Part shown: one piece after another, positions 1-64,000 of the stretch
How the letters are laid out: the number at the start of each line of letters is the position of its first letter
Position numbering within the stretch: the first letter of the stretch is position 1
The notes under the pieces: model-generated
The model's input: the letters and a program-made list of their open reading frames with translations, nothing else
The model's database searches: none
What the model was told of the DNA's origin: nothing
Program-made: the position numbers and the translations under genes
Origin: Candidatus Syntrophocurvum alkaliphilum
Lineage (GTDB): Bacteria; Bacillota; Syntrophomonadia; Syntrophomonadales; Syntrophomonadaceae
Direction of reading: 5' to 3'
Length of the DNA: 64,000 nucleotides
NCBI RefSeq assembly: GCF_009734445.1
Contig: NZ_CP046457.1
Coordinates: forward strand, 496,001-560,000

Positions 1-846
1 GGACCTGAGAGTGATACTGCTATTGAGCAAACTAGAACTTTAGTTAAGAATTGGCATAACCAAGCTAATGGGAGGATAAAATTTGCTCTTGGACCTCATG
101 CGCCTTATACATGTCCACCAGACTATCTTAAAAAAATTACTTCACTTGCTAATGAATTAAATGTAAGTATAAATATTCACTTAGCTGAAACTAAAGGTGA
201 ATTTGAAGATATTAAAAAACAATATGATAAAACTCCAATTGCTCTTATGGAGCAAATAGGACTATTTAATCATCATGTGATAGCAGCCCATTGTGTACAT
301 ATAACAGAAGAAGATATAGATATTTTAAAAAAATATAATGTTGGTGTGGCACATAATCCAGAAAGTAATATGAAACTAGCTAGTGGTATAGCCCCAGTAT
401 CAGAGTTGCTTTCAAAACAAATTGCAGTTGGCTTAGGAACCGATGGGGCTTCTAGTAACAATAACTTAGATATGCTTGAAGAAATGAGATCAGCAGCCTT
501 ATTACATAAAGTAAATACAATGAACCCAACAGTTATTCCAGCCTATCAAGCTTTAGAAATGGCTACAATAAACGGGGCCTTAGTTTTAGGTTTAGATGGT
601 GAAATTGGTCAGCTAAGAGAAGGCTTAAAGGCTGATATCATAATGGTTGAAGCAGATAAAGCGCACATGATACCAAGATATGATTTAATTGCAAATTTAG
701 TTTATTCAGCTCAAGGATCAGATGTAAACACAGTCATAATAGATGGGCAAGTGATAATGAAAGATGGTAATATTGTTGTTTTTGATGAACAAGAAGTTCT
801 TAATAAATGTAAAGATGTAGCAGAACGCTTAATGAAGGAGTTTTAA
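1..846 (+). CDS. mtaD: 5-methylthioadenosine/S-adenosylhomocysteine deaminase, 3' part (cut by window start)
   Basis: The reading frame is open from base 1, so the gene begins outside the window; 281 C-terminal residues are visible. It is an amidohydrolase of the MtaD/SAH deaminase type, which deaminates SAH or methylthioadenosine in the cytoplasm. Visible family motifs are GPHAPYTC, the metal-binding HLAE and HCVH segments, and GTDGASSNNNLDM with the catalytic Asp. The first HxH metal site is not in view. The stop lies 8 bases before mobB, so the two may be co-transcribed. Related guanine/cytosine deaminases are less likely given the SSNNNLDM signature. Confidence 0.9.
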   Translation, partial: GPESDTAIEQTRTLVKNWHNQANGRIKFALGPHAPYTCPPDYLKKITSLANELNVSINIHLAETKGEFEDIKKQYDKTPIALMEQIGLFNHHVIAAHCVHITEEDIDILKKYNVGVAHNPESNMKLASGIAPVSELLSKQIAVGLGTDGASSNNNLDMLEEMRSAALLHKVNTMNPTVIPAYQALEMATINGALVLGLDGEIGQLREGLKADIIMVEADKAHMIPRYDLIANLVYSAQGSDVNTVIIDGQVIMKDGNIVVFDEQEVLNKCKDVAERLMKEF

Positions 847-853
847 GTGTTTT

Positions 854-1339
854 ATGAAAATAATATCATTTGTAGGAAGACATAATTGCGGAAAAACAAC
901 ATTATTAACTAAAATAATACCTCTTTTAAAAAAAGAAGGTATTAATGTAGCAGTAGTTAAGCATTCTGCAAAGGAAATTCATGAACTGCCGTCTGATAAG
1001 GACTCTGATAGACTATTTAACTCAGGCTCTGATGTTGTCTATTTTGTCTCTCCAAAGTTATCTGTGTATTACTCTAAGGATAAAAAGGAAAAATCATTAA
1101 ATGATGTATTAAACAGTATACCCAATAATATAGATTTAGTCATAATAGAAGGTTACAAAAAAGAAGACTATCCTAAAATTGAAGTTATAAGAAAAGATAT
1201 AGATGCATTACCTATAAAAGGGCTTACTAACGTTATAGCTAAAGTAACTGACTGTACAATTGACAGCCAGTTACCTGTTTTTAGCTTTAATGATGAGGAT
1301 TTAATTACTAGGTTTATCATTAAGTGGTTAAGTAAATAA
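854..1339 (+). CDS. mobB: Molybdopterin-guanine dinucleotide biosynthesis protein B
   Basis: A 161-residue P-loop protein with Walker A GRHNCGKTT at residues 8-16, followed by VVKHSAKEIH and the DSDRLFNSGSDVV segment typical of MobB. MobB binds GTP and assists MobA in making the bis-MGD form of the Mo/W cofactor. Length matches the family. It follows the deaminase gene closely and lies just upstream of a region with two bis-MGD formate dehydrogenases and two moeA genes, which fits a cofactor-maturation role. No mobA is seen in the window. Start ATG at 854 is preceded by a GGAG inside the end of the upstream gene. Confidence 0.92.
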   Translation: MKIISFVGRHNCGKTTLLTKIIPLLKKEGINVAVVKHSAKEIHELPSDKDSDRLFNSGSDVVYFVSPKLSVYYSKDKKEKSLNDVLNSIPNNIDLVIIEGYKKEDYPKIEVIRKDIDALPIKGLTNVIAKVTDCTIDSQLPVFSFNDEDLITRFIIKWLSK

Positions 1340-1404
1340 ATAGTATTCATATCTAGAGATGCATTAATTAAACACAGTTAGCTCAATCGAGTCTATTGTT
1401 TTTA

Positions 1405-3054
1405 TTATATATAGTCTGGTAAATATGAACGGTAACCCCCACTAATATTCTTACAATTATATCCGTTTTGTAATAAAATGCGATTAGCTATATAACTTCT
1501 TAGTCCTTGTTGACAGTATACTAATATCTCTTTGTCTGAAGGTAATTCTTTAATTCTATCTCTTAAGCTATCCAGTGGTATATTATAAGATTTTTCTACT
1601 GTTCCTGCCTCTACTTCTGAGGTGGTACGCACATCTAAGAGAATTGCTCCTTGAGCTAACTTTTCAGCTACTTCATCCCAATAAACAATTTTAATATTAT
1701 TTTTAATTATATTAGATGCTACATAACCTAACATATTTACTGGATCTTTTGCTGAAGAAAATGGAGGTGCATAAGAAAGTTCTAGTTCCTGTAAATCAGA
1801 AACTGTCATGTTGGCCCTAATAGCTGTTGCAAGAACATCTATACGCTTATCAACTCCATCATAGCCAACTATTTGTGCACCTAGTATTTTACCTTTATCA
1901 GGAGTAAATAACAATTTTAAGCTCATATCTGTTGCTCCAGGGTAATAAGTGGCACGCGAGCTAGGATGAGTATGGCATGCTATGAAATCTATTCCTAATT
2001 TTTTTAGAGTTTTTTCATTAAGACCAGTTGAGGCAACAACCATATCAAAGATCTTTACTATTGATGTTCCCTGAACTCCTTTGTATTTTATATCCTCATT
2101 AACAATATTATTAGCAACTATCCATCCTTGCCTATTAGCAGGTCCGGCTAAAGGTATGTGGGTATCATAACCTGAAACAAAGTCTTTTACTTGGATAGCA
2201 TCACCAGCGGCATAAATATATGGATTTGATGTTTGCAAATACTCGTTAACCAATATTCCGCCAGTTTCTCCAATTTCTAAATTAGCATCTTTTGCTAACT
2301 TACTATTAGGTTTTACCCCCATTCCTAAAACAATAAGGTCTGTATTAATTTCTTGTTCATTTTCTAAGACCACTGTATCAATGTATTCTTGTCCCTTAAA
2401 TGAAGCTACTTTACTATTTAAATATAAATTTATTCCATTGGAAATAAGGTAACGATTTACTATAGCTGCCATTTCAATATCTAAAGGTTGCATTATTTGA
2501 GGAGCAGCTTCGATAACAGACACATTTAATCCAGCAAAATGGAGCATTTCCGCCATTTCTAATCCTATAAAACCTCCACCTATAATAGTGGCATTAGAAG
2601 GATTATTATTCTGAATATAAGACTTAATAGTATCACTATCAGGTATGTCTCTTACTGTAAATACATTAGGTTTATCAATACCTGTAATAGGTGGTGTAAT
2701 AGCTGAGGCACCTGGGGATAAGACTAAATAATCATATTTTTCACGATATTTTTCACCCGTGTTTAAATTTTGTACTTCTACTTCTTTAGCATCTGGTTGT
2801 ATACTAACAACCTCATTAAAAACTCTAATGTCAATTTTAAATCTACGCATCATAGCGTTAGGAGTTTGAACTAATAGGCGCTTACGTTTTTCTATAACAC
2901 CACCAACATAATAAGGAAGTCCACAATTAGCAAAGGATATATGTTCACCCTTTTCAAAGACAATAATTTCTGCAAATTCATCTATTCTCCTTAATCTAGC
3001 TGCAGCACTTGCTCCTGCTGCAACTCCACCAACAATTAATATTTTTTTTCCCAT
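1405..3054 (-). CDS. CoA-disulfide reductase with C-terminal rhodanese domain
   Basis: A 549-residue FAD/NAD(P)H pyridine nucleotide-disulfide oxidoreductase. Residues 1-450 carry the Rossmann motif GGVAAGASAAARLRR, the single redox cysteine in SFANCGLPYYVGG and a second dinucleotide fold (GGGFIGLEMAEML). The last ~90 residues are a rhodanese domain with active-site loop CQQGLRS. This fusion is the CoADR-rhodanese type, which reduces CoA disulfide, CoA persulfide or polysulfide. I place the start at the ATG at 3054 (MGKKILIVGG), where AGGCGGG lies 6 bases upstream, rather than at the longer frame beginning at 3078. It is transcribed against its neighbours. NADH oxidase (Nox) is the alternative name; the rhodanese domain favours persulfide chemistry. 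Confidence 0.88.
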   Translation of the reverse strand: MGKKILIVGGVAAGASAAARLRRIDEFAEIIVFEKGEHISFANCGLPYYVGGVIEKRKRLLVQTPNAMMRRFKIDIRVFNEVVSIQPDAKEVEVQNLNTGEKYREKYDYLVLSPGASAITPPITGIDKPNVFTVRDIPDSDTIKSYIQNNNPSNATIIGGGFIGLEMAEMLHFAGLNVSVIEAAPQIMQPLDIEMAAIVNRYLISNGINLYLNSKVASFKGQEYIDTVVLENEQEINTDLIVLGMGVKPNSKLAKDANLEIGETGGILVNEYLQTSNPYIYAAGDAIQVKDFVSGYDTHIPLAGPANRQGWIVANNIVNEDIKYKGVQGTSIVKIFDMVVASTGLNEKTLKKLGIDFIACHTHPSSRATYYPGATDMSLKLLFTPDKGKILGAQIVGYDGVDKRIDVLATAIRANMTVSDLQELELSYAPPFSSAKDPVNMLGYVASNIIKNNIKIVYWDEVAEKLAQGAILLDVRTTSEVEAGTVEKSYNIPLDSLRDRIKELPSDKEILVYCQQGLRSYIANRILLQNGYNCKNISGGYRSYLPDYI

Positions 3055-3516
3055 ATTTATCCCGCCTTTTTTAAACAATTAGTAAATTTATATTAGTATA
3101 ACAAATATGTATATTAATGTAATTATATCTAAATCAATATTTAATATGTTTATAAATTATTTTTATTTTAAGAATAGGTGAAGTTTATTTAGTTAAATGT
3201 TATTGTTGTTATACAATAAAAAATATAATCATAAATAATATTATATGTTTTATTAACATAAAAAAATTTTATATCAAAAAACAATATGTTTACTCATAAC
3301 AAATGGAGTGCCTAATCTCCGTTAATTCGTAATAATTAATATAGTTTAATCATAATCTCAACAACTATGATTTATAATGGCGATTAATAAAAGTTATACT
3401 AGAGCTATTTAGCAGGAATTTAGCTACATAAATTGAATTTATATAATGGTATTAAGATATTGATGATGAGCGTGATTAACTTAAATCATAACAATTAAAA
3501 AGGGAGGAGGGAAAAT
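3055..3516. other. 462-bp A+T-rich intergenic region between divergent genes
   Basis: No gene is seen here. It must hold promoters for the CoA-disulfide reductase (minus) and the formate dehydrogenase operon (plus). The best -10 candidate for the plus operon is TATAAT near 3441, with a poor -35 (TTTAGC) 17 bases upstream. A short imperfect hairpin (AATGGAG, 8-base loop, CTCCGTT) lies near 3302-3323. GATGAGCGTGATTAAC near 3466-3481 resembles the left flank of the dispersed repeat near 52970, but the repeat core is absent. Confidence 0.6.
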
Positions 3517-3963
3517 ATGTCTAACTACAAGGATATTATTGCTAGCAACAAAGATAAAAAAGGAGGGATAATAGAAGCCTTTCATGCAATTCAGCGTGAT
3601 TATAACTATATACCAGAAGAAGCATTAAAAGAAGCTGCAAAAGTATTTGGTGTTTCTGAAGCTAAAGCATATGGTGTAGCAACATTCTATTCTTATCTTT
3701 CAGTTGCCGAAAGAGGGAAGTATATTATTAGAATGTGTGAAAGTGCTCCCTGTCACATAGCTGGTGCAGATGAAGTATTAAAAGCATTTGAAAACATACT
3801 AGGTATTAAGGCTGGTGAAACAACCGCTGATGGGAGATTTACTCTTGAATTAGCTGAATGTGTTGGTCAATGTCAAGGTACACCAGTTGTAACAATTAAT
3901 AGTAAGCCTATATTAAATGTACAACCCAATGATATACCTAATATATTAGAAAACTATAAGTAA
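3517..3963 (+). CDS. NuoE-like [2Fe-2S] subunit of NAD-linked formate dehydrogenase
   Basis: A 148-residue thioredoxin-fold [2Fe-2S] protein like NuoE/HydC. The four ligands are in CESAPC and ECVGQC, with the usual ~35-residue gap. The N-terminal helical part (EAFHAIQRDYNYIPEEAL) is also conserved. In multi-subunit NAD-dependent formate dehydrogenases and hydrogenases this subunit passes electrons beside the NuoF flavin subunit. It starts at ATG 3517 behind a strong GGGAGGAGGG and is the first gene of a three-gene operon with the NuoF-like (23-base gap) and FdhA genes, which assigns it to formate rather than hydrogen metabolism. Cytoplasmic. Confidence 0.92.
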   Translation: MSNYKDIIASNKDKKGGIIEAFHAIQRDYNYIPEEALKEAAKVFGVSEAKAYGVATFYSYLSVAERGKYIIRMCESAPCHIAGADEVLKAFENILGIKAGETTADGRFTLELAECVGQCQGTPVVTINSKPILNVQPNDIPNILENYK

Positions 3964-3985
3964 AGCGGAAAGGAGGGAACTTAAG

Positions 3986-5206
3986 ATGGCAGAAGAAATG
4001 CGCGTATTATTAAAATATGCTGATCAAATAAATCCTGAAAGTGCAGATGATTATATTAAAGTTGGTGGATATAAAGGTTTAGAAAAAGCGCGAAGCATGG
4101 ATAGAAAAGCGCTTATTGAAGAAGTGAAAAGTGCGAACCTTCGAGGTCGTGGTGGAGCTGGATTTAATGCAGGCTTGAAATGGAGTTTTGTACCAGAAGC
4201 TGAAGTTAAATATGTAGTTTGCAACTTAGATGAAGGTGAACCAGGAACGTATAAAGATAGAATTATATGTCAAAAAAATGCTCAGGCTTTACTAGAAGGT
4301 ATGGCAATATGTGGAGCAGCTATAGGTTCAAACATAGGTTATATCTATTGTAGAGGTGAGTATCCATTTATTGTTGAACTTTTAAATAAAGCTATTGAAA
4401 ATGCAAAAGCTAGTGGAGCTTTAGGTGAATTTAATATAGAAGTAAGAATGGGTGCAGGAGCATATGTATGTGGAGAGGAAACAGCTCTAATTGAATCATT
4501 AGAAGGAAACAGAGGAGAAGCACGTTTTAAGCCACCATTCCCAGGAGTAGAAGGAGCATGGGGTGCACCGACTGTAGTTAATAATGTAGAAACTCTTGCT
4601 TATCTACCTTATATACTTACTAATGGTGCTGAGTGGTTTAGAAACTTAGGTGCTGAAAATTATCCTGGAACTAAAATAATAACATTAACAGGTGATATTG
4701 AATATGCTTCTTATTTTGAAGTGCCAACAAATTACACATTAAGAGATGTTATTTATAAACTAGGTGGAGGAATAAAGAACGGAAAGAAATTTAAAGCCGT
4801 TCAAGTTGGTGGAACCTCAGGTGCATTTATACCTGAATCACAATTAGATACACCTATAGATTTTGATTCAATGTCATCAATTGGTGCAGCGTTAGGTTCT
4901 GGTGCTGTCTTAGTCCTAGATGAAACTAGAGATATAGTAGATGTAGTTACTAGAATAGCAAAGTTCTTTGAACATGAATCTTGTGGAAAATGTAATCCCT
5001 GTCGTGAAGGAACCTTCCGCCAATATGAGATAATGAAACAAATAAATAGCGGTAAAGGAACAGAGAAAGACTTAGAAAAGTTTTTAAGATTATCTAAAGT
5101 AATGCAAAATGCTGCGCTCTGTGGATTAGGACAGGCAGCACCTGTTCCGATAGAATCAACTATAAAACATTTTGAGCATGAGTATAGAAGAAAACTAACT
5201 ATTTAA
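3986..5206 (+). CDS. NuoF-like NADH/FMN-binding subunit of formate dehydrogenase
   Basis: A 406-residue flavoprotein of the NuoF/HydB family. It shows the FMN/NADH-binding glycine-rich LRGRGGAGFNAGLKW near residue 50, CNLDEGEPGTYKDR, GAGAYVCGEETALIESLEG, and the [4Fe-4S] site SCGKCNPCREGTFR near residue 333 with the later Cys in ALCGLG. It lacks the N-terminal [2Fe-2S] and C-terminal ferredoxin extensions found in many bifurcating hydrogenase subunits. It should exchange electrons with NAD(H). An AAAGGAGGG precedes the ATG, and the FdhA gene follows 19 bases downstream. Confidence 0.93.
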   Translation: MAEEMRVLLKYADQINPESADDYIKVGGYKGLEKARSMDRKALIEEVKSANLRGRGGAGFNAGLKWSFVPEAEVKYVVCNLDEGEPGTYKDRIICQKNAQALLEGMAICGAAIGSNIGYIYCRGEYPFIVELLNKAIENAKASGALGEFNIEVRMGAGAYVCGEETALIESLEGNRGEARFKPPFPGVEGAWGAPTVVNNVETLAYLPYILTNGAEWFRNLGAENYPGTKIITLTGDIEYASYFEVPTNYTLRDVIYKLGGGIKNGKKFKAVQVGGTSGAFIPESQLDTPIDFDSMSSIGAALGSGAVLVLDETRDIVDVVTRIAKFFEHESCGKCNPCREGTFRQYEIMKQINSGKGTEKDLEKFLRLSKVMQNAALCGLGQAAPVPIESTIKHFEHEYRRKLTI

Positions 5207-5225
5207 GGGAAAGGAGGATAATTGC

Positions 5226-7922
5226 ATGATAAGCCTCACAATTAATGGCAAAGAAATACAAGTGCCAAAGGGCACAATGATTTTAGATGCTTGTCGTCAA
5301 GCAGGAGCAGACATACCAACTTTGTGTTATGACCCTGAATTAAAGCTTGCAGGTTCTTGTCGCATGTGTGTAGTAGAAGTAAAAGGACGCTGGAACCTAG
5401 TAGCAAGTTGTGTGATGCCTGCTGATAATGGAATGGTTATAGACACTGAAAGTCCAGATGTTATAGAAGCTAGAAAAGTGATTTTAGAACTTTTATTAGC
5501 AAGACATGAATTAAAATGTCATACTTGCGAACGTGATGGAGATTGTAAATTACAAGAATATTGCTATAGGTATGGTGTAGAAGATTCTAGTTATATGGGG
5601 GAAGGGCCTGATTTTGCTAAAGAAGACCCAAATCCATTTATAAAAAGAGATTACAACAAATGCATAATGTGTACAAAATGTGTACGTGCTTGTGATGAAA
5701 TTACTGGAGCTCAAGCAATTGATGTTAAAAATAGAGGACACGAGGCAGTTATATCAACTGCTTTTGACGGTAAATTAGCGGATTCTACTTGTGTATTTTG
5801 TGGACAATGTATGATGGTTTGTCCTACAGGAGCTCTAACTAGCAAGGTTTCAGCTGGAAAAGGCAAACCATTTGAAACGGAAAATGTTTTAACTACTTGC
5901 ACATACTGTGGAACCGGTTGCACCCTAGAACTTAATGTTAAAGATGATAAAGTTGTAGGTGTAACTTCTAATAGAGATGAAAAAGTAAGTCCTGTTAATA
6001 AAGGTGCACTTTGTGTCAAAGGTCGTTTTGGATGGGACTTCATTGACTCAGAAGACAGACTAACAACACCGTTAATTAGAGAAAATGGTGAATTGCGTCC
6101 TGCTACTTGGGATGAAGCTTTAGATTATACTGCTAATAAAATTAAAGCTATTAAAGAAAAAGATGGAGCAGATTCTGTAGCTATGTTTACCTCTGCTAGA
6201 ATCACTAATGAGGAAAACTATTTAGCACAAAAATTAATGAGAGCTGCACTTGGTACCAACAATGTTGACCATTGTGCTCGCCTCTGACACTCCGTTACTG
6301 TCGCCGGTCTGGGGGCAGCATTTGGTAGTGGAGCTATGACAAATAGTATTAATGAGCTAGAAAATGACTCCAAAGCCATATTCTTAATAGGAACTAATAC
6401 CACAGAAAACCATCCAGTTATTGGTTATAAAATTAAACAAAATGTACGTAATAATGGTGCAAAATTAATTGTCGCCGATCCTCGTAGAATTGAATTAGCT
6501 GATATGGCTGATGTATATATGAGATTTAAGCCTGGTACTGATGTAGCACTAATTAATGGCATGATAAACGTAATTATTAATGAAGAATTAATTGATAAGG
6601 AATTTATAGATAATAGAACAGAAGGTTATGAGGAGTTGAAAAAATCAATAGAAAAATACACTCCTGAATATGTATCAGAAATAACTAGAGTACCAGCTGA
6701 AGATATTAAAAAGGCAGCAAGAATATATGCTGAAGCAGAAGCTGCTGCTGTATGTTACGCAATGGGAGTGACTCAGCATAGTACAGGAACAGATAATGTA
6801 AAATCAATAGTCAATTTGGCACTAACAACTGGTAATTTAGGAAAACCAGGTTCAGGTGTTAACCCACTACGTGGTCAAAATAATGTTCAAGGTGCTTGTG
6901 ACATGGGAGGACTCCCCGTTGTATTTACAGCCTATCAAAAGGTAGTAGATGAAGCAGCTAGAGAAAAATTTGAAAAGGCATGGGGTGTAAAAATACCAGA
7001 ACAAAATGGATTAACACTTACTGAAGCTATAAATAAGGCTTATGATAAAGAACTAAAAGGTTTAATGGTAATAGGTGAAAATCCAATGGTTAGTGATCCA
7101 GATTTAAAACATGCTGATGAAGCTTTAGATAATTTAGAATTTTTAGTAGTTCAGGACATTTTCTTAACAGAAACAGCACAAAAAGCTGATGTTGTGTTAC
7201 CTGGTGCTTCATTTGCAGAGAAAGATGGTACATTTGTTAATACAGAAAGAAGGGTTCAAAGAGTTAGGGAAGCAATAAGTCCAAGAGGAGATTCTCGCCC
7301 TGATTGGGAGATTATAGCTGAATTATCTACCAGATTAGGTTATGAAATGAACTATAACTCTCCAGAAGAAATATTCGAAGAAATTAGAACTGTTACTCCA
7401 TCTTATGCCGGAATTACCTATGATCGCATTGAGGAAACTGGTTTACATTGGCCATGTCCAACTGAAGATCATCCAGGTACTCCAATTCTGCATACTGAGA
7501 AATTTAATCGAGGTTTAGGGTTATTCCATGTGGTAGATTTTATTGGAGCAGCTGAACAACCAGATGAAGAATATCCATTAATTCTAACTACAGGAAGAAA
7601 TCTATATCATTATCATACTGGTACAATGACTAGAAAATCTAGTGCATTAGATGAATATTCACCTTATAATGAAGTTGAAATTAGCTATAAGTTAGCCGAA
7701 AAAATGGGAATAATAGATGGTGAAATGGTTAGGTTAAGTACTAGAAGAGGTAGTATTGAGTTAAGAGCAAAATTAACCGATATAGTAGAAGAGGATGTAG
7801 TTTTCACAACATTCCACTATCAAGAAGCAGCAGCTAATATACTAACAGCAGCTGAACCTCTTGATCCAGTTGCAAAAATACCACCTTTTAAAGTATGTTC
7901 AGTTAAGTTAGAAAAAATATAA
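5226..7922 (+). CDS. fdhA: NAD-linked formate dehydrogenase catalytic subunit, selenocysteine-containing
   Basis: One 898-residue reading frame interrupted only by an in-frame TGA at 6285-6287, read here as selenocysteine 354. The flanking residues HCARL-U-HSVTVAGL match the Sec active site of formate dehydrogenases, and a SECIS-like hairpin follows at once. In order: N-terminal [2Fe-2S] domain (SCRMC), His-Cys cluster site HELKCHTCERDGDC, two [4Fe-4S] ferredoxin motifs (CIMCTKC, CVFCGQC), then the bis-MGD domain with its own [4Fe-4S] site (CTYCGTGC) and the C-terminal dinucleotide-binding fold. It oxidises formate or reduces CO2 and pairs with the NuoE/NuoF-like proteins for NAD(H). No signal peptide, so cytoplasmic. 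An automatic caller would split it into two genes. Metal may be Mo or W. Confidence 0.93.
6285..6318 (+). promoter_or_regulatory. Selenocysteine UGA with bacterial SECIS element in fdhA
   Basis: The TGA at 6285-6287 is followed 10 bases later by a hairpin: CTGTCGCC at 6298-6305, loop GGTCT at 6306-6310, and GGGGGCAG at 6311-6318. The arm pairs with one G-G mismatch and one T-G pair. A GGTCT-type apical loop at this distance is the known SelB-binding arrangement of bacterial SECIS elements such as E. coli fdhF. Confidence 0.88.
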
Positions 7923-7930
7923 CAAACAAA

Positions 7931-7968
7931 AAAAGCCCGGGATTTTATAAAAATCCCGGGCTTTTAAA
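7931..7968 (+). terminator. Bidirectional rho-independent terminator between fdhA and fdhE
   Basis: A perfect 16-bp stem (AAAAGCCCGGGATTTT at 7931-7946, ATA loop, complement at 7950-7965), with A-rich sequence before it and T-rich after. It lies between the convergent ends of fdhA (plus) and fdhE (minus) and can serve both. Confidence 0.93.
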
Positions 7969-8003
7969 TTTTTAAGTTCTAGATTACTTTTAATGGAGAA
8001 AAC

Positions 8004-8837
8004 TTAATTAGTAGTGGGTGAATTACTGTAACCTTTCTCTTCAGCTAACATATCTAAATATATCGTTTCTATATTAGCAATAAATAAATCTACTTCTCTA
8101 CCACTAGGTCTTTCATCATAGGTTTTTACATAACAATTACACTTTTCACATATATATAATTGATAGGATTCATCATTTTCTACTGTAAAGTATTTAATTG
8201 TTTTAGGCTCATCATTTGTACAGTGGATACAGTAGAGGTAACGGGTTTCCCATTCGGTAAAGCATCTTTCACAAAACATAAATCTACGACCATCACTGGC
8301 TCTTAGACGACAAAAATTTGATTTACTACTACATATTGGACATATCCCTGAATTACTCCATGCTTGTAAATCATCTTCACCAATATTTTCATTAAAAGGC
8401 TTAGCATAAGCTCTTAAAAATGGTCGCATTGTGTGATCTACTGTAAATATAAGAAAATCTCTAGATACTCCAATATCTTCACTTAATTTATTAAAATATG
8501 CGTAATCATCATCAAGCACTTTATTTGCTAAATTTTCAAAATCAATAAGATTAATATTATCAGATATCGCTTTAATTAGAGGGGATACACTTGGCCTTGC
8601 TTTATCTAAGAAAGCTAAGAATTCAAGGTAAACATTTTCAAACGTATCTTTATTAATAGTAAAATCTATGATTTTTATAAGAGATTTTTCATTATTTGTG
8701 AGTATAGTATTAAGATCAACTTCATCTCTAGAATAAAGCTTATTTAATTTTACCTGTGTTTCATTTTGCCATGTTTCTAAATCTTTATAAAACTCTACAT
8801 ACCCTTCTGGTAATTCTACTGGAACTTTTCTAACCAT
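8004..8837 (-). CDS. fdhE: Formate dehydrogenase accessory protein FdhE
   Basis: A 277-residue FdhE-family protein needed for formate dehydrogenase maturation, especially of exported enzymes. The C-terminal half carries the family's paired cysteine motifs that hold iron: CPIC, CERC, CIHC and CEKC, with RFMFCERCFTEW and the TYDER segment. The N-terminal half is an unremarkable helical domain. It lies downstream of fdnI on the same strand but is separated by a terminator and has its own promoter with a palindrome. ATG at 8837 has GGGGGAT upstream. Confidence 0.93.
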   Translation of the reverse strand: MVRKVPVELPEGYVEFYKDLETWQNETQVKLNKLYSRDEVDLNTILTNNEKSLIKIIDFTINKDTFENVYLEFLAFLDKARPSVSPLIKAISDNINLIDFENLANKVLDDDYAYFNKLSEDIGVSRDFLIFTVDHTMRPFLRAYAKPFNENIGEDDLQAWSNSGICPICSSKSNFCRLRASDGRRFMFCERCFTEWETRYLYCIHCTNDEPKTIKYFTVENDESYQLYICEKCNCYVKTYDERPSGREVDLFIANIETIYLDMLAEEKGYSNSPTTN

Positions 8838-8861
8838 ATAATAATCCCCCTAAAATAATTT

Positions 8862-8884
8862 TAGTAGTATATATTATACTACTA
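8862..8884 (-). promoter_or_regulatory. Perfect palindrome overlapping the fdhE -10 box
   Basis: TAGTAGTATA and TATACTACTA form perfect 10-base arms with a 3-base centre. Read on the minus strand the palindrome contains TATAAT (8878-8873), about 35 bases before the fdhE start, with a weak -35 (TTTACT) 17 bases further up. Its position suits a repressor operator. The regulator is unknown. Confidence 0.55.
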
Positions 8885-8909
8885 GTAACAGTATTAGTAA
8901 AAGAGAATT

Positions 8910-8940
8910 AAAAAAGGGGAGTGTTACCCCCCTTTTTTTT
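8910..8940 (-). terminator. Probable terminator downstream of fdnI
   Basis: An A-run, GGGG, a short loop and CCCC plus a T-run form a GC-capped stem of about ten base pairs. It lies 12 bases beyond the fdnI stop and is flanked by T-runs on both strands, so it can end the fdnGHI transcript before the fdhE promoter. Confidence 0.75.
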
Positions 8941-8951
8941 GGATAATCTAG

Positions 8952-9638
8952 TTATTCTTTTTTAGAATCAGCATCTTCTCCGTATTGCTCATCATACCAA
9001 ACTTTATGGTGATGTTCTGCCCAATCAGCTCTTACAGTACCTTTCCACATTCCCCAGAAGGATTCACCTGAACCAGGATGGAAAGAACCTAGGTATGCAT
9101 GCATACATACCATACAAGTAGCTATTATAGCAGCAATACCATGAATTGGATAGCTTAATAGAACTATACTTTGTGAAAAGATGTCGGGGAACCACATAAT
9201 ATATCCGGTTAAACCTAATACTATTACTGATGTTGAAGTTACTATTGAGTTCATTTTTTCTCCACCATTGAATTTAGTTTGAGGTGGAATCTTTACATTA
9301 ACTCCTAAGAACTCTAATGGAAACTTCATTAAGAAAATAATATCATTTTTACCAAAACGGAATAGATCTTTAACCCATCTAATTAGTGATTTAAAACCAC
9401 AAACAACAAATAGTAAAACAAATATTGTTAAACCTACTGCTCCTATTTTATGAACTAAGTCTGCACCTGAATATCCGCCAAAAATAGCAGCTAACCATGG
9501 TGCATCTAAGAAAAACGCAAGCCCAGTAAATAGACATAGCAAGAAGGTCACTGTGTGCCCCCAGTGTGTTAAACGAGCAATATAGCTAAATCTCTCGACC
9601 CTTTTAACATCTTCTCTATATTCTGGTAATAATTGCAT
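8952..9638 (-). CDS. fdnI: Formate dehydrogenase cytochrome b subunit (gamma)
   Basis: A 228-residue integral membrane protein of the FdnI/FdoI cytochrome b type. It has an N-terminal amphipathic part and four hydrophobic segments. Candidate haem-ligand histidines lie in LTHWGHTV, ADLVHKIG, YPIHGIA and CMHAYLGSF. It takes electrons from the FdnH iron-sulfur chain and exchanges them with the quinone pool. Its start overlaps the fdnH stop by one base (TAATG), with AAGGAGGT upstream, showing tight translational coupling. The hydrophilic C-terminus (HHHKVWYDEQYGEDADSKKE) is probably cytoplasmic. Confidence 0.92.
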   Translation of the reverse strand: MQLLPEYREDVKRVERFSYIARLTHWGHTVTFLLCLFTGLAFFLDAPWLAAIFGGYSGADLVHKIGAVGLTIFVLLFVVCGFKSLIRWVKDLFRFGKNDIIFLMKFPLEFLGVNVKIPPQTKFNGGEKMNSIVTSTSVIVLGLTGYIMWFPDIFSQSIVLLSYPIHGIAAIIATCMVCMHAYLGSFHPGSGESFWGMWKGTVRADWAEHHHKVWYDEQYGEDADSKKE

Positions 9639-10438
9639 TATTCATGACCTCCTTCCCCATGATCTCCACTCTTATTTTGTAATAAGCGAGTAGTTACAAA
9701 ACTTACTGCGGATCCTGCAAGTGCTAATGGCATTAGCCAACCAAAGTATGGTTGAACAATATCTTGCCAGAATCCAACTGTTCCGGATACCGTAGGATTA
9801 ACTGGTAGATCAAACTTATCTGGTGTATCTGTTAATACATAAAGTTTATTAAGTCCACCTAATTCGTGTCTACCATAGATAGTTGCATTTGGATATCCAT
9901 TTGCACGTAGATATTTGACTCTTTCTTCTGCTTGCACTAGCAATTTATGACGCTCACCAAATGTTAGTGCACCAGTAGGACAAGTTCTAGAACATGCTGG
10001 TGTAGCTCCATTTTCTACACGATCATAACAGTACGTACATTTGGTTACCATATCTTCTCTACCTGAATATTTTGGTACCATAAATGGACATGAATATTCA
10101 CAATATCGACAGCTAACACATTTTTGGCTGTCTTTAATAACAGCACCCCATTCAGTTATGAAAAATGCATCACTTGGACAAACTTTTTTACATACTGGAT
10201 CTGAACAGTGCATACATTGATATTTTAGGAAATTCCATTGTATATCTTCAAGTGCATCTTCATGCTCAATAAATTTTACGATTGTATAGGTGTCAGGATC
10301 TACATCCTCATGGGTTGAGTAATTTCCTTTGAAAGGCTTAATTACTGCAGGCAACTTATTCCAATCCTTACACGCTACCATACAACCACGGCATGCTGTA
10401 CATTTACTTACATCATATAAATTTGCCATTCTCGCCAT
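9638..10438 (-). CDS. fdnH: Formate dehydrogenase iron-sulfur subunit (beta)
   Basis: A 266-residue four-cluster ferredoxin-like subunit. Cysteine groups in order are CTACRGCMVAC, CMHCSDPVCKKVC, CVSCRYCEYSC and CTYCYDRV...CSRTC, giving four [4Fe-4S] clusters. A single hydrophobic helix near residues 229-253 (FGWLMPLALAGSAVSFV) anchors it, as in E. coli FdnH. It wires the catalytic FdnG to the cytochrome FdnI. ATG at 10438 has AGGAGGG upstream, inside the end of fdnG. Confidence 0.94.
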   Translation of the reverse strand: MARMANLYDVSKCTACRGCMVACKDWNKLPAVIKPFKGNYSTHEDVDPDTYTIVKFIEHEDALEDIQWNFLKYQCMHCSDPVCKKVCPSDAFFITEWGAVIKDSQKCVSCRYCEYSCPFMVPKYSGREDMVTKCTYCYDRVENGATPACSRTCPTGALTFGERHKLLVQAEERVKYLRANGYPNATIYGRHELGGLNKLYVLTDTPDKFDLPVNPTVSGTVGFWQDIVQPYFGWLMPLALAGSAVSFVTTRLLQNKSGDHGEGGHE

Positions 10439-10441
10439 AGT

Positions 10442-13400
10442 TTAAGCCCTCCTTACGTCGCAGAGAAATGCTTTATATTCAGGACACATTACAGTTGCAT
10501 CACCAATGTGTGGTGTTAACCAGTTAGCGGTATCACCTTTAGCATAACCATTAAATCCAAAGTGCCAGATTATACCAACTTGATGCACACTTTCGCCACT
10601 AACTATCATTGGTTTTATTCTCTTGGTTACACACGCAACTGCTTTCATATCTCCTCTAGTAGTAGTAATAATAACATTGCTGCCATTATTAATACCTTTT
10701 TCTCTGGCAAGTTCTTCACTGAGTTCAACAAAAACATCAGGTACTAATTCAGCTAACCATGGCAGTGTTCTTGTCATTATACCAGATTGCCAATGTTCTG
10801 TTACACGATAAGTTGTTGCTAATAATGGATATTTATCAGCTTTACCTCGCTTATCAGGCTCCCAAACATATACGGCAGGGTTATATTCAACTTTATTTAA
10901 AGTTGATTTAACTGGACTTTCCCATGGCTCATAGTGCTCTGGGAATGGACCATCAACCATATTAGCAAATAGACCACCTACACCAGTAGCTTGCATAATA
11001 AATGCATCTCTACCAGTAGGGCTATTTGGATCATTGGTTGGAGCAAAATCAGGTACGTCATTTCCTACCCATCTTTCTCCATCCCACCATATTACTGGTT
11101 CATCAGGATTCCATGGCTTACCCTCAGGTGTACAGGAAGCACGGTTGTAAAGTATACGGCGATTGAGAGGCCAACACCAACTCCAATTGGAATAACTCTT
11201 TACTGAATTTACTCCTGAATAATGAACGTCAGTGTTATCTCTACGTTTAGTTAAGTTTTTACCTTCTTCTGGATAACTCCCACAATAAATCCACATTCCA
11301 CATGCTGTTGAACCATCATCTTGCAATTCTCCAAAACCACCAAGTTGTTTTCCTGGTCTACCATTTTCAACACTATAGCCATTAATTTCTTTAGCTATAA
11401 AATCTAAGTCAGGATAATCACCTTTTGGACCATAGTCCCAGGTTAAACGGTTAATAGGTTCATTTTCTGGTGTGTCTTTTGATGCATAGTATTCTTTAAT
11501 ACGTAGCATTATTTCATTCATCATAACACTATCAGATTTTGAATCACCTACACCATCTGCGGCTTTCCAACGGTATTGAGCCCATCTTCCACTATTTGAT
11601 ACTGCTCCTTCTTTTTCATATGAACAAACAGCAGGCATGAAAAAGACTTCAGTATCAATATCGCGAGGGGTTTTATTTCCATATGGGTTTACATTATTTG
11701 GACGATTCCAGGCATCATAGCTCCAGAATTCTGAAGTTTCAGTTTTCCATATATCAGCTACTACTAACCATTTTAGGTTAGCTAAGCCTGCTAATTCTTT
11801 ATTAGCATTAGGTCCACCAACTACAGGATTTCCACCCCATACAAAAAGCCCTTCCATTTCACCATTATACATAGCTTCAAACATAGCCATATGAGAATAG
11901 TTTTTTCCATCTACACGTTTAGGTAGATAATTATAAGCTTTTTCAGGTGTATCATCCATCCACCATGCCTTTAGAAGACTTGCTAAAAACTTAGGCTTGT
12001 TAGTCCAGTAACCACTAGCAGGTGTTTCAACTGCATTATAGGCATCTAGGTCAGGATGTGCTTTTGCTACAGGAGATCCTATATATGCAGGGATGATATG
12101 AAATAGCAATGCACTATCAGTAGCACCTTGAACATTACATTCACCACGTAAAGCATTTATTCCACCACCAGCTTGCCCAACATTTCCTAGTAAAAGTTGT
12201 ATCATACCATAACTTCTTACATTTTGTGCTCCAACAGTATGCTGGGTTGTACCCATTGCGTACAAAATAGTACCAGCTTTACCAGGTTGACCTGTTGCAC
12301 CAAAAGTTTTACATGTTTCAAGGAATTTGTTTTCTGGTGTTCCAGTTAAATTACAAACTGTTTTTACATCATATCTAGAGTAGTGCTTTTTCAAGAGCTG
12401 AAATACACAGCGTGGATGCTGCATATCCATATCTTTCACAAAGTCACCATTTTCTTCTGTTTCAAAAGCCCATTTACTTTGGTCATAAACACGATTGTCC
12501 TCATCATATCCTACAAAAAGACCATCATCGAAAGAATAATCTTCATTTACGATAAATGTGGCATTAGTGTACCATTTAACATATTCTTCATTATAAAGAT
12601 TATTTTCAAGAATATAATTAATCATTCCACCGATAAAGGGTATATCGGTTCCTGATCTCATTCGAGCATAAATATCAGATCGTGCAGAAGTTCTTGTAAA
12701 ACGTGGATCTACACTAATGATTTTTGCCCCTTTATTTTCTTTAGCTTTAGTAAGCCATTTAAAAGTCATAGGATGATTTTCAGCAGCATTACTTCCGATG
12801 ATTAAAGCACAATCAGTAAACTCCATATCATTAAAATGATTGGTCATTGCTCCACGACCTACTGTTGGTGCCAGACCGGCAACCGTCGAGGAGTGTCAGA
12901 TACGGGCTTGGGTTTCAAGATAAACTGTACCAAGCGCTCTCATCATTTTACTTAATATATAGGTTTCTTCAGTATCTAATGCTGATCCCCCCATACTTCC
13001 TATGGTTTCACAGCGGTTTACAGTAATACCATTTTCATCTTTGTGTTCGAAGGTTCTATCTCTAGTATCTACTACTCTTTTAGTAATCTCATCGAACATC
13101 CAATCCCAATCTTTTTCTTCCCACTTTTCACTACCTGGAGCCCTATATAGTGGCTTTGTAGGTCTTAGTGGATTAATTTTTTGTTCTCCTGTTTTTGGAT
13201 CATAAATCTCTCTTAAATTAAATAGAGCAGAACCCTTACTGCATGCTGTACCACGATTAATTGGATTATCAGGATCGCCTTGGACACTTATCAAATAAGT
13301 TCCGTTGTTATCGGCTTCTTCTCTAGCATAAACAACTAGTCCACATCCGCATCCACAGTATGGGCATATGGTCGGAACCGGTTTTACACCATCGGTGCGT

Positions 13401-13519
13401 AAACCTTTAACACTACTAGCAGTTGCAGTCATATCAAATCCTAAATCAAGGACTGCAAAACTGGCTGCAGTAGCTCCGGTTACCTTAAGAAATTGTCGAC
13501 GGGTAACCTTTGCGCTCAT
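10442..13519 (-). CDS. fdnG: Exported formate dehydrogenase catalytic subunit, selenocysteine-containing
   Basis: A 1025-residue frame with an in-frame TGA (minus strand, 12898-12896) read as selenocysteine 208; flanking residues are ARI-U-HSSTVAGL. The N-terminus has a twin-arginine signal (RRQFLKVTG), so the folded enzyme is exported by Tat and would face outside. The [4Fe-4S] site CPYCGCGC and the large bis-MGD molybdopterin domain follow; size and layout match FdnG/FdoG. With FdnH and FdnI it forms a membrane formate:quinone-type oxidoreductase. ATG at 13519 is chosen; an adjacent GTG at 13522 is possible, both behind AAAGGAGAG. Without recoding it would be called as two genes split at 12896. 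Confidence 0.94.
12867..12898 (-). promoter_or_regulatory. Selenocysteine UGA with SECIS element in fdnG
   Basis: On the minus strand the UGA (12898-12896) is followed by GGTTGCCGGTCTGGCACC (12884-12867). This pairs as GGT, a bulged T, GCC, loop GGTCT, GGC, ACC. The bulged U and the GGUCU loop are the features known to be read by SelB in E. coli fdhF and fdnG. Confidence 0.92.
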
Positions 13520-13575
13520 CACACACTCTCCTTTCCCCTTAGCTATAAATTTTGTTACGAACCCTCTTAAATAAT

Positions 13576-13606
13576 ATTATACCATCAAGGATAAAAGCAA
13601 GTGCAA
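13576..13606 (-). promoter_or_regulatory. Predicted promoter of fdnGHI
   Basis: On the minus strand there is an extended -10, TGGTATAAT (TATAAT at 13581-13576). A TTGCAC lies 19 bases upstream, a long but tolerable spacing for an extended -10. The transcript would start about 50 bases before fdnG. Confidence 0.55.
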
Positions 13607-13875
13607 AAAAATTACTATATAAACGCACAGTTTTTTTTGCTCTTAAACTCGATTAACCCTCAGGTTTAAAAGGATTCGTTTGCCACAACATTAAAAACTT
13701 TTATGGCTTGCACCATTGGTAAAGTGCTAAATGCACTTTATGTTGCCTTATGTTTAAGGCAACTATTTAAAAATTATTCCTAACATGTTAATTTTCTATA
13801 TTAATGAGAAAAACCCTTGTATTTTTTTGAATACAAACATAAATAACCCTAAAGTATAAGTTGCATAAAACAAAG
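13607..13875. other. Structured spacer between the moeA-fusion gene and fdnG
   Basis: No gene is seen. Two perfect hairpins stand one base apart: TAAAGTGC/GCACTTTA at 13720-13740 and GTTGCCTT/AAGGCAAC at 13742-13763. A third stem of 9 bp (one G-T pair) spans about 13642-13674, and an AT-rich TTGTATT/AATACAA hairpin lies near 13817. None has a clean T-run, so they are not obvious terminators. The block lies upstream of fdnG on the minus strand. I could not match it to a riboswitch class by eye. Confidence 0.6.
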
Positions 13876-15801
13876 TTATTTATTGTTATTTTGATAAATA
13901 ATATTGCCAGTTATATCTACACCATATCCACCAAAACTATTAACTCGGTTTTTAAACTCATTACTAGAAATAGCTTCTAATAAATACTCTAAATAATGCT
14001 TATTCATAAGATCAGATAAAATACATAAATCATAGTTTTCTTCTGCAAGTGGGATGAAATCTAAGTTAAATGCTTTTGCACTTGCATATATGCCCATACC
14101 TACATCGCAGGTATCATTTTTCACTGCAGCTGCAACTGAAAGGTGGGTATATTCTTCGCGATTATAACCGTTAATGTTAGCGCTGTCTATATAATTTTGT
14201 TTTAATAAATAATCTAATAAAATCCTTGTACCAGATCCACGCTGTCTATTTATAAACCGTATTTTTTTATCTTGTAAATCATTTATGGAGTTTATATTTA
14301 ATGGATTATTCTTTTTAACAATCAATCCCTGTTCTCTTTTTACAAGGTTTACTAAAAGAAATTTTGTATCTTTAAGATATTTATCTAAAAATTTCACATT
14401 ATATTTACCAGTTTCTTCATCTAATAAGTGTATACCAGCCATATGAGTTTCTTTTCTCATTAAAGCCATAACTCCTGCCATACTTCCAACATTAGTAGAA
14501 GCAAGTCTAATATTGTGATTTTTCTGTAAAAGATCCCAGAGGATATCCATACAAATATCGTGGCTACCTATACTAACTATAGTATTATCTATACTGTTTT
14601 TATCTCTATTAATTGAAATTTTCATGGGGGTACTTGGATTTACTCCTTCTGATTCTTTTGCAATTTGCATTAATCCATCAGATTTTACTAAACTAGAGGT
14701 TATTCCTGCACCTCTATTAAGTGGATAAGCAATATAAGAATTACCAACCTTAGCTATATTAACATTTATAAATTCATCAACACCCATATTTGAAGCAATT
14801 TTTTTTGAAACAAGAGATTCTAATTCCGGTGGGGTAGGAGTAAATAAGCCTTGTTTCTTATATATAAGAGGTTTGGCAAAAAGATTAAATACTAGATTTG
14901 CCGAAACGGGATAACCGGGGACTCCTATTATAGGTTTTTTATCAATTATTCCAAGTATTGCGGGTTTCCCTGGCTTAATAGCAACTCCATGTATAATTAA
15001 TTCTCCGAGTTCTTCAACAATTACAGAAGTATAATCCTCTCTACCTGCTGAAGAGCCTGAACAAACAATAACTAGATCTGCTTTTTCTGTGCTCTTTAAA
15101 ACAGCTTTCTCTATAAGTTCTTTATTATCGGGAACAATAGGATGAATTATTGTTTCAGCTCCCCATTCTTGGCTTAAATAAGCAAGCATTTTACTATTTG
15201 TATCAACTATTTTACCTGGTGGTATTTCTTCATAACCCCTTTCAATTAGCTCTGTGCCGGTAGGAATTATAGCAACAATTGGTTTTTTAACTACGTTTAC
15301 AGCTTGTATACTAGCACTTAAAATAGAGGCTATTTCATAGGCGCCTAATATATTAAAACTAGGTAAAATTAGTTCATTAGCAACTAAATCTTCACCTATA
15401 GAGCGAATATGTTGCCAAGGAACAGCTGGCTTTATTATTTGAGCAATATCATCATAAAAATTAACATCTTCAACCATAATTACAGAATCATATTCAGGTG
15501 GTATATAATCACCAGTATCAGCTAGGATATAATCAACATCTTTGTCAAGATTGACAGGATTATTTTCATGGGCACCAATAGTTGATTCAGCTTTTACTGC
15601 TATACCATCCATAGCAGAGGCTGGATAATGTGGTACAGATTGTTTTGCTATAACAGGTTCACTTGTAATTCTTCCATAAGCATTTAACAAATCTATTTCT
15701 TCAGATGTTACATTAAAATATTCATATTCATTAAGTTTTTTAATAAATGTTTCAATAGCAGCCTCGTAAGGTGTATTTTTTATGTATATATTTCTTTTCA
15801 T
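13876..15801 (-). CDS. MoeA-like molybdopterin molybdotransferase fused to a periplasmic-binding-protein-like domain
   Basis: A 641-residue two-domain protein. Residues 1-410 are MoeA-like (SAMDGIAV, PTGTEL, DTNSKML, CSGSSAGREDYT, HGVAIKPGKPAILG), the family that inserts molybdate or tungstate into adenylated molybdopterin. Residues ~415-641 are a PBP-like/LysR substrate-binding-type domain (VSIGSHDICMDIL, LASTNVGSMAGVMAL, RQRGSGTRILLDYLL, DVGMGIYASA), which may bind an oxyanion. Such fusions occur in other anaerobes. ATG at 15801 has AAAGGAGAT upstream. It lies between fdnG and a second, unfused moeA that is divergently transcribed. Confidence 0.87.
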   Translation of the reverse strand: MKRNIYIKNTPYEAAIETFIKKLNEYEYFNVTSEEIDLLNAYGRITSEPVIAKQSVPHYPASAMDGIAVKAESTIGAHENNPVNLDKDVDYILADTGDYIPPEYDSVIMVEDVNFYDDIAQIIKPAVPWQHIRSIGEDLVANELILPSFNILGAYEIASILSASIQAVNVVKKPIVAIIPTGTELIERGYEEIPPGKIVDTNSKMLAYLSQEWGAETIIHPIVPDNKELIEKAVLKSTEKADLVIVCSGSSAGREDYTSVIVEELGELIIHGVAIKPGKPAILGIIDKKPIIGVPGYPVSANLVFNLFAKPLIYKKQGLFTPTPPELESLVSKKIASNMGVDEFINVNIAKVGNSYIAYPLNRGAGITSSLVKSDGLMQIAKESEGVNPSTPMKISINRDKNSIDNTIVSIGSHDICMDILWDLLQKNHNIRLASTNVGSMAGVMALMRKETHMAGIHLLDEETGKYNVKFLDKYLKDTKFLLVNLVKREQGLIVKKNNPLNINSINDLQDKKIRFINRQRGSGTRILLDYLLKQNYIDSANINGYNREEYTHLSVAAAVKNDTCDVGMGIYASAKAFNLDFIPLAEENYDLCILSDLMNKHYLEYLLEAISSNEFKNRVNSFGGYGVDITGNIIYQNNNK

Positions 15802-15883
15802 TAATTAATCTCCTTTACAATAACCTTTTCCTTATTTTATAAAAACAAAAGGTAAAAGACAAAAAGATATTGAAAATAACTAT

Positions 15884-15945
15884 GTGATAAAAATGTTTGC
15901 TCATCCGATTCCATAGTCTAAGTTAAGCTTATCGCAAAAACCACT
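15884..15945 (+). repeat. Dispersed intergenic repeat, copy A
   Basis: Contains GATTCCATAGTCTAAGTT preceded by GTGATAAAAATGTTTGCTCA. The core is shared with copies at 17235, 38030 and 52975. It lies directly upstream of the moeA promoter. Two or three substitutions separate it from copy B. Confidence 0.85.
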
Positions 15946-15953
15946 ATTATTAT

Positions 15954-15982
15954 TTGTTAGTTGTAAGTTTAAAAAGTATAAT
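15954..15982 (+). promoter_or_regulatory. Predicted sigma-A promoter of moeA
   Basis: TTGTTA at 15954-15959, a 17-base spacer and TATAAT at 15977-15982. It ends 28 bases before the moeA ATG, starting immediately after repeat copy A. The TTG that could be mistaken for an upstream start codon is the -35 box. Confidence 0.75.
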
Positions 15983-16010
15983 ATGGAAAAATACTTTTGA
16001 GGTGAGTTTT

Positions 16011-17222
16011 ATGGGTGAATTTTTAAAAGTAGTTAATTATAAAGATGCAATAAAATTAATAAAAGACAATCTACCACTTAAAAAAACTAAGACAGTAACC
16101 TTGCTTGATTCATTAAATCATGTTTTAGCACAGGATGTAGTTAGTACGGAAGATATTCCGGCATTTAATAGGTCTACTGTAGATGGATATGCTGTAAAAG
16201 CAGAAGATACATATGGAGGAAGTGAATCTTCTCCACAATTCTTAGATTTTAAAGGTAGTTTACAGATTGACCAGGAAAGTGTTATCAAAATCAATAGTAA
16301 TGAGTGTCTTTGGATACCTACAGGTGGCATGCTACCTGTAGGGGCTGATGCAGTTGTCATGGTTGAATATACAGAAAAATTAGGAGACGATACTGTATTA
16401 ATATTTAAACCGGTTAGCCCATCAGAAAATGTAATACAAAAAGGTGAAGATGTAAACAAAAAGCAAACTATATTTACATCAGGCATAAATATAAAACCCC
16501 AAGATATAGGAGTTTTAGCCTCAGTAGGTATTACAAGCTTACAAGTATACGAAAAATATAAAATTGGAATTATTTCTACAGGAGATGAAATAGTTCCTAT
16601 AGAACAAAAGCCAGAATTAGGACAGATAAGAGATATTAATTCCTACACTATTGCGTCAGCTTTAAAAAAGATTGGCAACACACTTAGACTTTATCCAATT
16701 GCAAAAGATGATTATAATGAATTAAAATTATCAATAGAAAAAGCTTTATCAGAAAATGACTTATTAATAATGTCTGGTGGAAGTTCAGTAGGTACTATGG
16801 ATTTAACACTTGATGTATTACTTTCTTTTGAAGAAGCACAAATGTTGTTTCATGGAGTTGCAGTAAAACCAGGTAAACCTACCATGGTTGTAAAAATTGG
16901 TGATAAGATTGTTATTGGTTTACCAGGTCACCCAGTATCTGCTTTGATGATGCTTTATATCCTTTGTTTACCTATACTGGGAGTATCATCAATAAATACT
17001 ATAGAAGCAGTTATAGATATAAATTTACCATCACAAGCAGGAAGAGATGATTTTATACCAGTAAAGCTAATTCAAACAGAAAGTGGTACAACAGCAACCC
17101 CTTTAATAGGGAAATCTGGTTTAATGACTTTACTTTCTAATGCAGATGGATATATACATATTGAAGCTGAGCAGCAAGGAGTGATAAAAGGGGAGTTAGT
17201 CAAGGTTTATAAATTTAATTAA
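16011..17222 (+). CDS. moeA: Molybdopterin molybdotransferase MoeA
   Basis: A 403-residue MoeA of normal length. Motifs include RSTVDGYAVKAEDT, IPTGGMLPVGADAVVMVE, ISTGDEIV, MSGGSSVGTMDLT, HGVAVKPGKPTMV and GLPGHPVSALMM. It uses molybdate (or tungstate) and MPT-AMP to make the active cofactor in the cytoplasm. ATG at 16011 has GAGGTGA upstream; a longer frame from TTG 15954 is rejected because that TTG is the promoter -35. It is divergent from the MoeA-PBP fusion gene and bracketed on both sides by direct copies of the dispersed repeat. Confidence 0.93.
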   Translation: MGEFLKVVNYKDAIKLIKDNLPLKKTKTVTLLDSLNHVLAQDVVSTEDIPAFNRSTVDGYAVKAEDTYGGSESSPQFLDFKGSLQIDQESVIKINSNECLWIPTGGMLPVGADAVVMVEYTEKLGDDTVLIFKPVSPSENVIQKGEDVNKKQTIFTSGINIKPQDIGVLASVGITSLQVYEKYKIGIISTGDEIVPIEQKPELGQIRDINSYTIASALKKIGNTLRLYPIAKDDYNELKLSIEKALSENDLLIMSGGSSVGTMDLTLDVLLSFEEAQMLFHGVAVKPGKPTMVVKIGDKIVIGLPGHPVSALMMLYILCLPILGVSSINTIEAVIDINLPSQAGRDDFIPVKLIQTESGTTATPLIGKSGLMTLLSNADGYIHIEAEQQGVIKGELVKVYKFN

Positions 17223-17234
17223 TGAATGAGTGGT

Positions 17235-17290
17235 GTGATAAACATGTTTGCTCAGCCGATTCCATAGTCTAAGTTTAGCTTTTTTAGTGG
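17235..17290 (+). repeat. Dispersed intergenic repeat, copy B
   Basis: GTGATAAACATGTTTGCTCA, then the core GATTCCATAGTCTAAGTTTA. The right end runs into TTTTTTAGTGGAATCAATT, which is close to the reverse complement of the left end of copies C and D (TTGATTCTGCTGCAAAAAG). It begins 12 bases after the moeA stop, in the same orientation as copy A. Confidence 0.87.
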
Positions 17291-17403
17291 AATCAATTAA
17301 TAGATTAATGATATTTTGTATAATGAATACTGTATTCTACAAATTTATAAGAAAAAACTATAGAGTCATTGATAATAAATAAGTTAAAATAATAATTAAA
17401 ATA

Positions 17404-17424
17404 TTAAGTATTTTAAACACTTAA
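17404..17424 (+). promoter_or_regulatory. Palindrome upstream of ilvE
   Basis: TTAAGT and ACTTAA arms around a nearly symmetric TTTnAAA centre. It sits just before the ilvE Shine-Dalgarno (AGGGGATGG) and may be an operator. No clear promoter hexamers were found beside it. Confidence 0.4.
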
Positions 17425-17444
17425 AGTTAGGGGATGGAATAAAT

Positions 17445-18515
17445 ATGCAGGCTAATTTTAAAGTTGAAAAAAATAATATGCCAAAGCAAAAACCGGATGA
17501 AAAGAGTCTAGGTTTTGGACAATATTTTACAGATCATATGTTTGTTATGGATTATACTGAAGGTAAAGGATGGCATGATCCAAGAATTGTACCATACGGA
17601 GATATTGCATTAGATCCAGCAACTATGGTTCTACACTATGGACAAGCTATATTTGAAGGTTTAAAAGCGTATAAATCAGATGAAGGAAAAATATTACTAT
17701 TTAGACCTGAAAAAAACATGGAAAGAGTAAATATTTCTAATGAACGTTTATGTATCCCTCCTATAGATGTTGACTTAACTGTGGAAGCAATTAAAGCGAT
17801 AGTTGAAATGGACAGTGATTGGGTTCCATCAGCAGAAGATACATCACTGTACATAAGACCATTTATAATTTCTACAGATCCATTTTTGGGGGTAAGACCA
17901 TCATTTACTTATAAATTTATGATTATACTATCTCCAGTAGGTGCTTATTATCCAGAAGGAATCAACCCTGTTAAAATATATGTAGAAAACAACTATGTAA
18001 GAGCGGTAAAAGGTGGAGTTGGTTATGCTAAAACTCCTGGTAACTATGCTGCTAGCTTAAAAGCCCAAATGGAAGCACAAGCTAAAGGTTATACTCAAGT
18101 TTTATGGTTAGATGGTCTGGAGAAAAGGTATATAGAAGAAGTTGGTACAATGAATGTATTTTTCAAGATAGATGGTGAGGTAATAACTCCAACATTAGAA
18201 GATGGCAGTATACTTGGTGGAATCACTCGTGAATCTACAATTCAACTTCTTAGACATTGGGGAGTAAAAGTAACCGAAAGACGTATAAGTATTGAAGAAA
18301 TTTATCAAGCTCATGAAGATCAAAAACTTGAAGAAGCATTTGGCACAGGAACAGCTGCAGTAATATCTCCAATTGGAGAATTAAACTGGAATGAAAAAAT
18401 AATAAAAATCAATGATGGTAAAACAGGAGAATTATCCAAAAAAATATATGAAACTATAACAGGTATTCAATACGGAAAAGTAAAAGATGAATTTGGTTGG
18501 ATACAAGAAGTTTAA
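17445..18515 (+). CDS. ilvE: Branched-chain amino acid aminotransferase
   Basis: A 356-residue PLP fold-type IV enzyme of the longer BCAT class. Visible are the N-terminal LHYGQAIFEGLKAYK, RLCIPPIDV, the catalytic Lys in GGVGYAKTPGNYAASLKAQ, VGTMNVFF, and the C-terminal AFGTGTAAVISPIGE. It interconverts Leu, Ile and Val with their 2-oxoacids using glutamate/2-oxoglutarate. It stands alone between repeat copy B and a strong terminator, so it is probably monocistronic. In a fermenting anaerobe it could act in either synthesis or catabolism. Confidence 0.95.
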   Translation: MQANFKVEKNNMPKQKPDEKSLGFGQYFTDHMFVMDYTEGKGWHDPRIVPYGDIALDPATMVLHYGQAIFEGLKAYKSDEGKILLFRPEKNMERVNISNERLCIPPIDVDLTVEAIKAIVEMDSDWVPSAEDTSLYIRPFIISTDPFLGVRPSFTYKFMIILSPVGAYYPEGINPVKIYVENNYVRAVKGGVGYAKTPGNYAASLKAQMEAQAKGYTQVLWLDGLEKRYIEEVGTMNVFFKIDGEVITPTLEDGSILGGITRESTIQLLRHWGVKVTERRISIEEIYQAHEDQKLEEAFGTGTAAVISPIGELNWNEKIIKINDGKTGELSKKIYETITGIQYGKVKDEFGWIQEV

Positions 18516-18530
18516 AAAAAAAGTAGAATC

Positions 18531-18563
18531 AAAACCCGGTTTATTTCTAAAACCGGGTTTTTT
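18531..18563 (+). terminator. Terminator after ilvE
   Basis: AAAACCCGGTTT, a 7-base loop and AAACCGGGTTTT, a perfect 12-bp stem, followed by further T residues. It lies between convergent ilvE and the minus-strand P-loop gene and could act for both. Confidence 0.92.
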
Positions 18564-18566
18564 GTT

Positions 18567-19661
18567 TTAAAATAGGTTTAGTAGTTTGTCATGTAATTCC
18601 TTTCGAAGGATACTTATGCTGTCAAAATTCATAGCAGGTATATAATAAGCTTCTAAATCATCATGATATTTTTTGGCTTGATTAATAAATTCAATAGCTT
18701 CATTCAAGCCTGAGCGAAAACGAGATTCAGCTTTAGCTATATTATTAGTATATTTCTTTATTATTGGTGTTTTAATAAAATTATTAAAATCTAAATATCT
18801 TTTATAGTTTATTCCATTTAAGTGTTTTTCATAATCCACTATTAAAGTAGAGATATCAATAACTGCAGTTTTACTATGAGGTACAACTATTATGTCAATA
18901 TCTTCCGGGTCAAAGGGATTATGGAAAAATTCTGCATATACACCTGTTAACTCTATTAACTCTTGAGTATATTTAAATAATCTTTTACTTCCTATTCCGG
19001 GACTTCCCTTAATTGCACAAATACGAAAATCTTTATCAATTAAACTATTTACTTTAGTAACTATACCGTTAGGGGTAATAGCTGCTCCAAATAAATGTCT
19101 TGGTTGAATATACGAAGTCTGACTATTTTGAAGTAAAAATTCAGCTAATTCTAAAACATTTCGATGCACTGCATTAATGTCCGTACACTCCTCATAATAA
19201 CTTTTAAGCTCATTTAAAGCCATTTTACATTCTTTTAACCTGATATAAGCTCTACTAAAACAAAGGCTTTTGCTATTGGTTAGTCTAATGATGTGTTCTT
19301 TATTAACTTGTATTTTTTCCTCATACCAATAGTCACCAAGATTAATAATTTCGTCAACTGCGCCAGGATAACGAGGGTCGACTTTATGAGGATCAGTACC
19401 ATCTAATATACAAATTTCTTGATCACCAAATACTACTGCATCTAGTGATTCATTATCAGCTGAACACCAATGATATTCGAGTTTTTGATTTTGCTGATTC
19501 AAATCTTCTGCTAAAGCTTTCATAAAGGTAGATTTTCCTACACCAGGTCCTCCTTTGAGTACAATTTTTTTTCGTGCATTATGTGGAACAATATAATCAT
19601 AAAAGGAGTAAAAACCATAACAGGTATTACCACCTGGAAACATATGTCTAATTTTTGTCAA
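18567..19661 (-). CDS. PRK06851-type P-loop ATP-binding protein of unknown function
   Basis: A 364-residue protein resembling the clostridial PRK06851 family. It has a good Walker A, GGPGVGKSTFMKAL, near residue 37. A second degenerate P-loop, GSPGIGSKRLF, near residue 217 suggests two related NTPase halves, the second keeping GxxGxGS but followed by KRL. No membrane segments or DNA-binding motif are seen. The start is TTG at 19661 with GGAGGTG 6 bases upstream. It has no operon partner. Its function is not known; the neighbourhood gives no firm clue. Confidence 0.8.
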   Translation of the reverse strand: MTKIRHMFPGGNTCYGFYSFYDYIVPHNARKKIVLKGGPGVGKSTFMKALAEDLNQQNQKLEYHWCSADNESLDAVVFGDQEICILDGTDPHKVDPRYPGAVDEIINLGDYWYEEKIQVNKEHIIRLTNSKSLCFSRAYIRLKECKMALNELKSYYEECTDINAVHRNVLELAEFLLQNSQTSYIQPRHLFGAAITPNGIVTKVNSLIDKDFRICAIKGSPGIGSKRLFKYTQELIELTGVYAEFFHNPFDPEDIDIIVVPHSKTAVIDISTLIVDYEKHLNGINYKRYLDFNNFIKTPIIKKYTNNIAKAESRFRSGLNEAIEFINQAKKYHDDLEAYYIPAMNFDSISILRKELHDKLLNLF

Positions 19662-19942
19662 TTATTACACCTCCAAAAGTAAAAAGCTATTGGCTTTTCT
19701 ATATAAAATATATATGTTCAACTATTATTAATGCTAACAGGATTAATGTGGAATTATTTGAAAACTTAGTTAATCTGTAATTGCTTAGAACGTCTGGGAT
19801 AGATAATTAAATAAAAAACAGTCTTTAGAAGATATTAGTTAAATTATATAATAGTTGTGTTGGCATAGAATAATGTCTAAATTTCTTGATTAAGTGGTAA
19901 GGCGATAACCCATATATTTGAGTTTGGGAGTAGGAGAAAAAA

Positions 19943-21208
19943 TTGATAAATAATTTTAATATTAAAAGTGATAATTTTAGATATTACATCATGGGGATGT
20001 TGTTTGTAATTTGGTTAATTATTTATTTTCAAAGAATAAATGTTAGTATATTGTTGGTTGATCCCATATTTTTAACCGAAATGGATTTAATAGGGCAAAA
20101 CTCAAAACAAGGGTTATTAATGACTTTGTTTTTGATATCTTATTCTATTACAAACATGATTGCTTCACCTATAGGTGATTGGATTGGTCCTAGAAAAGGG
20201 ATGATTATTGCACTATCATTGGCTTCAATTTCATTATTATTTGGTGGACTTGCAACAGGTATTATGGGGATATTAGTTGCACGTGTTTTGCTTGGTGTAG
20301 GGCAGGGTATTTATTTTCCTAACCAAAGTATAATAATACGTAACTGGTTTCCGCCTATAGAGCGCGGAAAAGCTAATGCTATTTATGCCGTTGGGGGTTG
20401 TGTTGGACCAATTATAGCAATGCCATTCTTTGTTTTTATAGTAACACAGTATAATTGGCAGGCTTCTTTTTACATTATAGCTATACTTAGTTTTATGACT
20501 TTAATACCATTATTATTTAATATGGTGTCTGATAACCCTATAATTAGTAAATTTTCAACAGAGAAAGAAAAGGAATTTATTATAAGAGAGCAAAATGACA
20601 TTAAAGTGACAAATAAGGAATCACGTTTTATATTATTTAAAAATCTATTAAGTTCATTAGATTATTGGTTGGTATGTGTTTCATTTATCTGTTTTACAAC
20701 AATCTGGTGGGGGTTACTAACTTGGCTTCCTAAATATTTAGTAGAGGTAAGATTATTTGATTTAGAAGCATTAGGTTGGGTAGCAACTTTACCATATATG
20801 CTTGCTGCTGTAACTGTGATATTAGGAGGAGTATTATCCGACCGGGTAGGAAAAAGAGCTATTTTCGGAATAGTTGCATTTACAGGTGCTGCACTTTCAC
20901 TTTTAGTAGCACTTTTTGTTCAAAGCAATATAATTTGTCTTGCTTTATTAACCCTTTGTGGAGGCTTTAGTATGCTCTATTATGCTCCTGTATGGGCTCT
21001 TTTGCAATCACTATTACCTTCTAACTTAGTTGGAACAGGCTCAGGGGTTATGAATGGTATTTGCAACTTAATTGGGGGAGCTTCTCCATTTATTATCGGA
21101 TTTTTAATTGATTTAACCACTCATTATTCTATAGGATTTTCATATATGGTTGTTTTTGGTTTCTTAGGTACGATTACTTGTACTATCTTATTAAAACGGT
21201 CTCATTAA
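19943..21208 (+). CDS. MFS transporter, ACS-family-like
   Basis: A 421-residue carrier with about 12 hydrophobic segments. The loop motif GDWIGPRKG (between segments 2 and 3) and RVLLGVGQGIYFPNQ...WFPPIERGKANAIY are typical of the anion:cation symporter branch of the major facilitator superfamily, whose members carry organic anions such as hexuronates or dicarboxylates. A second GGVLSDRVGKRA lies in the C-terminal half, as expected from internal duplication. I take TTG at 19943 as start because TAGGAG lies about 6 bases upstream; an ATG at 19991 has no such site. Substrate cannot be told from sequence. Confidence 0.82.
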   Translation: MINNFNIKSDNFRYYIMGMLFVIWLIIYFQRINVSILLVDPIFLTEMDLIGQNSKQGLLMTLFLISYSITNMIASPIGDWIGPRKGMIIALSLASISLLFGGLATGIMGILVARVLLGVGQGIYFPNQSIIIRNWFPPIERGKANAIYAVGGCVGPIIAMPFFVFIVTQYNWQASFYIIAILSFMTLIPLLFNMVSDNPIISKFSTEKEKEFIIREQNDIKVTNKESRFILFKNLLSSLDYWLVCVSFICFTTIWWGLLTWLPKYLVEVRLFDLEALGWVATLPYMLAAVTVILGGVLSDRVGKRAIFGIVAFTGAALSLLVALFVQSNIICLALLTLCGGFSMLYYAPVWALLQSLLPSNLVGTGSGVMNGICNLIGGASPFIIGFLIDLTTHYSIGFSYMVVFGFLGTITCTILLKRSH

Positions 21209-21302
21209 TTAGAAATTATAAAAGGTTGTAGCTTGAACTTTTTACACTACAATCAATTTTTAGTTTATAATTATTTAAAATATTACAACTTGGGGAGTAT
21301 CT

Positions 21303-24125
21303 ATGAATTTTGAACATATTTGGAATTTAAGAAAAAATAATCGAGATGCTGCAGAAAGCTTAAGCAAAAAACTAAATATTTCATCTACTTTAGCATCATT
21401 ATTAATTCATAGAGGAATAACAAAAGAAAAAGATGCACAAATGTTTTTATATGGAACCATTGAAAACTTATCAGATCCATTATTATTAAGTGGAATACAA
21501 GAAGCAGTAAAAAGAATTGAAAATGCAATAAGAAATAAAGAAAAAGTTGTTATTTATGGTGATTATGATGTTGATGGGGTTTGCAGTATAGTTTTACTCA
21601 AGGAATGTTTTAGGCTGTTAGGACATGAAGTGGACTATTATGTTCCTAATAGATTTACAGAAGGGTATGGTTTGAATATTGAAGCCATAAGACATTTAAA
21701 TGATCAAAAATATGAGCTTATTATAACAGTTGATTGTGGGATTAGCTCTTTACAGGAAGTTGAACTAGCAAATGAATTAGGGATTGATGTTATTATTACA
21801 GATCATCACACCCCATCAGAAATACTTCCAGAGGCACTTAGTATAATAAACCCAAAATTAGATAATGAACAAAAAGAGGTGGTTGATTTAGCTGGAGTTG
21901 GAGTAGCTTATTATTTGGCTCGAGCACTATGTAAAAACAAGGTATCAGATGAAGAACTTTATAGGTGGCTTGATTTAGTTGCTTTAGCAACAGTTGCAGA
22001 TATTGTTCCATTATTAAGAGATAATAGACTATTAGTAAAAGCCGGACTAAATGTTATGCAAGACACTAATAGAGTTGGCTTAAAAGCTTTAATTGATAAA
22101 TGTGGACTTACAGATAAGGTGTTAACTAGTTGGCATATAGGTTTTATACTTGCACCTAGATTAAATTCTGCTGGTAGATTAGAAAATGCTAAAACAAGTA
22201 TAGAATTGCTATTATGTGATGATTATGAAAAAGCAAAGTTCATAGCGGATAACCTATGTACTATGAATAATAATCGTAAGACCATTGAAGAGCAAATTTA
22301 TAAAGAGGCAGTATTTCGTATAAATAATAATGTAGATTTAGAAAATGAACCTGCAATAATTTTAGCAGACGATAATTGGCATCATGGGGTTTTGGGCATT
22401 GTAGCTTCAAGACTTGTAGATCGCTTCAATCTTCCCACAATACTAATATCTTGGGAAGGAGAGGAAGGGAAAGGGTCTGGTAGAAGTGTAAATAATATAA
22501 ACTTACATAGCTCACTGGCAATGTGCTCTGAACATTTGGAGAAGTATGGTGGCCATAAGATGGCTGTCGGCCTAAGTATTAAAAAAGTCAAATTTAATGT
22601 ATTTAAACAAAAAATTTATTCTATTATCGATGAAAGTAGAAGTGAAGATCAAAAATATAAAACAATAGATATAGATGCAGAGTTAAATACAGAGCAAATT
22701 ACACCCCAGCTTATAGATGAGATACGTTTACTTGAGCCTTTTGGTGAAAAAAATTCATTTCCTATATTTGTTCTAAGAAACACGGAAGTATATGATCAAG
22801 ACTTAGTAGGTAAGAATAAGGAGCATATAAAATTTAAAATTGGTCTAAATAAAGTTGATGGAATTGGCTTTTATAAGGCTGAATTTCATAGTTTACCTAC
22901 ACACCTTACAACAGTAGATATTGTAGGTGAACTGAATGAAAATGAGTTTAGAGGTAATAAAAACATTCAAATAAAAGTTTTAGATATGAAAAGTAGTTAT
23001 ATACCTGATGGTTTTAATTATACCAAGGTAAACCAAATTATAGAAAATACAGTTAATGAAATTGATAATGGTAGTCCAGTTCTATATGTTTATCCTACAT
23101 ATAGAAGCTTATTAAAACATAAACATCTTTGGAAAAACTATTTACGTTCTAATAAATTAATTGAACTGCATGGTAATACTACATATTACTCTAGAAAGAG
23201 AACCGAAGAACAATTAGTTAATGAAGAACCAAAGGTTTTTTTAACTACTACAGCTTATTTAGAATATTATTTAAAAAAAAGACAACTACCTTCTGTTCTT
23301 AAATATTTAGTATTTATTTGGCAAAAGGTAGATTTGGATAAATGGCTTAACTTACAAAAAAGGTATAAAATTGATACTATAGATTTTCCTTTAGCCAATT
23401 TTTCATGGCAACCCAAAAAACCATTGATAGAACCAACAAATTATACAATAATTTATGCAAATAGAAGTAATACTATTAGTAAAATTAAGGAAAAATTTAA
23501 AAATGTAAATATTGAAGCTGGTGTGAAAGAAAACTTGAAAAGGAAAGTTATACGGCAACGGTTTATTTCATCCCAGCCAAGTATTCTTCTTGTAGACGGA
23601 AGTTATACCGATAAAACGATAGAAACTAAAAATATTAAAGAAATATTTTTAGCAAATGCACCTTTTGGTGAATATGAATTAATGTCAGTAGCTGATCAAA
23701 TGTGTGCTACTTCTGAAATGGAAGTAGTCGTTTTGTTTTCAGATAATGAAGTTAACTTAAATAAAAACTATCTTAATCGAAAATATCCAAACCATGATCT
23801 TGTAAAAAATGCCTTAAGTTACTTTAAGTATCGTTCAGACTTATTAATTAATGAAGATAAAGATAGTTTAGCTCAAAAAATGGCTAACTACATGAAGTGT
23901 GATTTCACAGTATTTGATTTAATTCCAATACTTAACATATTAATGGATCTAGGGTTGTGTCATGTCGAAAAAAACGGTAGTATTATTTCAATAAAGTTTT
24001 TCAAATCTGTTGAAGCGGTTCTAAATCTGTACGATTCGCCATATTATCTTGAGGGTATAGCTGAAAAAGAAGCTTTTTGCAAATTTGAAAAAGTGTTAAA
24101 TAATGTAATAAAATGGTGTGATTAA
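21303..24125 (+). CDS. recJ: Single-stranded-DNA-specific exonuclease RecJ, long form
   Basis: A 940-residue RecJ. The DHH core is clear: VIYGDYDVDGVCS, ITVDCGIS, ITDHHTP, GVGVAYYLARALC, ATVADIVPLLRDNR, followed by the DHHA1 part (GSGRSVNNINLH, GGHKMAVGLSI) and an OB-like region. It degrades single-stranded DNA 5' to 3' in repair and recombination. Beyond about residue 575 there is a long extension (PVLYVYPTYRSLLKH, KVFLTTTAYLEYYLKK) with a helicase-like look, making it far longer than E. coli RecJ (577) and longer than B. subtilis RecJ (786). It heads the recJ-relA-dtd-MBL run; ATG follows GGGGAG. Confidence 0.93.
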   Translation: MNFEHIWNLRKNNRDAAESLSKKLNISSTLASLLIHRGITKEKDAQMFLYGTIENLSDPLLLSGIQEAVKRIENAIRNKEKVVIYGDYDVDGVCSIVLLKECFRLLGHEVDYYVPNRFTEGYGLNIEAIRHLNDQKYELIITVDCGISSLQEVELANELGIDVIITDHHTPSEILPEALSIINPKLDNEQKEVVDLAGVGVAYYLARALCKNKVSDEELYRWLDLVALATVADIVPLLRDNRLLVKAGLNVMQDTNRVGLKALIDKCGLTDKVLTSWHIGFILAPRLNSAGRLENAKTSIELLLCDDYEKAKFIADNLCTMNNNRKTIEEQIYKEAVFRINNNVDLENEPAIILADDNWHHGVLGIVASRLVDRFNLPTILISWEGEEGKGSGRSVNNINLHSSLAMCSEHLEKYGGHKMAVGLSIKKVKFNVFKQKIYSIIDESRSEDQKYKTIDIDAELNTEQITPQLIDEIRLLEPFGEKNSFPIFVLRNTEVYDQDLVGKNKEHIKFKIGLNKVDGIGFYKAEFHSLPTHLTTVDIVGELNENEFRGNKNIQIKVLDMKSSYIPDGFNYTKVNQIIENTVNEIDNGSPVLYVYPTYRSLLKHKHLWKNYLRSNKLIELHGNTTYYSRKRTEEQLVNEEPKVFLTTTAYLEYYLKKRQLPSVLKYLVFIWQKVDLDKWLNLQKRYKIDTIDFPLANFSWQPKKPLIEPTNYTIIYANRSNTISKIKEKFKNVNIEAGVKENLKRKVIRQRFISSQPSILLVDGSYTDKTIETKNIKEIFLANAPFGEYELMSVADQMCATSEMEVVVLFSDNEVNLNKNYLNRKYPNHDLVKNALSYFKYRSDLLINEDKDSLAQKMANYMKCDFTVFDLIPILNILMDLGLCHVEKNGSIISIKFFKSVEAVLNLYDSPYYLEGIAEKEAFCKFEKVLNNVIKWCD

Positions 24126-24127
24126 TT

Positions 24128-26299
24128 ATGGGACCTGACTTAATAACTGAACAAGTGAAAAAGTATGATCCAAGTGCAGATCTTGATTTAATCGATAGAG
24201 CATATAATTATGCCAAAATGGCTCACTTAGGACAAACTAGGATTTCAGGTGAGCCATATATAATTCATCCGGTTGAGGTAGCTTTAATATTAACTGAAAT
24301 TGAAATGGATACTGCTACAATATGTGCTGCATTACTTCACGATGTTATTGAAGACACCAATATTACTTATTTGAATTTGGTAAATGAATTTAGTGATGAA
24401 ATAGGTTTGTTAGTAGAGGGAGTAACAAAATTAAGTAAGATAAAATTTAAAACCAAAGAAGATGCTCAAGCCGAAAACCTTAGAAAAATGCTAATTGCAA
24501 TGGCTAAAGATATTCGTGTTATAGTTATAAAACTTGCGGATAGACTCCACAATATGAGAACACTTCATCATAAAGAAGAACATAAACAAAAAGAAGCTGC
24601 ACTTGAGACAATGGAAATTTTTGCTCCATTAGCTCATAGAATTGGAATTTTTAAATTTAAATGGGAGCTTGAAGACTTATCATTTCAATATTTAGATCCT
24701 GAAACTTATTATAAAGTAGCAAAGCGGTTAAAACAAAAGAGGAAAGAAAGAGAAGAATATGTTAATGAACTTATTAATCAAATAGTAGAAGGTTTAGACC
24801 AAATAGGTGTTGAAGCAGATATAGCAGGTAGACCTAAAAATATCTATAGCATATATAAAAAAATGCTTAAACAAAATAAAGACATAGATGAGATTTATGA
24901 TAAAGTAGCTATTCGTGTAATAGTTAATAGTGTGCGTGATTGTTATGGTGTACTAGGGATAATTCATACTATGTGGAAACCTCTTCCTGGTAGATTTAAA
25001 GATTATATAGCTACTCCTAAAAGCAATATGTATCAATCTTTACACACTACCCTTATAGGAAAGGGTGGTGAGCCATTTGAAGTTCAAATTCGCACATGGG
25101 ATATGCACCGTACATCGGAGTATGGAATAGCAGCTCATTGGCGTTATAAAGAAGGGTTTAGTAATAAAGAAAAGAAATTTGATGAAAAATTATCTTGGTT
25201 AAGACAAATTATGGAATGGCAGCATGAAGTAAAAGATACAAAAGAATTTATGGAATCATTAAAAATAGACTTGTTTGATGATACGGTATTTGTTTTTACA
25301 CCAAAAGGCGATGTTATAGAACTACCAAAAGGATCATGTCCAGTTGATTTTGCGTATCGTGTTCATACAGAGGTCGGACATAAATGTATAGGTGCTAGAG
25401 TTAATGGACGAATAGTACCGTTAGATTCACCTCTTAATAATGGTGACATTGTTGATATAATGACTTCAAAAAGTTCTCCTGGTCCTACTCATGACTGGTT
25501 AAATTTTGTCAAAACTTCTTCTGCAAAATCAAGAATCAAGCAGTGGTTTAAACGTGAAAAAAGACAAGAAAATATAATTAAAGGTCATGACATACTTGAA
25601 AATGAACTGAAAAAGAAACACTTAATACCTAAGGAGTTCATGAAAGAAGAACAACTTTTAGAAGTAGGCACAAGGTTTTCTTTCCATACGGTTGATGATT
25701 TATTTGCAGCTCTAGGTGATGGGACAATAACAGCTAATCAAGTTATTAATAAGTTAAAAGACATGTTTTTCCATGATAAGCATATGGAAGATATATTAGA
25801 GGTTCCAGCTTTTAAATCAAAAGTTAGTAGGGAAACTAATTCAATTCGGATTAGGGGTGTAGATGATGTAGTAATGAGACTTGCTCGTTGCTGCAATCCA
25901 TTGCCTGGAGATAAAATTATAGGGTATATTACCAGAGGCAGAGGAGTATCTGTACACAGACAAGATTGTCCTAACATGATTAACTATTTGAAAAATGAAA
26001 AAGATAGAATAGTCGATGTAGAATGGGCAAATGACGTAGGGGTTTATACAGTAGAATTAGAAGTTAGAGCATATGATAGACATAGACTAACAACAGATGT
26101 TCTAAACGTATTTGCTGATATGAAAATTCATATTAACTCAGTTTATTCTAGGGTAACAAAGAATAACTATGCGGTAATGAACTTTAAGCTTGAAATTAAA
26201 GATATAAGCCATTTGCAGGCTGTTATTCAACGAATTAAAAAAGTAAGAGATGTTTTTGAAGTGAAAAGAGTCTTACCTAGTGAAATAAGAGGTGAATAA
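24128..26299 (+). CDS. relA: Bifunctional (p)ppGpp synthetase/hydrolase
   Basis: A 723-residue Rel protein. The N-terminal HD hydrolase has LLHDVIEDT and ADRLHNMRTL. The synthetase domain has YDKVAIRVIV and GRFKDYIATPKSNMYQSLHT; the RFKD form of this motif, rather than the EFDD of E. coli RelA, marks bifunctional enzymes. The TGS domain (VFVFTPKGDVIELPKG), a zinc-finger-like segment with RCCNPLPGD, and a C-terminal ACT domain follow. It makes and degrades the stringent-response alarmone. It starts 2 bases after the recJ stop and ends 2 bases before dtd, so the genes are one operon. Confidence 0.95.
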   Translation: MGPDLITEQVKKYDPSADLDLIDRAYNYAKMAHLGQTRISGEPYIIHPVEVALILTEIEMDTATICAALLHDVIEDTNITYLNLVNEFSDEIGLLVEGVTKLSKIKFKTKEDAQAENLRKMLIAMAKDIRVIVIKLADRLHNMRTLHHKEEHKQKEAALETMEIFAPLAHRIGIFKFKWELEDLSFQYLDPETYYKVAKRLKQKRKEREEYVNELINQIVEGLDQIGVEADIAGRPKNIYSIYKKMLKQNKDIDEIYDKVAIRVIVNSVRDCYGVLGIIHTMWKPLPGRFKDYIATPKSNMYQSLHTTLIGKGGEPFEVQIRTWDMHRTSEYGIAAHWRYKEGFSNKEKKFDEKLSWLRQIMEWQHEVKDTKEFMESLKIDLFDDTVFVFTPKGDVIELPKGSCPVDFAYRVHTEVGHKCIGARVNGRIVPLDSPLNNGDIVDIMTSKSSPGPTHDWLNFVKTSSAKSRIKQWFKREKRQENIIKGHDILENELKKKHLIPKEFMKEEQLLEVGTRFSFHTVDDLFAALGDGTITANQVINKLKDMFFHDKHMEDILEVPAFKSKVSRETNSIRIRGVDDVVMRLARCCNPLPGDKIIGYITRGRGVSVHRQDCPNMINYLKNEKDRIVDVEWANDVGVYTVELEVRAYDRHRLTTDVLNVFADMKIHINSVYSRVTKNNYAVMNFKLEIKDISHLQAVIQRIKKVRDVFEVKRVLPSEIRGE

Positions 26300-26301
26300 A
26301 T

Positions 26302-26751
26302 TTGCGAGCAGTTGTACAGAGGACAAGTTCAAGTTATGTTGAAGTAGATAATGAAAAGGTAGCAGAAATCTCTGATGGTTTAACAGTATTACTAGGTGTA
26401 AAATCGGGTGATACTTTAAAAAATGCAGAGTATATTATGGATAAAATATTAAATTTGAGAATCTTTGAAGATGAAACTGGAAAAATGAATAACTCGGTTT
26501 TAGACATCCAAGGTGAAATTCTTGTGATAAGTCAATTTACTTTATATGGAGATGTGCGCAAAGGGAGAAGACCTAGTTTTACAGAGGCAGCTTTACCTGA
26601 TGAGGCTTCAGCAATGATCGATTACTGTATAGATTATGCTCGAAAATATGATATAAATATTAAGACTGGAATATTTGCAGCTAATATGCAGGTAAGTTTA
26701 ATAAATAATGGTCCCTGTACTATTATTTTAGACAGTGAAAAAAACTTTTAA
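26302..26751 (+). CDS. dtd: D-aminoacyl-tRNA deacylase
   Basis: A 149-residue DTD that removes D-amino acids (and glycine) mischarged on tRNA. It carries the two signature motifs: SQFTLYGDVRKGRRPSF, and the cross-subunit Gly-Pro motif, here NNGPCTI instead of the common GPVT. Gly and Pro, which do the chiral proofreading, are kept. The start is TTG with GAGGTGA upstream, overlapping the end of relA. relA-dtd adjacency is common in Firmicutes. Confidence 0.94.
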   Translation: MRAVVQRTSSSYVEVDNEKVAEISDGLTVLLGVKSGDTLKNAEYIMDKILNLRIFEDETGKMNNSVLDIQGEILVISQFTLYGDVRKGRRPSFTEAALPDEASAMIDYCIDYARKYDINIKTGIFAANMQVSLINNGPCTIILDSEKNF

Positions 26752-26765
26752 AGGAGGATAATAAT

Positions 26766-27386
26766 ATGATTTTGCATGCCCTACAAATTAACCATATGGG
26801 GGTAAATTGTTACATAGTAGGTTGTGAGGAAACAAAAGAAGTTGCAGTAATAGATCCGGGAGGAAATCCCAAAGGTATAGTAAATTTTTTAAAGGATAAT
26901 GAATTAAAAGCGGTATACATTATTAATACTCATGGTCATATAGATCATATTGGTGGAAATTCAGGAGTTAAAGAACGAACAAATGCAAAAATACTAATTC
27001 ATGAAAATGATGCCGAAATGCTTACTAATTCAGTTGCAAACTTCTCTTTCTTAATGGGAGATAAAGTAACTAGCCCTGCTGCCGATGAATTTATGGAAGA
27101 TGGAGATGTAATTAAAATAGGTAACACAGTTGAGCTGGAGGTAATTCATACTCCAGGTCATAGTACTGGTGGAGTATGTTTAAAATGTGGTGACGTAATT
27201 TTCGTAGGAGACACCCTATTTCAAGGTTCAATAGGTAGAACTGATTTTCCCGGTGGCTCTCACAAAGAATTAATTCAAAACATAAAAGATAAACTTTTAT
27301 GCTATGAGGACGAGGTTGTAGCATACCCGGGCCACGGCCCTGCAACAACAATCGGCTTCGAAAGAAAAAACAACCCCTTCCTGTAA
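26766..27386 (+). CDS. MBL-fold metallohydrolase, GloB-like
   Basis: A 206-residue metallo-beta-lactamase-fold protein with metal motif THGHIDH, HTPGHSTGG, VGDTLFQGSIGRTDF and terminal YPGHGPATTIGFERKNNPF. These match the small hydroxyacylglutathione-hydrolase-like group commonly found next to dtd in Firmicutes. The true substrate is uncertain; glyoxalase II, persulfide dioxygenase and quorum-lactonase activities all occur in the fold. ATG follows AAAGGAGGATAATA. It is the last gene of the recJ operon; its stop lies within a hairpin shared with the convergent ABC operon. Confidence 0.88.
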   Translation: MILHALQINHMGVNCYIVGCEETKEVAVIDPGGNPKGIVNFLKDNELKAVYIINTHGHIDHIGGNSGVKERTNAKILIHENDAEMLTNSVANFSFLMGDKVTSPAADEFMEDGDVIKIGNTVELEVIHTPGHSTGGVCLKCGDVIFVGDTLFQGSIGRTDFPGGSHKELIQNIKDKLLCYEDEVVAYPGHGPATTIGFERKNNPFL

Positions 27387-27420
27387 AAATATATCACTAG
27401 AAACGTCCCTGTGATATATT
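27384..27420 (-). terminator. Terminator for the minus-strand ABC operon
   Basis: AATATATCAC at 27388-27397 and GTGATATATT at 27411-27420 pair perfectly. On the minus strand the stem is followed by TTTTTA. It overlaps the stop codons of both convergent genes. Confidence 0.75.
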
Positions 27421-28111
27421 ATAAATTTGTAATGATGTTGAGAAGTTTTGCTTCTAGTTCAAGTAGTTTTGTAGAAGTAAAACTTCTTTCATTTTCACTT
27501 AATTCTACTTTAATATCATGTATTATCGAAGATGGTCTTGGTGAGATAATAATTATTCTATCAGCAATATAAAGAGCTTCTTTTAAATCATGGGTTACTG
27601 AAATACAGGTGAATTTTCTTTGGTTCCATTGTGATAACATATCCTTCATAATGTGTATTTTTACTGCCCAATCTAAAGAGGAAAAAGCTTCATCTAGTAT
27701 TAGTATATCTGGATCAATCATTAATGCTCTAGCTAAGTTAACTCTTTGTTGCATACCTCCACTTAGTTGGTGGGGGAAGTAGTCTTCAAATTCTGAAAGT
27801 TGAAGACGTTTTAATATTTCGGTGGGGTCTGAATTATTATTTACAAACAAGAGATTATCTTTAACAGTTCGCCATGGTATAAGGCGTGGTTCCTGAAATA
27901 CCATGGCGATTTTTTTTGTAGTTATATTTATGGTTCCTGATGAAGGTTTTTCTAGACCAGTTATTACACGTAAAAAAGTTGTTTTACCTGCTCCAGAAGG
28001 TCCAAGCAAAACAATACGCTCGCTATTAGAAATGGTGAAATTCCAATTGTCTATAACTTCAAGATTAGCAAAACTAACACTAAGGTTATCTATAGTTAAG
28101 CTGGTACCCAC
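27419..28111 (-). CDS. ABC transporter ATP-binding protein, SsuB/TauB/NrtD-like
   Basis: A 230-residue ATPase with Walker A GPSGAGKTT, Q-loop VFQEPRLIPW, signature LSGGMQQRVNLARAL, Walker B DILILDEAFSSLD and H-loop SVTHDLKEAL. These are typical of nitrate/sulfonate/taurine-type importers. The start is GTG at 28111, overlapping the end of the permease gene by 16 bases. It powers uptake by the permease and binding protein encoded just upstream on the minus strand. Sequence alone does not give the substrate. Confidence 0.93.
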   Translation of the reverse strand: MGTSLTIDNLSVSFANLEVIDNWNFTISNSERIVLLGPSGAGKTTFLRVITGLEKPSSGTINITTKKIAMVFQEPRLIPWRTVKDNLLFVNNNSDPTEILKRLQLSEFEDYFPHQLSGGMQQRVNLARALMIDPDILILDEAFSSLDWAVKIHIMKDMLSQWNQRKFTCISVTHDLKEALYIADRIIIISPRPSSIIHDIKVELSENERSFTSTKLLELEAKLLNIITNL

Positions 28112-28842
28112 CTTAAAGAGAGCCTCCTTAATCCTATTTTAATTAGTCGTTCTGCTATTAATCCAATAATTACTGCAATTAGAGTTAATGCATATACCTG
28201 TGGAATATTAACTTCCCATCTTGCAGCTAAAATTAAAACCCCTAAACCATTGTTTCCGGCTAGATATTCTGCTACTAGGATGACCTTCCAAGCCTGTCCT
28301 ATGGTTACATCAACAACTGCAATTATAAAAGGTACAAGTGATCCTAAGTATATATCTTTAAAAACAGTTTTGAATGGAACCCGATAAACTTTAGCAACTT
28401 CAATTAATCTATTATCAAGACTTTTTACTCCAGCAACAGTTGTTAATATTGCAATAGGTAGAAGTGATAAAACAGCTATAAACACTGGTCCCTTCCAACC
28501 TATTCCCCAAGCAAAAATCACTAAAGATAACCACGAAACTACAGGTACAGCTTGTATTATAAGGATTATTGGTCTAAACATATCGTATAAAGGAGTAAAC
28601 ATGCCCAGTATTAAACCTACTAAAACTCCAAAAAACATTACAATTACAAGAGTTAGGACTACCTTCCAAATAGTATGGAAAGCAGCCATAATAATTGTAT
28701 TATCAAAAAATAAATTAAAAAATATACCAAAAACCTCATTAGGTGGTGGCAATATAATAGCTTCATCAAGAATAAAAGCTGTTAAATACCAAATAGCAAT
28801 AAATACTGCAATTCCAACTAAAGAGCGAAGAAACTGAATCAT
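28096..28842 (-). CDS. ABC transporter permease, SsuC/TauC-like
   Basis: A 248-residue membrane protein with about six hydrophobic segments and the permease EAA loop near residue 150 (VAKVYRVPFKTVFKDIYLGSLVPFI). It belongs to the BPD transporter family of nitrate/sulfonate/taurine importers. The N-terminus is hydrophobic (LVGIAVFIAIWYLTAFIL). It overlaps the upstream binding-protein gene by 4 bases (ATGA) and the downstream ATPase gene by 16, so all three are translationally coupled. Confidence 0.92.
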   Translation of the reverse strand: MIQFLRSLVGIAVFIAIWYLTAFILDEAIILPPPNEVFGIFFNLFFDNTIIMAAFHTIWKVVLTLVIVMFFGVLVGLILGMFTPLYDMFRPIILIIQAVPVVSWLSLVIFAWGIGWKGPVFIAVLSLLPIAILTTVAGVKSLDNRLIEVAKVYRVPFKTVFKDIYLGSLVPFIIAVVDVTIGQAWKVILVAEYLAGNNGLGVLILAARWEVNIPQVYALTLIAVIIGLIAERLIKIGLRRLSLRWVPA

Positions 28843-29801
28843 TGAGCATAAAACCTTTCATCAGGTAATTCCCTAATACCCTGTGGATACAATTCTTGCA
28901 TTTTTCTTAAAAAGTCATCTACTTCTTCCTGACACCTAGATGCAGGTACATAGTAAAAATCAATTCTTGTAAGTGCATCTTTCATAATAGGTTGAGGTAT
29001 TGGTAATGTTTCTTGTGATACTTCTATAGCTTTATCAACATTTGCATTTGACCAGTTTATTGATGCATCAAAAAGTTGAACTATTTCTTGTGTTTCTTGA
29101 GGATACGAATCTAAAAAATCATTTTTTACAAAAAGTCCTGTTATCGGTATTCGCTCATTGGTTTCATTAATCTTACCCCAATACTCTTGTAAATCTAAAA
29201 CAATTTCTCCATTTCCATCATTTATTGCTAAGGAAGCAAAAGGCTCTGGAAGTGCTGCATAGTCTATTTTACCAGTCTGGAATAAAGTCACTATTTCTTG
29301 AGGTGGTGCATATTGTATTTCTACTTCACTTTCAGGGTCAACACCTTGTTTACTTAATGCAAACCTCATAAGTATATCTGCTGTTTGTCCACGACCAATA
29401 GGAGTATAGACTGTTTTTTCTTTCAAGGAACCCCAATCATTAAATTCTACTTCATTAGAAGCAACCATATAGAACACTTTCCAGTTATATACTCCTAACA
29501 TAGTAATATCGATACCACTATTATAAATGTTAGCGGCAGCAGTAACTGGAAGAACAGCAAATTGTCCACTATCAGAAGATAGCATAGCAATTGCTTCATC
29601 AGTGTTTTTATAAAAATGGACATCAACAGGTATGTCGGATTCTAACTTATCACCGGTTATTCCAGCAACTGGTATGACCGTTGGTCCTAATGGATTAAGA
29701 ATAGTTGGTTGAAATTCCGTTTCTTCTTGTGTTGAGCCTGTACCCCATACAATAATAACAATGATTATTATAGCGAATAATAAATAAATTAATCTTCGCA
29801 C
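28839..29801 (-). CDS. ABC transporter substrate-binding protein, SsuA/TauA (NMT1)-like
   Basis: A 320-residue extracytoplasmic binding protein. A hydrophobic N-terminus (LIYLLFAIIIIVIIVWG) is a signal peptide or membrane anchor. No lipobox cysteine follows it, unlike most Gram-positive binding proteins, so it may stay anchored by the uncleaved helix. The body (DEAIAMLSSDSGQFAVLPV, GRGQTADILMRFALS, YAALPEPFASLAI) resembles NMT1/SsuA-type proteins that bind sulfonates, pyrimidine precursors or other small anions. The start is GTG with GGGAGGG upstream. It is the first gene of the operon. Confidence 0.87.
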   Translation of the reverse strand: MRRLIYLLFAIIIIVIIVWGTGSTQEETEFQPTILNPLGPTVIPVAGITGDKLESDIPVDVHFYKNTDEAIAMLSSDSGQFAVLPVTAAANIYNSGIDITMLGVYNWKVFYMVASNEVEFNDWGSLKEKTVYTPIGRGQTADILMRFALSKQGVDPESEVEIQYAPPQEIVTLFQTGKIDYAALPEPFASLAINDGNGEIVLDLQEYWGKINETNERIPITGLFVKNDFLDSYPQETQEIVQLFDASINWSNANVDKAIEVSQETLPIPQPIMKDALTRIDFYYVPASRCQEEVDDFLRKMQELYPQGIRELPDERFYAQ

Positions 29802-29958
29802 TTAATTCCCTCCCTATCTAAATCTCTATAAAAATATAATACTTCACAAATATCGACATTAAAAGCATAATGTTAATTTTGTTATTACCAAGTATGTGTA
29901 ATTAGCTTGTATTTTAGGATAAAATACTAAATATAAACAATAAGAACGGAAGTGCTTT

Positions 29959-31440
29959 ATGAATATTTTTTGTTTTTTGAATCCTAGCAAATTATATAAT
30001 TATATACACGACTTATTGAGACTAGCTTATCCAAATGCAACTATTTACATAGATAATACAAACCAATCAGATATAATAGTAACTATTAAAGTTATATCTA
30101 CTGATGAATTAATTATTATAGAAGGGGGGATTGACTCCTTAGATAAAAAAACAAACTTAAGAAAAGAGTTTAATATAAAGGTGTCTGACCAAGCTAGTAA
30201 TCAAATTAGAAAGTTTACTAGACTATTTACATATGAGCTATTAAGTAAACATCTAAATAAAGAACTGAGTTCATATGGCATTTTAACGGGTATAAGGCCA
30301 ATTAAAATAATACATAGGCTATTAGATAAAGGTTATACAAAAAATGAAATAAGAAATGAAATGAATTCAGAATATAGAGTCAAAAAAGAAAAAACTGACT
30401 TACTTTTAACGGTAGCATTAAATAATCGGGAATACTTATTAAGTTCTGATGATACAAGAAGATATATAAGTGTTTATATAGGCATACCTTATTGTCCTTC
30501 AAGATGCTATTATTGTTCATTTCCTGGTGCAGTCCTTAAAAATTATGAAACAGATATTCCTCCCTTTTTGTCTAGTTTGGTTAAAGAAATTCAGGCAATC
30601 AGTAATGTTATAAAAGAAAAGAACATTGCTGTACAAAACATATATTTAGGGGGAGGAACTCCTACTATATTAAATGAAGAAGATATGGTTAGTTTATTGA
30701 AAACCATAAAGGACAAGCTAGTTAGTAAAGCTACTACTGAGATAACAGTTGAAGCTGGAAGACCTGATACCATAAGTTTAAATAAGCTAAAAATATTAAA
30801 GGAATATGGGGTTGAAAGAATCTGCATTAATCCACAAACGATGAAAGCGGATACTCTTAAAATTATAGGTAGAAATCATGATATTTCTCAATTTAAAAAA
30901 GTTATAGAATGGGCAAAAAAAATAGGCTTTAAACAAATAAATACAGACTTGATAGTGGGATTTGAGCAAGAAAATATTGATGATAATATTTTAACATTAC
31001 ATAAGGTTTTAGAGTTTGAGCCAGAGAATATAACCGTTCACACTCTTGCTACAAAAAAAGGTTCTTTGCTAATGGAAAAAGAAGGAAAACGAAATGTTTT
31101 AGATAAAGTAGATATTATAAAAAAAACAATAGATAAGATAAACTCAATTTTAATTAAAAATCGTTACGAACCTTATTATTTATATCGTCAAAAATTTATG
31201 TATGCAAACATGGAGAACGTAGGATATTCTTTATCAGGAAATTATTGTAATTACAACATTCAAGTAATGGAAGAACGACAGACAATTCTTGGTTTAGGCG
31301 GAGGTGCTTCAAGCAAGTTTATTAATCCAGATGATTTTACATTAGTGTCTATATATAATCCTAAGAATCCTAATGCTTACATAAAATCGGTTGAAGAGCT
31401 TATTAGACGCAAAGTTGACAAGCTAATGACCGTAAATTAG
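29959..31440 (+). CDS. hemZ: Radical SAM coproporphyrinogen dehydrogenase HemZ
   Basis: A 493-residue radical SAM protein. The [4Fe-4S]/SAM motif is CPSRCYYCSF near residue 178, followed by YLGGGTPT, VEAGRPDT and ERICINPQTM, typical of the HemN/HemW/HemZ group. The long N-terminal domain with YGILTGIRPIKIIHRLLDKG is specific to HemZ. By family it would oxidise coproporphyrinogen III without oxygen; the family's exact role is debated. It sits just before hisS-aspS, a common clostridial arrangement. It may support haem for the FdnI cytochrome, but no other haem genes are in view. Confidence 0.88.
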   Translation: MNIFCFLNPSKLYNYIHDLLRLAYPNATIYIDNTNQSDIIVTIKVISTDELIIIEGGIDSLDKKTNLRKEFNIKVSDQASNQIRKFTRLFTYELLSKHLNKELSSYGILTGIRPIKIIHRLLDKGYTKNEIRNEMNSEYRVKKEKTDLLLTVALNNREYLLSSDDTRRYISVYIGIPYCPSRCYYCSFPGAVLKNYETDIPPFLSSLVKEIQAISNVIKEKNIAVQNIYLGGGTPTILNEEDMVSLLKTIKDKLVSKATTEITVEAGRPDTISLNKLKILKEYGVERICINPQTMKADTLKIIGRNHDISQFKKVIEWAKKIGFKQINTDLIVGFEQENIDDNILTLHKVLEFEPENITVHTLATKKGSLLMEKEGKRNVLDKVDIIKKTIDKINSILIKNRYEPYYLYRQKFMYANMENVGYSLSGNYCNYNIQVMEERQTILGLGGGASSKFINPDDFTLVSIYNPKNPNAYIKSVEELIRRKVDKLMTVN

Positions 31441-31474
31441 AATTATCCAAGGAATGTTTTAATGGAGGAAAATT

Positions 31475-32731
31475 ATGAAAATACAAGCTCCTAGAGGTAC
31501 ATATGATATTTTACCTGAAGAATCCTGGAAATGGCAGTACGTTGAGCAAGTTATTAAGGAAACTGCTGAATTATTTGGCTACAAAGAAGTAAGAACACCT
31601 ATATTTGAGCACACTGAATTATTTGAACGTGGGGTAGGAGAGAGTACAGATATAGTTGCTAAAGAGATGTATACATTTACAGATAAAGCTGAACGAAGTA
31701 TAACCCTACGCCCAGAAGGAACAGCTTCATGTGTTCGTTCGTTCGTTGAAAATCGCTTATTCGGTGGGGTTTTACCTATAAAATGGTATTATTTTGGCCC
31801 AATGTTTCGTTATGACAGACCACAAACAGGGAGATATAGGCAATTTTATCAATTTGGTGTAGAGGCATTTGGAAGTGATAGTCCGTTACTAGATGTTGAG
31901 ATAATATTACTTCTTGTAGAAATTTTAACTAAATTAGAGCTTACTGATTATGAATTACACATTAATTCGGTAGGATGTCTAGAATGTCGAACAGTATATC
32001 GTCAAAAGCTGATAGATTACATTACACCTATAAGCAAAAAGCTTTGTAAAGACTGTAATAGTAGATATGACAATAACCCATTACGAGTGCTTGATTGTAA
32101 AAATGACACTTGTAAGCAAGCAATAGAAGGCTTTCCTATTTTATATAATAGTTTGTGTAATAATTGTACTAATCATTATCAAAGTGTTTTAAGTGTACTT
32201 AAGGATAATGAAATATCTTTTGTGCACGATGATAACCTTGTACGTGGCTTAGATTACTATACCAATACTGCATTTGAAGTACATTTAAAAAGTATAGGGG
32301 CTCAAAGTGCTATTGGTGGTGGCGGCAGATACGATAATTTAGTAGCACAATGTGGTGGCCCAGACACCCCTGGAATAGGATTTGCAATTGGTATGGAAAG
32401 ATTATTGCTTGCATTAGATGATAAAGTCAATTTAAATAAAGATAGTTTAGACACATTTGTAGTGGTTATGGATAAATCTTTTGAGTTATATGCAACAAAC
32501 TTATTAAATAAATTAAGGCGTGAAAATATAAAGGCTGATATAGATTATAACAATCGTAGTGCCAAAGCTCAGATGAAATATGCCCATAAATTAGGTGCTA
32601 AAACCACTATTTTTATAGGAGAAGAAGAAATAAAAACAGAAAAATTTACAATTAGAAACATGAAGACTAAAGATCAAGTTCAAGCAAACATTAGTGAATT
32701 AATATCAACAGTAAAAAACATTATTAGCTAG
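31475..32731 (+). CDS. hisS: Histidine--tRNA ligase
   Basis: A 418-residue class II synthetase. Motifs: PRGTYDILPEE start, RTPIFEHTELFERGVGESTDIV, motif 2 FRYDRPQTGRYRQFYQFGVE, the histidine-specific LVRGLDYYTNTAFE, and motif 3 GGGGRYDNLV...GIGFAIGMERLLL. The C-terminal anticodon-binding domain follows. ATG at 31475 has ATGGAGGA upstream. It forms an operon with aspS (22 bases apart). Confidence 0.97.
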   Translation: MKIQAPRGTYDILPEESWKWQYVEQVIKETAELFGYKEVRTPIFEHTELFERGVGESTDIVAKEMYTFTDKAERSITLRPEGTASCVRSFVENRLFGGVLPIKWYYFGPMFRYDRPQTGRYRQFYQFGVEAFGSDSPLLDVEIILLLVEILTKLELTDYELHINSVGCLECRTVYRQKLIDYITPISKKLCKDCNSRYDNNPLRVLDCKNDTCKQAIEGFPILYNSLCNNCTNHYQSVLSVLKDNEISFVHDDNLVRGLDYYTNTAFEVHLKSIGAQSAIGGGGRYDNLVAQCGGPDTPGIGFAIGMERLLLALDDKVNLNKDSLDTFVVVMDKSFELYATNLLNKLRRENIKADIDYNNRSAKAQMKYAHKLGAKTTIFIGEEEIKTEKFTIRNMKTKDQVQANISELISTVKNIIS

Positions 32732-32753
32732 CTATTTAAGGAGGAAATAATTG

Positions 32754-34514
32754 ATGAAAAGGACTCATAATGCAACAGATATTGATGTTAGTAATATTGA
32801 ACAGGAAGTAATACTTAGTGGATGGGTTGATACCAGGAGAGATCATGGTGGTCTTATATTTATAGATTTACGTGACCGCTCAGGTATTATTCAAATTGTT
32901 TTTAGTCCAGATGTAAATCTAGAGGCATTTCACTTAGCAGAACAAGTAAGAGGAGAATATGTTGTTGCAGTAAGAGGAAAAGTTTCTAAGCGCCCTCAAG
33001 ATACTGAAAACCCAAGCTTAAAGACAGGTGAAGTAGAGGTTTATGTAGAGGAAATGGAATTATTAAATGCTGCTAAAACCCCACCCTTTTACATAGAAGA
33101 CAATGTGGAAGTTGATGAATTACTTAAGTTAAAGTATAGATATCTAGATTTAAGAAGACCAGAGATGCAAAACAATTTAATGCTAAGACATCGTGTAATT
33201 AAAACCATGAGAGACTATCTTGACAATAAGGGTTTTGCCGAAATAGAAACACCCATTTTAACTAAAAGCACTCCTGAAGGTGCTAGAGATTATCTAGTTC
33301 CAAGTAGAGTAAATGCAGGTGAATTTTTTGCTCTTCCACAATCCCCTCAAATTTTTAAGCAAATTTTAATGGTTGCAGGTACTGAGAGGTACTTTCAAAT
33401 AGCAAGATGTTTTAGAGATGAAGATTTAAGAGCTGATAGACAGCCTGAATTTACTCAACTAGATATGGAAATGTCTTTTATTGATGAAGAAGATATATTT
33501 ACAATAGTTGAAGAAATGATGGCAAAGATTTTTGAAGAAGGTACTAATCAAGAAATTAAAACTCCATTTCCAAGAATAACTTATAATGAAGCTATCACCA
33601 AATATGGTTCAGATAGGCCTGATCTTAGATTTGGACTAGAAATTTTAGATTTAACAGAATTAGTTCAAGATGTAGAATTTAAAGTGTTTGCTAGTGCTAT
33701 AAAATCTGGAGGAGTAGTAAGAGCACTAAATGCTAAGAAATGTGGTTCATTTTCTAGAAAAGAAATTGATGATTTGACAAACATAGCAATAGAAAATGGT
33801 GCTAAAGGAATGGCTTGGATAGTTGTAGGTGAAAATGAACTAAAATCTCCTATAATAAAGTTTTTTGAAGAAGAAAAATTACAGTCTATTCTTAAGGAAT
33901 TAGAAGCAGAGCCAGGAGATTTACTATTATTCAGTGCGGATTCTGAAGATATTGTTGCTAAGGTTTTAGGTGTGATTAGGTTAGAGCTTGCAAAGAGATT
34001 AGATATAATTGATAATAATAAACTTTCTTTTGCATGGATCACGGATTTCCCATTAGTGGAATATGATGCAGAAGAAAAAAGATATGTAGCAGTTCATCAC
34101 CCATTTACTGCTCCAAAAGTCAATGATATTGAAGAAATGATAAATAACCCAGATAGTATTAAAGCAAGAGCTTATGATTTAGTATTAAATGGAATTGAAA
34201 TTGGTGGAGGAAGTATAAGGATTCACAAACGAGATTGGCAGGAAAAAATGTTTGCACTTTTAGGGTTAACCCCTGAAGAGTCCCAAGAAAAATTTGGTTT
34301 TATGCTTGAGGCTTTCGAATATGGAACACCTCCACACGGAGGAATAGCTTTTGGTATAGATAGGTTGTTGATGCTTATGGCAAAACGTGATAGCATTCGT
34401 GATGTTATAGCATTTCCTAAAACGCAAAAAGCAACTTGTCCAATGACCGAAGCACCGTCTAATGTTAACTCTAAACAGTTAAGAGAGCTTTCAATAAAAC
34501 TAAGAGAGCAATAG
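32754..34514 (+). CDS. aspS: Aspartate--tRNA ligase
   Basis: A 586-residue bacterial-type AspRS: N-terminal OB anticodon-binding domain (GWVDTRRDHGGLIFIDLRDRSG), class II core (TPILTKSTPEGARDYLVPSR, FRDEDLRADRQPEFTQLDMEMSF), the bacterial GAD insertion domain around residues 290-420, and motif 3 HGGIAFGIDRLLM. Cytoplasmic. I take ATG 32754 as start with AAGGAGG 9 bases upstream; an adjacent TTG at 32751 is possible. Followed by 6S RNA. Confidence 0.97.
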   Translation: MKRTHNATDIDVSNIEQEVILSGWVDTRRDHGGLIFIDLRDRSGIIQIVFSPDVNLEAFHLAEQVRGEYVVAVRGKVSKRPQDTENPSLKTGEVEVYVEEMELLNAAKTPPFYIEDNVEVDELLKLKYRYLDLRRPEMQNNLMLRHRVIKTMRDYLDNKGFAEIETPILTKSTPEGARDYLVPSRVNAGEFFALPQSPQIFKQILMVAGTERYFQIARCFRDEDLRADRQPEFTQLDMEMSFIDEEDIFTIVEEMMAKIFEEGTNQEIKTPFPRITYNEAITKYGSDRPDLRFGLEILDLTELVQDVEFKVFASAIKSGGVVRALNAKKCGSFSRKEIDDLTNIAIENGAKGMAWIVVGENELKSPIIKFFEEEKLQSILKELEAEPGDLLLFSADSEDIVAKVLGVIRLELAKRLDIIDNNKLSFAWITDFPLVEYDAEEKRYVAVHHPFTAPKVNDIEEMINNPDSIKARAYDLVLNGIEIGGGSIRIHKRDWQEKMFALLGLTPEESQEKFGFMLEAFEYGTPPHGGIAFGIDRLLMLMAKRDSIRDVIAFPKTQKATCPMTEAPSNVNSKQLRELSIKLREQ

Positions 34515-34556
34515 CTTACAATGGTTGATTTACCGGATAATGACAATTTAGTATCC

Positions 34557-34585
34557 TTGAAGATTAACCTAATCTATGATATGCT
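34557..34585 (+). promoter_or_regulatory. Possible promoter for 6S RNA
   Basis: TTGAAG at 34557-34562, a 17-base spacer and TATGCT at 34580-34585. It lies between the aspS stop and the 6S RNA. The predicted start would put about 25 unpaired bases before the RNA's closing stem. Confidence 0.45.
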
Positions 34586-34617
34586 TTTCCTAGTAATAGT
34601 AAGAATATACAGTAAAA

Positions 34618-34808
34618 AGAAAATAGAGCTAACCCCTGCTGTGTACGTGAATAGCCTTTAAGTTTTTTCCAACACCAACAATAAGGGAGCTTGGACTCTG
34701 CATATGGCGTGTAAGCCCATCAAATGGGACACACTAAGTATGCAGGAGAGCACCCACCTGCAAGAGCGGGTTTAAACTTTGGCTTCACGGCTCGGTGGGG
34801 CTTTTTTT
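34618..34808 (+). ncRNA. ssrS: 6S RNA (regulator of sigma-A RNA polymerase)
   Basis: About 190 bases without a credible reading frame that fold into a long, bulged hairpin. The closing stem pairs ACCCCTGCTGTG at the 5' side with CACGG...GTGGGG at the 3' side. The middle carries the large-bubble sequence TTTAAGTTTTTTCCAACACC and a distal arm with GGCGTGTAAGCCC, as in Firmicutes 6S RNAs. A T-run ends it at 34801-34808. Its place between aspS and tcdA (yrvM) is one where Firmicutes carry 6S RNA. 6S RNA mimics an open promoter and holds RNA polymerase in slow growth. Ends are approximate. Confidence 0.85.
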
Positions 34809-34823
34809 ATGGAGGAAGAAAGT

Positions 34824-35525
34824 ATGGAAGCATTTAAGAGGACTAAGCTACTAATTGGTCAAGATGGCTTAGATATATTAAAGCAATCCTCAGTTTTGAT
34901 AGTTGGATTAGGAGGAGTAGGGTCTTATGCAACTGAGGCTATAGTTAGATGTGGTGTAGGAAATATTACAATAGTTGACTATGACTACATACAACAAAGC
35001 AATCTTAACAGGCAAATACCTGCTTTAACCTCAACAGTTGGAAAACTAAAAACAGAAGTTATGGCAAATAGAATTTTAGATATTAACCCATTTGTAAATT
35101 TAAAAGTTATAAATGATTCATACAACGAAAAAACAAGTAAAGATATCTTAACACGATACGACTATACTATAGATGCTATTGATTCTTTACCTGATAAAAT
35201 ACATCTTATTAAAACTTGTATAAACAAAAACCAACCAATCGTAAGCAGTATGGGAATGGCTAACAGGTTAGATCCATTAAAACTCAAAGTTGAAGATATA
35301 TCAAAAACATCCTGTTGTCCTATGGCAAGAAAAATCAGAAAAGAGTTAAGGATCTTAGGGGTTGAAAAAGGTCTTAAAGTAGTATTCTCCGAAGAAATCC
35401 CTGAAAAATTAAAGGAAGAAGATAGTGATACAAAATTAGGTAGTATATCATTTGTACCATCTACAGCAGGATTAATTTTAGCAAGTGTAGCAATTAATAA
35501 TATATTAGCAAATGGTGAACTATAA
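34824..35525 (+). CDS. tcdA: tRNA threonylcarbamoyladenosine dehydratase
   Basis: A 233-residue E1-like enzyme of the TcdA/CsdL/YrvM family, which cyclises t6A at position 37 of ANN-decoding tRNAs using ATP. Visible are the nucleotide-binding VLIVGLGGVGSYATEAIVRCG, the Arg finger region NLNRQ, DAIDSLPDKIHLI and SSMGMANRLDP. ATG 34824 is chosen because GGAGG lies 8 bases upstream. A longer frame from 34779 would run through the 6S RNA 3' end and is rejected. Confidence 0.92.
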   Translation: MEAFKRTKLLIGQDGLDILKQSSVLIVGLGGVGSYATEAIVRCGVGNITIVDYDYIQQSNLNRQIPALTSTVGKLKTEVMANRILDINPFVNLKVINDSYNEKTSKDILTRYDYTIDAIDSLPDKIHLIKTCINKNQPIVSSMGMANRLDPLKLKVEDISKTSCCPMARKIRKELRILGVEKGLKVVFSEEIPEKLKEEDSDTKLGSISFVPSTAGLILASVAINNILANGEL

Positions 35526-35576
35526 AAGAGCTTGTTGAAACATGAAAGGACAGGCACTATATTGAAAGGATTATGT

Positions 35577-36248
35577 ATGTTATCAAATAATGAAAAGTTA
35601 TTAATGCAAATATATAATTCATTATTAGGGCATTTTGGCCCTCAAGAATGGTGGCCTGCTGAGTCTAAATTAGAAATAATTATTGGTGCAATCCTTACTC
35701 AAGCAGTAGCATGGAGAAATGTTGAAAAAGCAATTAATAACTTAAAAAATAAAAATTTAATTGATGCACACAAGTTATTAGATATAGAAGAAGAGGAACT
35801 AGCTTTATTAATAAAACCTGCATTATACAATTATCAAAAAGCAAAAAAAATAAAAGTATTTATGAACTATTTAATTGACAATTATGACGGAAATTTAGAT
35901 TTAATGTTTAATAACTCTTTGCACAAATTACGTAATGAATTATTATCAATATGGGGAATTGGTGAAGAAACTGCAGACTCTATTCTTTTATATGCTGGTA
36001 ATTATCCAATATTTGTTGTTGATGCATATACAAAAAGGATTTTTTACCGAGTTAGTTTAACAAGTGAAAAAATATCTTATAAAGAAATGCAACAATTTCT
36101 ACAGCAAAATTTACAACCAAGTGTTGAAGTATATAATGAGTATCATGCATTAATAGTTTCACTAGGTGCAGTTTATTGCAAAAAGAAAAATCCTTTATGT
36201 AACAGTTGTCCAATTATTAAAAATTGCAAATTTCAGAAGGGAAAATAA
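35577..36248 (+). CDS. HhH-GPD DNA glycosylase with [4Fe-4S] site, MagIII/EndoIII-like
   Basis: A 223-residue base-excision repair protein. It has the helix-hairpin-helix [17 protein letters not shown], catalytic Asp in [13 protein letters not shown], and a C-terminal iron-sulfur loop with C-X6-C-X2-C-X5-C spacing ([17 protein letters not shown]). EndoIII has a catalytic Lys in the hairpin (GVGRKTA); here the position is Glu, as expected of a monofunctional glycosylase. The hairpin and an N-terminal [19 protein letters not shown] resemble 3-methyladenine glycosylase MagIII. The likely role is removal of alkylated bases. ATG 35577 has GAAAGGA upstream; a TTG at 35532 is less likely. Confidence 0.85.
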
Positions 36249-36264
36249 AGAAGGAGGTAGAAAA

Positions 36265-37563
36265 TTGTATTGGGATAAAGAAAAAGAATGTATGCCTCAA
36301 GAAGAATTAAAAAATTTACAGCTTAGACGTTTAAAAGAAATAGTTTATCGTGTTTATGCATTTGTTCCTGCTTATAAGGAAAAAATGGATGAAGTAGGCA
36401 TAAGACCAGATGATATCAATAGTTTAGAAGACTTAAAAAAATTACCCTTTACTAACAAACAGGATTTACGGGATAATTATCCATTTAACCTTTTTGCCAT
36501 CCCTATGTCAGATGTAGTTAGAATTCACTCTTCATCAGGTACCACTGGAAAACCAACAGTAGTTGGATATTCAAAACGAGATATTGAAATATGGGCAGAA
36601 TTAATGGCAAGGGCTTTGTGTAGTGCTGGTGCTTCTAAACACTCTGTAATACATAATGCATATGGATATGGACTTTTTACAGGTGGTTTAGGTGTACATT
36701 ATGGTGCAGAGAGGTTAGGTGCATCTGTTATTCCAACTTCGGGTGGGAATACCAAAAGACAAATATTGCTAATGCAAGATTTTGGTTCAACAGTATTAAC
36801 ATGTACTCCATCATACGCTTTGTTTATGCATGAGGTTATTGAAGAAATGGGAATAAAACCTTCTGATTTAAAGCTTAAAGCTGGTATATTTGGTGCTGAA
36901 CCTTGGTCTGAAAATATGAGAAGAGAAATAGAAACTAAGCTAGAAATAGATGCATATGATATATATGGTCTAAGTGAAATTATTGGTCCAGGTGTGGCCA
37001 TTGAGTGTCCATGTAAAAATGGACTACATATAGCAGAGGATCATTTCATTGCAGAAATTATTGACCCGATTACCGAAGAAGTTCTACCAGATGGCGCTCA
37101 AGGAGAATTAGTAATAACTACTATAACCAAAGAAGCCTTACCAATAATAAGATATAGGACTAGAGATCTTACAGCATTACAAAGAGATAAATGTGAATGT
37201 GGAAGAACTCATGTTAGAATGCAAAAAGTTTTAGGGCGATCTGATGATATGGTAATAATACGTGGTGTTAATATTTTTCCTTCTATGATAGAAAGTGTTT
37301 TATTGAATATACCAGGGGTAGAACCACATTATCAATTAATAGTTGATAGAATAGGTAATTTAGATGTTTTAGAAGTTCAAGTTGAAGTATCTGAAAAAAT
37401 ATTTAGTGATGAAATTAGGAAGCTTGAAGGACTAAGAAAAACTTTAACTGCAGAATTAGAAAGTGCGTTAGGAATAGGAGTGAAAGTTCGCTTAGTCGAA
37501 CCTAGGACAATAGAGAGAAGTGAAGGTAAAGCAAAAAGAGTTATTGATAAGCGTGAATTTTAA
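36265..37563 (+). CDS. paaK: Phenylacetate--CoA ligase
   Basis: A 432-residue AMP-forming aryl-acid CoA ligase. Motifs: YWDKEKECM start, the P-loop-like [31 protein letters not shown], and the C-terminal [20 protein letters not shown]. It activates phenylacetate or another arylacetate with ATP and CoA, and in amino-acid-fermenting anaerobes it acts after aromatic 2-oxoacid oxidation. The start is TTG 36265 with AAGGAGGT 7 bases upstream; the frame extending back into the glycosylase gene is not used. It is followed by an ACT-domain gene 14 bases later, a usual pair. Confidence 0.93.
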
Positions 37564-37577
37564 GGAGGGCTAATTTT

Positions 37578-38006
37578 ATGGCTAAACAAATATCAGTATT
37601 TCTTGAGAATAAGGCAGGTAGATTATCACATGTAACTAGAGTATTAGGTGATGCAAAAATTAATATTAGAGCATTATCTATTGCGGATACCTCAGACTTT
37701 GGAATCTTACGTATAATAGTAAGTGATCCTGATAGAGCATATAAAATACTAAAAGAAGCTGGTTTCACAGTTAGTGAAACAGAGGTTATTGCTGTACAAA
37801 TACCTGACTCACCAGGAGGGCTTGCTACAGTACTAGAACAAATGTCTGAAGCAAATTTAAATATTGAATATCTGTATGCTTTTTTAGGAACATCTGAAAA
37901 TAATGCATTAGTTATTTTTAAAGTGGAAGATATAGAGCAAGCCATGCAAACATTTAAAGAAAAACAGATTAAGTTTTTAGATGAGAACCAATTATATACT
38001 TTGTAG
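37578..38006 (+). CDS. Tandem ACT-domain protein
   Basis: A 142-residue protein consisting of two ACT domains: residues 1-70 (ISVFLENKAGRLSHVTRVLG, INIRALSIADT) and 70-142 (VQIPDSPGGLATVLEQMSE, LNIEYLYAFLG). ACT domains bind amino acids and regulate metabolism. Stand-alone double-ACT proteins often follow paaK in anaerobes, where they may sense aromatic or branched amino acids. No enzyme domain is present. ATG follows AAGGAGGGC. Confidence 0.9.
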   Translation: MAKQISVFLENKAGRLSHVTRVLGDAKINIRALSIADTSDFGILRIIVSDPDRAYKILKEAGFTVSETEVIAVQIPDSPGGLATVLEQMSEANLNIEYLYAFLGTSENNALVIFKVEDIEQAMQTFKEKQIKFLDENQLYTL

Positions 38007-38029
38007 GTAGTAAGTTTTTCTAAACAAAA

Positions 38030-38126
38030 TTGATTCTGCTGCAAAAAGTAACTACAAAAAAATTTAAGGCTGAGTAAACATGTTTACTCAGCCGATTCCA
38101 TAGTCTAAGTTTAGCTTTTCGCAGTG
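38030..38126 (+). repeat. Dispersed intergenic repeat, copy C (full-length form)
   Basis: Starts TTGATTCTGCTGCAAAAAG (38030), then AGTAACTAC. A perfect 26-bp palindrome at 38068-38093 follows (half-site GGCTGAGTAAACA), then the core GATTCCATAGTCTAAGTTTA and TTTTCGCAGTGAAAC. The outer ends resemble each other inverted, as in MITE-like elements. It lies between the ACT gene and the terminator. Confidence 0.88.
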
Positions 38127-38141
38127 AAACTAAAATTATAT

Positions 38142-38179
38142 AAAAAAGTTAGCAGATGAAAATATCTGCTAACTTTTTT
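38142..38179 (+). terminator. Bidirectional terminator between the paaK operon and glnA
   Basis: AAAAAAGTTAGCAGAT and its exact complement ATCTGCTAACTTTTTT are separated by 6 bases: a 16-bp stem with T-runs on both strands, between convergent genes. Confidence 0.95.
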
Positions 38180-38201
38180 GTTATGATTAATATTAAATAA
38201 A

Positions 38202-39527
38202 TTAATATTTCTTTAGATATTTAGTAATTTCCCAAGTATGGACTTCATCACTAAATTCTTTCCATTCTGTTTTTTTAGCTTCAATAAACTTTGAACTAAC
38301 ATGAGAGCCAAGAGCCTCTAAAATAAGTTCATCTTTTTCTAAAGCTTCTATTGCTTCAAGCATAGTTCTAGGTAAAAATTTTACTCCTGCTTTAATTTGG
38401 TCTTTAATACTCATATCATATGCATTTTTATCTATGGGTTCTGCAGGATTAGATTTATCTTTTATACCTTGAATACCAGCTTTAATCATTACTGTGAAAA
38501 GTAGATAAGGATTACTAGTAGCATCTGGACTTCTTAATTCCATACGAGTTCCCAATCCTCTTCCAGCAGGAATACGAATTAATGTACTGCGGTTAGCTGT
38601 TGACCAACCTATATTTACAGGAGCTTCAAAACCAGGAACAAGTCTTTTATAGGAATTAACAGTTGGATTAGCTAAAGCTGTTATAGCTGGTGCATGCTTT
38701 AGTATTCCTCCAATATAATATTTAGCAGTTTCACTTAACTCTAAAGGATCATTTGGGTCATAAAAGATGTTTTCCTCACCTTTAAATAATGACTGATGGC
38801 AATGCATTGCCGATCCTTGTGTGTCCCGAAAAGGCTTGGGCATAAAAGTTGCATAAAGTTCGTGCTTTTGAGCAATGTTTTTTACAACATATTTAAAAGT
38901 ACAGAAGTTATCTGCTGTTCTTAAAGCTTCATCATATTTAAAATCAATTTCATGTTGTCCTGGAGAAGCTTCATGATGTGATGCTTCAATTTCAAATCCT
39001 AAATCACGTAATGCCAGTATCATTTCACGACGTGCTCTTTCCCCTCTATCAATTGGGGAGAGATCAAAGTAACCAGCCTCATCATGGATATCAAAGATTG
39101 GATTTAATTTATCATCTGTATAGAAAAGAAAAAACTCTCCTTCAGGTCCGATGTTAACTGTAAAGCCCATCTCTTTTGCTTCAGCAAGAACTTCTTTTAA
39201 TCGACGTCTTGGACAACCTGAAAATGGATTTCCATTTGAATCATATATATCACAAATAAACCTTGCCACTCTATCTTCTTGTGGGCCCCATGGGAAAATA
39301 TCAAAAGTATCTGGGTCTGGAACAATCAACATATCTGATTCTTCAACTCTTGCAAAACCATCAATACTTGAACCATCAAACATAATTTCCCCGTTTAAAG
39401 CCTTGTCGAGATCATCGGCCATTATAGTAACATTTTTTAAAATTCCAAAAATATCAGTAAACTGTAGCCTGATGAACTGAACATTTTCTCCTTTAATTTT
39501 TTTCTTAATTGAGTCTTCAATAGACAA
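38202..39527 (-). CDS. glnA: Glutamine synthetase, type I
   Basis: A 441-residue GSI. Motifs: QFTDIFGILKNV, MFDGSSIDGFARVEESDM, the catalytic GPEGEFFLF, ASHHEASPGQHEIDF, the ATP-binding TFMPKPFRDTQGSAMHCHQSLF, NPTVNSYKRLVPGFEAPVNI, and RIPAGRGLGTRMELRSPD. It makes glutamine from glutamate, ammonia and ATP. I place the start at TTG 39527 (MSIEDSIKKKI): AAGGAAGGTG sits 6 bases upstream, and the GTG at 39536 lies inside that site. Monocistronic on the minus strand. No glnR gene is adjacent, unlike in bacilli. Confidence 0.95.
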   Translation of the reverse strand: MSIEDSIKKKIKGENVQFIRLQFTDIFGILKNVTIMADDLDKALNGEIMFDGSSIDGFARVEESDMLIVPDPDTFDIFPWGPQEDRVARFICDIYDSNGNPFSGCPRRRLKEVLAEAKEMGFTVNIGPEGEFFLFYTDDKLNPIFDIHDEAGYFDLSPIDRGERARREMILALRDLGFEIEASHHEASPGQHEIDFKYDEALRTADNFCTFKYVVKNIAQKHELYATFMPKPFRDTQGSAMHCHQSLFKGEENIFYDPNDPLELSETAKYYIGGILKHAPAITALANPTVNSYKRLVPGFEAPVNIGWSTANRSTLIRIPAGRGLGTRMELRSPDATSNPYLLFTVMIKAGIQGIKDKSNPAEPIDKNAYDMSIKDQIKAGVKFLPRTMLEAIEALEKDELILEALGSHVSSKFIEAKKTEWKEFSDEVHTWEITKYLKKY

Positions 39528-39838
39528 AAAAAGCACCTTCCTTTTTTAAAATATATTTGTATTCTTAATAAAATTTCGTTTTTTAATATTATGATTCCTT
39601 TTATTAGTAAAAAATACGAAGAAATAATAAGTTTTTAATAAATATAAAAAGCATAATAGAAATATATTAAAATGTAGGGGTAATTTAAGGTGTTAACCTA
39701 ATATTTAACAATATATAGATAAATAGTTTGTTATATTATTATTGATAATAGATTAGAATTTTATTTGGCTTATTTTTAGCATAACGAATTTCATCAAAAA
39801 ATATTATAATAACAAGATAAAAATAAGAGGAGAATACT
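39528..39838. other. 311-bp A+T-rich intergenic region between glnA and the PHP gene
   Basis: No gene is seen. It must hold divergent promoters. The one clear symmetric element is TGTTAACCTAATATTTAACA at 39691-39710 (TGTTAA, 8 bases, TTAACA). The spacing fits neither the GlnR/TnrA nor the Rex consensus. AGAGGAGAA precedes the PHP gene. Confidence 0.55.
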
Positions 39839-40882
39839 ATGTTTGAATATCAAGGAAATATCCATATACATTCTAAGTATAGTGATGGAGAAGGCACAAT
39901 AAAAGAAATAGCTAAAGCTGCAAATAATGCTAGCCTAGATTTTATAGTTATAACAGATCATTTCAACTTAGATGGACTAAAAAACAATCAAGAAGGATAT
40001 GTGAATCATGTTTTAGTATTAGTAGGTATGGAATGCAATGATACAGCTAATCATTACCTAGCACTTAATATAGATAAAGTAATCCCAAACAATGTAGATA
40101 AACCTCAAAAAGTAATTGATGAAGTTAATGCACAAAAAGGTATTGGAATAATAGCACACCCAATTGAGAAAGGTTCCCATTTATATGAAAATAACAAAAC
40201 ATATGAATGGAAAGACTGGAATGTAAACAATTTTCAAGGTATTGAGGTGTGGAATTATTTATCCCAATGGCGTGATGGCATAAACAATATATTTAAAGCA
40301 ATATACTTATATTTTTACCCTCATGCAGCCTTAAAGGGACCTTATAAAGAAATAATGAAAATATATGATGAGTTCCAAAAAAAAGGGAGCGAAGTTTGCT
40401 TATATGGAGGGTCAGATGCTCATGGAACAACTGTTAAAATAGGACCAGTAAAACTAACCATTTCAGATTACGAATTTAGTTTTAAATGTATTAATACACA
40501 TATACTGACTACCAAAAAACTAAGGCGTAATTTAGCTGAAGATAAATTATTAATATATGAAGCACTTAAAAATGGTTCGTCATGGATTAGCTATGATTAC
40601 TTTAAAAATAGTAGTGGATTTCGTTTTAAATTAAATGCGTTAGAAAAAACATGGTATATGGGGGAAAAAGCAAAATATGAAAAAAACATGTATATAACAG
40701 TTAAAACCCCTTATAAAGCGAAAGTCAATATCTTGAAAGATGGCGAAATTGTGCATGTCAGCAAAGGCAAAAAGCATATATATAATAATATAACACCGGG
40801 GACATACCGAGTAGAATGCTATCACAAGCATTTACTAGGATATCGCCCATGGATTTATAGCAACTCGATTAGAGTATATTAG
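39839..40882 (+). CDS. PHP-domain metal-dependent phosphoesterase-like protein
   Basis: A 347-residue protein. The PHP metal motifs are GNIHIHSKYSDGEG (residues 6-19), FIVITDHFNLDG, VGMECND, GIIAHPIEKG and GGSDAHGTT. PHP domains hydrolyse phosphoesters using a trinuclear metal centre. The last ~90 residues (VKTPYKAKVNILKDGEIVH, ITPGTYRVECYHKH) look like a beta-sandwich domain. No signal peptide is visible. The substrate is unknown. It stands alone, with GAGGAGAA before its ATG and a strong hairpin right after its stop. Confidence 0.8.
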   Translation: MFEYQGNIHIHSKYSDGEGTIKEIAKAANNASLDFIVITDHFNLDGLKNNQEGYVNHVLVLVGMECNDTANHYLALNIDKVIPNNVDKPQKVIDEVNAQKGIGIIAHPIEKGSHLYENNKTYEWKDWNVNNFQGIEVWNYLSQWRDGINNIFKAIYLYFYPHAALKGPYKEIMKIYDEFQKKGSEVCLYGGSDAHGTTVKIGPVKLTISDYEFSFKCINTHILTTKKLRRNLAEDKLLIYEALKNGSSWISYDYFKNSSGFRFKLNALEKTWYMGEKAKYEKNMYITVKTPYKAKVNILKDGEIVHVSKGKKHIYNNITPGTYRVECYHKHLLGYRPWIYSNSIRVY

Positions 40883-40920
40883 GTATAATATATCAGGGGG
40901 AACAGCCCCCATGATATACC
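40882..40920 (+). terminator. GC-rich hairpin after the PHP gene
   Basis: GGTATA...ATCA-GGGGG, loop AACAG, CCCCC-ATGATATACC. A long stem capped by five G-C pairs, starting inside the stop codon. It lacks a T-run, so it may pause polymerase or protect the 3' end rather than terminate alone. Confidence 0.5.
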
Positions 40921-41112
40921 CTTAACATTAGGACCTTAAGACTATACTTTGAATAGGATATTATCATCATTTTTGCAAGCAATTTTTTGGGACCTTGAAG
41001 CAAATTATTGCCCGAAAGCTTGGACTTTCGGTGTTTAAATAAGTAACAATATGTAAAAAAATGAAATATATTTTTGTTTTTTATTCCCTTCATAAAGAAG
41101 GGTTTTTTTTTT
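40921..41112 (+). ncRNA. Candidate small RNA or leader ending in a terminator, upstream of mraZ
   Basis: No reading frame of note. It contains GGACCTTAAG (40931) and GGACCTTGAAG (40990), a perfect hairpin CCGAAAG-CTTGGA-CTTTCGG at 41012-41031, and a terminator CCCTTC-ATAAA-GAAGGG plus ten T at 41086-41112. The terminator lies before the mraZ control region, so it ends a transcript that is not mraZ. That could be PHP read-through or a short RNA of its own. I did not recognise an RNA family. Confidence 0.4.
41086..41112 (+). terminator. Rho-independent terminator upstream of mraZ
   Basis: CCCTTC at 41086-41091, a 5-base loop, GAAGGG at 41097-41102, then ten T residues. It insulates the division cluster from upstream transcription. 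Confidence 0.88.
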
Positions 41113-41126
41113 CTTGGTAGAATAAA

Positions 41127-41151
41127 GTGGTGTATAGTGGAGAGAAGTGGG
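41127..41151 (+). promoter_or_regulatory. MraZ operator: three GTGG repeats with 10-bp period
   Basis: GTGG occurs at 41127, 41137 and 41147, i.e. TGGTG, TGGAG and TGGGG separated by 5-base spacers. MraZ is known to bind short TGG-containing direct repeats with this spacing upstream of its own gene, so autoregulation of the cluster is likely. Confidence 0.8.
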
Positions 41152-41189
41152 GTAAAATACCTCGAATTAATAGTTAAGGGGAAGAACAT

Positions 41190-41621
41190 ATGTTCTTGGG
41201 TGAATATCAGCATTCATTGGATGTGAAAAATAGAATTACTGTTCCATCTAAGTTTAGAGAAGGGTTAGGAGTTAAATTCGTAGCAACAAAGGGACTTGAT
41301 AACTGTATTTTTTTATATCCAATGGATGAATGGAAGGTGATTGAGGAAAAACTTAGGTCTTTACCTGTTACAAGATCTGATGTTAGATCCTTTGCGCGCT
41401 TTTTCTTTTCTGGTGCTTCAGAGCTAGAAGTTGATAAACAGGGAAGAACTGTATTGCCTCCAAATTTAAGGGAATATGCTGGTATTCAAAAAGAACTAGT
41501 AATTATAGGTGTAGGATCAAGGGTTGAGATTTGGTCAGCTGATAAATGGGAAGACTATAATAGTGAAGCACAATCTTCTTATGAAGATATTGCTGAGAGC
41601 TTAGAAGATTTAGGTATATAG
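41190..41621 (+). CDS. mraZ: Transcriptional regulator MraZ
   Basis: A 143-residue protein made of two AbrB/SpoVT-like MraZ domains: [23 protein letters not shown] at the N-terminus and [21 protein letters not shown] in the middle, each with the conserved D-x-(K/Q)-x-R turn. It forms a ring and represses the dcw cluster by binding the GTGG repeats just upstream. ATG follows AAGGGGAAG. It is the first gene of the wall/division operon. Confidence 0.96.
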
Positions 41622-41632
41622 GAGTGAATGTT

Positions 41633-42550
41633 TTGCATAAACCAGTATTGCTAGATGAGACCATTTCTTACTTAGTTACTGATCCACAAGGCATTTATGT
41701 AGATTGCACATTGGGTGGTGGAGGGCATTTAAATCAAATGGCTAAAATGCTAAAACCTTCTGGAAAAATTATAGCAATAGATAAAGATTTAGATATTATA
41801 AATAAAACAAAAAAGAATATAAGCTTTTCTAATGTAGAATACATACACTCAGATTTTAGGTATCTAGACCGAATCTTAGGAAATGAATATTTATGCCAAA
41901 TTAATGGAATTATGATGGACCTAGGTGTTTCTTCCTTTCAACTTGATGAAGCAGATAGAGGATTTAGCTATCATGAAAACGCTAGACTAGATATGCGAAT
42001 GAATAGAACCCAAGAATTAACAGCTTGGGATATAATTAACAACTTTGAAGAACAAGATATAAGTAAAATTATATTTGAGTATGGTGAAGAAAGATATGCT
42101 CGTAAAATCGCAAGGGCAATTGTTAATAAAAGAAAGGAACAACTAATAAATACAACACTTGAATTAGTAGATATTATAAGATCAGCAGTTCCCGCAAAAT
42201 ATAGGCATGATAAGCATCCGGCACGAAGGACATTTCAAGCTCTAAGAATTGCAGTTAATGCTGAATTAGATGCTTTGAAAGATACTCTTCCTCAAGCAAT
42301 TAACTATCTTAAGCCGGGTGGAAGATTGTGTGTAATTACTTTTCATTCGTTAGAAGATAGATTAGTAAAAAAATTCTTTAAGGAAGAGTCAATAGAATGT
42401 ATATGTCCACCCGATTTTCCTATATGTAAATGTGAACAAAAACCAAGGTTAAAAATTATTACAAGAAAACCGATAGTACCTGATGAAAAAGAATGTGAAG
42501 AAAATTCTCGGGCTAGAAGTGCTAAACTTCGAGTGGCCAGCAAAATTTAG
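41633..42550 (+). CDS. rsmH: 16S rRNA (cytosine(1402)-N(4))-methyltransferase
   Basis: A 305-residue SAM-dependent enzyme: HKPVLLDETISYL, YVDCTLGGGGHL (SAM loop), MDLGVSSFQLDEADRGFSY, LDMRMN, HPARRTFQALRIAVNAEL and CVITFHSLEDRLVK are all RsmH motifs. It modifies C1402 in the ribosomal decoding centre. I prefer TTG 41633, which has GGAGTGA 5-6 bases upstream; GTG 41624 lies inside that site and would add three residues. Lies 11 bases after mraZ. Confidence 0.95.
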   Translation: MHKPVLLDETISYLVTDPQGIYVDCTLGGGGHLNQMAKMLKPSGKIIAIDKDLDIINKTKKNISFSNVEYIHSDFRYLDRILGNEYLCQINGIMMDLGVSSFQLDEADRGFSYHENARLDMRMNRTQELTAWDIINNFEEQDISKIIFEYGEERYARKIARAIVNKRKEQLINTTLELVDIIRSAVPAKYRHDKHPARRTFQALRIAVNAELDALKDTLPQAINYLKPGGRLCVITFHSLEDRLVKKFFKEESIECICPPDFPICKCEQKPRLKIITRKPIVPDEKECEENSRARSAKLRVASKI

Positions 42551-42578
42551 TTCTAAAGGTAAGGGAGGAAGAATAGTA

Positions 42579-43061
42579 ATGTTACAGGCAGGATACGATT
42601 ATTCTAGGTTGCCAAATTACGATGATGAAACAAAAAAACGCAATAAAGTAAAGAAAATAAAACGTACATATAAAGTAGTTAATCCTGAAAGAAAATTTAT
42701 TATAAAAATTGGTTGTTTAGCTTTTTTATATGCTTTGCTATTAGTATTTCTTTGTATAAAAAGTTCTACTTTAGGTTATCAAGTAGTTGAATTGGAAAAT
42801 GAAGTACATCGTATCGAGACTGCCAATAATAGAATGAGTTTTGCTATATCTGAAAAAAGTTCTTTAGAAAGAATAGAAAAAATAGCTATGCAAGATATGG
42901 GAATGGTTAGAGCAGGATTTAGTTCAGAAATGGCTATACCTAAAACTCAGCATACTATTAATGTAGCTGAAATAGACAGTGAGGTAAAAGTAACGGCTGA
43001 TAAAGAAAAGCCATTGGATAGGATAATAAACTCATTGTCATTCTTAGCTCAAAATAATTAA
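42579..43061 (+). CDS. ftsL: Cell division protein FtsL-like
   Basis: A 160-residue bitopic membrane protein. A basic cytoplasmic N-terminus (KKRNKVKKIKRTYK) leads to one transmembrane helix (LAFLYALLLVFLCI, about residues 49-66), then a short coiled coil (VVELENEVHRIETANNRMSF) with the FtsL/DivIC-type IEKIAMQDMGMVRA segment. It is assigned by this layout and by its place between rsmH and the PBP gene, since FtsL sequence is poorly conserved. It scaffolds FtsB/DivIC and FtsQ/DivIB with FtsW/FtsI. ATG 42579 has GGGAGGA upstream; the frame extending into rsmH is ignored. Confidence 0.85.
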   Translation: MLQAGYDYSRLPNYDDETKKRNKVKKIKRTYKVVNPERKFIIKIGCLAFLYALLLVFLCIKSSTLGYQVVELENEVHRIETANNRMSFAISEKSSLERIEKIAMQDMGMVRAGFSSEMAIPKTQHTINVAEIDSEVKVTADKEKPLDRIINSLSFLAQNN

Positions 43062-43081
43062 ATTTAAAGAGGTGTAGATTA

Positions 43082-45196
43082 ATGCAGACCACCAATCTGC
43101 TTGTGAGAAAGCGTATTGCAGCGCTTTTTTTCTTGTTTTCAATAGGCTTTGTTATCTTAACCGGAAGGATTTTTTGGGTACAGTTTGTACGTGGTGCAGA
43201 ATTATCTGAAATGGCTATACAAAACAGAATGCGTGATGTACCTGTAGAATCGAAAAGAGGAATAATATATGATAGAAGTGGTAATGAACTAGCTTTATCA
43301 ATAAGTGCAGATTCGGTTTATGCTATTCCTGCAGAGGTTAGGTATTCAGAACAGCAAAAAGATATAGCTAGGCAAGTAGCTGCAGTTTTAAGTTTAGAAG
43401 AAGAAAAGGTTTATGAACGCATTACTAAACATAGCTCATTTGAGTGGGTGAAGCGAAAAATAGATGTGGAACAGGCTCAAGAATTGAGAGAGCTAAACCT
43501 TCCTGGAATTGGTTTAACTGAGGAAAGTAGGAGATTTTATCCCAAAGGTACACTTGCTAGTCATGTCTTAGGGATATCAGGTGCTGATAATACTGGTTTG
43601 GAAGGGGTAGATTTTGTTTATAATGATTTGGTAGGTGGGACTAAAGGTAGAATAGTAATAGAGCACGATGCAGCAAATAGGCCCATTCCTGAGGCTACGC
43701 ATAGATATATTCCGCCTATTAATGGTGCAAACTTAGTTTTAACATTAGATGAAACAATACAATATATTACAGAGCGAGAACTTGATAAAGTATTTAGAGA
43801 GAAAAATGCTAAGGCTGCTACAGCTATAGTAATGGATGTTCAATCAGGAGAAATTCTTTCTATGGCTTCACGTCCTACGTTTGATCCTAATAATTATAGT
43901 GACTATCCAGATAGCAATAGAAGGAATTATGCTATTAATGATTCATATGAACCGGGATCTACTATGAAAATTACCACATCAGCAATGGTATTAGAAGAAA
44001 GTGTTGTAGGTTCTGATTCTAAATTTGTATGTAAAGGCAGTGTTAAAGTAGGAAGTGAAACAATTAGCTGTGCCAATCATAAAGCTCATGGTACGCAAAC
44101 ATTTGCAGAAGTTGTAGAAAATTCATGTAATGTTGGATTTGTAAATATAGGATTAGATTTAGGCTTAGAAAAATATTTTAAATATCTTAATGCTTTTGGT
44201 TTTGGAAAAACAACCGATATTGATCTTCCGGGAGAAGCAACAGGAATATTAGTGCCACAAAGCAGAGCTAAACAAATTGATTTAGCTACTATGTCCATGG
44301 GGCAAGCAAATGCAGTTACACCGTTACAATTAATCAGGGCTATGGCAGCAATAGCTAATGGAGGTCAATTAATTGAACCAAAAATTTTAAAAAAAGCAAT
44401 TGATGCTGATGGTAATATATTAAGGGAACATGAACCTAATGTAGTAAGGAATATTATATCGGAAGAAACTTCTAAAGAGCTATCATTGATATTAGAAGGA
44501 GTAGTGGCTAATGGAACAGGAAGAAATGCTTATATAGATGGATATAGAGTAGCTGGAAAAACTGGTACAGCACAAAAGATAGCACCCGGTGGTGGATATC
44601 TTGCTAATGAGTATGTTGCTTCTTTTATAGGTTTTGCTCCAGCAAATGATCCTAAATTAGCTTGTATAGTAGTTGTAGATGCTCCGCAGGGATATCCATA
44701 CTATGGAGGATGGGTAGCAGCCCCTGTTTTCAGAGAAATTATGCATGATTCACTCAGATACTTAGAGGTGCCAATTCAAGCTAAAGAAAGTGAAATAGAT
44801 AATGAAAAAGAACAAAAAGTGATTGTACCAGATGTGGTGAATTTACCACTAGCAGAGGCTTCAAATATAATTCAATCACGTGGCTTAGAAGTAAAAGTAA
44901 AGGGTACTGGCAATATTGTATGGCAACAAACTCCTAATCCTAATACACAAATAACTAGTCAATCGCAAGTAATAATACATTTATCTCCATTTGAGAAGGA
45001 TAATGAAAGTGGAGAAGTCACAGTTCCTGATTTACAAGGGAAATCAATGAAAGAGGTTGCAAAAATACTTTCTGATTTGGGGTTACACCTTGTTCCTGAG
45101 GGCTATGGTCTTACATATGATCAGTCTCCAAACCCCGGGAAAGTAATAACTAGGGGATCGACTATAAAAGTAAAATTTCAACCCGTTGATGAATGA
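43082..45196 (+). CDS. Class B penicillin-binding protein with two PASTA domains (FtsI/SpoVD type)
   Basis: A 704-residue membrane-anchored transpeptidase. An N-terminal helix (IAALFFLFSIGFVILTGRIF), the PBP dimer domain (VPVESKRGIIYDRSGNELA) and the transpeptidase follow: active Ser in GSTMK, SCN, KTGTAQ. Two PASTA repeats occupy the last ~140 residues (VIVPDVVNLPLAEASNII; VTVPDLQGKSMKEVAKIL). PASTA-bearing class B PBPs here are either the septal enzyme or SpoVD for spore cortex. Only one such gene is in the cluster, so it may serve both or be chiefly septal. ATG follows GAGGTGTAG. Confidence 0.93.
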   Translation: MQTTNLLVRKRIAALFFLFSIGFVILTGRIFWVQFVRGAELSEMAIQNRMRDVPVESKRGIIYDRSGNELALSISADSVYAIPAEVRYSEQQKDIARQVAAVLSLEEEKVYERITKHSSFEWVKRKIDVEQAQELRELNLPGIGLTEESRRFYPKGTLASHVLGISGADNTGLEGVDFVYNDLVGGTKGRIVIEHDAANRPIPEATHRYIPPINGANLVLTLDETIQYITERELDKVFREKNAKAATAIVMDVQSGEILSMASRPTFDPNNYSDYPDSNRRNYAINDSYEPGSTMKITTSAMVLEESVVGSDSKFVCKGSVKVGSETISCANHKAHGTQTFAEVVENSCNVGFVNIGLDLGLEKYFKYLNAFGFGKTTDIDLPGEATGILVPQSRAKQIDLATMSMGQANAVTPLQLIRAMAAIANGGQLIEPKILKKAIDADGNILREHEPNVVRNIISEETSKELSLILEGVVANGTGRNAYIDGYRVAGKTGTAQKIAPGGGYLANEYVASFIGFAPANDPKLACIVVVDAPQGYPYYGGWVAAPVFREIMHDSLRYLEVPIQAKESEIDNEKEQKVIVPDVVNLPLAEASNIIQSRGLEVKVKGTGNIVWQQTPNPNTQITSQSQVIIHLSPFEKDNESGEVTVPDLQGKSMKEVAKILSDLGLHLVPEGYGLTYDQSPNPGKVITRGSTIKVKFQPVDE

Positions 45197-45231
45197 TTTA
45201 CCTACTTTAATTATGATAGGAGGAAGGGGTA

Positions 45232-46686
45232 ATGATATTAAATAGATTATTAAATGGTGTTGACTTAAAAAGCTATAAAGGTAATTTAACAGAAGAAATT
45301 GCAGGTATTGCTTATGATTCTAGGAAAGTAAAACCAGGTTACTTATTTATATGTATACCTGGTTTTAAAACTGATGGGCATCTTTATATTGACCAAGCCA
45401 TAAAAAATGGTGCTTCTGCAATTTTAGCAGAAAAAGAAATTAATGCTCCACAAGACTGTGCGTTTATTATCACAAATAATACTCGCAAATCAATGCCTAT
45501 AATAGTTTCAAACTATTATCACAAACCTTCGGAACAACTGAAGGTTATAGGGGTTACAGGTACTAATGGAAAAACTACAACCGCACATCTAGTAAAGAAT
45601 ATATTAGAAGAAAGCAATAAAAATGTTGGTATCATTGGTACTCTTAATGCTCAAATAGGTGACATAGAATATAAGTTAAATCATACTACTCCCGAATCAT
45701 TAGAGTTAGAACAATTTATTAGTTTAACCCGTGATGAAAATGGTGAGTATGTGGTTATGGAGGTTTCTTCCCATGCACTTGATTTAGCAAGAGTAGATCA
45801 AATTGATTTTAATGTTGCTATTTATACTAATTTAAGCCAAGATCATTTAGACTATCATGATAATATGGATGAATATAAAGAAGCTAAATTAAAGTTATTT
45901 AGGAAAATGAATAAAGAGGGCAAGTATAGCATTATTAATATAGATGATACTTATTCACAGGATTTTATAAACATAGCTAGTAATTGTGTAACTTATGGGG
46001 TTAATGAAAAGGCGGACGTAAAAGCAACTGATTTAAATATAGGTCTTGAAGGAAGTAGTTTTACGGTAAATTATCGCAATGAAAGTTTTAAAATAAATAT
46101 CAAATTAATAGGACTTTTTAGTGTATATAATGCTTTAGCTGCAATTGCGTTTGCGTTAAATGAAGGAATAGATATTAATACAATTAAAAAATCTTTAGAA
46201 AAAGTTGAAGGTGTTGCGGGAAGATTTGAAAAAGTTGATTGTGGACAAGATTTTTCAGTAGTTATTGATTATGCACATAGTCCTGATGGTTTAAAAAACA
46301 TTTTAAAAACTGCAAAAGAAATTGTTGACAATAGAATAATAACAGTGTTTGGGTGTGGAGGAGACAGAGATAGAACTAAGAGGCCATTAATGGGGAAAAT
46401 TGCTGCTATATATAGTGATTTTTGTATTGTTACATCAGATAATCCAAGGAGTGAAGAACCAAAGGCAATTATTGAAGATATTTTACCAGGTTTAAATGAA
46501 GTTGCTAATTCACGCTATGCAGTTATTGTTGATCGAAAAGAAGCTATTAGACATGCTATCAACTTAGGAAAAAAAGGAGATATAATTATTATTGCGGGAA
46601 AAGGACACGAAACATATCAAGAAATTAAGGATAAAGTAATTGATTTTGATGATAAAAAAATTGCTGAGAATTTTTTGAAAGGATAA
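45232..46686 (+). CDS. murE: UDP-MurNAc-L-Ala-D-Glu--meso-DAP ligase
   Basis: A 484-residue Mur ligase. N-terminal IAYDSRKVKPGYLFICIPG, ATP loop GVTGTNGKTTTAHL, HTTPESLEL and VMEVSSHALDLARV are MurE motifs. The third-residue specificity loop reads DNPR, which in characterised MurE enzymes selects meso-diaminopimelate over L-lysine. The organism's peptidoglycan is therefore probably of the meso-DAP type. ATG with AGGAGGAAGGGG upstream. First of three tandem Mur ligases/transferases. Confidence 0.96.
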   Translation: MILNRLLNGVDLKSYKGNLTEEIAGIAYDSRKVKPGYLFICIPGFKTDGHLYIDQAIKNGASAILAEKEINAPQDCAFIITNNTRKSMPIIVSNYYHKPSEQLKVIGVTGTNGKTTTAHLVKNILEESNKNVGIIGTLNAQIGDIEYKLNHTTPESLELEQFISLTRDENGEYVVMEVSSHALDLARVDQIDFNVAIYTNLSQDHLDYHDNMDEYKEAKLKLFRKMNKEGKYSIINIDDTYSQDFINIASNCVTYGVNEKADVKATDLNIGLEGSSFTVNYRNESFKINIKLIGLFSVYNALAAIAFALNEGIDINTIKKSLEKVEGVAGRFEKVDCGQDFSVVIDYAHSPDGLKNILKTAKEIVDNRIITVFGCGGDRDRTKRPLMGKIAAIYSDFCIVTSDNPRSEEPKAIIEDILPGLNEVANSRYAVIVDRKEAIRHAINLGKKGDIIIIAGKGHETYQEIKDKVIDFDDKKIAENFLKG

Positions 46687-46692
46687 GAGTAA

Positions 46693-48090
46693 ATGAAATT
46701 CGGATTACAATTAATTAATGATTCTATAAACCCTAAGTTAATAAGAGGAAATGCTAATTTAGAATATTCTGGGGTATCTACTGATTCACGAAATATTGTA
46801 TCTCAAACTTTATTTTTTGCATTAGCTGGAGATAAATTTGATGGACATGACTTTGTTAATATAGCATTAGAAAATGGAGCTAATGGTGCTGTAATAAGTA
46901 AAAAAATAGATATTTCGACCAAATTTATAGATGATAAAACAATAATTTTAGTAGAGGATACGTTACAAGCATTACAAGATTTAGCAACAGGATATAGAAA
47001 AACATTTAGCAATACAAATTTTATTGCTATTACCGGTAGTGTTGGAAAGACAACTACTAAAGAACTACTGGCTGATTTTTTTAATACTGAGTACAGTACT
47101 TTAAAAACCAAAGGAAACTTTAATAATGAGATTGGATTGCCTTTAAGTATTTTAGATTTAGAAAGTCATCATAAAGTTGCTGTTTTTGAGTTAGCAATGA
47201 GAGCAAAAGGAGAAATAAAAAATCTTTCAGACATATTAAACCCAAATTATGCTATTATTACAAATGTTGAACCAGTTCACTTAGAACCTATGGGTAGTTT
47301 TAAAAACATTGCTAGTGCAAAATGCGAATTATTAGAAAATATAGGGTTAGACGGTTATGCTTTAATTAATGGTGATATAGATATATTAGTAAAAACTGCA
47401 CAAGAATATAAATGTACAAAATATACATTTGGTTATAAGGAAAATAACGATATACAAATTGTAAATGTTGAGACTAATGAAAATGGTTTATATATTAGGT
47501 TAAGAATAATAGATTTTATTACTAATTTATTTTTTCCAATACCAACTGAAAAACTAGCATATAATATAGCGGCTTCAACAGGATTAGCTTATCTTTTAGG
47601 GGTAGATATTAATAATATAAAAGAAGTTTTATCAAAGTATAAAACTACACATGGAAGGCTACATACAACACAACAAAATGGTGTAACTATAATGGATGAT
47701 ACCTATAATGCAAATCCATTATCCATGATAGCTGCAATAGAAACACTGAAAAATATCGGTGGTAAAAACAGGAGAATTGCTGTATTAGGTGATATGTATG
47801 AATTAGGGCACATGGAAAAAACTGGTCACATCAAAGTGGGTGAAGCAGTTGTATCTAATTCAATAGACGAACTTGTAGCTATTGGCAAAAATGCTAAATA
47901 TATTGCCGAGGGTGCAGCAAGTAATAAAATGAATAATGAAAATATAAATTGTTTTTCAAATAAAGAAGAAGCATTTAATTGGTTAAAAACTAACATTAAA
48001 GTAGGCGATTATATATTATTTAAGGCTTCAAGAGGAATGGGATTAGAAACCATAATAAAAGATTTAAAGGATTTTTTAACCAATAAATAA
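46693..48090 (+). CDS. murF: UDP-MurNAc-tripeptide--D-Ala-D-Ala ligase
   Basis: A 465-residue Mur ligase. YSGVSTDSRNIVSQTLFFALAG at the N-terminus, ATP loop ITGSVGKTTTKELLADF, KTKGNFNNEIGLPLSIL, ELAMRAKGEI, MDDTYNANPLSM and LGDMYELG are diagnostic of MurF. It adds D-Ala-D-Ala to the UDP-muramyl tripeptide. It starts 6 bases after murE with only a weak ribosome site (ATAAGAG), so it is likely translationally coupled. Confidence 0.96.
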   Translation: MKFGLQLINDSINPKLIRGNANLEYSGVSTDSRNIVSQTLFFALAGDKFDGHDFVNIALENGANGAVISKKIDISTKFIDDKTIILVEDTLQALQDLATGYRKTFSNTNFIAITGSVGKTTTKELLADFFNTEYSTLKTKGNFNNEIGLPLSILDLESHHKVAVFELAMRAKGEIKNLSDILNPNYAIITNVEPVHLEPMGSFKNIASAKCELLENIGLDGYALINGDIDILVKTAQEYKCTKYTFGYKENNDIQIVNVETNENGLYIRLRIIDFITNLFFPIPTEKLAYNIAASTGLAYLLGVDINNIKEVLSKYKTTHGRLHTTQQNGVTIMDDTYNANPLSMIAAIETLKNIGGKNRRIAVLGDMYELGHMEKTGHIKVGEAVVSNSIDELVAIGKNAKYIAEGAASNKMNNENINCFSNKEEAFNWLKTNIKVGDYILFKASRGMGLETIIKDLKDFLTNK

Positions 48091-48136
48091 TATAAATTTT
48101 CAAATATACACTTAGTAAATGTGGAGGTACCTTTTC

Positions 48137-49111
48137 ATGGAGGTCTATATATTAAATTCACTATTAGCTGCTAGTATAGCTTTAATCATATCCATTATAT
48201 TGGGTCCGATAATGATACCATTTTTAACTAGACTTAAAGTTGGGCAAAATATTAGAGAAGAAGGACCGGAGAGTCATTTCGAAAAAGCAGGAACACCTAC
48301 AATGGGAGGAATAATAATTTTATCCTCTGTTATGGTAGCTAGTTTTGTTGTTGCACCAACTAATATTCAAGTATTACTAGCATTATTTATTATGTTAGCT
48401 TTTGGAGCTATAGGTTTTTGGGATGACTATATTAAAGTTGTACTAAAGAGATCTTTAGGCTTAAGAGCGCGGGAGAAACTTATTCTTCAATTATTGATAG
48501 GATTATTATTTGCAATAATACTTATTTTTTATATAGATAGAGGTACTGATATTATTGTACCATTTACAGGTTATAATATTGAATTAGGTTATCTTTATAT
48601 TCCTTTTGTAATACTTGTTCTCTTGGGTACTTCTAATGCAGTGAACTTAACTGATGGGCTTGATGGATTGGCAGCTGGGACTACAGTATTTGTTAGCATT
48701 GCATTTGCACTAGTATGTATAATGACATCTAATTTTGAACTCCTAATATTTGCCGGGGCATTATTTGGTGGATGCCTAGGCTTTTTGGTGTATAATAAAC
48801 ATCCAGCCAAAGTTTTTATGGGAGATACTGGATCAATGGCATTAGGAGGAGCAATAGCAGCAATTGCTGCTATGACTAAAGCGGAACTTTTTCTTGTAAT
48901 TATTGGTGGAATATATGTTATTGAAGCTTTAAGTGTAATAATACAAGTTGGGTTTTATCAATTAACAGGTAAAAGAGTTTTTTTAATGAGTCCAATTCAT
49001 CATCATTTTGAATTAAAGGGTTGGCATGAAAAAAAAGTTGTTATTGTTTTCTGGATTATTTCATTTGTCTTTGCTGCAATTGGTATTCTAGGATTTAGAA
49101 ATATTGGCTAG
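48137..49111 (+). CDS. mraY: Phospho-MurNAc-pentapeptide transferase
   Basis: A 324-residue polytopic membrane enzyme with about 10 hydrophobic segments. MraY motifs: GTPTMGGIIIL, FGAIGFWDDYIKV, NLTDGLDGLAAGT (catalytic Asp), FMGDTGSMALGGAIAA, MSPIHHHFELKGW. It moves phospho-MurNAc-pentapeptide to undecaprenyl phosphate, giving lipid I. ATG 48137 is chosen, with GGAGG about 10 bases upstream; a GTG at 48119 overlaps that site. Confidence 0.96.
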   Translation: MEVYILNSLLAASIALIISIILGPIMIPFLTRLKVGQNIREEGPESHFEKAGTPTMGGIIILSSVMVASFVVAPTNIQVLLALFIMLAFGAIGFWDDYIKVVLKRSLGLRAREKLILQLLIGLLFAIILIFYIDRGTDIIVPFTGYNIELGYLYIPFVILVLLGTSNAVNLTDGLDGLAAGTTVFVSIAFALVCIMTSNFELLIFAGALFGGCLGFLVYNKHPAKVFMGDTGSMALGGAIAAIAAMTKAELFLVIIGGIYVIEALSVIIQVGFYQLTGKRVFLMSPIHHHFELKGWHEKKVVIVFWIISFVFAAIGILGFRNIG

Positions 49112-49126
49112 AGGAAGTGTGAAATA

Positions 49127-50512
49127 TTGAATTTTGATAATAAAAATATATTAGTATTAGGACTTGCTAGAAGCGGTTTAGCTGCTATTTATACATTACA
49201 TAAAAGGGGAGCTAATATTACAGCTTGTGATATTAGAGATAAAGAACAGTTAACTAATGTTATATCTGAATTAAAATTTTTAAATATTGAAATATTTGTA
49301 GGTGGATATCCTGAAATAACCAAAGAGCAATATGATGTTATGGTAGTAAGTCCTGGAGTGCCTTTAGATATAGAACCGGTACAAAATGCTATAAACGAAG
49401 GTATAAAAGTTATTGGTGAGGTTGAGCTTGCATACCTCTTAAAATCTCCTGAAGTTCAAATGTATGCTGTAACTGGTACTAATGGAAAAACAACAACAAC
49501 TGCTTTATTACAAAATATGTTTGAAATAAATGGTGATAACTCAGTAGCAGGTGGTAATATAGGAGTGCCTCTGGTTAAGCTTGTAGATACTTTTGAAAAA
49601 GGTATTATTTCTGTTGAAGTATCTAGTTTTCAACTTGAGAGCATAGAACAGTTTCAACCCCATATATGTGGAATTCTTAATATTACTCCCGATCATCTAG
49701 ATCGTCATAAAACTATGCAAAATTATATAGACGCAAAAGCAAAAATTTTTAAAAACCAAAATTCTTCGAATTATACGATATTAAATTATGAGGATGAAAC
49801 CGTTAAAGAGTTTAAAAAAATAACTAATGGAAAAGCAGTTTTGTTTTCAACGAACAGAGTTCTAAATGAAGGGGTATTTATTGAAAATGATACTATAATA
49901 TCTAACTTATTTAATAAATATATAGAAATATGTAATGTAGATGATGTTAAATTACTTGGAAAACATAATTTAGAGAATGCTTTGTGTGCTGTAGCAATGG
50001 GATTAGTTGCAGGTTTAAATAAAGAAGTTATACATAAGGCATTGACCACGTTTGATGGAGTAAGTCATAGACTAGAAAAAGTAGCTATAGATAATGATGT
50101 TTTATACATTAATGACTCAAAAGCAACTAATCCGGAGTCTACTATTAAGGCTATAGAGTCATTTAAACAACCTGTAATTTTAATTGCAGGAGGAAGAGCT
50201 AAAGGAGCTGACTTTTCTGGGTTAGCAGAATTAGTTGCTAACAAAGTAAAGTGTTTAGTGTTAATAGGAGAAGCTAAAGATTCACTAAAAAGAGCAGTAA
50301 TTGATATTGGATTTACGAATATATATGAAACAGATGATTTTTATGATGCAGTAGAAATCTCAAAAAATCAAGCAGACAAAGGAGATGTAGTATTGTTATC
50401 ACCTGCTTGTGCAAGTTGGGATATGTTTAAAAGTTATGAAGAGCGTGGAAACTTGTTTTGTCAAATAGTAAATAAACTTATTAATGATAAAAAATTAGAT
50501 AAATCTATTTAG
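49127..50512 (+). CDS. murD: UDP-MurNAc-L-Ala--D-glutamate ligase
   Basis: A 461-residue Mur ligase. N-terminal ILVLGLARSGLAA nucleotide-binding loop, SPGVPLD, ATP loop TGTNGKTTTTALL, VEVSSFQLES, NITPDHLDRHKTMQNY, NDSKATNPESTIKA and SPACASWDMFKSYEERG are MurD motifs. The start is TTG 49127, with a rather distant GAGG. Lies 15 bases after mraY. Confidence 0.96.
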   Translation: MNFDNKNILVLGLARSGLAAIYTLHKRGANITACDIRDKEQLTNVISELKFLNIEIFVGGYPEITKEQYDVMVVSPGVPLDIEPVQNAINEGIKVIGEVELAYLLKSPEVQMYAVTGTNGKTTTTALLQNMFEINGDNSVAGGNIGVPLVKLVDTFEKGIISVEVSSFQLESIEQFQPHICGILNITPDHLDRHKTMQNYIDAKAKIFKNQNSSNYTILNYEDETVKEFKKITNGKAVLFSTNRVLNEGVFIENDTIISNLFNKYIEICNVDDVKLLGKHNLENALCAVAMGLVAGLNKEVIHKALTTFDGVSHRLEKVAIDNDVLYINDSKATNPESTIKAIESFKQPVILIAGGRAKGADFSGLAELVANKVKCLVLIGEAKDSLKRAVIDIGFTNIYETDDFYDAVEISKNQADKGDVVLLSPACASWDMFKSYEERGNLFCQIVNKLINDKKLDKSI

Positions 50513-50599
50513 CAAATTACGACAACAATTAAACTCTGTTGAAGTGTTAAATACTAATTTTATACAAAACATTTCTCTACTTTGAGGAGGAATCACTGA

Positions 50600-51700
50600 G
50601 TGAGGGTAAAAAAAGGACCACCCGATTTTATTCTTTTTATGACTACTCTTTTATTAATAGGAATAGGTCTTATAATGGTTTTTAGTTCTAGTGCAGTTAC
50701 TGCTAGTATACGATATGATGATGCCTATTTCTTTTTTAAAAGACAGCTTGCTTGGGCAACTGTTGGCGTTATAGCAATGATTGTAATAATGAAAATTAAT
50801 TATATGAGATTAAAAGATTTTGCTATTCCATTAATGATTATTTCTGTTGTTTGCCTTATATTAGTAATTACACCTGTTGGTATTGAATCAAAAGGAGCTA
50901 GTAGATGGTTGGGAGTAGGACCATTTAGCTTTACACCTTCAGAATTGGCAAAGTTAGGAATGGTTATGTTTTTAGCAAAAAGTCTTACAATGAACTTAGA
51001 CAATATGCAGTCTTTTAAAATTGGTGTTTTACCATATCTTGTTGTTTTAGCTGGGGTATGTGGTCTCATTATGGCTCAACCCGATTTGGGAACATCAGTA
51101 GCCATCGCTGGAACAACCTTTTTTATGCTTATGATTGCTGGAGCAAAATTTTCCCACCTTAGTTTACTTGCTGCTTCAGGCTTAGCTGCGGTTGGTGCTG
51201 CAATTGCGGTTGCGCCTTATAGAATGGAAAGAATTATTGCATTTGTAGACCCATGGAAATATGCTAGTGATGAAGGTTTTCAAACAGTTCAATCATTGTA
51301 TGCCCTTGGTTCAGGAGGGTTATTTGGTATGGGTCTAGGGATGAGTAGACAAAAGTTTTTTTACCTACCTGAGCAGCACACCGATTTTATTTATGCTATT
51401 CTTGGAGAAGAATTAGGTTTTATAGGAGCAGCACTAATTATAGCACTATTTTTACTATTTGCTTGGAGAGGATTTAAAATAGCGATTAATGCTCCTGATA
51501 ACTTCGGCAGTTTGCTTGCTGGAGGTATTACCATTATGATAACTTTACAAGCTGCTATTAACATAGGTGTTGTATCTGGGTTTTTACCTGTTACTGGAAT
51601 TACCTTACCCTTTTTAAGTTATGGAGGAACATCATTGTTGTTTACCATGATAGGGGTAGGTCTTATTTTAAATGTATCACGTTATAGTACATATAGGTGA
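50600..51700 (+). CDS. ftsW: SEDS-family peptidoglycan glycosyltransferase FtsW (or SpoVE)
   Basis: A 366-residue protein with about 10 hydrophobic segments. SEDS features: MVFSSSAVTA near the N-terminus, KGASRWLGVGPFSFTPSELAKLGMV, AQPDLGTSVAI (the catalytic Asp region), and LPEQHTDFIYAILGEELGF, LPFLSYGGTSLL at the C-terminus. It polymerises lipid II with a class B PBP at the septum; in spore formers the cluster copy may instead be SpoVE. The start is GTG with GAGGAGG upstream. Confidence 0.93.
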   Translation: MRVKKGPPDFILFMTTLLLIGIGLIMVFSSSAVTASIRYDDAYFFFKRQLAWATVGVIAMIVIMKINYMRLKDFAIPLMIISVVCLILVITPVGIESKGASRWLGVGPFSFTPSELAKLGMVMFLAKSLTMNLDNMQSFKIGVLPYLVVLAGVCGLIMAQPDLGTSVAIAGTTFFMLMIAGAKFSHLSLLAASGLAAVGAAIAVAPYRMERIIAFVDPWKYASDEGFQTVQSLYALGSGGLFGMGLGMSRQKFFYLPEQHTDFIYAILGEELGFIGAALIIALFLLFAWRGFKIAINAPDNFGSLLAGGITIMITLQAAINIGVVSGFLPVTGITLPFLSYGGTSLLFTMIGVGLILNVSRYSTYR

Positions 51701-51712
51701 GGTGTATTAAAA

Positions 51713-52804
51713 ATGAGGTTAATAATTACTGGAGGAGGTACGGGGGGTCATATATATCCTGCAATTGCAATTGCAAATGAGATAAAAGAGAGGATTCCTA
51801 CAGCTGAAATATTATTTGTAGGTACAGAACAGGGCTTAGAAAATAAAATTATTCCGGAAGCAGGATATGACTTAAAAACTATTAATATAACTGGCATTGA
51901 TAGAACATCCTTAATGAAGGCTGGAAAATCATTACTAAAGGTTCCTGTTAGTTTTTGGCAGGCAAAAAAAATCATAAATAAATTTAAACCGGAAATTGTA
52001 ATTGGTACTGGCGGTTATGTATCTTATCCAGTTGTATTAGCCGGTACTTTTTTTGCTAATAAAACAGTTATACATGAACAAAATGCTATACCTGGATTAG
52101 CTAATCGGAACCTTGCTTCACGAGTTGATTATACTCTGCTTACCTTTGAGGAGGCAGCTAGTTATTTAAAGGCCAAACAGTTGATTGTAACTGGATTACC
52201 GGTACGCAAAGAAATATTAAAAGCTGATATTCATAAAGCTCGTAAAAAATTAGATTTAGCTAATAAATTCACTTTATTAGCTTTTGGTGGAAGTCGTGGT
52301 GCTATGTCTATTAACCAGTCAATGTTATATATAAATGAAAAGTATAAAAACGAAAACATGCAAATTTTGTGGATAACTGGTGAGGAAAATTATGATACAG
52401 TCATAAATAACTTGAAGCAAACTATGGATACAAAAAATACTATTTCAAAAATTGATATAAGGCCTTATATGCATAATATAGAAGACGCATTTGCTGCATC
52501 TGATTTAGTTGTATGTCGTGCGGGAGCAAGTACTTTGAGCGAATTAGCTGTTATAGGATTACCAGCTATATTAGTTCCATATCCATATGCAGCAGAAAAC
52601 CATCAAGAAAAAAATGCTCGGGCATTAGTAGAAAAAAATGCTGCAGAAATGGTTATTGATGAGTTTTTAGATGGGGATACTCTATATAAAAAGATAGAAG
52701 AAATTAGAAATAATAAGAATAAACTAGAACAAATGAAGAAAAATATTTTAACAGAAGCAAAACCTAATGCATTAAAAGAAATTGTAGATATTATCTTAAA
52801 ATGA
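51713..52804 (+). CDS. murG: UDP-GlcNAc--lipid I GlcNAc transferase
   Basis: A 363-residue GT28 glycosyltransferase: [20 protein letters not shown] (lipid I loop), [79 protein letters not shown] in pieces are MurG motifs. It makes lipid II on the inner face of the membrane. ATG lies 12 bases after ftsW with GTGAGGTG upstream. The repeat cluster begins five bases after its stop. Confidence 0.96.
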
Positions 52805-53112
52805 TAATATTGATTCTGCTGCAAAAAGTAACTACAAAAAACATAAGGCTGAGCAAACATGTTTATCTAAGTCCTTAAGTAGCAAGGCGTGGTGAATGAT
52901 CACGGCTAAGTAAAATAAAAAAATAAACTTAGATAATAAGTGCTAAGCTAAAATGGAGGTAAAGACCGATGAGCGTGATAAACATGTCTGCTCAGCTGAA
53001 TTCCATAGTCTAAGTTTAGCTTTTTTTAAAGCTAAAGTAAGACAAGCCTTATTGAAATGTAACCACTTTTATTAATTTTGCATACTATAAATGTATTAAA
53101 ACAGAATTTATT
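52805..53112 (+). repeat. Rearranged double copy (D and E) of the dispersed repeat
   Basis: Copy D at 52810-52864 is the left part of the long form (TTGATTCTGCTGCAAAAAG, then GGCTGAGCAAACATG). It breaks off mid-palindrome. Copy E at 52975-53027 is the right part (GTGATAAACATGTCTGCTCA, then TTCCATAGTCTAAGTTTA). Between them lie 110 bases containing a perfect inverted repeat TTATCTAAGT/ACTTAGATAA (52863-52872, 52927-52936) whose arms echo the core's CTAAGT. This fills the gap between murG and murC. No gene is present. Confidence 0.8.
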
Positions 53113-53133
53113 ATGTTAGAAGGTGATGAGGGA

Positions 53134-54525
53134 GTGACAACTAAAACATGGCAATTGATTCATATGGTTGGAATTGCTGGAGCTGGAATGTGTGGAATAG
53201 CCAAGGTCTTATCTGAACAAGGAATAAAAGTCAGTGGTTCAGATTTACAGTGTAATGATACAACTGAAAAATTAAAAGAATTAGGTATAAAAACCTATAA
53301 AGGACACGATTCATCAAATGTTAAACAGGAAGTAGATATGCTAGTTATTTCTACGGCAATCCCTCATGACAATCCAGAAGTTAAAAAAGCAGTTGATAGA
53401 AACATACCTGTATTAAAAAGAGGGGAGATGTTAGCTAATATAGTTAACCAATATAAAGGAATAGCTGTTGCTGGGGCTCATGGCAAAACAACAACTACCT
53501 CTATGATGTCTATGGTTTGTTCTGAAGCTAAAATTGATCCAAGTTTTATTATAGGTGGAGAAATACAAGGTAGTAATGTAAATGCTAGATTAGGTGAAGG
53601 TGATTATTTCATAGTAGAAGCAGATGAGAGTGATGCTTCCTTTTTAGATTTAAATCCTCATATTGCAATAGTAACAAATATTGAAGATGATCACTTAGAT
53701 TATTATAAATCTTTTGACAAATTATTAGATGCATTTAAACAATTTTTAGATAGGGTAAACCCAAATGGTTTTGCTTTATTATTCGGCGATGATCCACATT
53801 TAAACTATTTAAAAGATAAAATTACTCCACAAACTATTATTTATGGTGAGAATGAAGATTACGATTATTATTTAAAAAACTGGAGAATTGTAGGTCCTGG
53901 TTCAAAGTTTGAAGTGTTTAATAAAAAAACTTACTTAGGTACTTTGCAATTGTCTATACCTGGAAAGCACAATGCTTTAAATGCTCTAGCAGTTACTGCG
54001 GTAGCAAATGAGTTAGGTATATCCTTTGAACACATACAAAGTGCATTAATTAAATTTAAAGGTGCTAAAAGAAGATTTGAGATAATTGGAGTTGCTCAAA
54101 ATATAACAATTGTTGATGATTATGCTCATCATCCAACAGAGATAGCAGTTACAATAAAAGCAGCTAAAGAATTTCATAATGGCAGAGTTGTTGTAGTTTT
54201 TCAACCCCACAGATATTCACGAACCAACTTGTTAGGAGAGGAGTTAGGTGAAGCATTTTTTAATGCAGATTTGGCAATTATTAGCGATGTGTACTCAGCT
54301 GGAGAAGAACCTATACCAGATGTTAATGGAGAAGTAGTTTGGAGATCAGCAGTTAAGGCTGGTTACAACGCACTGTATATCCCTAAAGTTAATGATATAG
54401 AGACATATTTACTCAAATATTTACAACCCAATGATTTAGTTATTACCATGGGTGCTGGAGATATATGGGGCTTAGGGATAAAACTATTAGAGAAATTAGA
54501 AGGTCTAAGTGTCCTTCGTTCATAA
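53134..54525 (+). CDS. murC: UDP-N-acetylmuramate--L-alanine ligase
   Basis: A 463-residue Mur ligase: HMVGIAGAGMCGIAKVL, ISTAIPHDNPEV, ATP loop GAHGKTTTTSMM, EADESDASFLDL, NIEDDHLDYY, DDYAHHPTEI and FQPHRYSRT are MurC motifs. It adds the first alanine of the stem peptide. GTG 53134 is chosen, with AAGGTGA 7 bases upstream; an ATG at 53113 precedes that site. The repeat cluster separates it from murG, so it may have its own promoter. Confidence 0.95.
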   Translation: MTTKTWQLIHMVGIAGAGMCGIAKVLSEQGIKVSGSDLQCNDTTEKLKELGIKTYKGHDSSNVKQEVDMLVISTAIPHDNPEVKKAVDRNIPVLKRGEMLANIVNQYKGIAVAGAHGKTTTTSMMSMVCSEAKIDPSFIIGGEIQGSNVNARLGEGDYFIVEADESDASFLDLNPHIAIVTNIEDDHLDYYKSFDKLLDAFKQFLDRVNPNGFALLFGDDPHLNYLKDKITPQTIIYGENEDYDYYLKNWRIVGPGSKFEVFNKKTYLGTLQLSIPGKHNALNALAVTAVANELGISFEHIQSALIKFKGAKRRFEIIGVAQNITIVDDYAHHPTEIAVTIKAAKEFHNGRVVVVFQPHRYSRTNLLGEELGEAFFNADLAIISDVYSAGEEPIPDVNGEVVWRSAVKAGYNALYIPKVNDIETYLLKYLQPNDLVITMGAGDIWGLGIKLLEKLEGLSVLRS

Positions 54526-54543
54526 TCCAGCGGGGGTGTTAAA

Positions 54544-55809
54544 TTGGAACAATTTAATATTTGGGGAGGTACACCATTAAAAGGTCAGATTAGAATTAGT
54601 GGTTCTAAAAATTCAACTTTGCCTATAATGGCTGCAAGCATTATGTCTTCAGAAGAAGTGATAATAAAAAATGTTCCTGATCTTGAAGATGTAAGGGTTA
54701 TGGCTTTAGCTTTACAGGAGTTAGGAGCTAAAGTTACTAAAGAAAAAGATGTCCTTATAATTAATAGCAAAAATATAAATTCATCAGAATTACCTGAAAA
54801 AATATCTAGAAAAATGCGAGCATCTAACTTGGTTATGGGGGCGCTATTAGGACGACTTAAGAATGCACAAGTAGCATATCCTGGAGGATGTGCTATTGGC
54901 TCAAGGCCCATGGATCTACATGTAAAAGGTTTTGAGAAGCTAGGGTATGTTATTACTGAAGAGTATGGTTATATGAAAGGAAAAGCCCAAGATATTAAAG
55001 GAAATGAAATAATGTTAGATTTTCCTAGTGTGGGTGCTACTGAAAATATAATGATGGCAGCTGCTTTGACACCAGGAACAACCATAATAAGGAATGCAGC
55101 ACGAGAACCTGAAGTAGTAGATTTACAAAACTTTTTAAATAGAATGGGTGCTAATATAAAAGGAGCAGGGTTAGATGCTATAAGGATAAAAGGTGTGGAA
55201 AGACTAGGTAGGGTTGAGCATACTGTTATTCCGGATAGAATTGAAGCAGGTACCTTTATGATAGCATCGGCTATAACAAGTGGAGATGTGTGGCTTGAAA
55301 ATGTAGTTGTAGAACATATTCATCCAGTAATCTCTAAGCTAAGTGAAATAGGAGTAATGGTATCAGTAGCTAATGGTGGCTTAAGAATAGTAGGTAATCG
55401 CAAAAGATATAAACCATCAGATATAAAAACAATGCCTTATCCTGGGTTTCCAACAGATATGCAGCCACAATTTATGTCATTTCTCTCAACAATAAATGGC
55501 ACAAGTTTAGTAGTAGAAACTATTTTTGAAAATCGATTTATGCATGTTCAAGAGTTGTGCAGAATGGGTGCAGATATAAAGATTGAAGGTAGGGTAGCAA
55601 TAATAAAAGGTAGTGATAAATTAGAGGGTGCACGTGTTGAAGCTTCTGATTTAAGAGCTGGAGCTGCTTTAGTTCTAGCAGGGTTATCTGCTATAGATGA
55701 AACAGTCGTTACTGGAATAGAGCATATTAATAGAGGTTATGAAAACATACTAGAAAAATTAACAACACTAGGTGCCAAAATAACAAGTACTCAAAAGGTT
55801 GATGGTTAA
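54544..55809 (+). CDS. murA: UDP-N-acetylglucosamine 1-carboxyvinyltransferase
   Basis: A 421-residue EPSP-synthase-fold enzyme. The catalytic cysteine is present in YPGGCAIGSRPMDLHVKG (Cys near residue 117), so fosfomycin would be expected to bind. Other motifs: ISGSKNSTLPIMAASI, PDRIEAGTFMIASAI and the ALVLAGLSA C-terminal loop. It commits UDP-GlcNAc to peptidoglycan. The start is TTG with GGGGGTG upstream. The stop lies inside a terminator hairpin. Confidence 0.96.
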   Translation: MEQFNIWGGTPLKGQIRISGSKNSTLPIMAASIMSSEEVIIKNVPDLEDVRVMALALQELGAKVTKEKDVLIINSKNINSSELPEKISRKMRASNLVMGALLGRLKNAQVAYPGGCAIGSRPMDLHVKGFEKLGYVITEEYGYMKGKAQDIKGNEIMLDFPSVGATENIMMAAALTPGTTIIRNAAREPEVVDLQNFLNRMGANIKGAGLDAIRIKGVERLGRVEHTVIPDRIEAGTFMIASAITSGDVWLENVVVEHIHPVISKLSEIGVMVSVANGGLRIVGNRKRYKPSDIKTMPYPGFPTDMQPQFMSFLSTINGTSLVVETIFENRFMHVQELCRMGADIKIEGRVAIIKGSDKLEGARVEASDLRAGAALVLAGLSAIDETVVTGIEHINRGYENILEKLTTLGAKITSTQKVDG

Positions 55810-55824
55810 CATCAGCCTTTTTTT
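55797..55824 (+). terminator. Terminator overlapping the end of murA
   Basis: GGTTGATG at 55797-55804 and CATCAGCC at 55810-55817 pair with one G-T, followed by seven T. It divides the cluster into a mraZ-murA unit and a divIB-ftsZ unit. Confidence 0.88.
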
Positions 55825-55867
55825 ATTTTTGCTGTAAATTAATTGTAATGATTTTGTTACATATATC

Positions 55868-55876
55868 TGTTATAAT
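55868..55876 (+). promoter_or_regulatory. Predicted extended -10 promoter for divIB-ftsZ
   Basis: TGTTATAAT (TG-n-TATAAT) about 43 bases before divIB. No good -35 lies at 17 bases; the extended -10 can compensate. Confidence 0.55.
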
Positions 55877-55918
55877 CTTTACAGTAAGTGCAATAAATAG
55901 GGGATAGGGTGAATTTTC

Positions 55919-56704
55919 ATGAAAAGCTCTTTGCGTTTAGTCTTTAGCTTTTCTATTATGTTTTTTATTGTTTTAGTATCTGTCTATCTTTTTCTACATA
56001 GTTCTTTTTTCAAAGTTGATAAAATTTACGTTAGTGGAGATGAAACAGTTCCCCCTGAAGAAGTTATTTCTTTGTCAAGTTTAGAGAAAGGTATAAATAT
56101 TTTTAGGGTTAATAAAGAGCTAACTTCCAGATCAGTCGAAATACATCCAATGATAAAAAAAGCTAATATAAATAGAAGAATTCCTAGGAGTATTGAAATT
56201 GATATCCATGAAAGAAAAGTATGGGCTGTTGTTCCCGCCAATGGAAACTTATTATTTATAGATAATGAAGGAGTATTATTAGATAGAGCCTCAAGTGCTA
56301 AAATAAATAACTATCTCATTATTACAATGGATAAAGTACCTGAACGTATAACCTTAGGACAAGTTGTTAATAAAGACGTTGTTAGAATGATATCTCCATT
56401 AATAGAACAGTTGAGTTCGGATGAAAAAAGACATATATCCCAATTTCATTATCATAATAAGGAAGATTCATTAACAATTTTTACTTTGAATGGTACAGAA
56501 ATTAGATTTGGGGATAAAGAAAGGTTTGAAGAAAAAGTAAAATTTTTTAATAATATTTTATTATTTGAACAGCAGCTAAATGAAGAGGGTAGAGATGTAT
56601 TAAAATATGTAGATTTAAGGTTTAAAGGACAACCTATAGTTAGTACTTTACTAGGATCATCCACTAGTACAACCCAAATGCCAGAGGTGAATATTTATGA
56701 ATAG
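55919..56704 (+). CDS. ftsQ: Cell division protein DivIB/FtsQ
   Basis: A 261-residue bitopic protein. One N-terminal transmembrane helix (FSIMFFIVLVSVYLFL) is followed by a POTRA domain (FFKVDKIYVSGDETVPPEEV, GINIFRVNKE) and the FtsQ beta domain (IDIHERKVWAVVP, LLFIDNEGVLLD). It is part of the FtsQBL/DivIB complex that controls septal wall synthesis. ATG follows GGGATAGGGTGA. It overlaps the DUF881 gene by 8 bases. Confidence 0.92.
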   Translation: MKSSLRLVFSFSIMFFIVLVSVYLFLHSSFFKVDKIYVSGDETVPPEEVISLSSLEKGINIFRVNKELTSRSVEIHPMIKKANINRRIPRSIEIDIHERKVWAVVPANGNLLFIDNEGVLLDRASSAKINNYLIITMDKVPERITLGQVVNKDVVRMISPLIEQLSSDEKRHISQFHYHNKEDSLTIFTLNGTEIRFGDKERFEEKVKFFNNILLFEQQLNEEGRDVLKYVDLRFKGQPIVSTLLGSSTSTTQMPEVNIYE

Positions 56705-57419
56705 TAAAAGTGCACAAATTTCTATAGCTATTGTTTGTTTAGTATTAGGTATAATGTTAGCTATTCAATTTAGAGCTACAGAGGAAAATCCTAATAATAT
56801 AAGAACTGCTAGAACAGGGGACATAACGTTAAAGTTAGTTACATTAACTGAAGAAAGGGATGTACTAGCTCAAGAAGTTGTGTCTTTAAGAGAAAAGTTA
56901 AATAATGTAAGAGAACATGATCAAGCTATGGCTGATTTACAAAGTGAACTACAGGTAGCTAGCATGTATGCGGGACTAATAGCTGTTGAAGGACCAGGTG
57001 TAATTGTTACCTTAGACGATAGTGATAGGGAACTTTATCCTGGAGAAGATCCAAATAATTTATTAGTTCACGATGAAGATATTCTAAAAGTTATAAATGA
57101 ACTTAAGGCTTCAGGTGCAGAAGCTATTGCAGTAAATGATGAACGTGTAACTTCTATGTCTGAAATACGATGTGCAGGTACAACCATTCTTGTTAACTGG
57201 ACTAAAATTGCACCACCTTTTGAAATTAAAGCTGTTGGTGAACCCGATATGCTAGAAAGTGGACTTGCTATGCGAGGTGGAATCTTAGAATCTCTTAAAA
57301 TATATGGAATTGAAACGGATATAGAAAAACATGAGAGATTAGAGATACCTGCTTATGCAGGTAGTATGAGATTTAATTATGCACAACCTCTACAATCTAA
57401 TGAAAAGGCGGCGAATTAA
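56697..57419 (+). CDS. DUF881 family protein
   Basis: A 240-residue protein of the DUF881 (YlxW/YlxX) family commonly found in Firmicutes dcw clusters. One N-terminal membrane helix (ISIAIVCLVLGIMLAIQF), a coiled coil (LTEERDVLAQEVVSLREKL) and the conserved GPGVIVTLDDS, LLVHDEDILKVINELKASGAEAIAVND and MRFNYAQP segments. Its precise function is unknown; the setting implies a division or envelope role outside the membrane. Confidence 0.9.
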   Translation: MNSKSAQISIAIVCLVLGIMLAIQFRATEENPNNIRTARTGDITLKLVTLTEERDVLAQEVVSLREKLNNVREHDQAMADLQSELQVASMYAGLIAVEGPGVIVTLDDSDRELYPGEDPNNLLVHDEDILKVINELKASGAEAIAVNDERVTSMSEIRCAGTTILVNWTKIAPPFEIKAVGEPDMLESGLAMRGGILESLKIYGIETDIEKHERLEIPAYAGSMRFNYAQPLQSNEKAAN

Positions 57420-57423
57420 GCAA

Positions 57424-57759
57424 ATGTGGTTATTAGTACTTTTTTGTTTAATATTAGGTATTTTTATTGGTTTTCAACTACCTTTATTTTTACCAGATTT
57501 TTATGCAAAATATATGTCAATTGCTGTCCTTGCTGCATTAGATTCGGTTTTTGGAGGTATTAGAGCTTATATAGAAGAAACATTTGATAATACAGTATTT
57601 ATTACTGGTTTTATTACAAATACTCTTTTAGCAGCTGCTATAGCATATTTAGGAGACCGTCTAGGGGTTGAATTGTACTTAGCAGCAGTGATTGTATTTG
57701 GTGTAAGGATATTCCAAAATTTAGGGATAATACGTCGATATCTAATTAAAAAATACTAA
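57424..57759 (+). CDS. sbp: Small basic protein Sbp (DUF1290)
   Basis: A 111-residue hydrophobic protein with about three to four membrane segments (MWLLVLFCLILGIFIGFQL, FITGFITNTLLAAAIAYLG) and the family's YMSIAVLAALDSVFGGIRA. It belongs to DUF1290, always found beside DUF881 genes near ftsA. Function unknown. ATG 57424 (MWLL) is chosen by comparison with family N-termini; earlier in-frame ATGs lie inside the DUF881 gene. Confidence 0.88.
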   Translation: MWLLVLFCLILGIFIGFQLPLFLPDFYAKYMSIAVLAALDSVFGGIRAYIEETFDNTVFITGFITNTLLAAAIAYLGDRLGVELYLAAVIVFGVRIFQNLGIIRRYLIKKY

Positions 57760-57839
57760 ATATTTTAAAGATATAAAAAAGGTATATAAATACGTTTGTG
57801 GTATTTTAAAGTAGTATATTTTTTAAGGGGTGCGTTGAT

Positions 57840-59066
57840 ATTAACAGGCGAAATATTATTGTTAGTTTAGATGTAGGTACTAGTTCGATTAAAGCTACCC
57901 TTGGTGAAGTTGGTCAAGCAAAAGATGTTAGCATATTAGGGATTTCACAAGTGCCTTCATTAGGTCTAAGAAAAGGTAATATAGTTGATATAGAAAGCAC
58001 CGCTAAATCTATTGATACATGTCTAAATGATTTAGAAAGACTGACAGGTACACCTATTGATAAAGCAATAATAGGGTTTTCAGGTGCAAGTGTTTATGCA
58101 CTAAATAATCATGCAGTAGTTGCTGTTGGCAATCCAACTTATGAAATAACAAAAGATGATAAAGAAAGAGTGCTTCAATCAGCTCGAAATATGGCATTGC
58201 CACCAGATAAAACAATTGTACAAACCATAGAAAGGCAGTATATAGTTGATGGTTATGATGGAGTAAAAGATCCAGTCGGAATGGTAGGGAGTAGGTTAGA
58301 AGTTGAAGTAGTTATAATAATTGCAACTACTGCTGCTATACAAAACCTACAAAGAAGTATCAATAGAATTAATTTAGATATTGATAACTTAGTATATACT
58401 CCCTTATTAACAGCAGAATCTGTACTTACACCTACAGAAAAAGAAATGGGTGTTGTGATTGTAGATATTGGTGGAGGAACTACAAATGTAACTGTTTTTG
58501 AGCAAGGAAGTATGTCAACAACTACCGTTTTGCCTGTTGGTGGTGAGTTTGTAACAAAAGATATTGCAATAATTCTTAGAACATCAATTGAAGAAGCCAA
58601 TAGGGTGAAAGAACGCTATGGTGTAGCCTCTACTGAATTGGCCAAAACAGATGTACTTATAGATATACATAATTTACAAGGTAGTGATGTTAAACAAGTT
58701 AATCAGTATATGGTTGCAGAAATTATTTATGCTAGAATTGAAGAATTAGCACAATTAATTTATGAAGAACTTCAAGTAGCAGGGGTTATAGATAAACTTC
58801 CTGGTGGAATAGTCTTATCTGGTGGAGGAGCCCAACTAACAGGTATAGTAGAAGTTTTAGAAGAACTTCTTGAGTTGCCAGTACGGTTAGGTATTCCCGA
58901 AAATATTAGAGGAGTTCCTACTGATTTTAATAAACCACAGAATGCTGTAGTGCTAGGAGCATTAAATTATAAAGTTAACCAATTAGGTTCAGAAGTAGAG
59001 TTGAATTATAGCCAGGAGAGTTTACTTGATAAAATTATTTACTGGTTTAAAGATCTATTTAGATAG
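57840..59066 (+). CDS. ftsA: Cell division protein FtsA, apparent ATT start
   Basis: A 408-residue actin-like protein that tethers FtsZ to the membrane. The first phosphate loop VSLDVGTSSIKATLGE, IVDIGGGTTNVTVFEQG, LSGGGAQLTGI and the 1C-domain region are present. The C-terminus (LLDKIIYWFKDLFR) is the amphipathic membrane-targeting helix. The homologous N-terminus begins NRRNIIVSLDVG, but no ATG, GTG or TTG is in frame between the stop at 57807 and a GTG at 57951, and starting there would lose the phosphate loop. ATT at 57840 has AAGGGGTG 7 bases upstream and gives normal length, so I take it as the start. Confidence 0.88.
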   Translation: MNRRNIIVSLDVGTSSIKATLGEVGQAKDVSILGISQVPSLGLRKGNIVDIESTAKSIDTCLNDLERLTGTPIDKAIIGFSGASVYALNNHAVVAVGNPTYEITKDDKERVLQSARNMALPPDKTIVQTIERQYIVDGYDGVKDPVGMVGSRLEVEVVIIIATTAAIQNLQRSINRINLDIDNLVYTPLLTAESVLTPTEKEMGVVIVDIGGGTTNVTVFEQGSMSTTTVLPVGGEFVTKDIAIILRTSIEEANRVKERYGVASTELAKTDVLIDIHNLQGSDVKQVNQYMVAEIIYARIEELAQLIYEELQVAGVIDKLPGGIVLSGGGAQLTGIVEVLEELLELPVRLGIPENIRGVPTDFNKPQNAVVLGALNYKVNQLGSEVELNYSQESLLDKIIYWFKDLFR

Positions 59067-59086
59067 CAAGCTAAGGAGGTATTTAA

Positions 59087-60151
59087 ATGCCATTAGACTT
59101 TGATGTAGAAATGCAACAGTTCGCTGATATTAAAGTTGTTGGAGTAGGTGGTGGGGGCAGTAATGCCGTTAATAGAATGATAGAAGCAGGTTTAAAAGGT
59201 GTGGAATTTATTGCTATTAATACTGATTCACAGGCATTATTCCTATCAAAAGCAGAGAAAAAAATACAAGTTGGTGAGAAACTAACTAAAGGTTTGGGAG
59301 CAGGGGCTGATCCTGACGTTGGAAAAAATGCAGCAGAAGAAAGTATAGAAGAAATTAAAAAATCAATACAAGGTGCAGATATGGTATTTGTTACTGCTGG
59401 TATGGGTGGAGGAACTGGAACTGGTGGAGCTCCAGTTATTGCAAGTATTGCTAGAGAATTAGGGGCTTTAACAGTTGGTGTTGTAACTAAGCCATTTACG
59501 TTTGAGGGGAGGAAGAGAAACCTTCAAGCTGAAAAAGGTACACAAGAACTACGTACAGAAGTTGATAGTTTAATTACTATACCAAATGACAGATTATTAC
59601 AAGTAGTCGATAAACATACAGCATTCAATGATGCATTTAGAATAGCAGATGATATACTGCGACAAGGTGTTCAAGGAATATCAGATCTTATAGCTATACC
59701 AGGGGTTATAAATTGTGATTTTGCAGATGTACAAACAGTAATGCAAAGTACTGGCTCAGCATTAATGGGTATAGGAAAAGCCAATGGAGAAAATAGAGCA
59801 GCAGAAGCTGCAAGGATGGCTATATCTAGCCCTCTTCTAGAAACATCTATAGAAGGAGCACAAGGAGTTCTATTTAACATAAGTGGTGGTAATGATCTGA
59901 CTTTATTTGAGATTAATGAAGCTGCAGAAATAATACATCAAGCCGCAGATATAGAAGCTAATATTATATTTGGAGCTAATATAGATGAAAACTTAAATGA
60001 TGAAGTTAGAGTAACGGTAATAGCCACTGGGTTTAATTCGGAAAATGATAAACAACATGATCTTCCAACTAAAAGTAAAGGCTTAGATTCTCCTCCAAGC
60101 TTTGTAGATAAAAGTGATTTAGAAATACCTCCATTTCTAAGAAGAAAATAA
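59087..60151 (+). CDS. ftsZ: Cell division protein FtsZ
   Basis: A 354-residue tubulin-like GTPase. The nucleotide loops [24 protein letters not shown] and the tubulin signature [15 protein letters not shown] are present, with the synergy loop residues in [11 protein letters not shown]. The short linker ends in the conserved [12 protein letters not shown] tail, which binds FtsA. It assembles the Z ring. ATG lies 20 bases after ftsA behind AAGGAGGT. It ends the division unit before a strong terminator. Confidence 0.98.
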
Positions 60152-60170
60152 AACATAGTATTCACAAGAA

Positions 60171-60200
60171 AAACTGGGTATAAATACCCAGTTTTTTTTT
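60171..60200 (+). terminator. Terminator after ftsZ
   Basis: AAACTGGGTA at 60171-60180, loop TAAA, TACCCAGTTT from 60185, and a run of T to 60200. It separates ftsZ from the sporulation genes. Confidence 0.95.
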
Positions 60201-60327
60201 GTGAATATTATTCACGAAGTACGTCTGTTTTTTAATTTTTATGCTTAAATTACGTTTTTTACGCAGAATCATCATTTAAATAAATGTTTTTTTTATACTT
60301 TTAAAGACAAATTATAAGTTCTGGTTT

Positions 60328-60336
60328 TGGTATAAT
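60328..60336 (+). promoter_or_regulatory. Predicted promoter of spoIIGA-sigE
   Basis: An extended -10, TGGTATAAT, lies about 80 bases before spoIIGA. In spore formers this promoter is normally sigma-A with Spo0A. A reverse-oriented TTTGTCTTT near 60305-60313 only weakly resembles a 0A box. Confidence 0.5.
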
Positions 60337-60417
60337 TTGGAATACATAAGAAGTATTTATTATCATAAAGATTAAGTGGCGGTATTTGCCTAAGTTTTTG
60401 AGAGTTTGGTGATAATT

Positions 60418-61296
60418 TTGCCGGATCAAAAAATATATGCTGACCTTACATTTATAATAAACTTTGTTATGGATTTTTGTATACTATGGGCAACTGCTAA
60501 ACTGGCTGGAATAAAAATTGTATATAAACGACTTATTATAGCTTCCATAATTGGGGGATTATATGCAGTTGGATATCTTTTACCGGATATGAGCCAGTGG
60601 TATACACTACCTTTAAAAATAATATTCTCATGCTTGTTAATCATTCTGGCACTGTGGCCTAAAGGTTGGGAAGAGTTTAAAAAAGCATTCCTGTATTTTT
60701 ATGCAATAAATTTTACAGTAGCTGGAGCAACTATAGGTATATCTTATCTTTTTCATACTAACACGCAAGCAGCAACATACTCCTATTTATGGCTATTAGG
60801 TGGAATTTTATGTGCTATTACAATAGGCATAGCTGGAGAAAAGTATTTTGTGAAAAAAGTTATTCCTAACTTATTACGTTTTAATGTAAAGCTTAAATTT
60901 GGTGATCTAATATGTAATGGTGAGGGTTTTCTAGATACAGGTAATGGTTTGCGGGATCCAATAACTAACAAACCAGTTGTAGTTGCTGAATACAGATTAA
61001 TAAAGGGGTGTCTTCCTGATGATTTTATTAACGTTTTAGAAAAGTCAAATAATGAAACTGATATGTTAGAAGCTTTGGCTGATACATCATGGGCTAGTAG
61101 AATAAGACTAATTCCTTTTACCTCTATTGGGAAAAAACATGGTCTTTTAGTTGGTGTTAGGGCTGATGAAATATTAGTTGAAACTGGTGATATGGATTTA
61201 GTTCATAAAAATGTAGTAGTTGGTATCTATAAAGATATTTTATGTGCTGAAGGGCAATATCAAATGTTAATACCTTCTGAAATAGTACAAAACTAA
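60418..61296 (+). CDS. spoIIGA: Sporulation sigma-E factor-processing peptidase
   Basis: A 292-residue membrane aspartic protease. Five hydrophobic segments fill the first ~150 residues ([20 protein letters not shown] and others). The protease domain has the catalytic Asp in [12 protein letters not shown] and later [26 protein letters not shown]. It cleaves pro-sigma-E at the septal membrane when signalled by SpoIIR. Start is uncertain: TTG 60418 has GGTGAT 4 bases upstream; TTG 60406 and GTG 60409 are alternatives. sigE follows 13 bases downstream. Confidence 0.93.
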
Positions 61297-61309
61297 AGGG
61301 GGATTCATT

Positions 61310-62035
61310 ATGAATCTGTTGGAAAAATTGTCTAGTTGGAAACTGATTTTATTAAAATTTTATGTGAAAAAAAAGCATCCCAATTTAATCCATTACATTG
61401 GATCTACAGAAGTTTTACCACCCCCTCTTAAAGAAGATGAAGAAACAAGTTTAATATCAAAACTTGAAAAAGGAAATTCAGATGTAAAAGCAACATTAAT
61501 TGAACATAACCTTAGATTGGTAGTATATATTTCTAAAAAATTTGAGAATACGGGTATAAATATAGAAGATTTAGTTTCTATTGGAACTATTGGACTAATA
61601 AAAGCTGTTAATACTTTTCAACCTCAAAAAAATATAAAACTAGCTACTTATGCATCACGTTGTATTGAAAATGAAATACTAATGTATCTTAGAAGAAATT
61701 TAAAAAATAGAGGAGAAGTATCGCTAGATGAGCCATTAAATGTTGATTGGGATGGAAATGAATTGTTACTATCTGATGTATTAGGTACTGAAGGGGATAT
61801 GATTTATAAAAAAATTGAAGGAGAAGTAGAAAAAAGTTTACTTTGGAAAGCAATGCATAAACTAAATCCTCGTGAAAAAACAATTATACAACTTAGATTT
61901 GGTTTAAATACTGAGGGAATAGAAAAAACTCAAAAAGAAGTTGCAGATATTTTAGGTATTTCTCAATCTTATATATCTAGGCTTGAAAAGCGTATATTAA
62001 AGCGCTTACAACGTGAAATTCGAAAAATAGAATAG
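61310..62035 (+). CDS. sigE: RNA polymerase sporulation sigma factor E (pro-form)
   Basis: A 241-residue sigma-70-type factor. The first ~34 residues are a hydrophobic/basic pro-sequence ([16 protein letters not shown]). The processing site by analogy with B. subtilis is in [12 protein letters not shown], after Glu34. Regions 2 ([31 protein letters not shown]) and 4 ([21 protein letters not shown]) follow. It drives early mother-cell transcription after cleavage by SpoIIGA. ATG behind AAAGGGGGAT. Confidence 0.96.
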
Positions 62036-62120
62036 CTTTATTAAAATTAATAAAACTTAAATTTATTAATTCTTTGGCTGCGCGGATTAGATAAGGATTT
62101 TTTTGTAGCAAATATCTATT

Positions 62121-62144
62121 GACCTCATTTCGAGGTCTTTTTTT
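62121..62144 (+). terminator. Terminator after sigE
   Basis: GACCTC, loop ATTTC, GAGGTC and seven T. It separates sigE from sigG, consistent with separate control of the two sigma factors. Confidence 0.88.
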
Positions 62145-62248
62145 ATTTGTATTTAAAATTACATTGGATAGTCGAATAATATTTATCTAATTAGTAAATA
62201 ATTTTAATGAAATAAATATAAAAAATATTTAGGGGAAGGGGTGGCTAG

Positions 62249-63019
62249 TTGATTAACAAGGTAGAAATATGCGGAGTAAATACTTCTAAACTGCCAGTTC
62301 TTAAAAATGAAGAAATGAAAAACCTCTTCGTTTCTATGCAATCAGGTGAATATGAAGCACGTGAAAAATTGATACAAGGAAATTTAAGATTAGTACTTAG
62401 TGTTATTCAGCGTTTTAGTAATAGAGGTGAATATGTTGATGACTTATTTCAGGTAGGATGTATTGGATTAATTAAAGCTATTGATAACTTTGATTTAAGT
62501 CAAAATGTAAGATTTTCAACATATGCTGTTCCGATGATTATAGGTGAAATAAGAAGGTATTTACGTGATAATAATGCTGTTAGAGTATCTAGGTCTTTGA
62601 GAGATATAGCCTATAAAGCTTTACAAGTACGGGAAAAGATGTTGTTAAACAACTCAGCAGAGCCTACTATTGCTCAAATTGCACAGGAACTTGAGGTAGG
62701 GCGTGAAGAAGTTGTGTTTGCATTGGATGCGATACAAGAACCTGTTTCATTATTTGAGCCGATATATAATGATGGTGGCGATCCAATCTTGGTTATGGAT
62801 CAAATAAGTGATGACAAAAATTCAGATGAACTGTGGTTAGAAGAGATATCAATAAAAGAAGCATTAAAAAAATTAAATGATAGAGAAAAACATATAGTTT
62901 CTTTACGTTTCTTTAATGGAAAAACACAAATGGAGGTCGCTGAAGAAATAGGTATATCACAAGCTCAAGTTTCACGTTTAGAAAAGGCAGCCTTAAAACA
63001 CCTGAAAAAATATATATAA
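62249..63019 (+). CDS. sigG: RNA polymerase sporulation sigma factor G
   Basis: A 256-residue forespore sigma factor. The N-terminal NKVEICGVNTSKLPVL is characteristic of SigG. Region 2 (LIQGNLRLVLSVIQRF, DDLFQVGCIGLIKAIDNF), region 3 and region 4 (TQMEVAEEIGISQAQVSRLEKAAL) are complete. It controls late forespore genes. The start is TTG with GGGGTGG upstream. By analogy its promoter should be sigma-F/sigma-G dependent; I did not find convincing hexamers in the 213-bp gap before it. Confidence 0.95.
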   Translation: MINKVEICGVNTSKLPVLKNEEMKNLFVSMQSGEYEAREKLIQGNLRLVLSVIQRFSNRGEYVDDLFQVGCIGLIKAIDNFDLSQNVRFSTYAVPMIIGEIRRYLRDNNAVRVSRSLRDIAYKALQVREKMLLNNSAEPTIAQIAQELEVGREEVVFALDAIQEPVSLFEPIYNDGGDPILVMDQISDDKNSDELWLEEISIKEALKKLNDREKHIVSLRFFNGKTQMEVAEEIGISQAQVSRLEKAALKHLKKYI

Positions 63020-63048
63020 GATGTGTTCATTTAAAGGGAGGCATACTA

Positions 63049-63633
63049 ATGAGACATAGTTTAGTAATACTATTTTTATTAGCAGTAATACTTGCATTAG
63101 CAGTACCTATGACAGTCAATTATTATGATGTTGAAGAAGCATTTACTCCCGACAATCTAATAAGGGTTCAAATTATTGCCAACAGTGATAATGAAGAAGA
63201 TCAATTTATAAAGTATCAGATTAAAGACGAACTTGTAAAAGTATTATCAAATAAATTAGAAGATGCTGAGGATGTTAGTGAAAGCGAAATAATAATAAAA
63301 CAAAATTTAGGAACAGTAGAGAGCATAACAAAAAAAGTATTAAACTTATATAATAAAGAATATGATTCAACTGTAGCATTTTCTAATATAGAGTTTCCAA
63401 CTAAATCATATGGTGATTTTGTATTACCTCAAGATGAATATAAAGCATTAAGAATAACACTAGGAAATGGTAAAGGAACAAATTGGTGGTGTGTATTATT
63501 CCCACCATTATGTTTTGCGGGTGACCCAGACAAACAAATTTTAGAGAATGAAGATACTCCGCCATTTTATGTAGTAGAAAAATTACAGAATATTAGAACT
63601 CCAAGAGTAACTATATACGACCTAGAGGAATAA
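63049..63633 (+). CDS. spoIIR: Stage II sporulation protein R
   Basis: A 194-residue secreted signalling protein. A signal peptide (LVILFLLAVILALAVPM) is followed by LIRVQIIANSDNEEDQFIKYQIKDEL, the KSYGDFVLPQDEYKALRI segment and NWWCVLFPPLCF, all SpoIIR features. Made in the forespore, it crosses into the intermembrane space and activates SpoIIGA. It lies only 29 bases after sigG, with AAAGGGAGG before its ATG, so it may be co-transcribed with sigG. Confidence 0.95.
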   Translation: MRHSLVILFLLAVILALAVPMTVNYYDVEEAFTPDNLIRVQIIANSDNEEDQFIKYQIKDELVKVLSNKLEDAEDVSESEIIIKQNLGTVESITKKVLNLYNKEYDSTVAFSNIEFPTKSYGDFVLPQDEYKALRITLGNGKGTNWWCVLFPPLCFAGDPDKQILENEDTPPFYVVEKLQNIRTPRVTIYDLEE

Positions 63634-63638
63634 AGTAG

Positions 63639-63667
63639 AAAAGTCCTGTTTATCAGGACTTTTTTTA
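63639..63667 (+). terminator. Terminator after spoIIR
   Basis: AAAAGTCCTG, loop TTTAT, CAGGACTTTTTTT: a strong hairpin with T-run ending the sporulation cluster. Confidence 0.94.
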
Positions 63668-63702
63668 TGTTAAACTTTTTCAAAAGGGTATTGAGGTTAA
63701 AA

Positions 63703-64000
63703 ATGAGCAAGAAAAAATCTACGGTTCAGCTAAACTGGGAAACGAAAAATAAGCAAATAACAAATAGCCAACAATTACTAAAGGATATTGAATTTGTACA
63801 ACCTAATCCTATAATTCTTGATCAAGGAATGATAGTTGATTTTAAAAATGATTACTTTAAACATTCTAAACAAAAAACAAATAAACTAATTAAAGGGGAT
63901 AATTTATCAGTAATAAATGCATTAATAAACCAAAAATATAGCCAAAAAATTGACTTAATATATCTTGACCCACCTTATTTTAGCAATATGGATTATACAT
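63703..64000 (+). CDS. Site-specific DNA methyltransferase, 5' part (cut by window end)
   Basis: The first 99 residues of a gene continuing past the window; ATG 63703 has TTGAGGT upstream. KGDNLSVINAL followed by KIDLIYLDPPYFSNMDYT is the SAM-site/catalytic arrangement of amino-methyltransferases of the N6-adenine/N4-cytosine class with the DPPY tetrad, as in type III Mod and type II beta-class enzymes. The first ~60 residues (KKKSTVQLNWETKNK) are charged and unfamiliar. It could belong to a restriction-modification or other defence system; nothing beyond is visible. Confidence 0.8.
   Translation, partial: MSKKKSTVQLNWETKNKQITNSQQLLKDIEFVQPNPIILDQGMIVDFKNDYFKHSKQKTNKLIKGDNLSVINALINQKYSQKIDLIYLDPPYFSNMDYT

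Follow-up and report, generated by a model that had tools for sequence, protein, structure and literature searches.

Which codon starts ftsA in Candidatus Syntrophocurvum alkaliphilum? In the window analyzed here (the whole stretch of 64,000 nucleotides), the frame that encodes the conserved FtsA N-terminus follows a TAA stop (57807-57809) and stays open to 59066. The codons after the TAA are AGT AGT ATA TTT TTT AAG GGG TGC GTT GAT ATT AAC AGG CGA AAT ATT ATT GTT. Direct reading bears out the original prediction that this frame contains no ATG, GTG or TTG between the stop at 57807 and the GTG at 57951, which lies inside the fold, and that ATT at 57840, with AAGGGGTG 7 bases upstream, yields a normal 408-residue FtsA.

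The ftsA reading frame and its leader

The NCBIfam FtsA model TIGR01174 (cut-off 175.85 bits) matches the ATT-initiated protein with 361 bits over residues 6-377, covering positions 1-371 of 371 in the profile, and the full-length match together with the adjacent ftsZ at 59087 identifies the gene as ftsA. Because the profile aligns from residue 6 and solved FtsA structures from residue 4, initiation at ATT gives the protein a normal N-terminus. No canonical codon before residue 38 allows a full protein, and a start at this first canonical codon was rejected given that it would remove roughly 32 positions from the beginning of the FtsA model, among them LDVGTSSIK, the first nucleotide-binding motif. 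The TTG at 57835 and the GTG at 57830 are off the ftsA frame, closing after 11 and 2 codons, respectively. The genome (2,360,781 bp, one contig) has a single copy of ftsA; a second copy was rejected, as the other matches in the genome are weaker and, elsewhere, represent a 715-aa protein and MreB/PilM-like frames. Positions 63667-63999 of the window hold the beginning of a reading frame that is cut by the window end and contains LIYLDPPYFSNMDYT, which resembles the motif of restriction-modification DNA methyltransferases.

Table 1. Features of the ftsA region, in coordinates of the window.
Feature	Position	Strand	Details and basis
Sigma-H-like promoter (predicted), AAAGGTATA-N11-GTGGTATTT	57778..57806	+	starts 62 nt 5' of ATT; conservation, resemblance to Bacillus consensus
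SD-like AAGGGGTG	57825..57832	+	7 nt 5' of ATT; conserved AAGGRGTG, near-fixed spacing
ftsA start codon ATT	57840..57842	+	ATT/ATC in 48/49 family ftsA, ATA in 0; no upstream canonical in-frame start in the window
ftsA coding sequence	57840..59066	+	408 aa and stop; TIGR01174 match, solved FtsA structures
GTG, first canonical in-frame codon	57951..57953	+	residue 38; rejected as start
ftsZ	59087..60151	+	ATG start, SD AAGGAGGT (-12.5 kcal/mol); comparison gene

The Shine-Dalgarno (SD) sequence of ftsA stands at a proper spacing and forms a duplex of -9.8 kcal/mol with the 16S tail of the same genome. Across the family it reads AAGGRGTG, with 8-11 nt, mostly 9, from the last core G to the ATT or ATC. 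Farther upstream, about 62 nt before the ATT, the element AAAGGAATA-N11-GTGGTATTT is conserved in nearly all genomes of the family, and its outgroup counterpart, AAAGGGAAA-N11-GTTGAATTT, appears to fit the sigma-H consensus of Bacillus (RNAGGAWWW-N11/12-RNNGAATWW); the family has GTAT in place of the GAAT found in the outgroups and in this consensus. The consensus is matched at 13 of 15 positions in the window, mostly at 14 of 15 in the family and at up to 15 of 15 in outgroups. Since 13 matches are also attained by shuffled sequences at the 95th percentile, support for a sigma-H-like element comes from its conservation. If used, the predicted promoter would produce a leader of about 30 nt containing just the SD and the AUU. 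An RNA element or structure at the ftsA start was rejected, given the lack of an Rfam match at the start and leader and the absence of a stable structure in the leader, which folds no better than its shuffles (z of +0.8 to +1.0).

Conservation and origin of the start in Syntrophomonadaceae

The survey covered 54 genomes of Syntrophomonadaceae, and ftsA was found in 49 of these, which represent about 21 genera; the counts given below are those of genomes, which are mutually related. The codon at the homologous site is ATT in 38 of the 49 genomes, ATC in 10 and ATA in none; the one exception is a divergent metagenome-assembled genome (G068), which has ACA at the site and a GTG start before it. 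Judging from this comparison, ATT or ATC in 48 of the 49 genes is far beyond chance. If the site were merely a conserved isoleucine, ATA would be expected there, considering that it accounts for 654 of the 1751 isoleucine codons (about 37%) in the rest of the same genes, and none of the 48 has it; the probability of such an absence is about 4e-5 if each genus is represented by a single sequence and 1e-10 when all sequences are treated as independent. The start-codon A and the core G positions of the SD vary as little as the best-conserved downstream codons, whereas position -2 is random. Because ATT/ATC is kept in nearly all family members across about 21 genera, it is no error and probably a selected feature. 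The original prediction had named ATG, GTG or TTG at this site in sister genomes as what would speak against it; with the site occupied as described, the AUU start is not refuted and gains strong support.

Upstream of the site, as far back as the in-frame stop, a canonical codon is absent in 32 of the 49 genomes; 7 have one only at a great distance, and 10 have one at -3 to -9. Three of these 10 combine it with a workable SD spacing (ATG in G003 and G011, TTG in G012), and these codons may be used there instead of ATT/ATC; in 5 others (three genomes of the Syntrophomonas wolfei group, G016 and G013), the canonical codon overlaps the SD or adjoins it. In the S. wolfei group (L010, L011 and L055), an in-frame GTG lies within the SD and ATT is kept 9 nt downstream; annotation is likely to place the ftsA start at this GTG.

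The search for ftsA covered all 63 genomes of the class, and outside the family none of the 44 outgroup loci starts at ATT, all having TTG, GTG or ATG. Within the same class and order, one family (f2) has GTG and another (f3) ATG or GTG; in other classes TTG predominates, the remaining loci having GTG or ATG. A 100/99 branch of the FtsA tree separates the family from the outgroup side, which is wholly canonical, and ATC is nested within ATT several times; G013 and G068 are long-branch partial rows, the placement of which is unreliable. The most parsimonious scenario appears to be a single replacement of a canonical ancestral start (TTG, GTG or ATG) at the base of the family, with subsequent changes almost solely between AUU and AUC.

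Comparison with infC, ftsZ and the rest of the genome

The start of infC is AUU, AUC or AUA, and IF3 regulates its own gene. At 30 infC loci from the class and the phylum (L119-L148), the start is ATT or ATC in all cases, followed by AGY, and never ATA; the scan was anchored on ATH-AG, so that the following bases are imposed by the search and ATA was permitted. Thus, the method detects known AUU/AUC starts. Upstream of infC there is an extended SD, mostly of -15 to -16 kcal/mol (about -15.6). In 29 family genomes, ftsZ starts at ATG (13) or TTG (16), the start with the best SD having been chosen where several were possible, and its SD averages -12.8 kcal/mol vs -9.8 for ftsA.

In a 464-kb sample (about 20% of the genome, 429 coding ORFs), a near-cognate codon with an SD and a coding signal before the first canonical codon was found only in ftsA, infC and three weaker candidates, so AUU is no general start in this genome, and generally relaxed start use was rejected as an explanation. 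One of the weaker candidates is a TRAP transporter fused permease (L202:15685-17694; genome position 855685) with an apparent ATC start behind AGGGAGGGGAG; the ATC is not conserved, and given that the examined relatives have GTG, ATG or TTG, it is specific to this genome, if real. In a DUF2284-like ORF (L201:15644-16180), AGAAAGGAAAG is followed by an ATT, and a canonical start is lacking over 51 codons.

Alternative explanations and implications

We consider it almost certain that the AUU start of ftsA is real. Given that FtsA outside the class starts mostly at TTG, itself a weak codon, a real AUU/AUC start could have been retained passively because it suits a low need for FtsA, with neither IF3 feedback nor regulation, and the switch could then be drift within tolerated weakness. 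This explanation has some appeal and still appears unlikely: a single change would make ATG available everywhere, yet 48 of 49 genomes keep ATT or ATC, and under drift, ATA or canonical codons ought to occur at the site as well. That a canonical start is used after all, depending on the species (the GTG within the SD, the GTG at 57951 or codons 5-6), is very improbable. Ten genomes do have ATG, GTG or TTG at -3 to -9, including the GTG at -9 of the S. wolfei group, and in 19 a canonical codon follows the site at a distance of 5-6 codons, but these codons shift position among genomes while the ATT and its SD do not, the GTG at -9 overlaps the SD itself, the downstream codons lack a properly spaced SD, and the window offers no canonical alternative before residue 38.

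Termination-reinitiation, in which a GTG mini-ORF of 2-4 codons overlapping the SD ends beside the ATT and hands the ribosome over, is hardly credible even though the stop lies at -4 or +2 relative to ATT in 29 of the 41 genomes with GTG in the SD. This GTG sits inside the sole SD and is therefore without an SD of its own, the +2 stop results from ATT followed by an AAN/AGN codon, a pattern also present in infC, and the mini-ORF is missing in genera 3 and 12 and is in a different frame in genus 21; the survey of stop positions thus lends no support to such coupling. The chance of a sequence error, with the TTG at 57835 joined to ftsA via a base lost in GAAAT, is negligible. This TTG stands at short spacing after the SD, and one extra A would join the frames; however, independent genomes have CGAAAT or AGGAAC without the extra base and without that TTG, and keep the ATT, which rules this possibility out, and the assembly of Ca. 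Syntrophocurvum alkaliphilum B(2M) is Illumina-polished nanopore (PMC7005122). Taken together, the conserved site and SD, the canonical outgroups and the infC control make sequencing error, frameshift and internal start very unlikely.

The explanation that we favor, and regard as reasonably probable in its entirety, is that selection maintains a weak, probably IF3-limited AUU/AUC start, by which FtsA stays scarce relative to FtsZ. The sequence evidence covers the position of the start, its conservation, the lack of alternatives and the contrast with ftsZ and the outgroups; from it, we infer that the AAGGRGUG SD would position the ribosome on the AUU, or the AUC in some lineages, where initiator fMet-tRNA would start translation. 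AUU is a very inefficient start codon, and given that the ftsA SD (-9.8 kcal/mol) is weaker than that of infC, expression driven by AUU would be very low. By analogy with infC, pcnB and sigR, IF3 would discriminate against the ftsA start; selection would keep this start weak, and with synthesis low and IF3-limited, the ftsA-ftsZ message would give much less FtsA than FtsZ, which presumably is the purpose of the arrangement. The original suggestion of IF3 sensitivity and of FtsA kept low relative to FtsZ is plausible in view of the ATT/ATC starts of infC and the ATG/TTG starts of ftsZ with their stronger SD.

Like infC, ftsA has a near-cognate AUH start that is kept over a large taxonomic distance, with an SD upstream and ATA absent in the examined genomes; unlike infC, which is self-regulating and has an extended SD, it has a moderate SD and no feedback loop of its own. 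The list of known cases in the original prediction, infC and pcnB, was short, given the GTC start of sigR (PMC5472188) and the starts of cvfC1 (AUU) and ccpN (AUA) (PMC13009471). The pcnB gene of Escherichia coli starts at AUU (Binns and Masters 2002, as cited in PMC13009471) and resembles ftsA in that the AUU start limits the synthesis of one protein, although it is another gene in another phylum. Among tested cases, the nearest precedent for a near-cognate start that sets a protein ratio is sigR-rsrA of Streptomyces: the conserved, genus-wide GTC start of sigR, misannotated by gene finders, is repressed by IF3, which thereby fixes the ratio of the two partners (PMC5472188). It differs from ftsA in the codon, in the SD (AGGAGGTG), in serving a sigma/anti-sigma pair rather than FtsA/FtsZ and in having been tested experimentally (PMC5472188). 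The starts of cvfC1 and ccpN in Staphylococcus and Bacillus, detected by ribosome profiling and reporters (PMC13009471), are likewise conserved near-cognate starts behind an SD in Firmicutes but have an extended SD, and the products are regulators or unknown proteins. In poor medium, near-cognate starts of S. aureus give about 10% of the AUG output (PMC13009471).

A literature search for an AUU/ATT start of ftsA, with most subscription journals outside its coverage, found no paper, and ftsA is a new gene among the few with known near-cognate starts (infC, pcnB, sigR, ccpN and cvfC1). To our knowledge, very few bacterial genes are known to have such starts. Standard gene finders accept only ATG, GTG and TTG and are accordingly expected to shorten, lengthen or miss ftsA in Syntrophomonadaceae. 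A bolder and doubtful extension is that FtsA synthesis reads out the initiation machinery (IF3 vs 30S subunits and initiator tRNA), so that FtsA would couple division to the translational state or growth rate, as a checkpoint established when the family arose. The retention of AUU/AUC by a core division gene across an entire family of syntrophs implies that scarce FtsA has been selected for, and with its single codon the ftsA start would connect initiation fidelity to the divisome in a way that can be tested directly.
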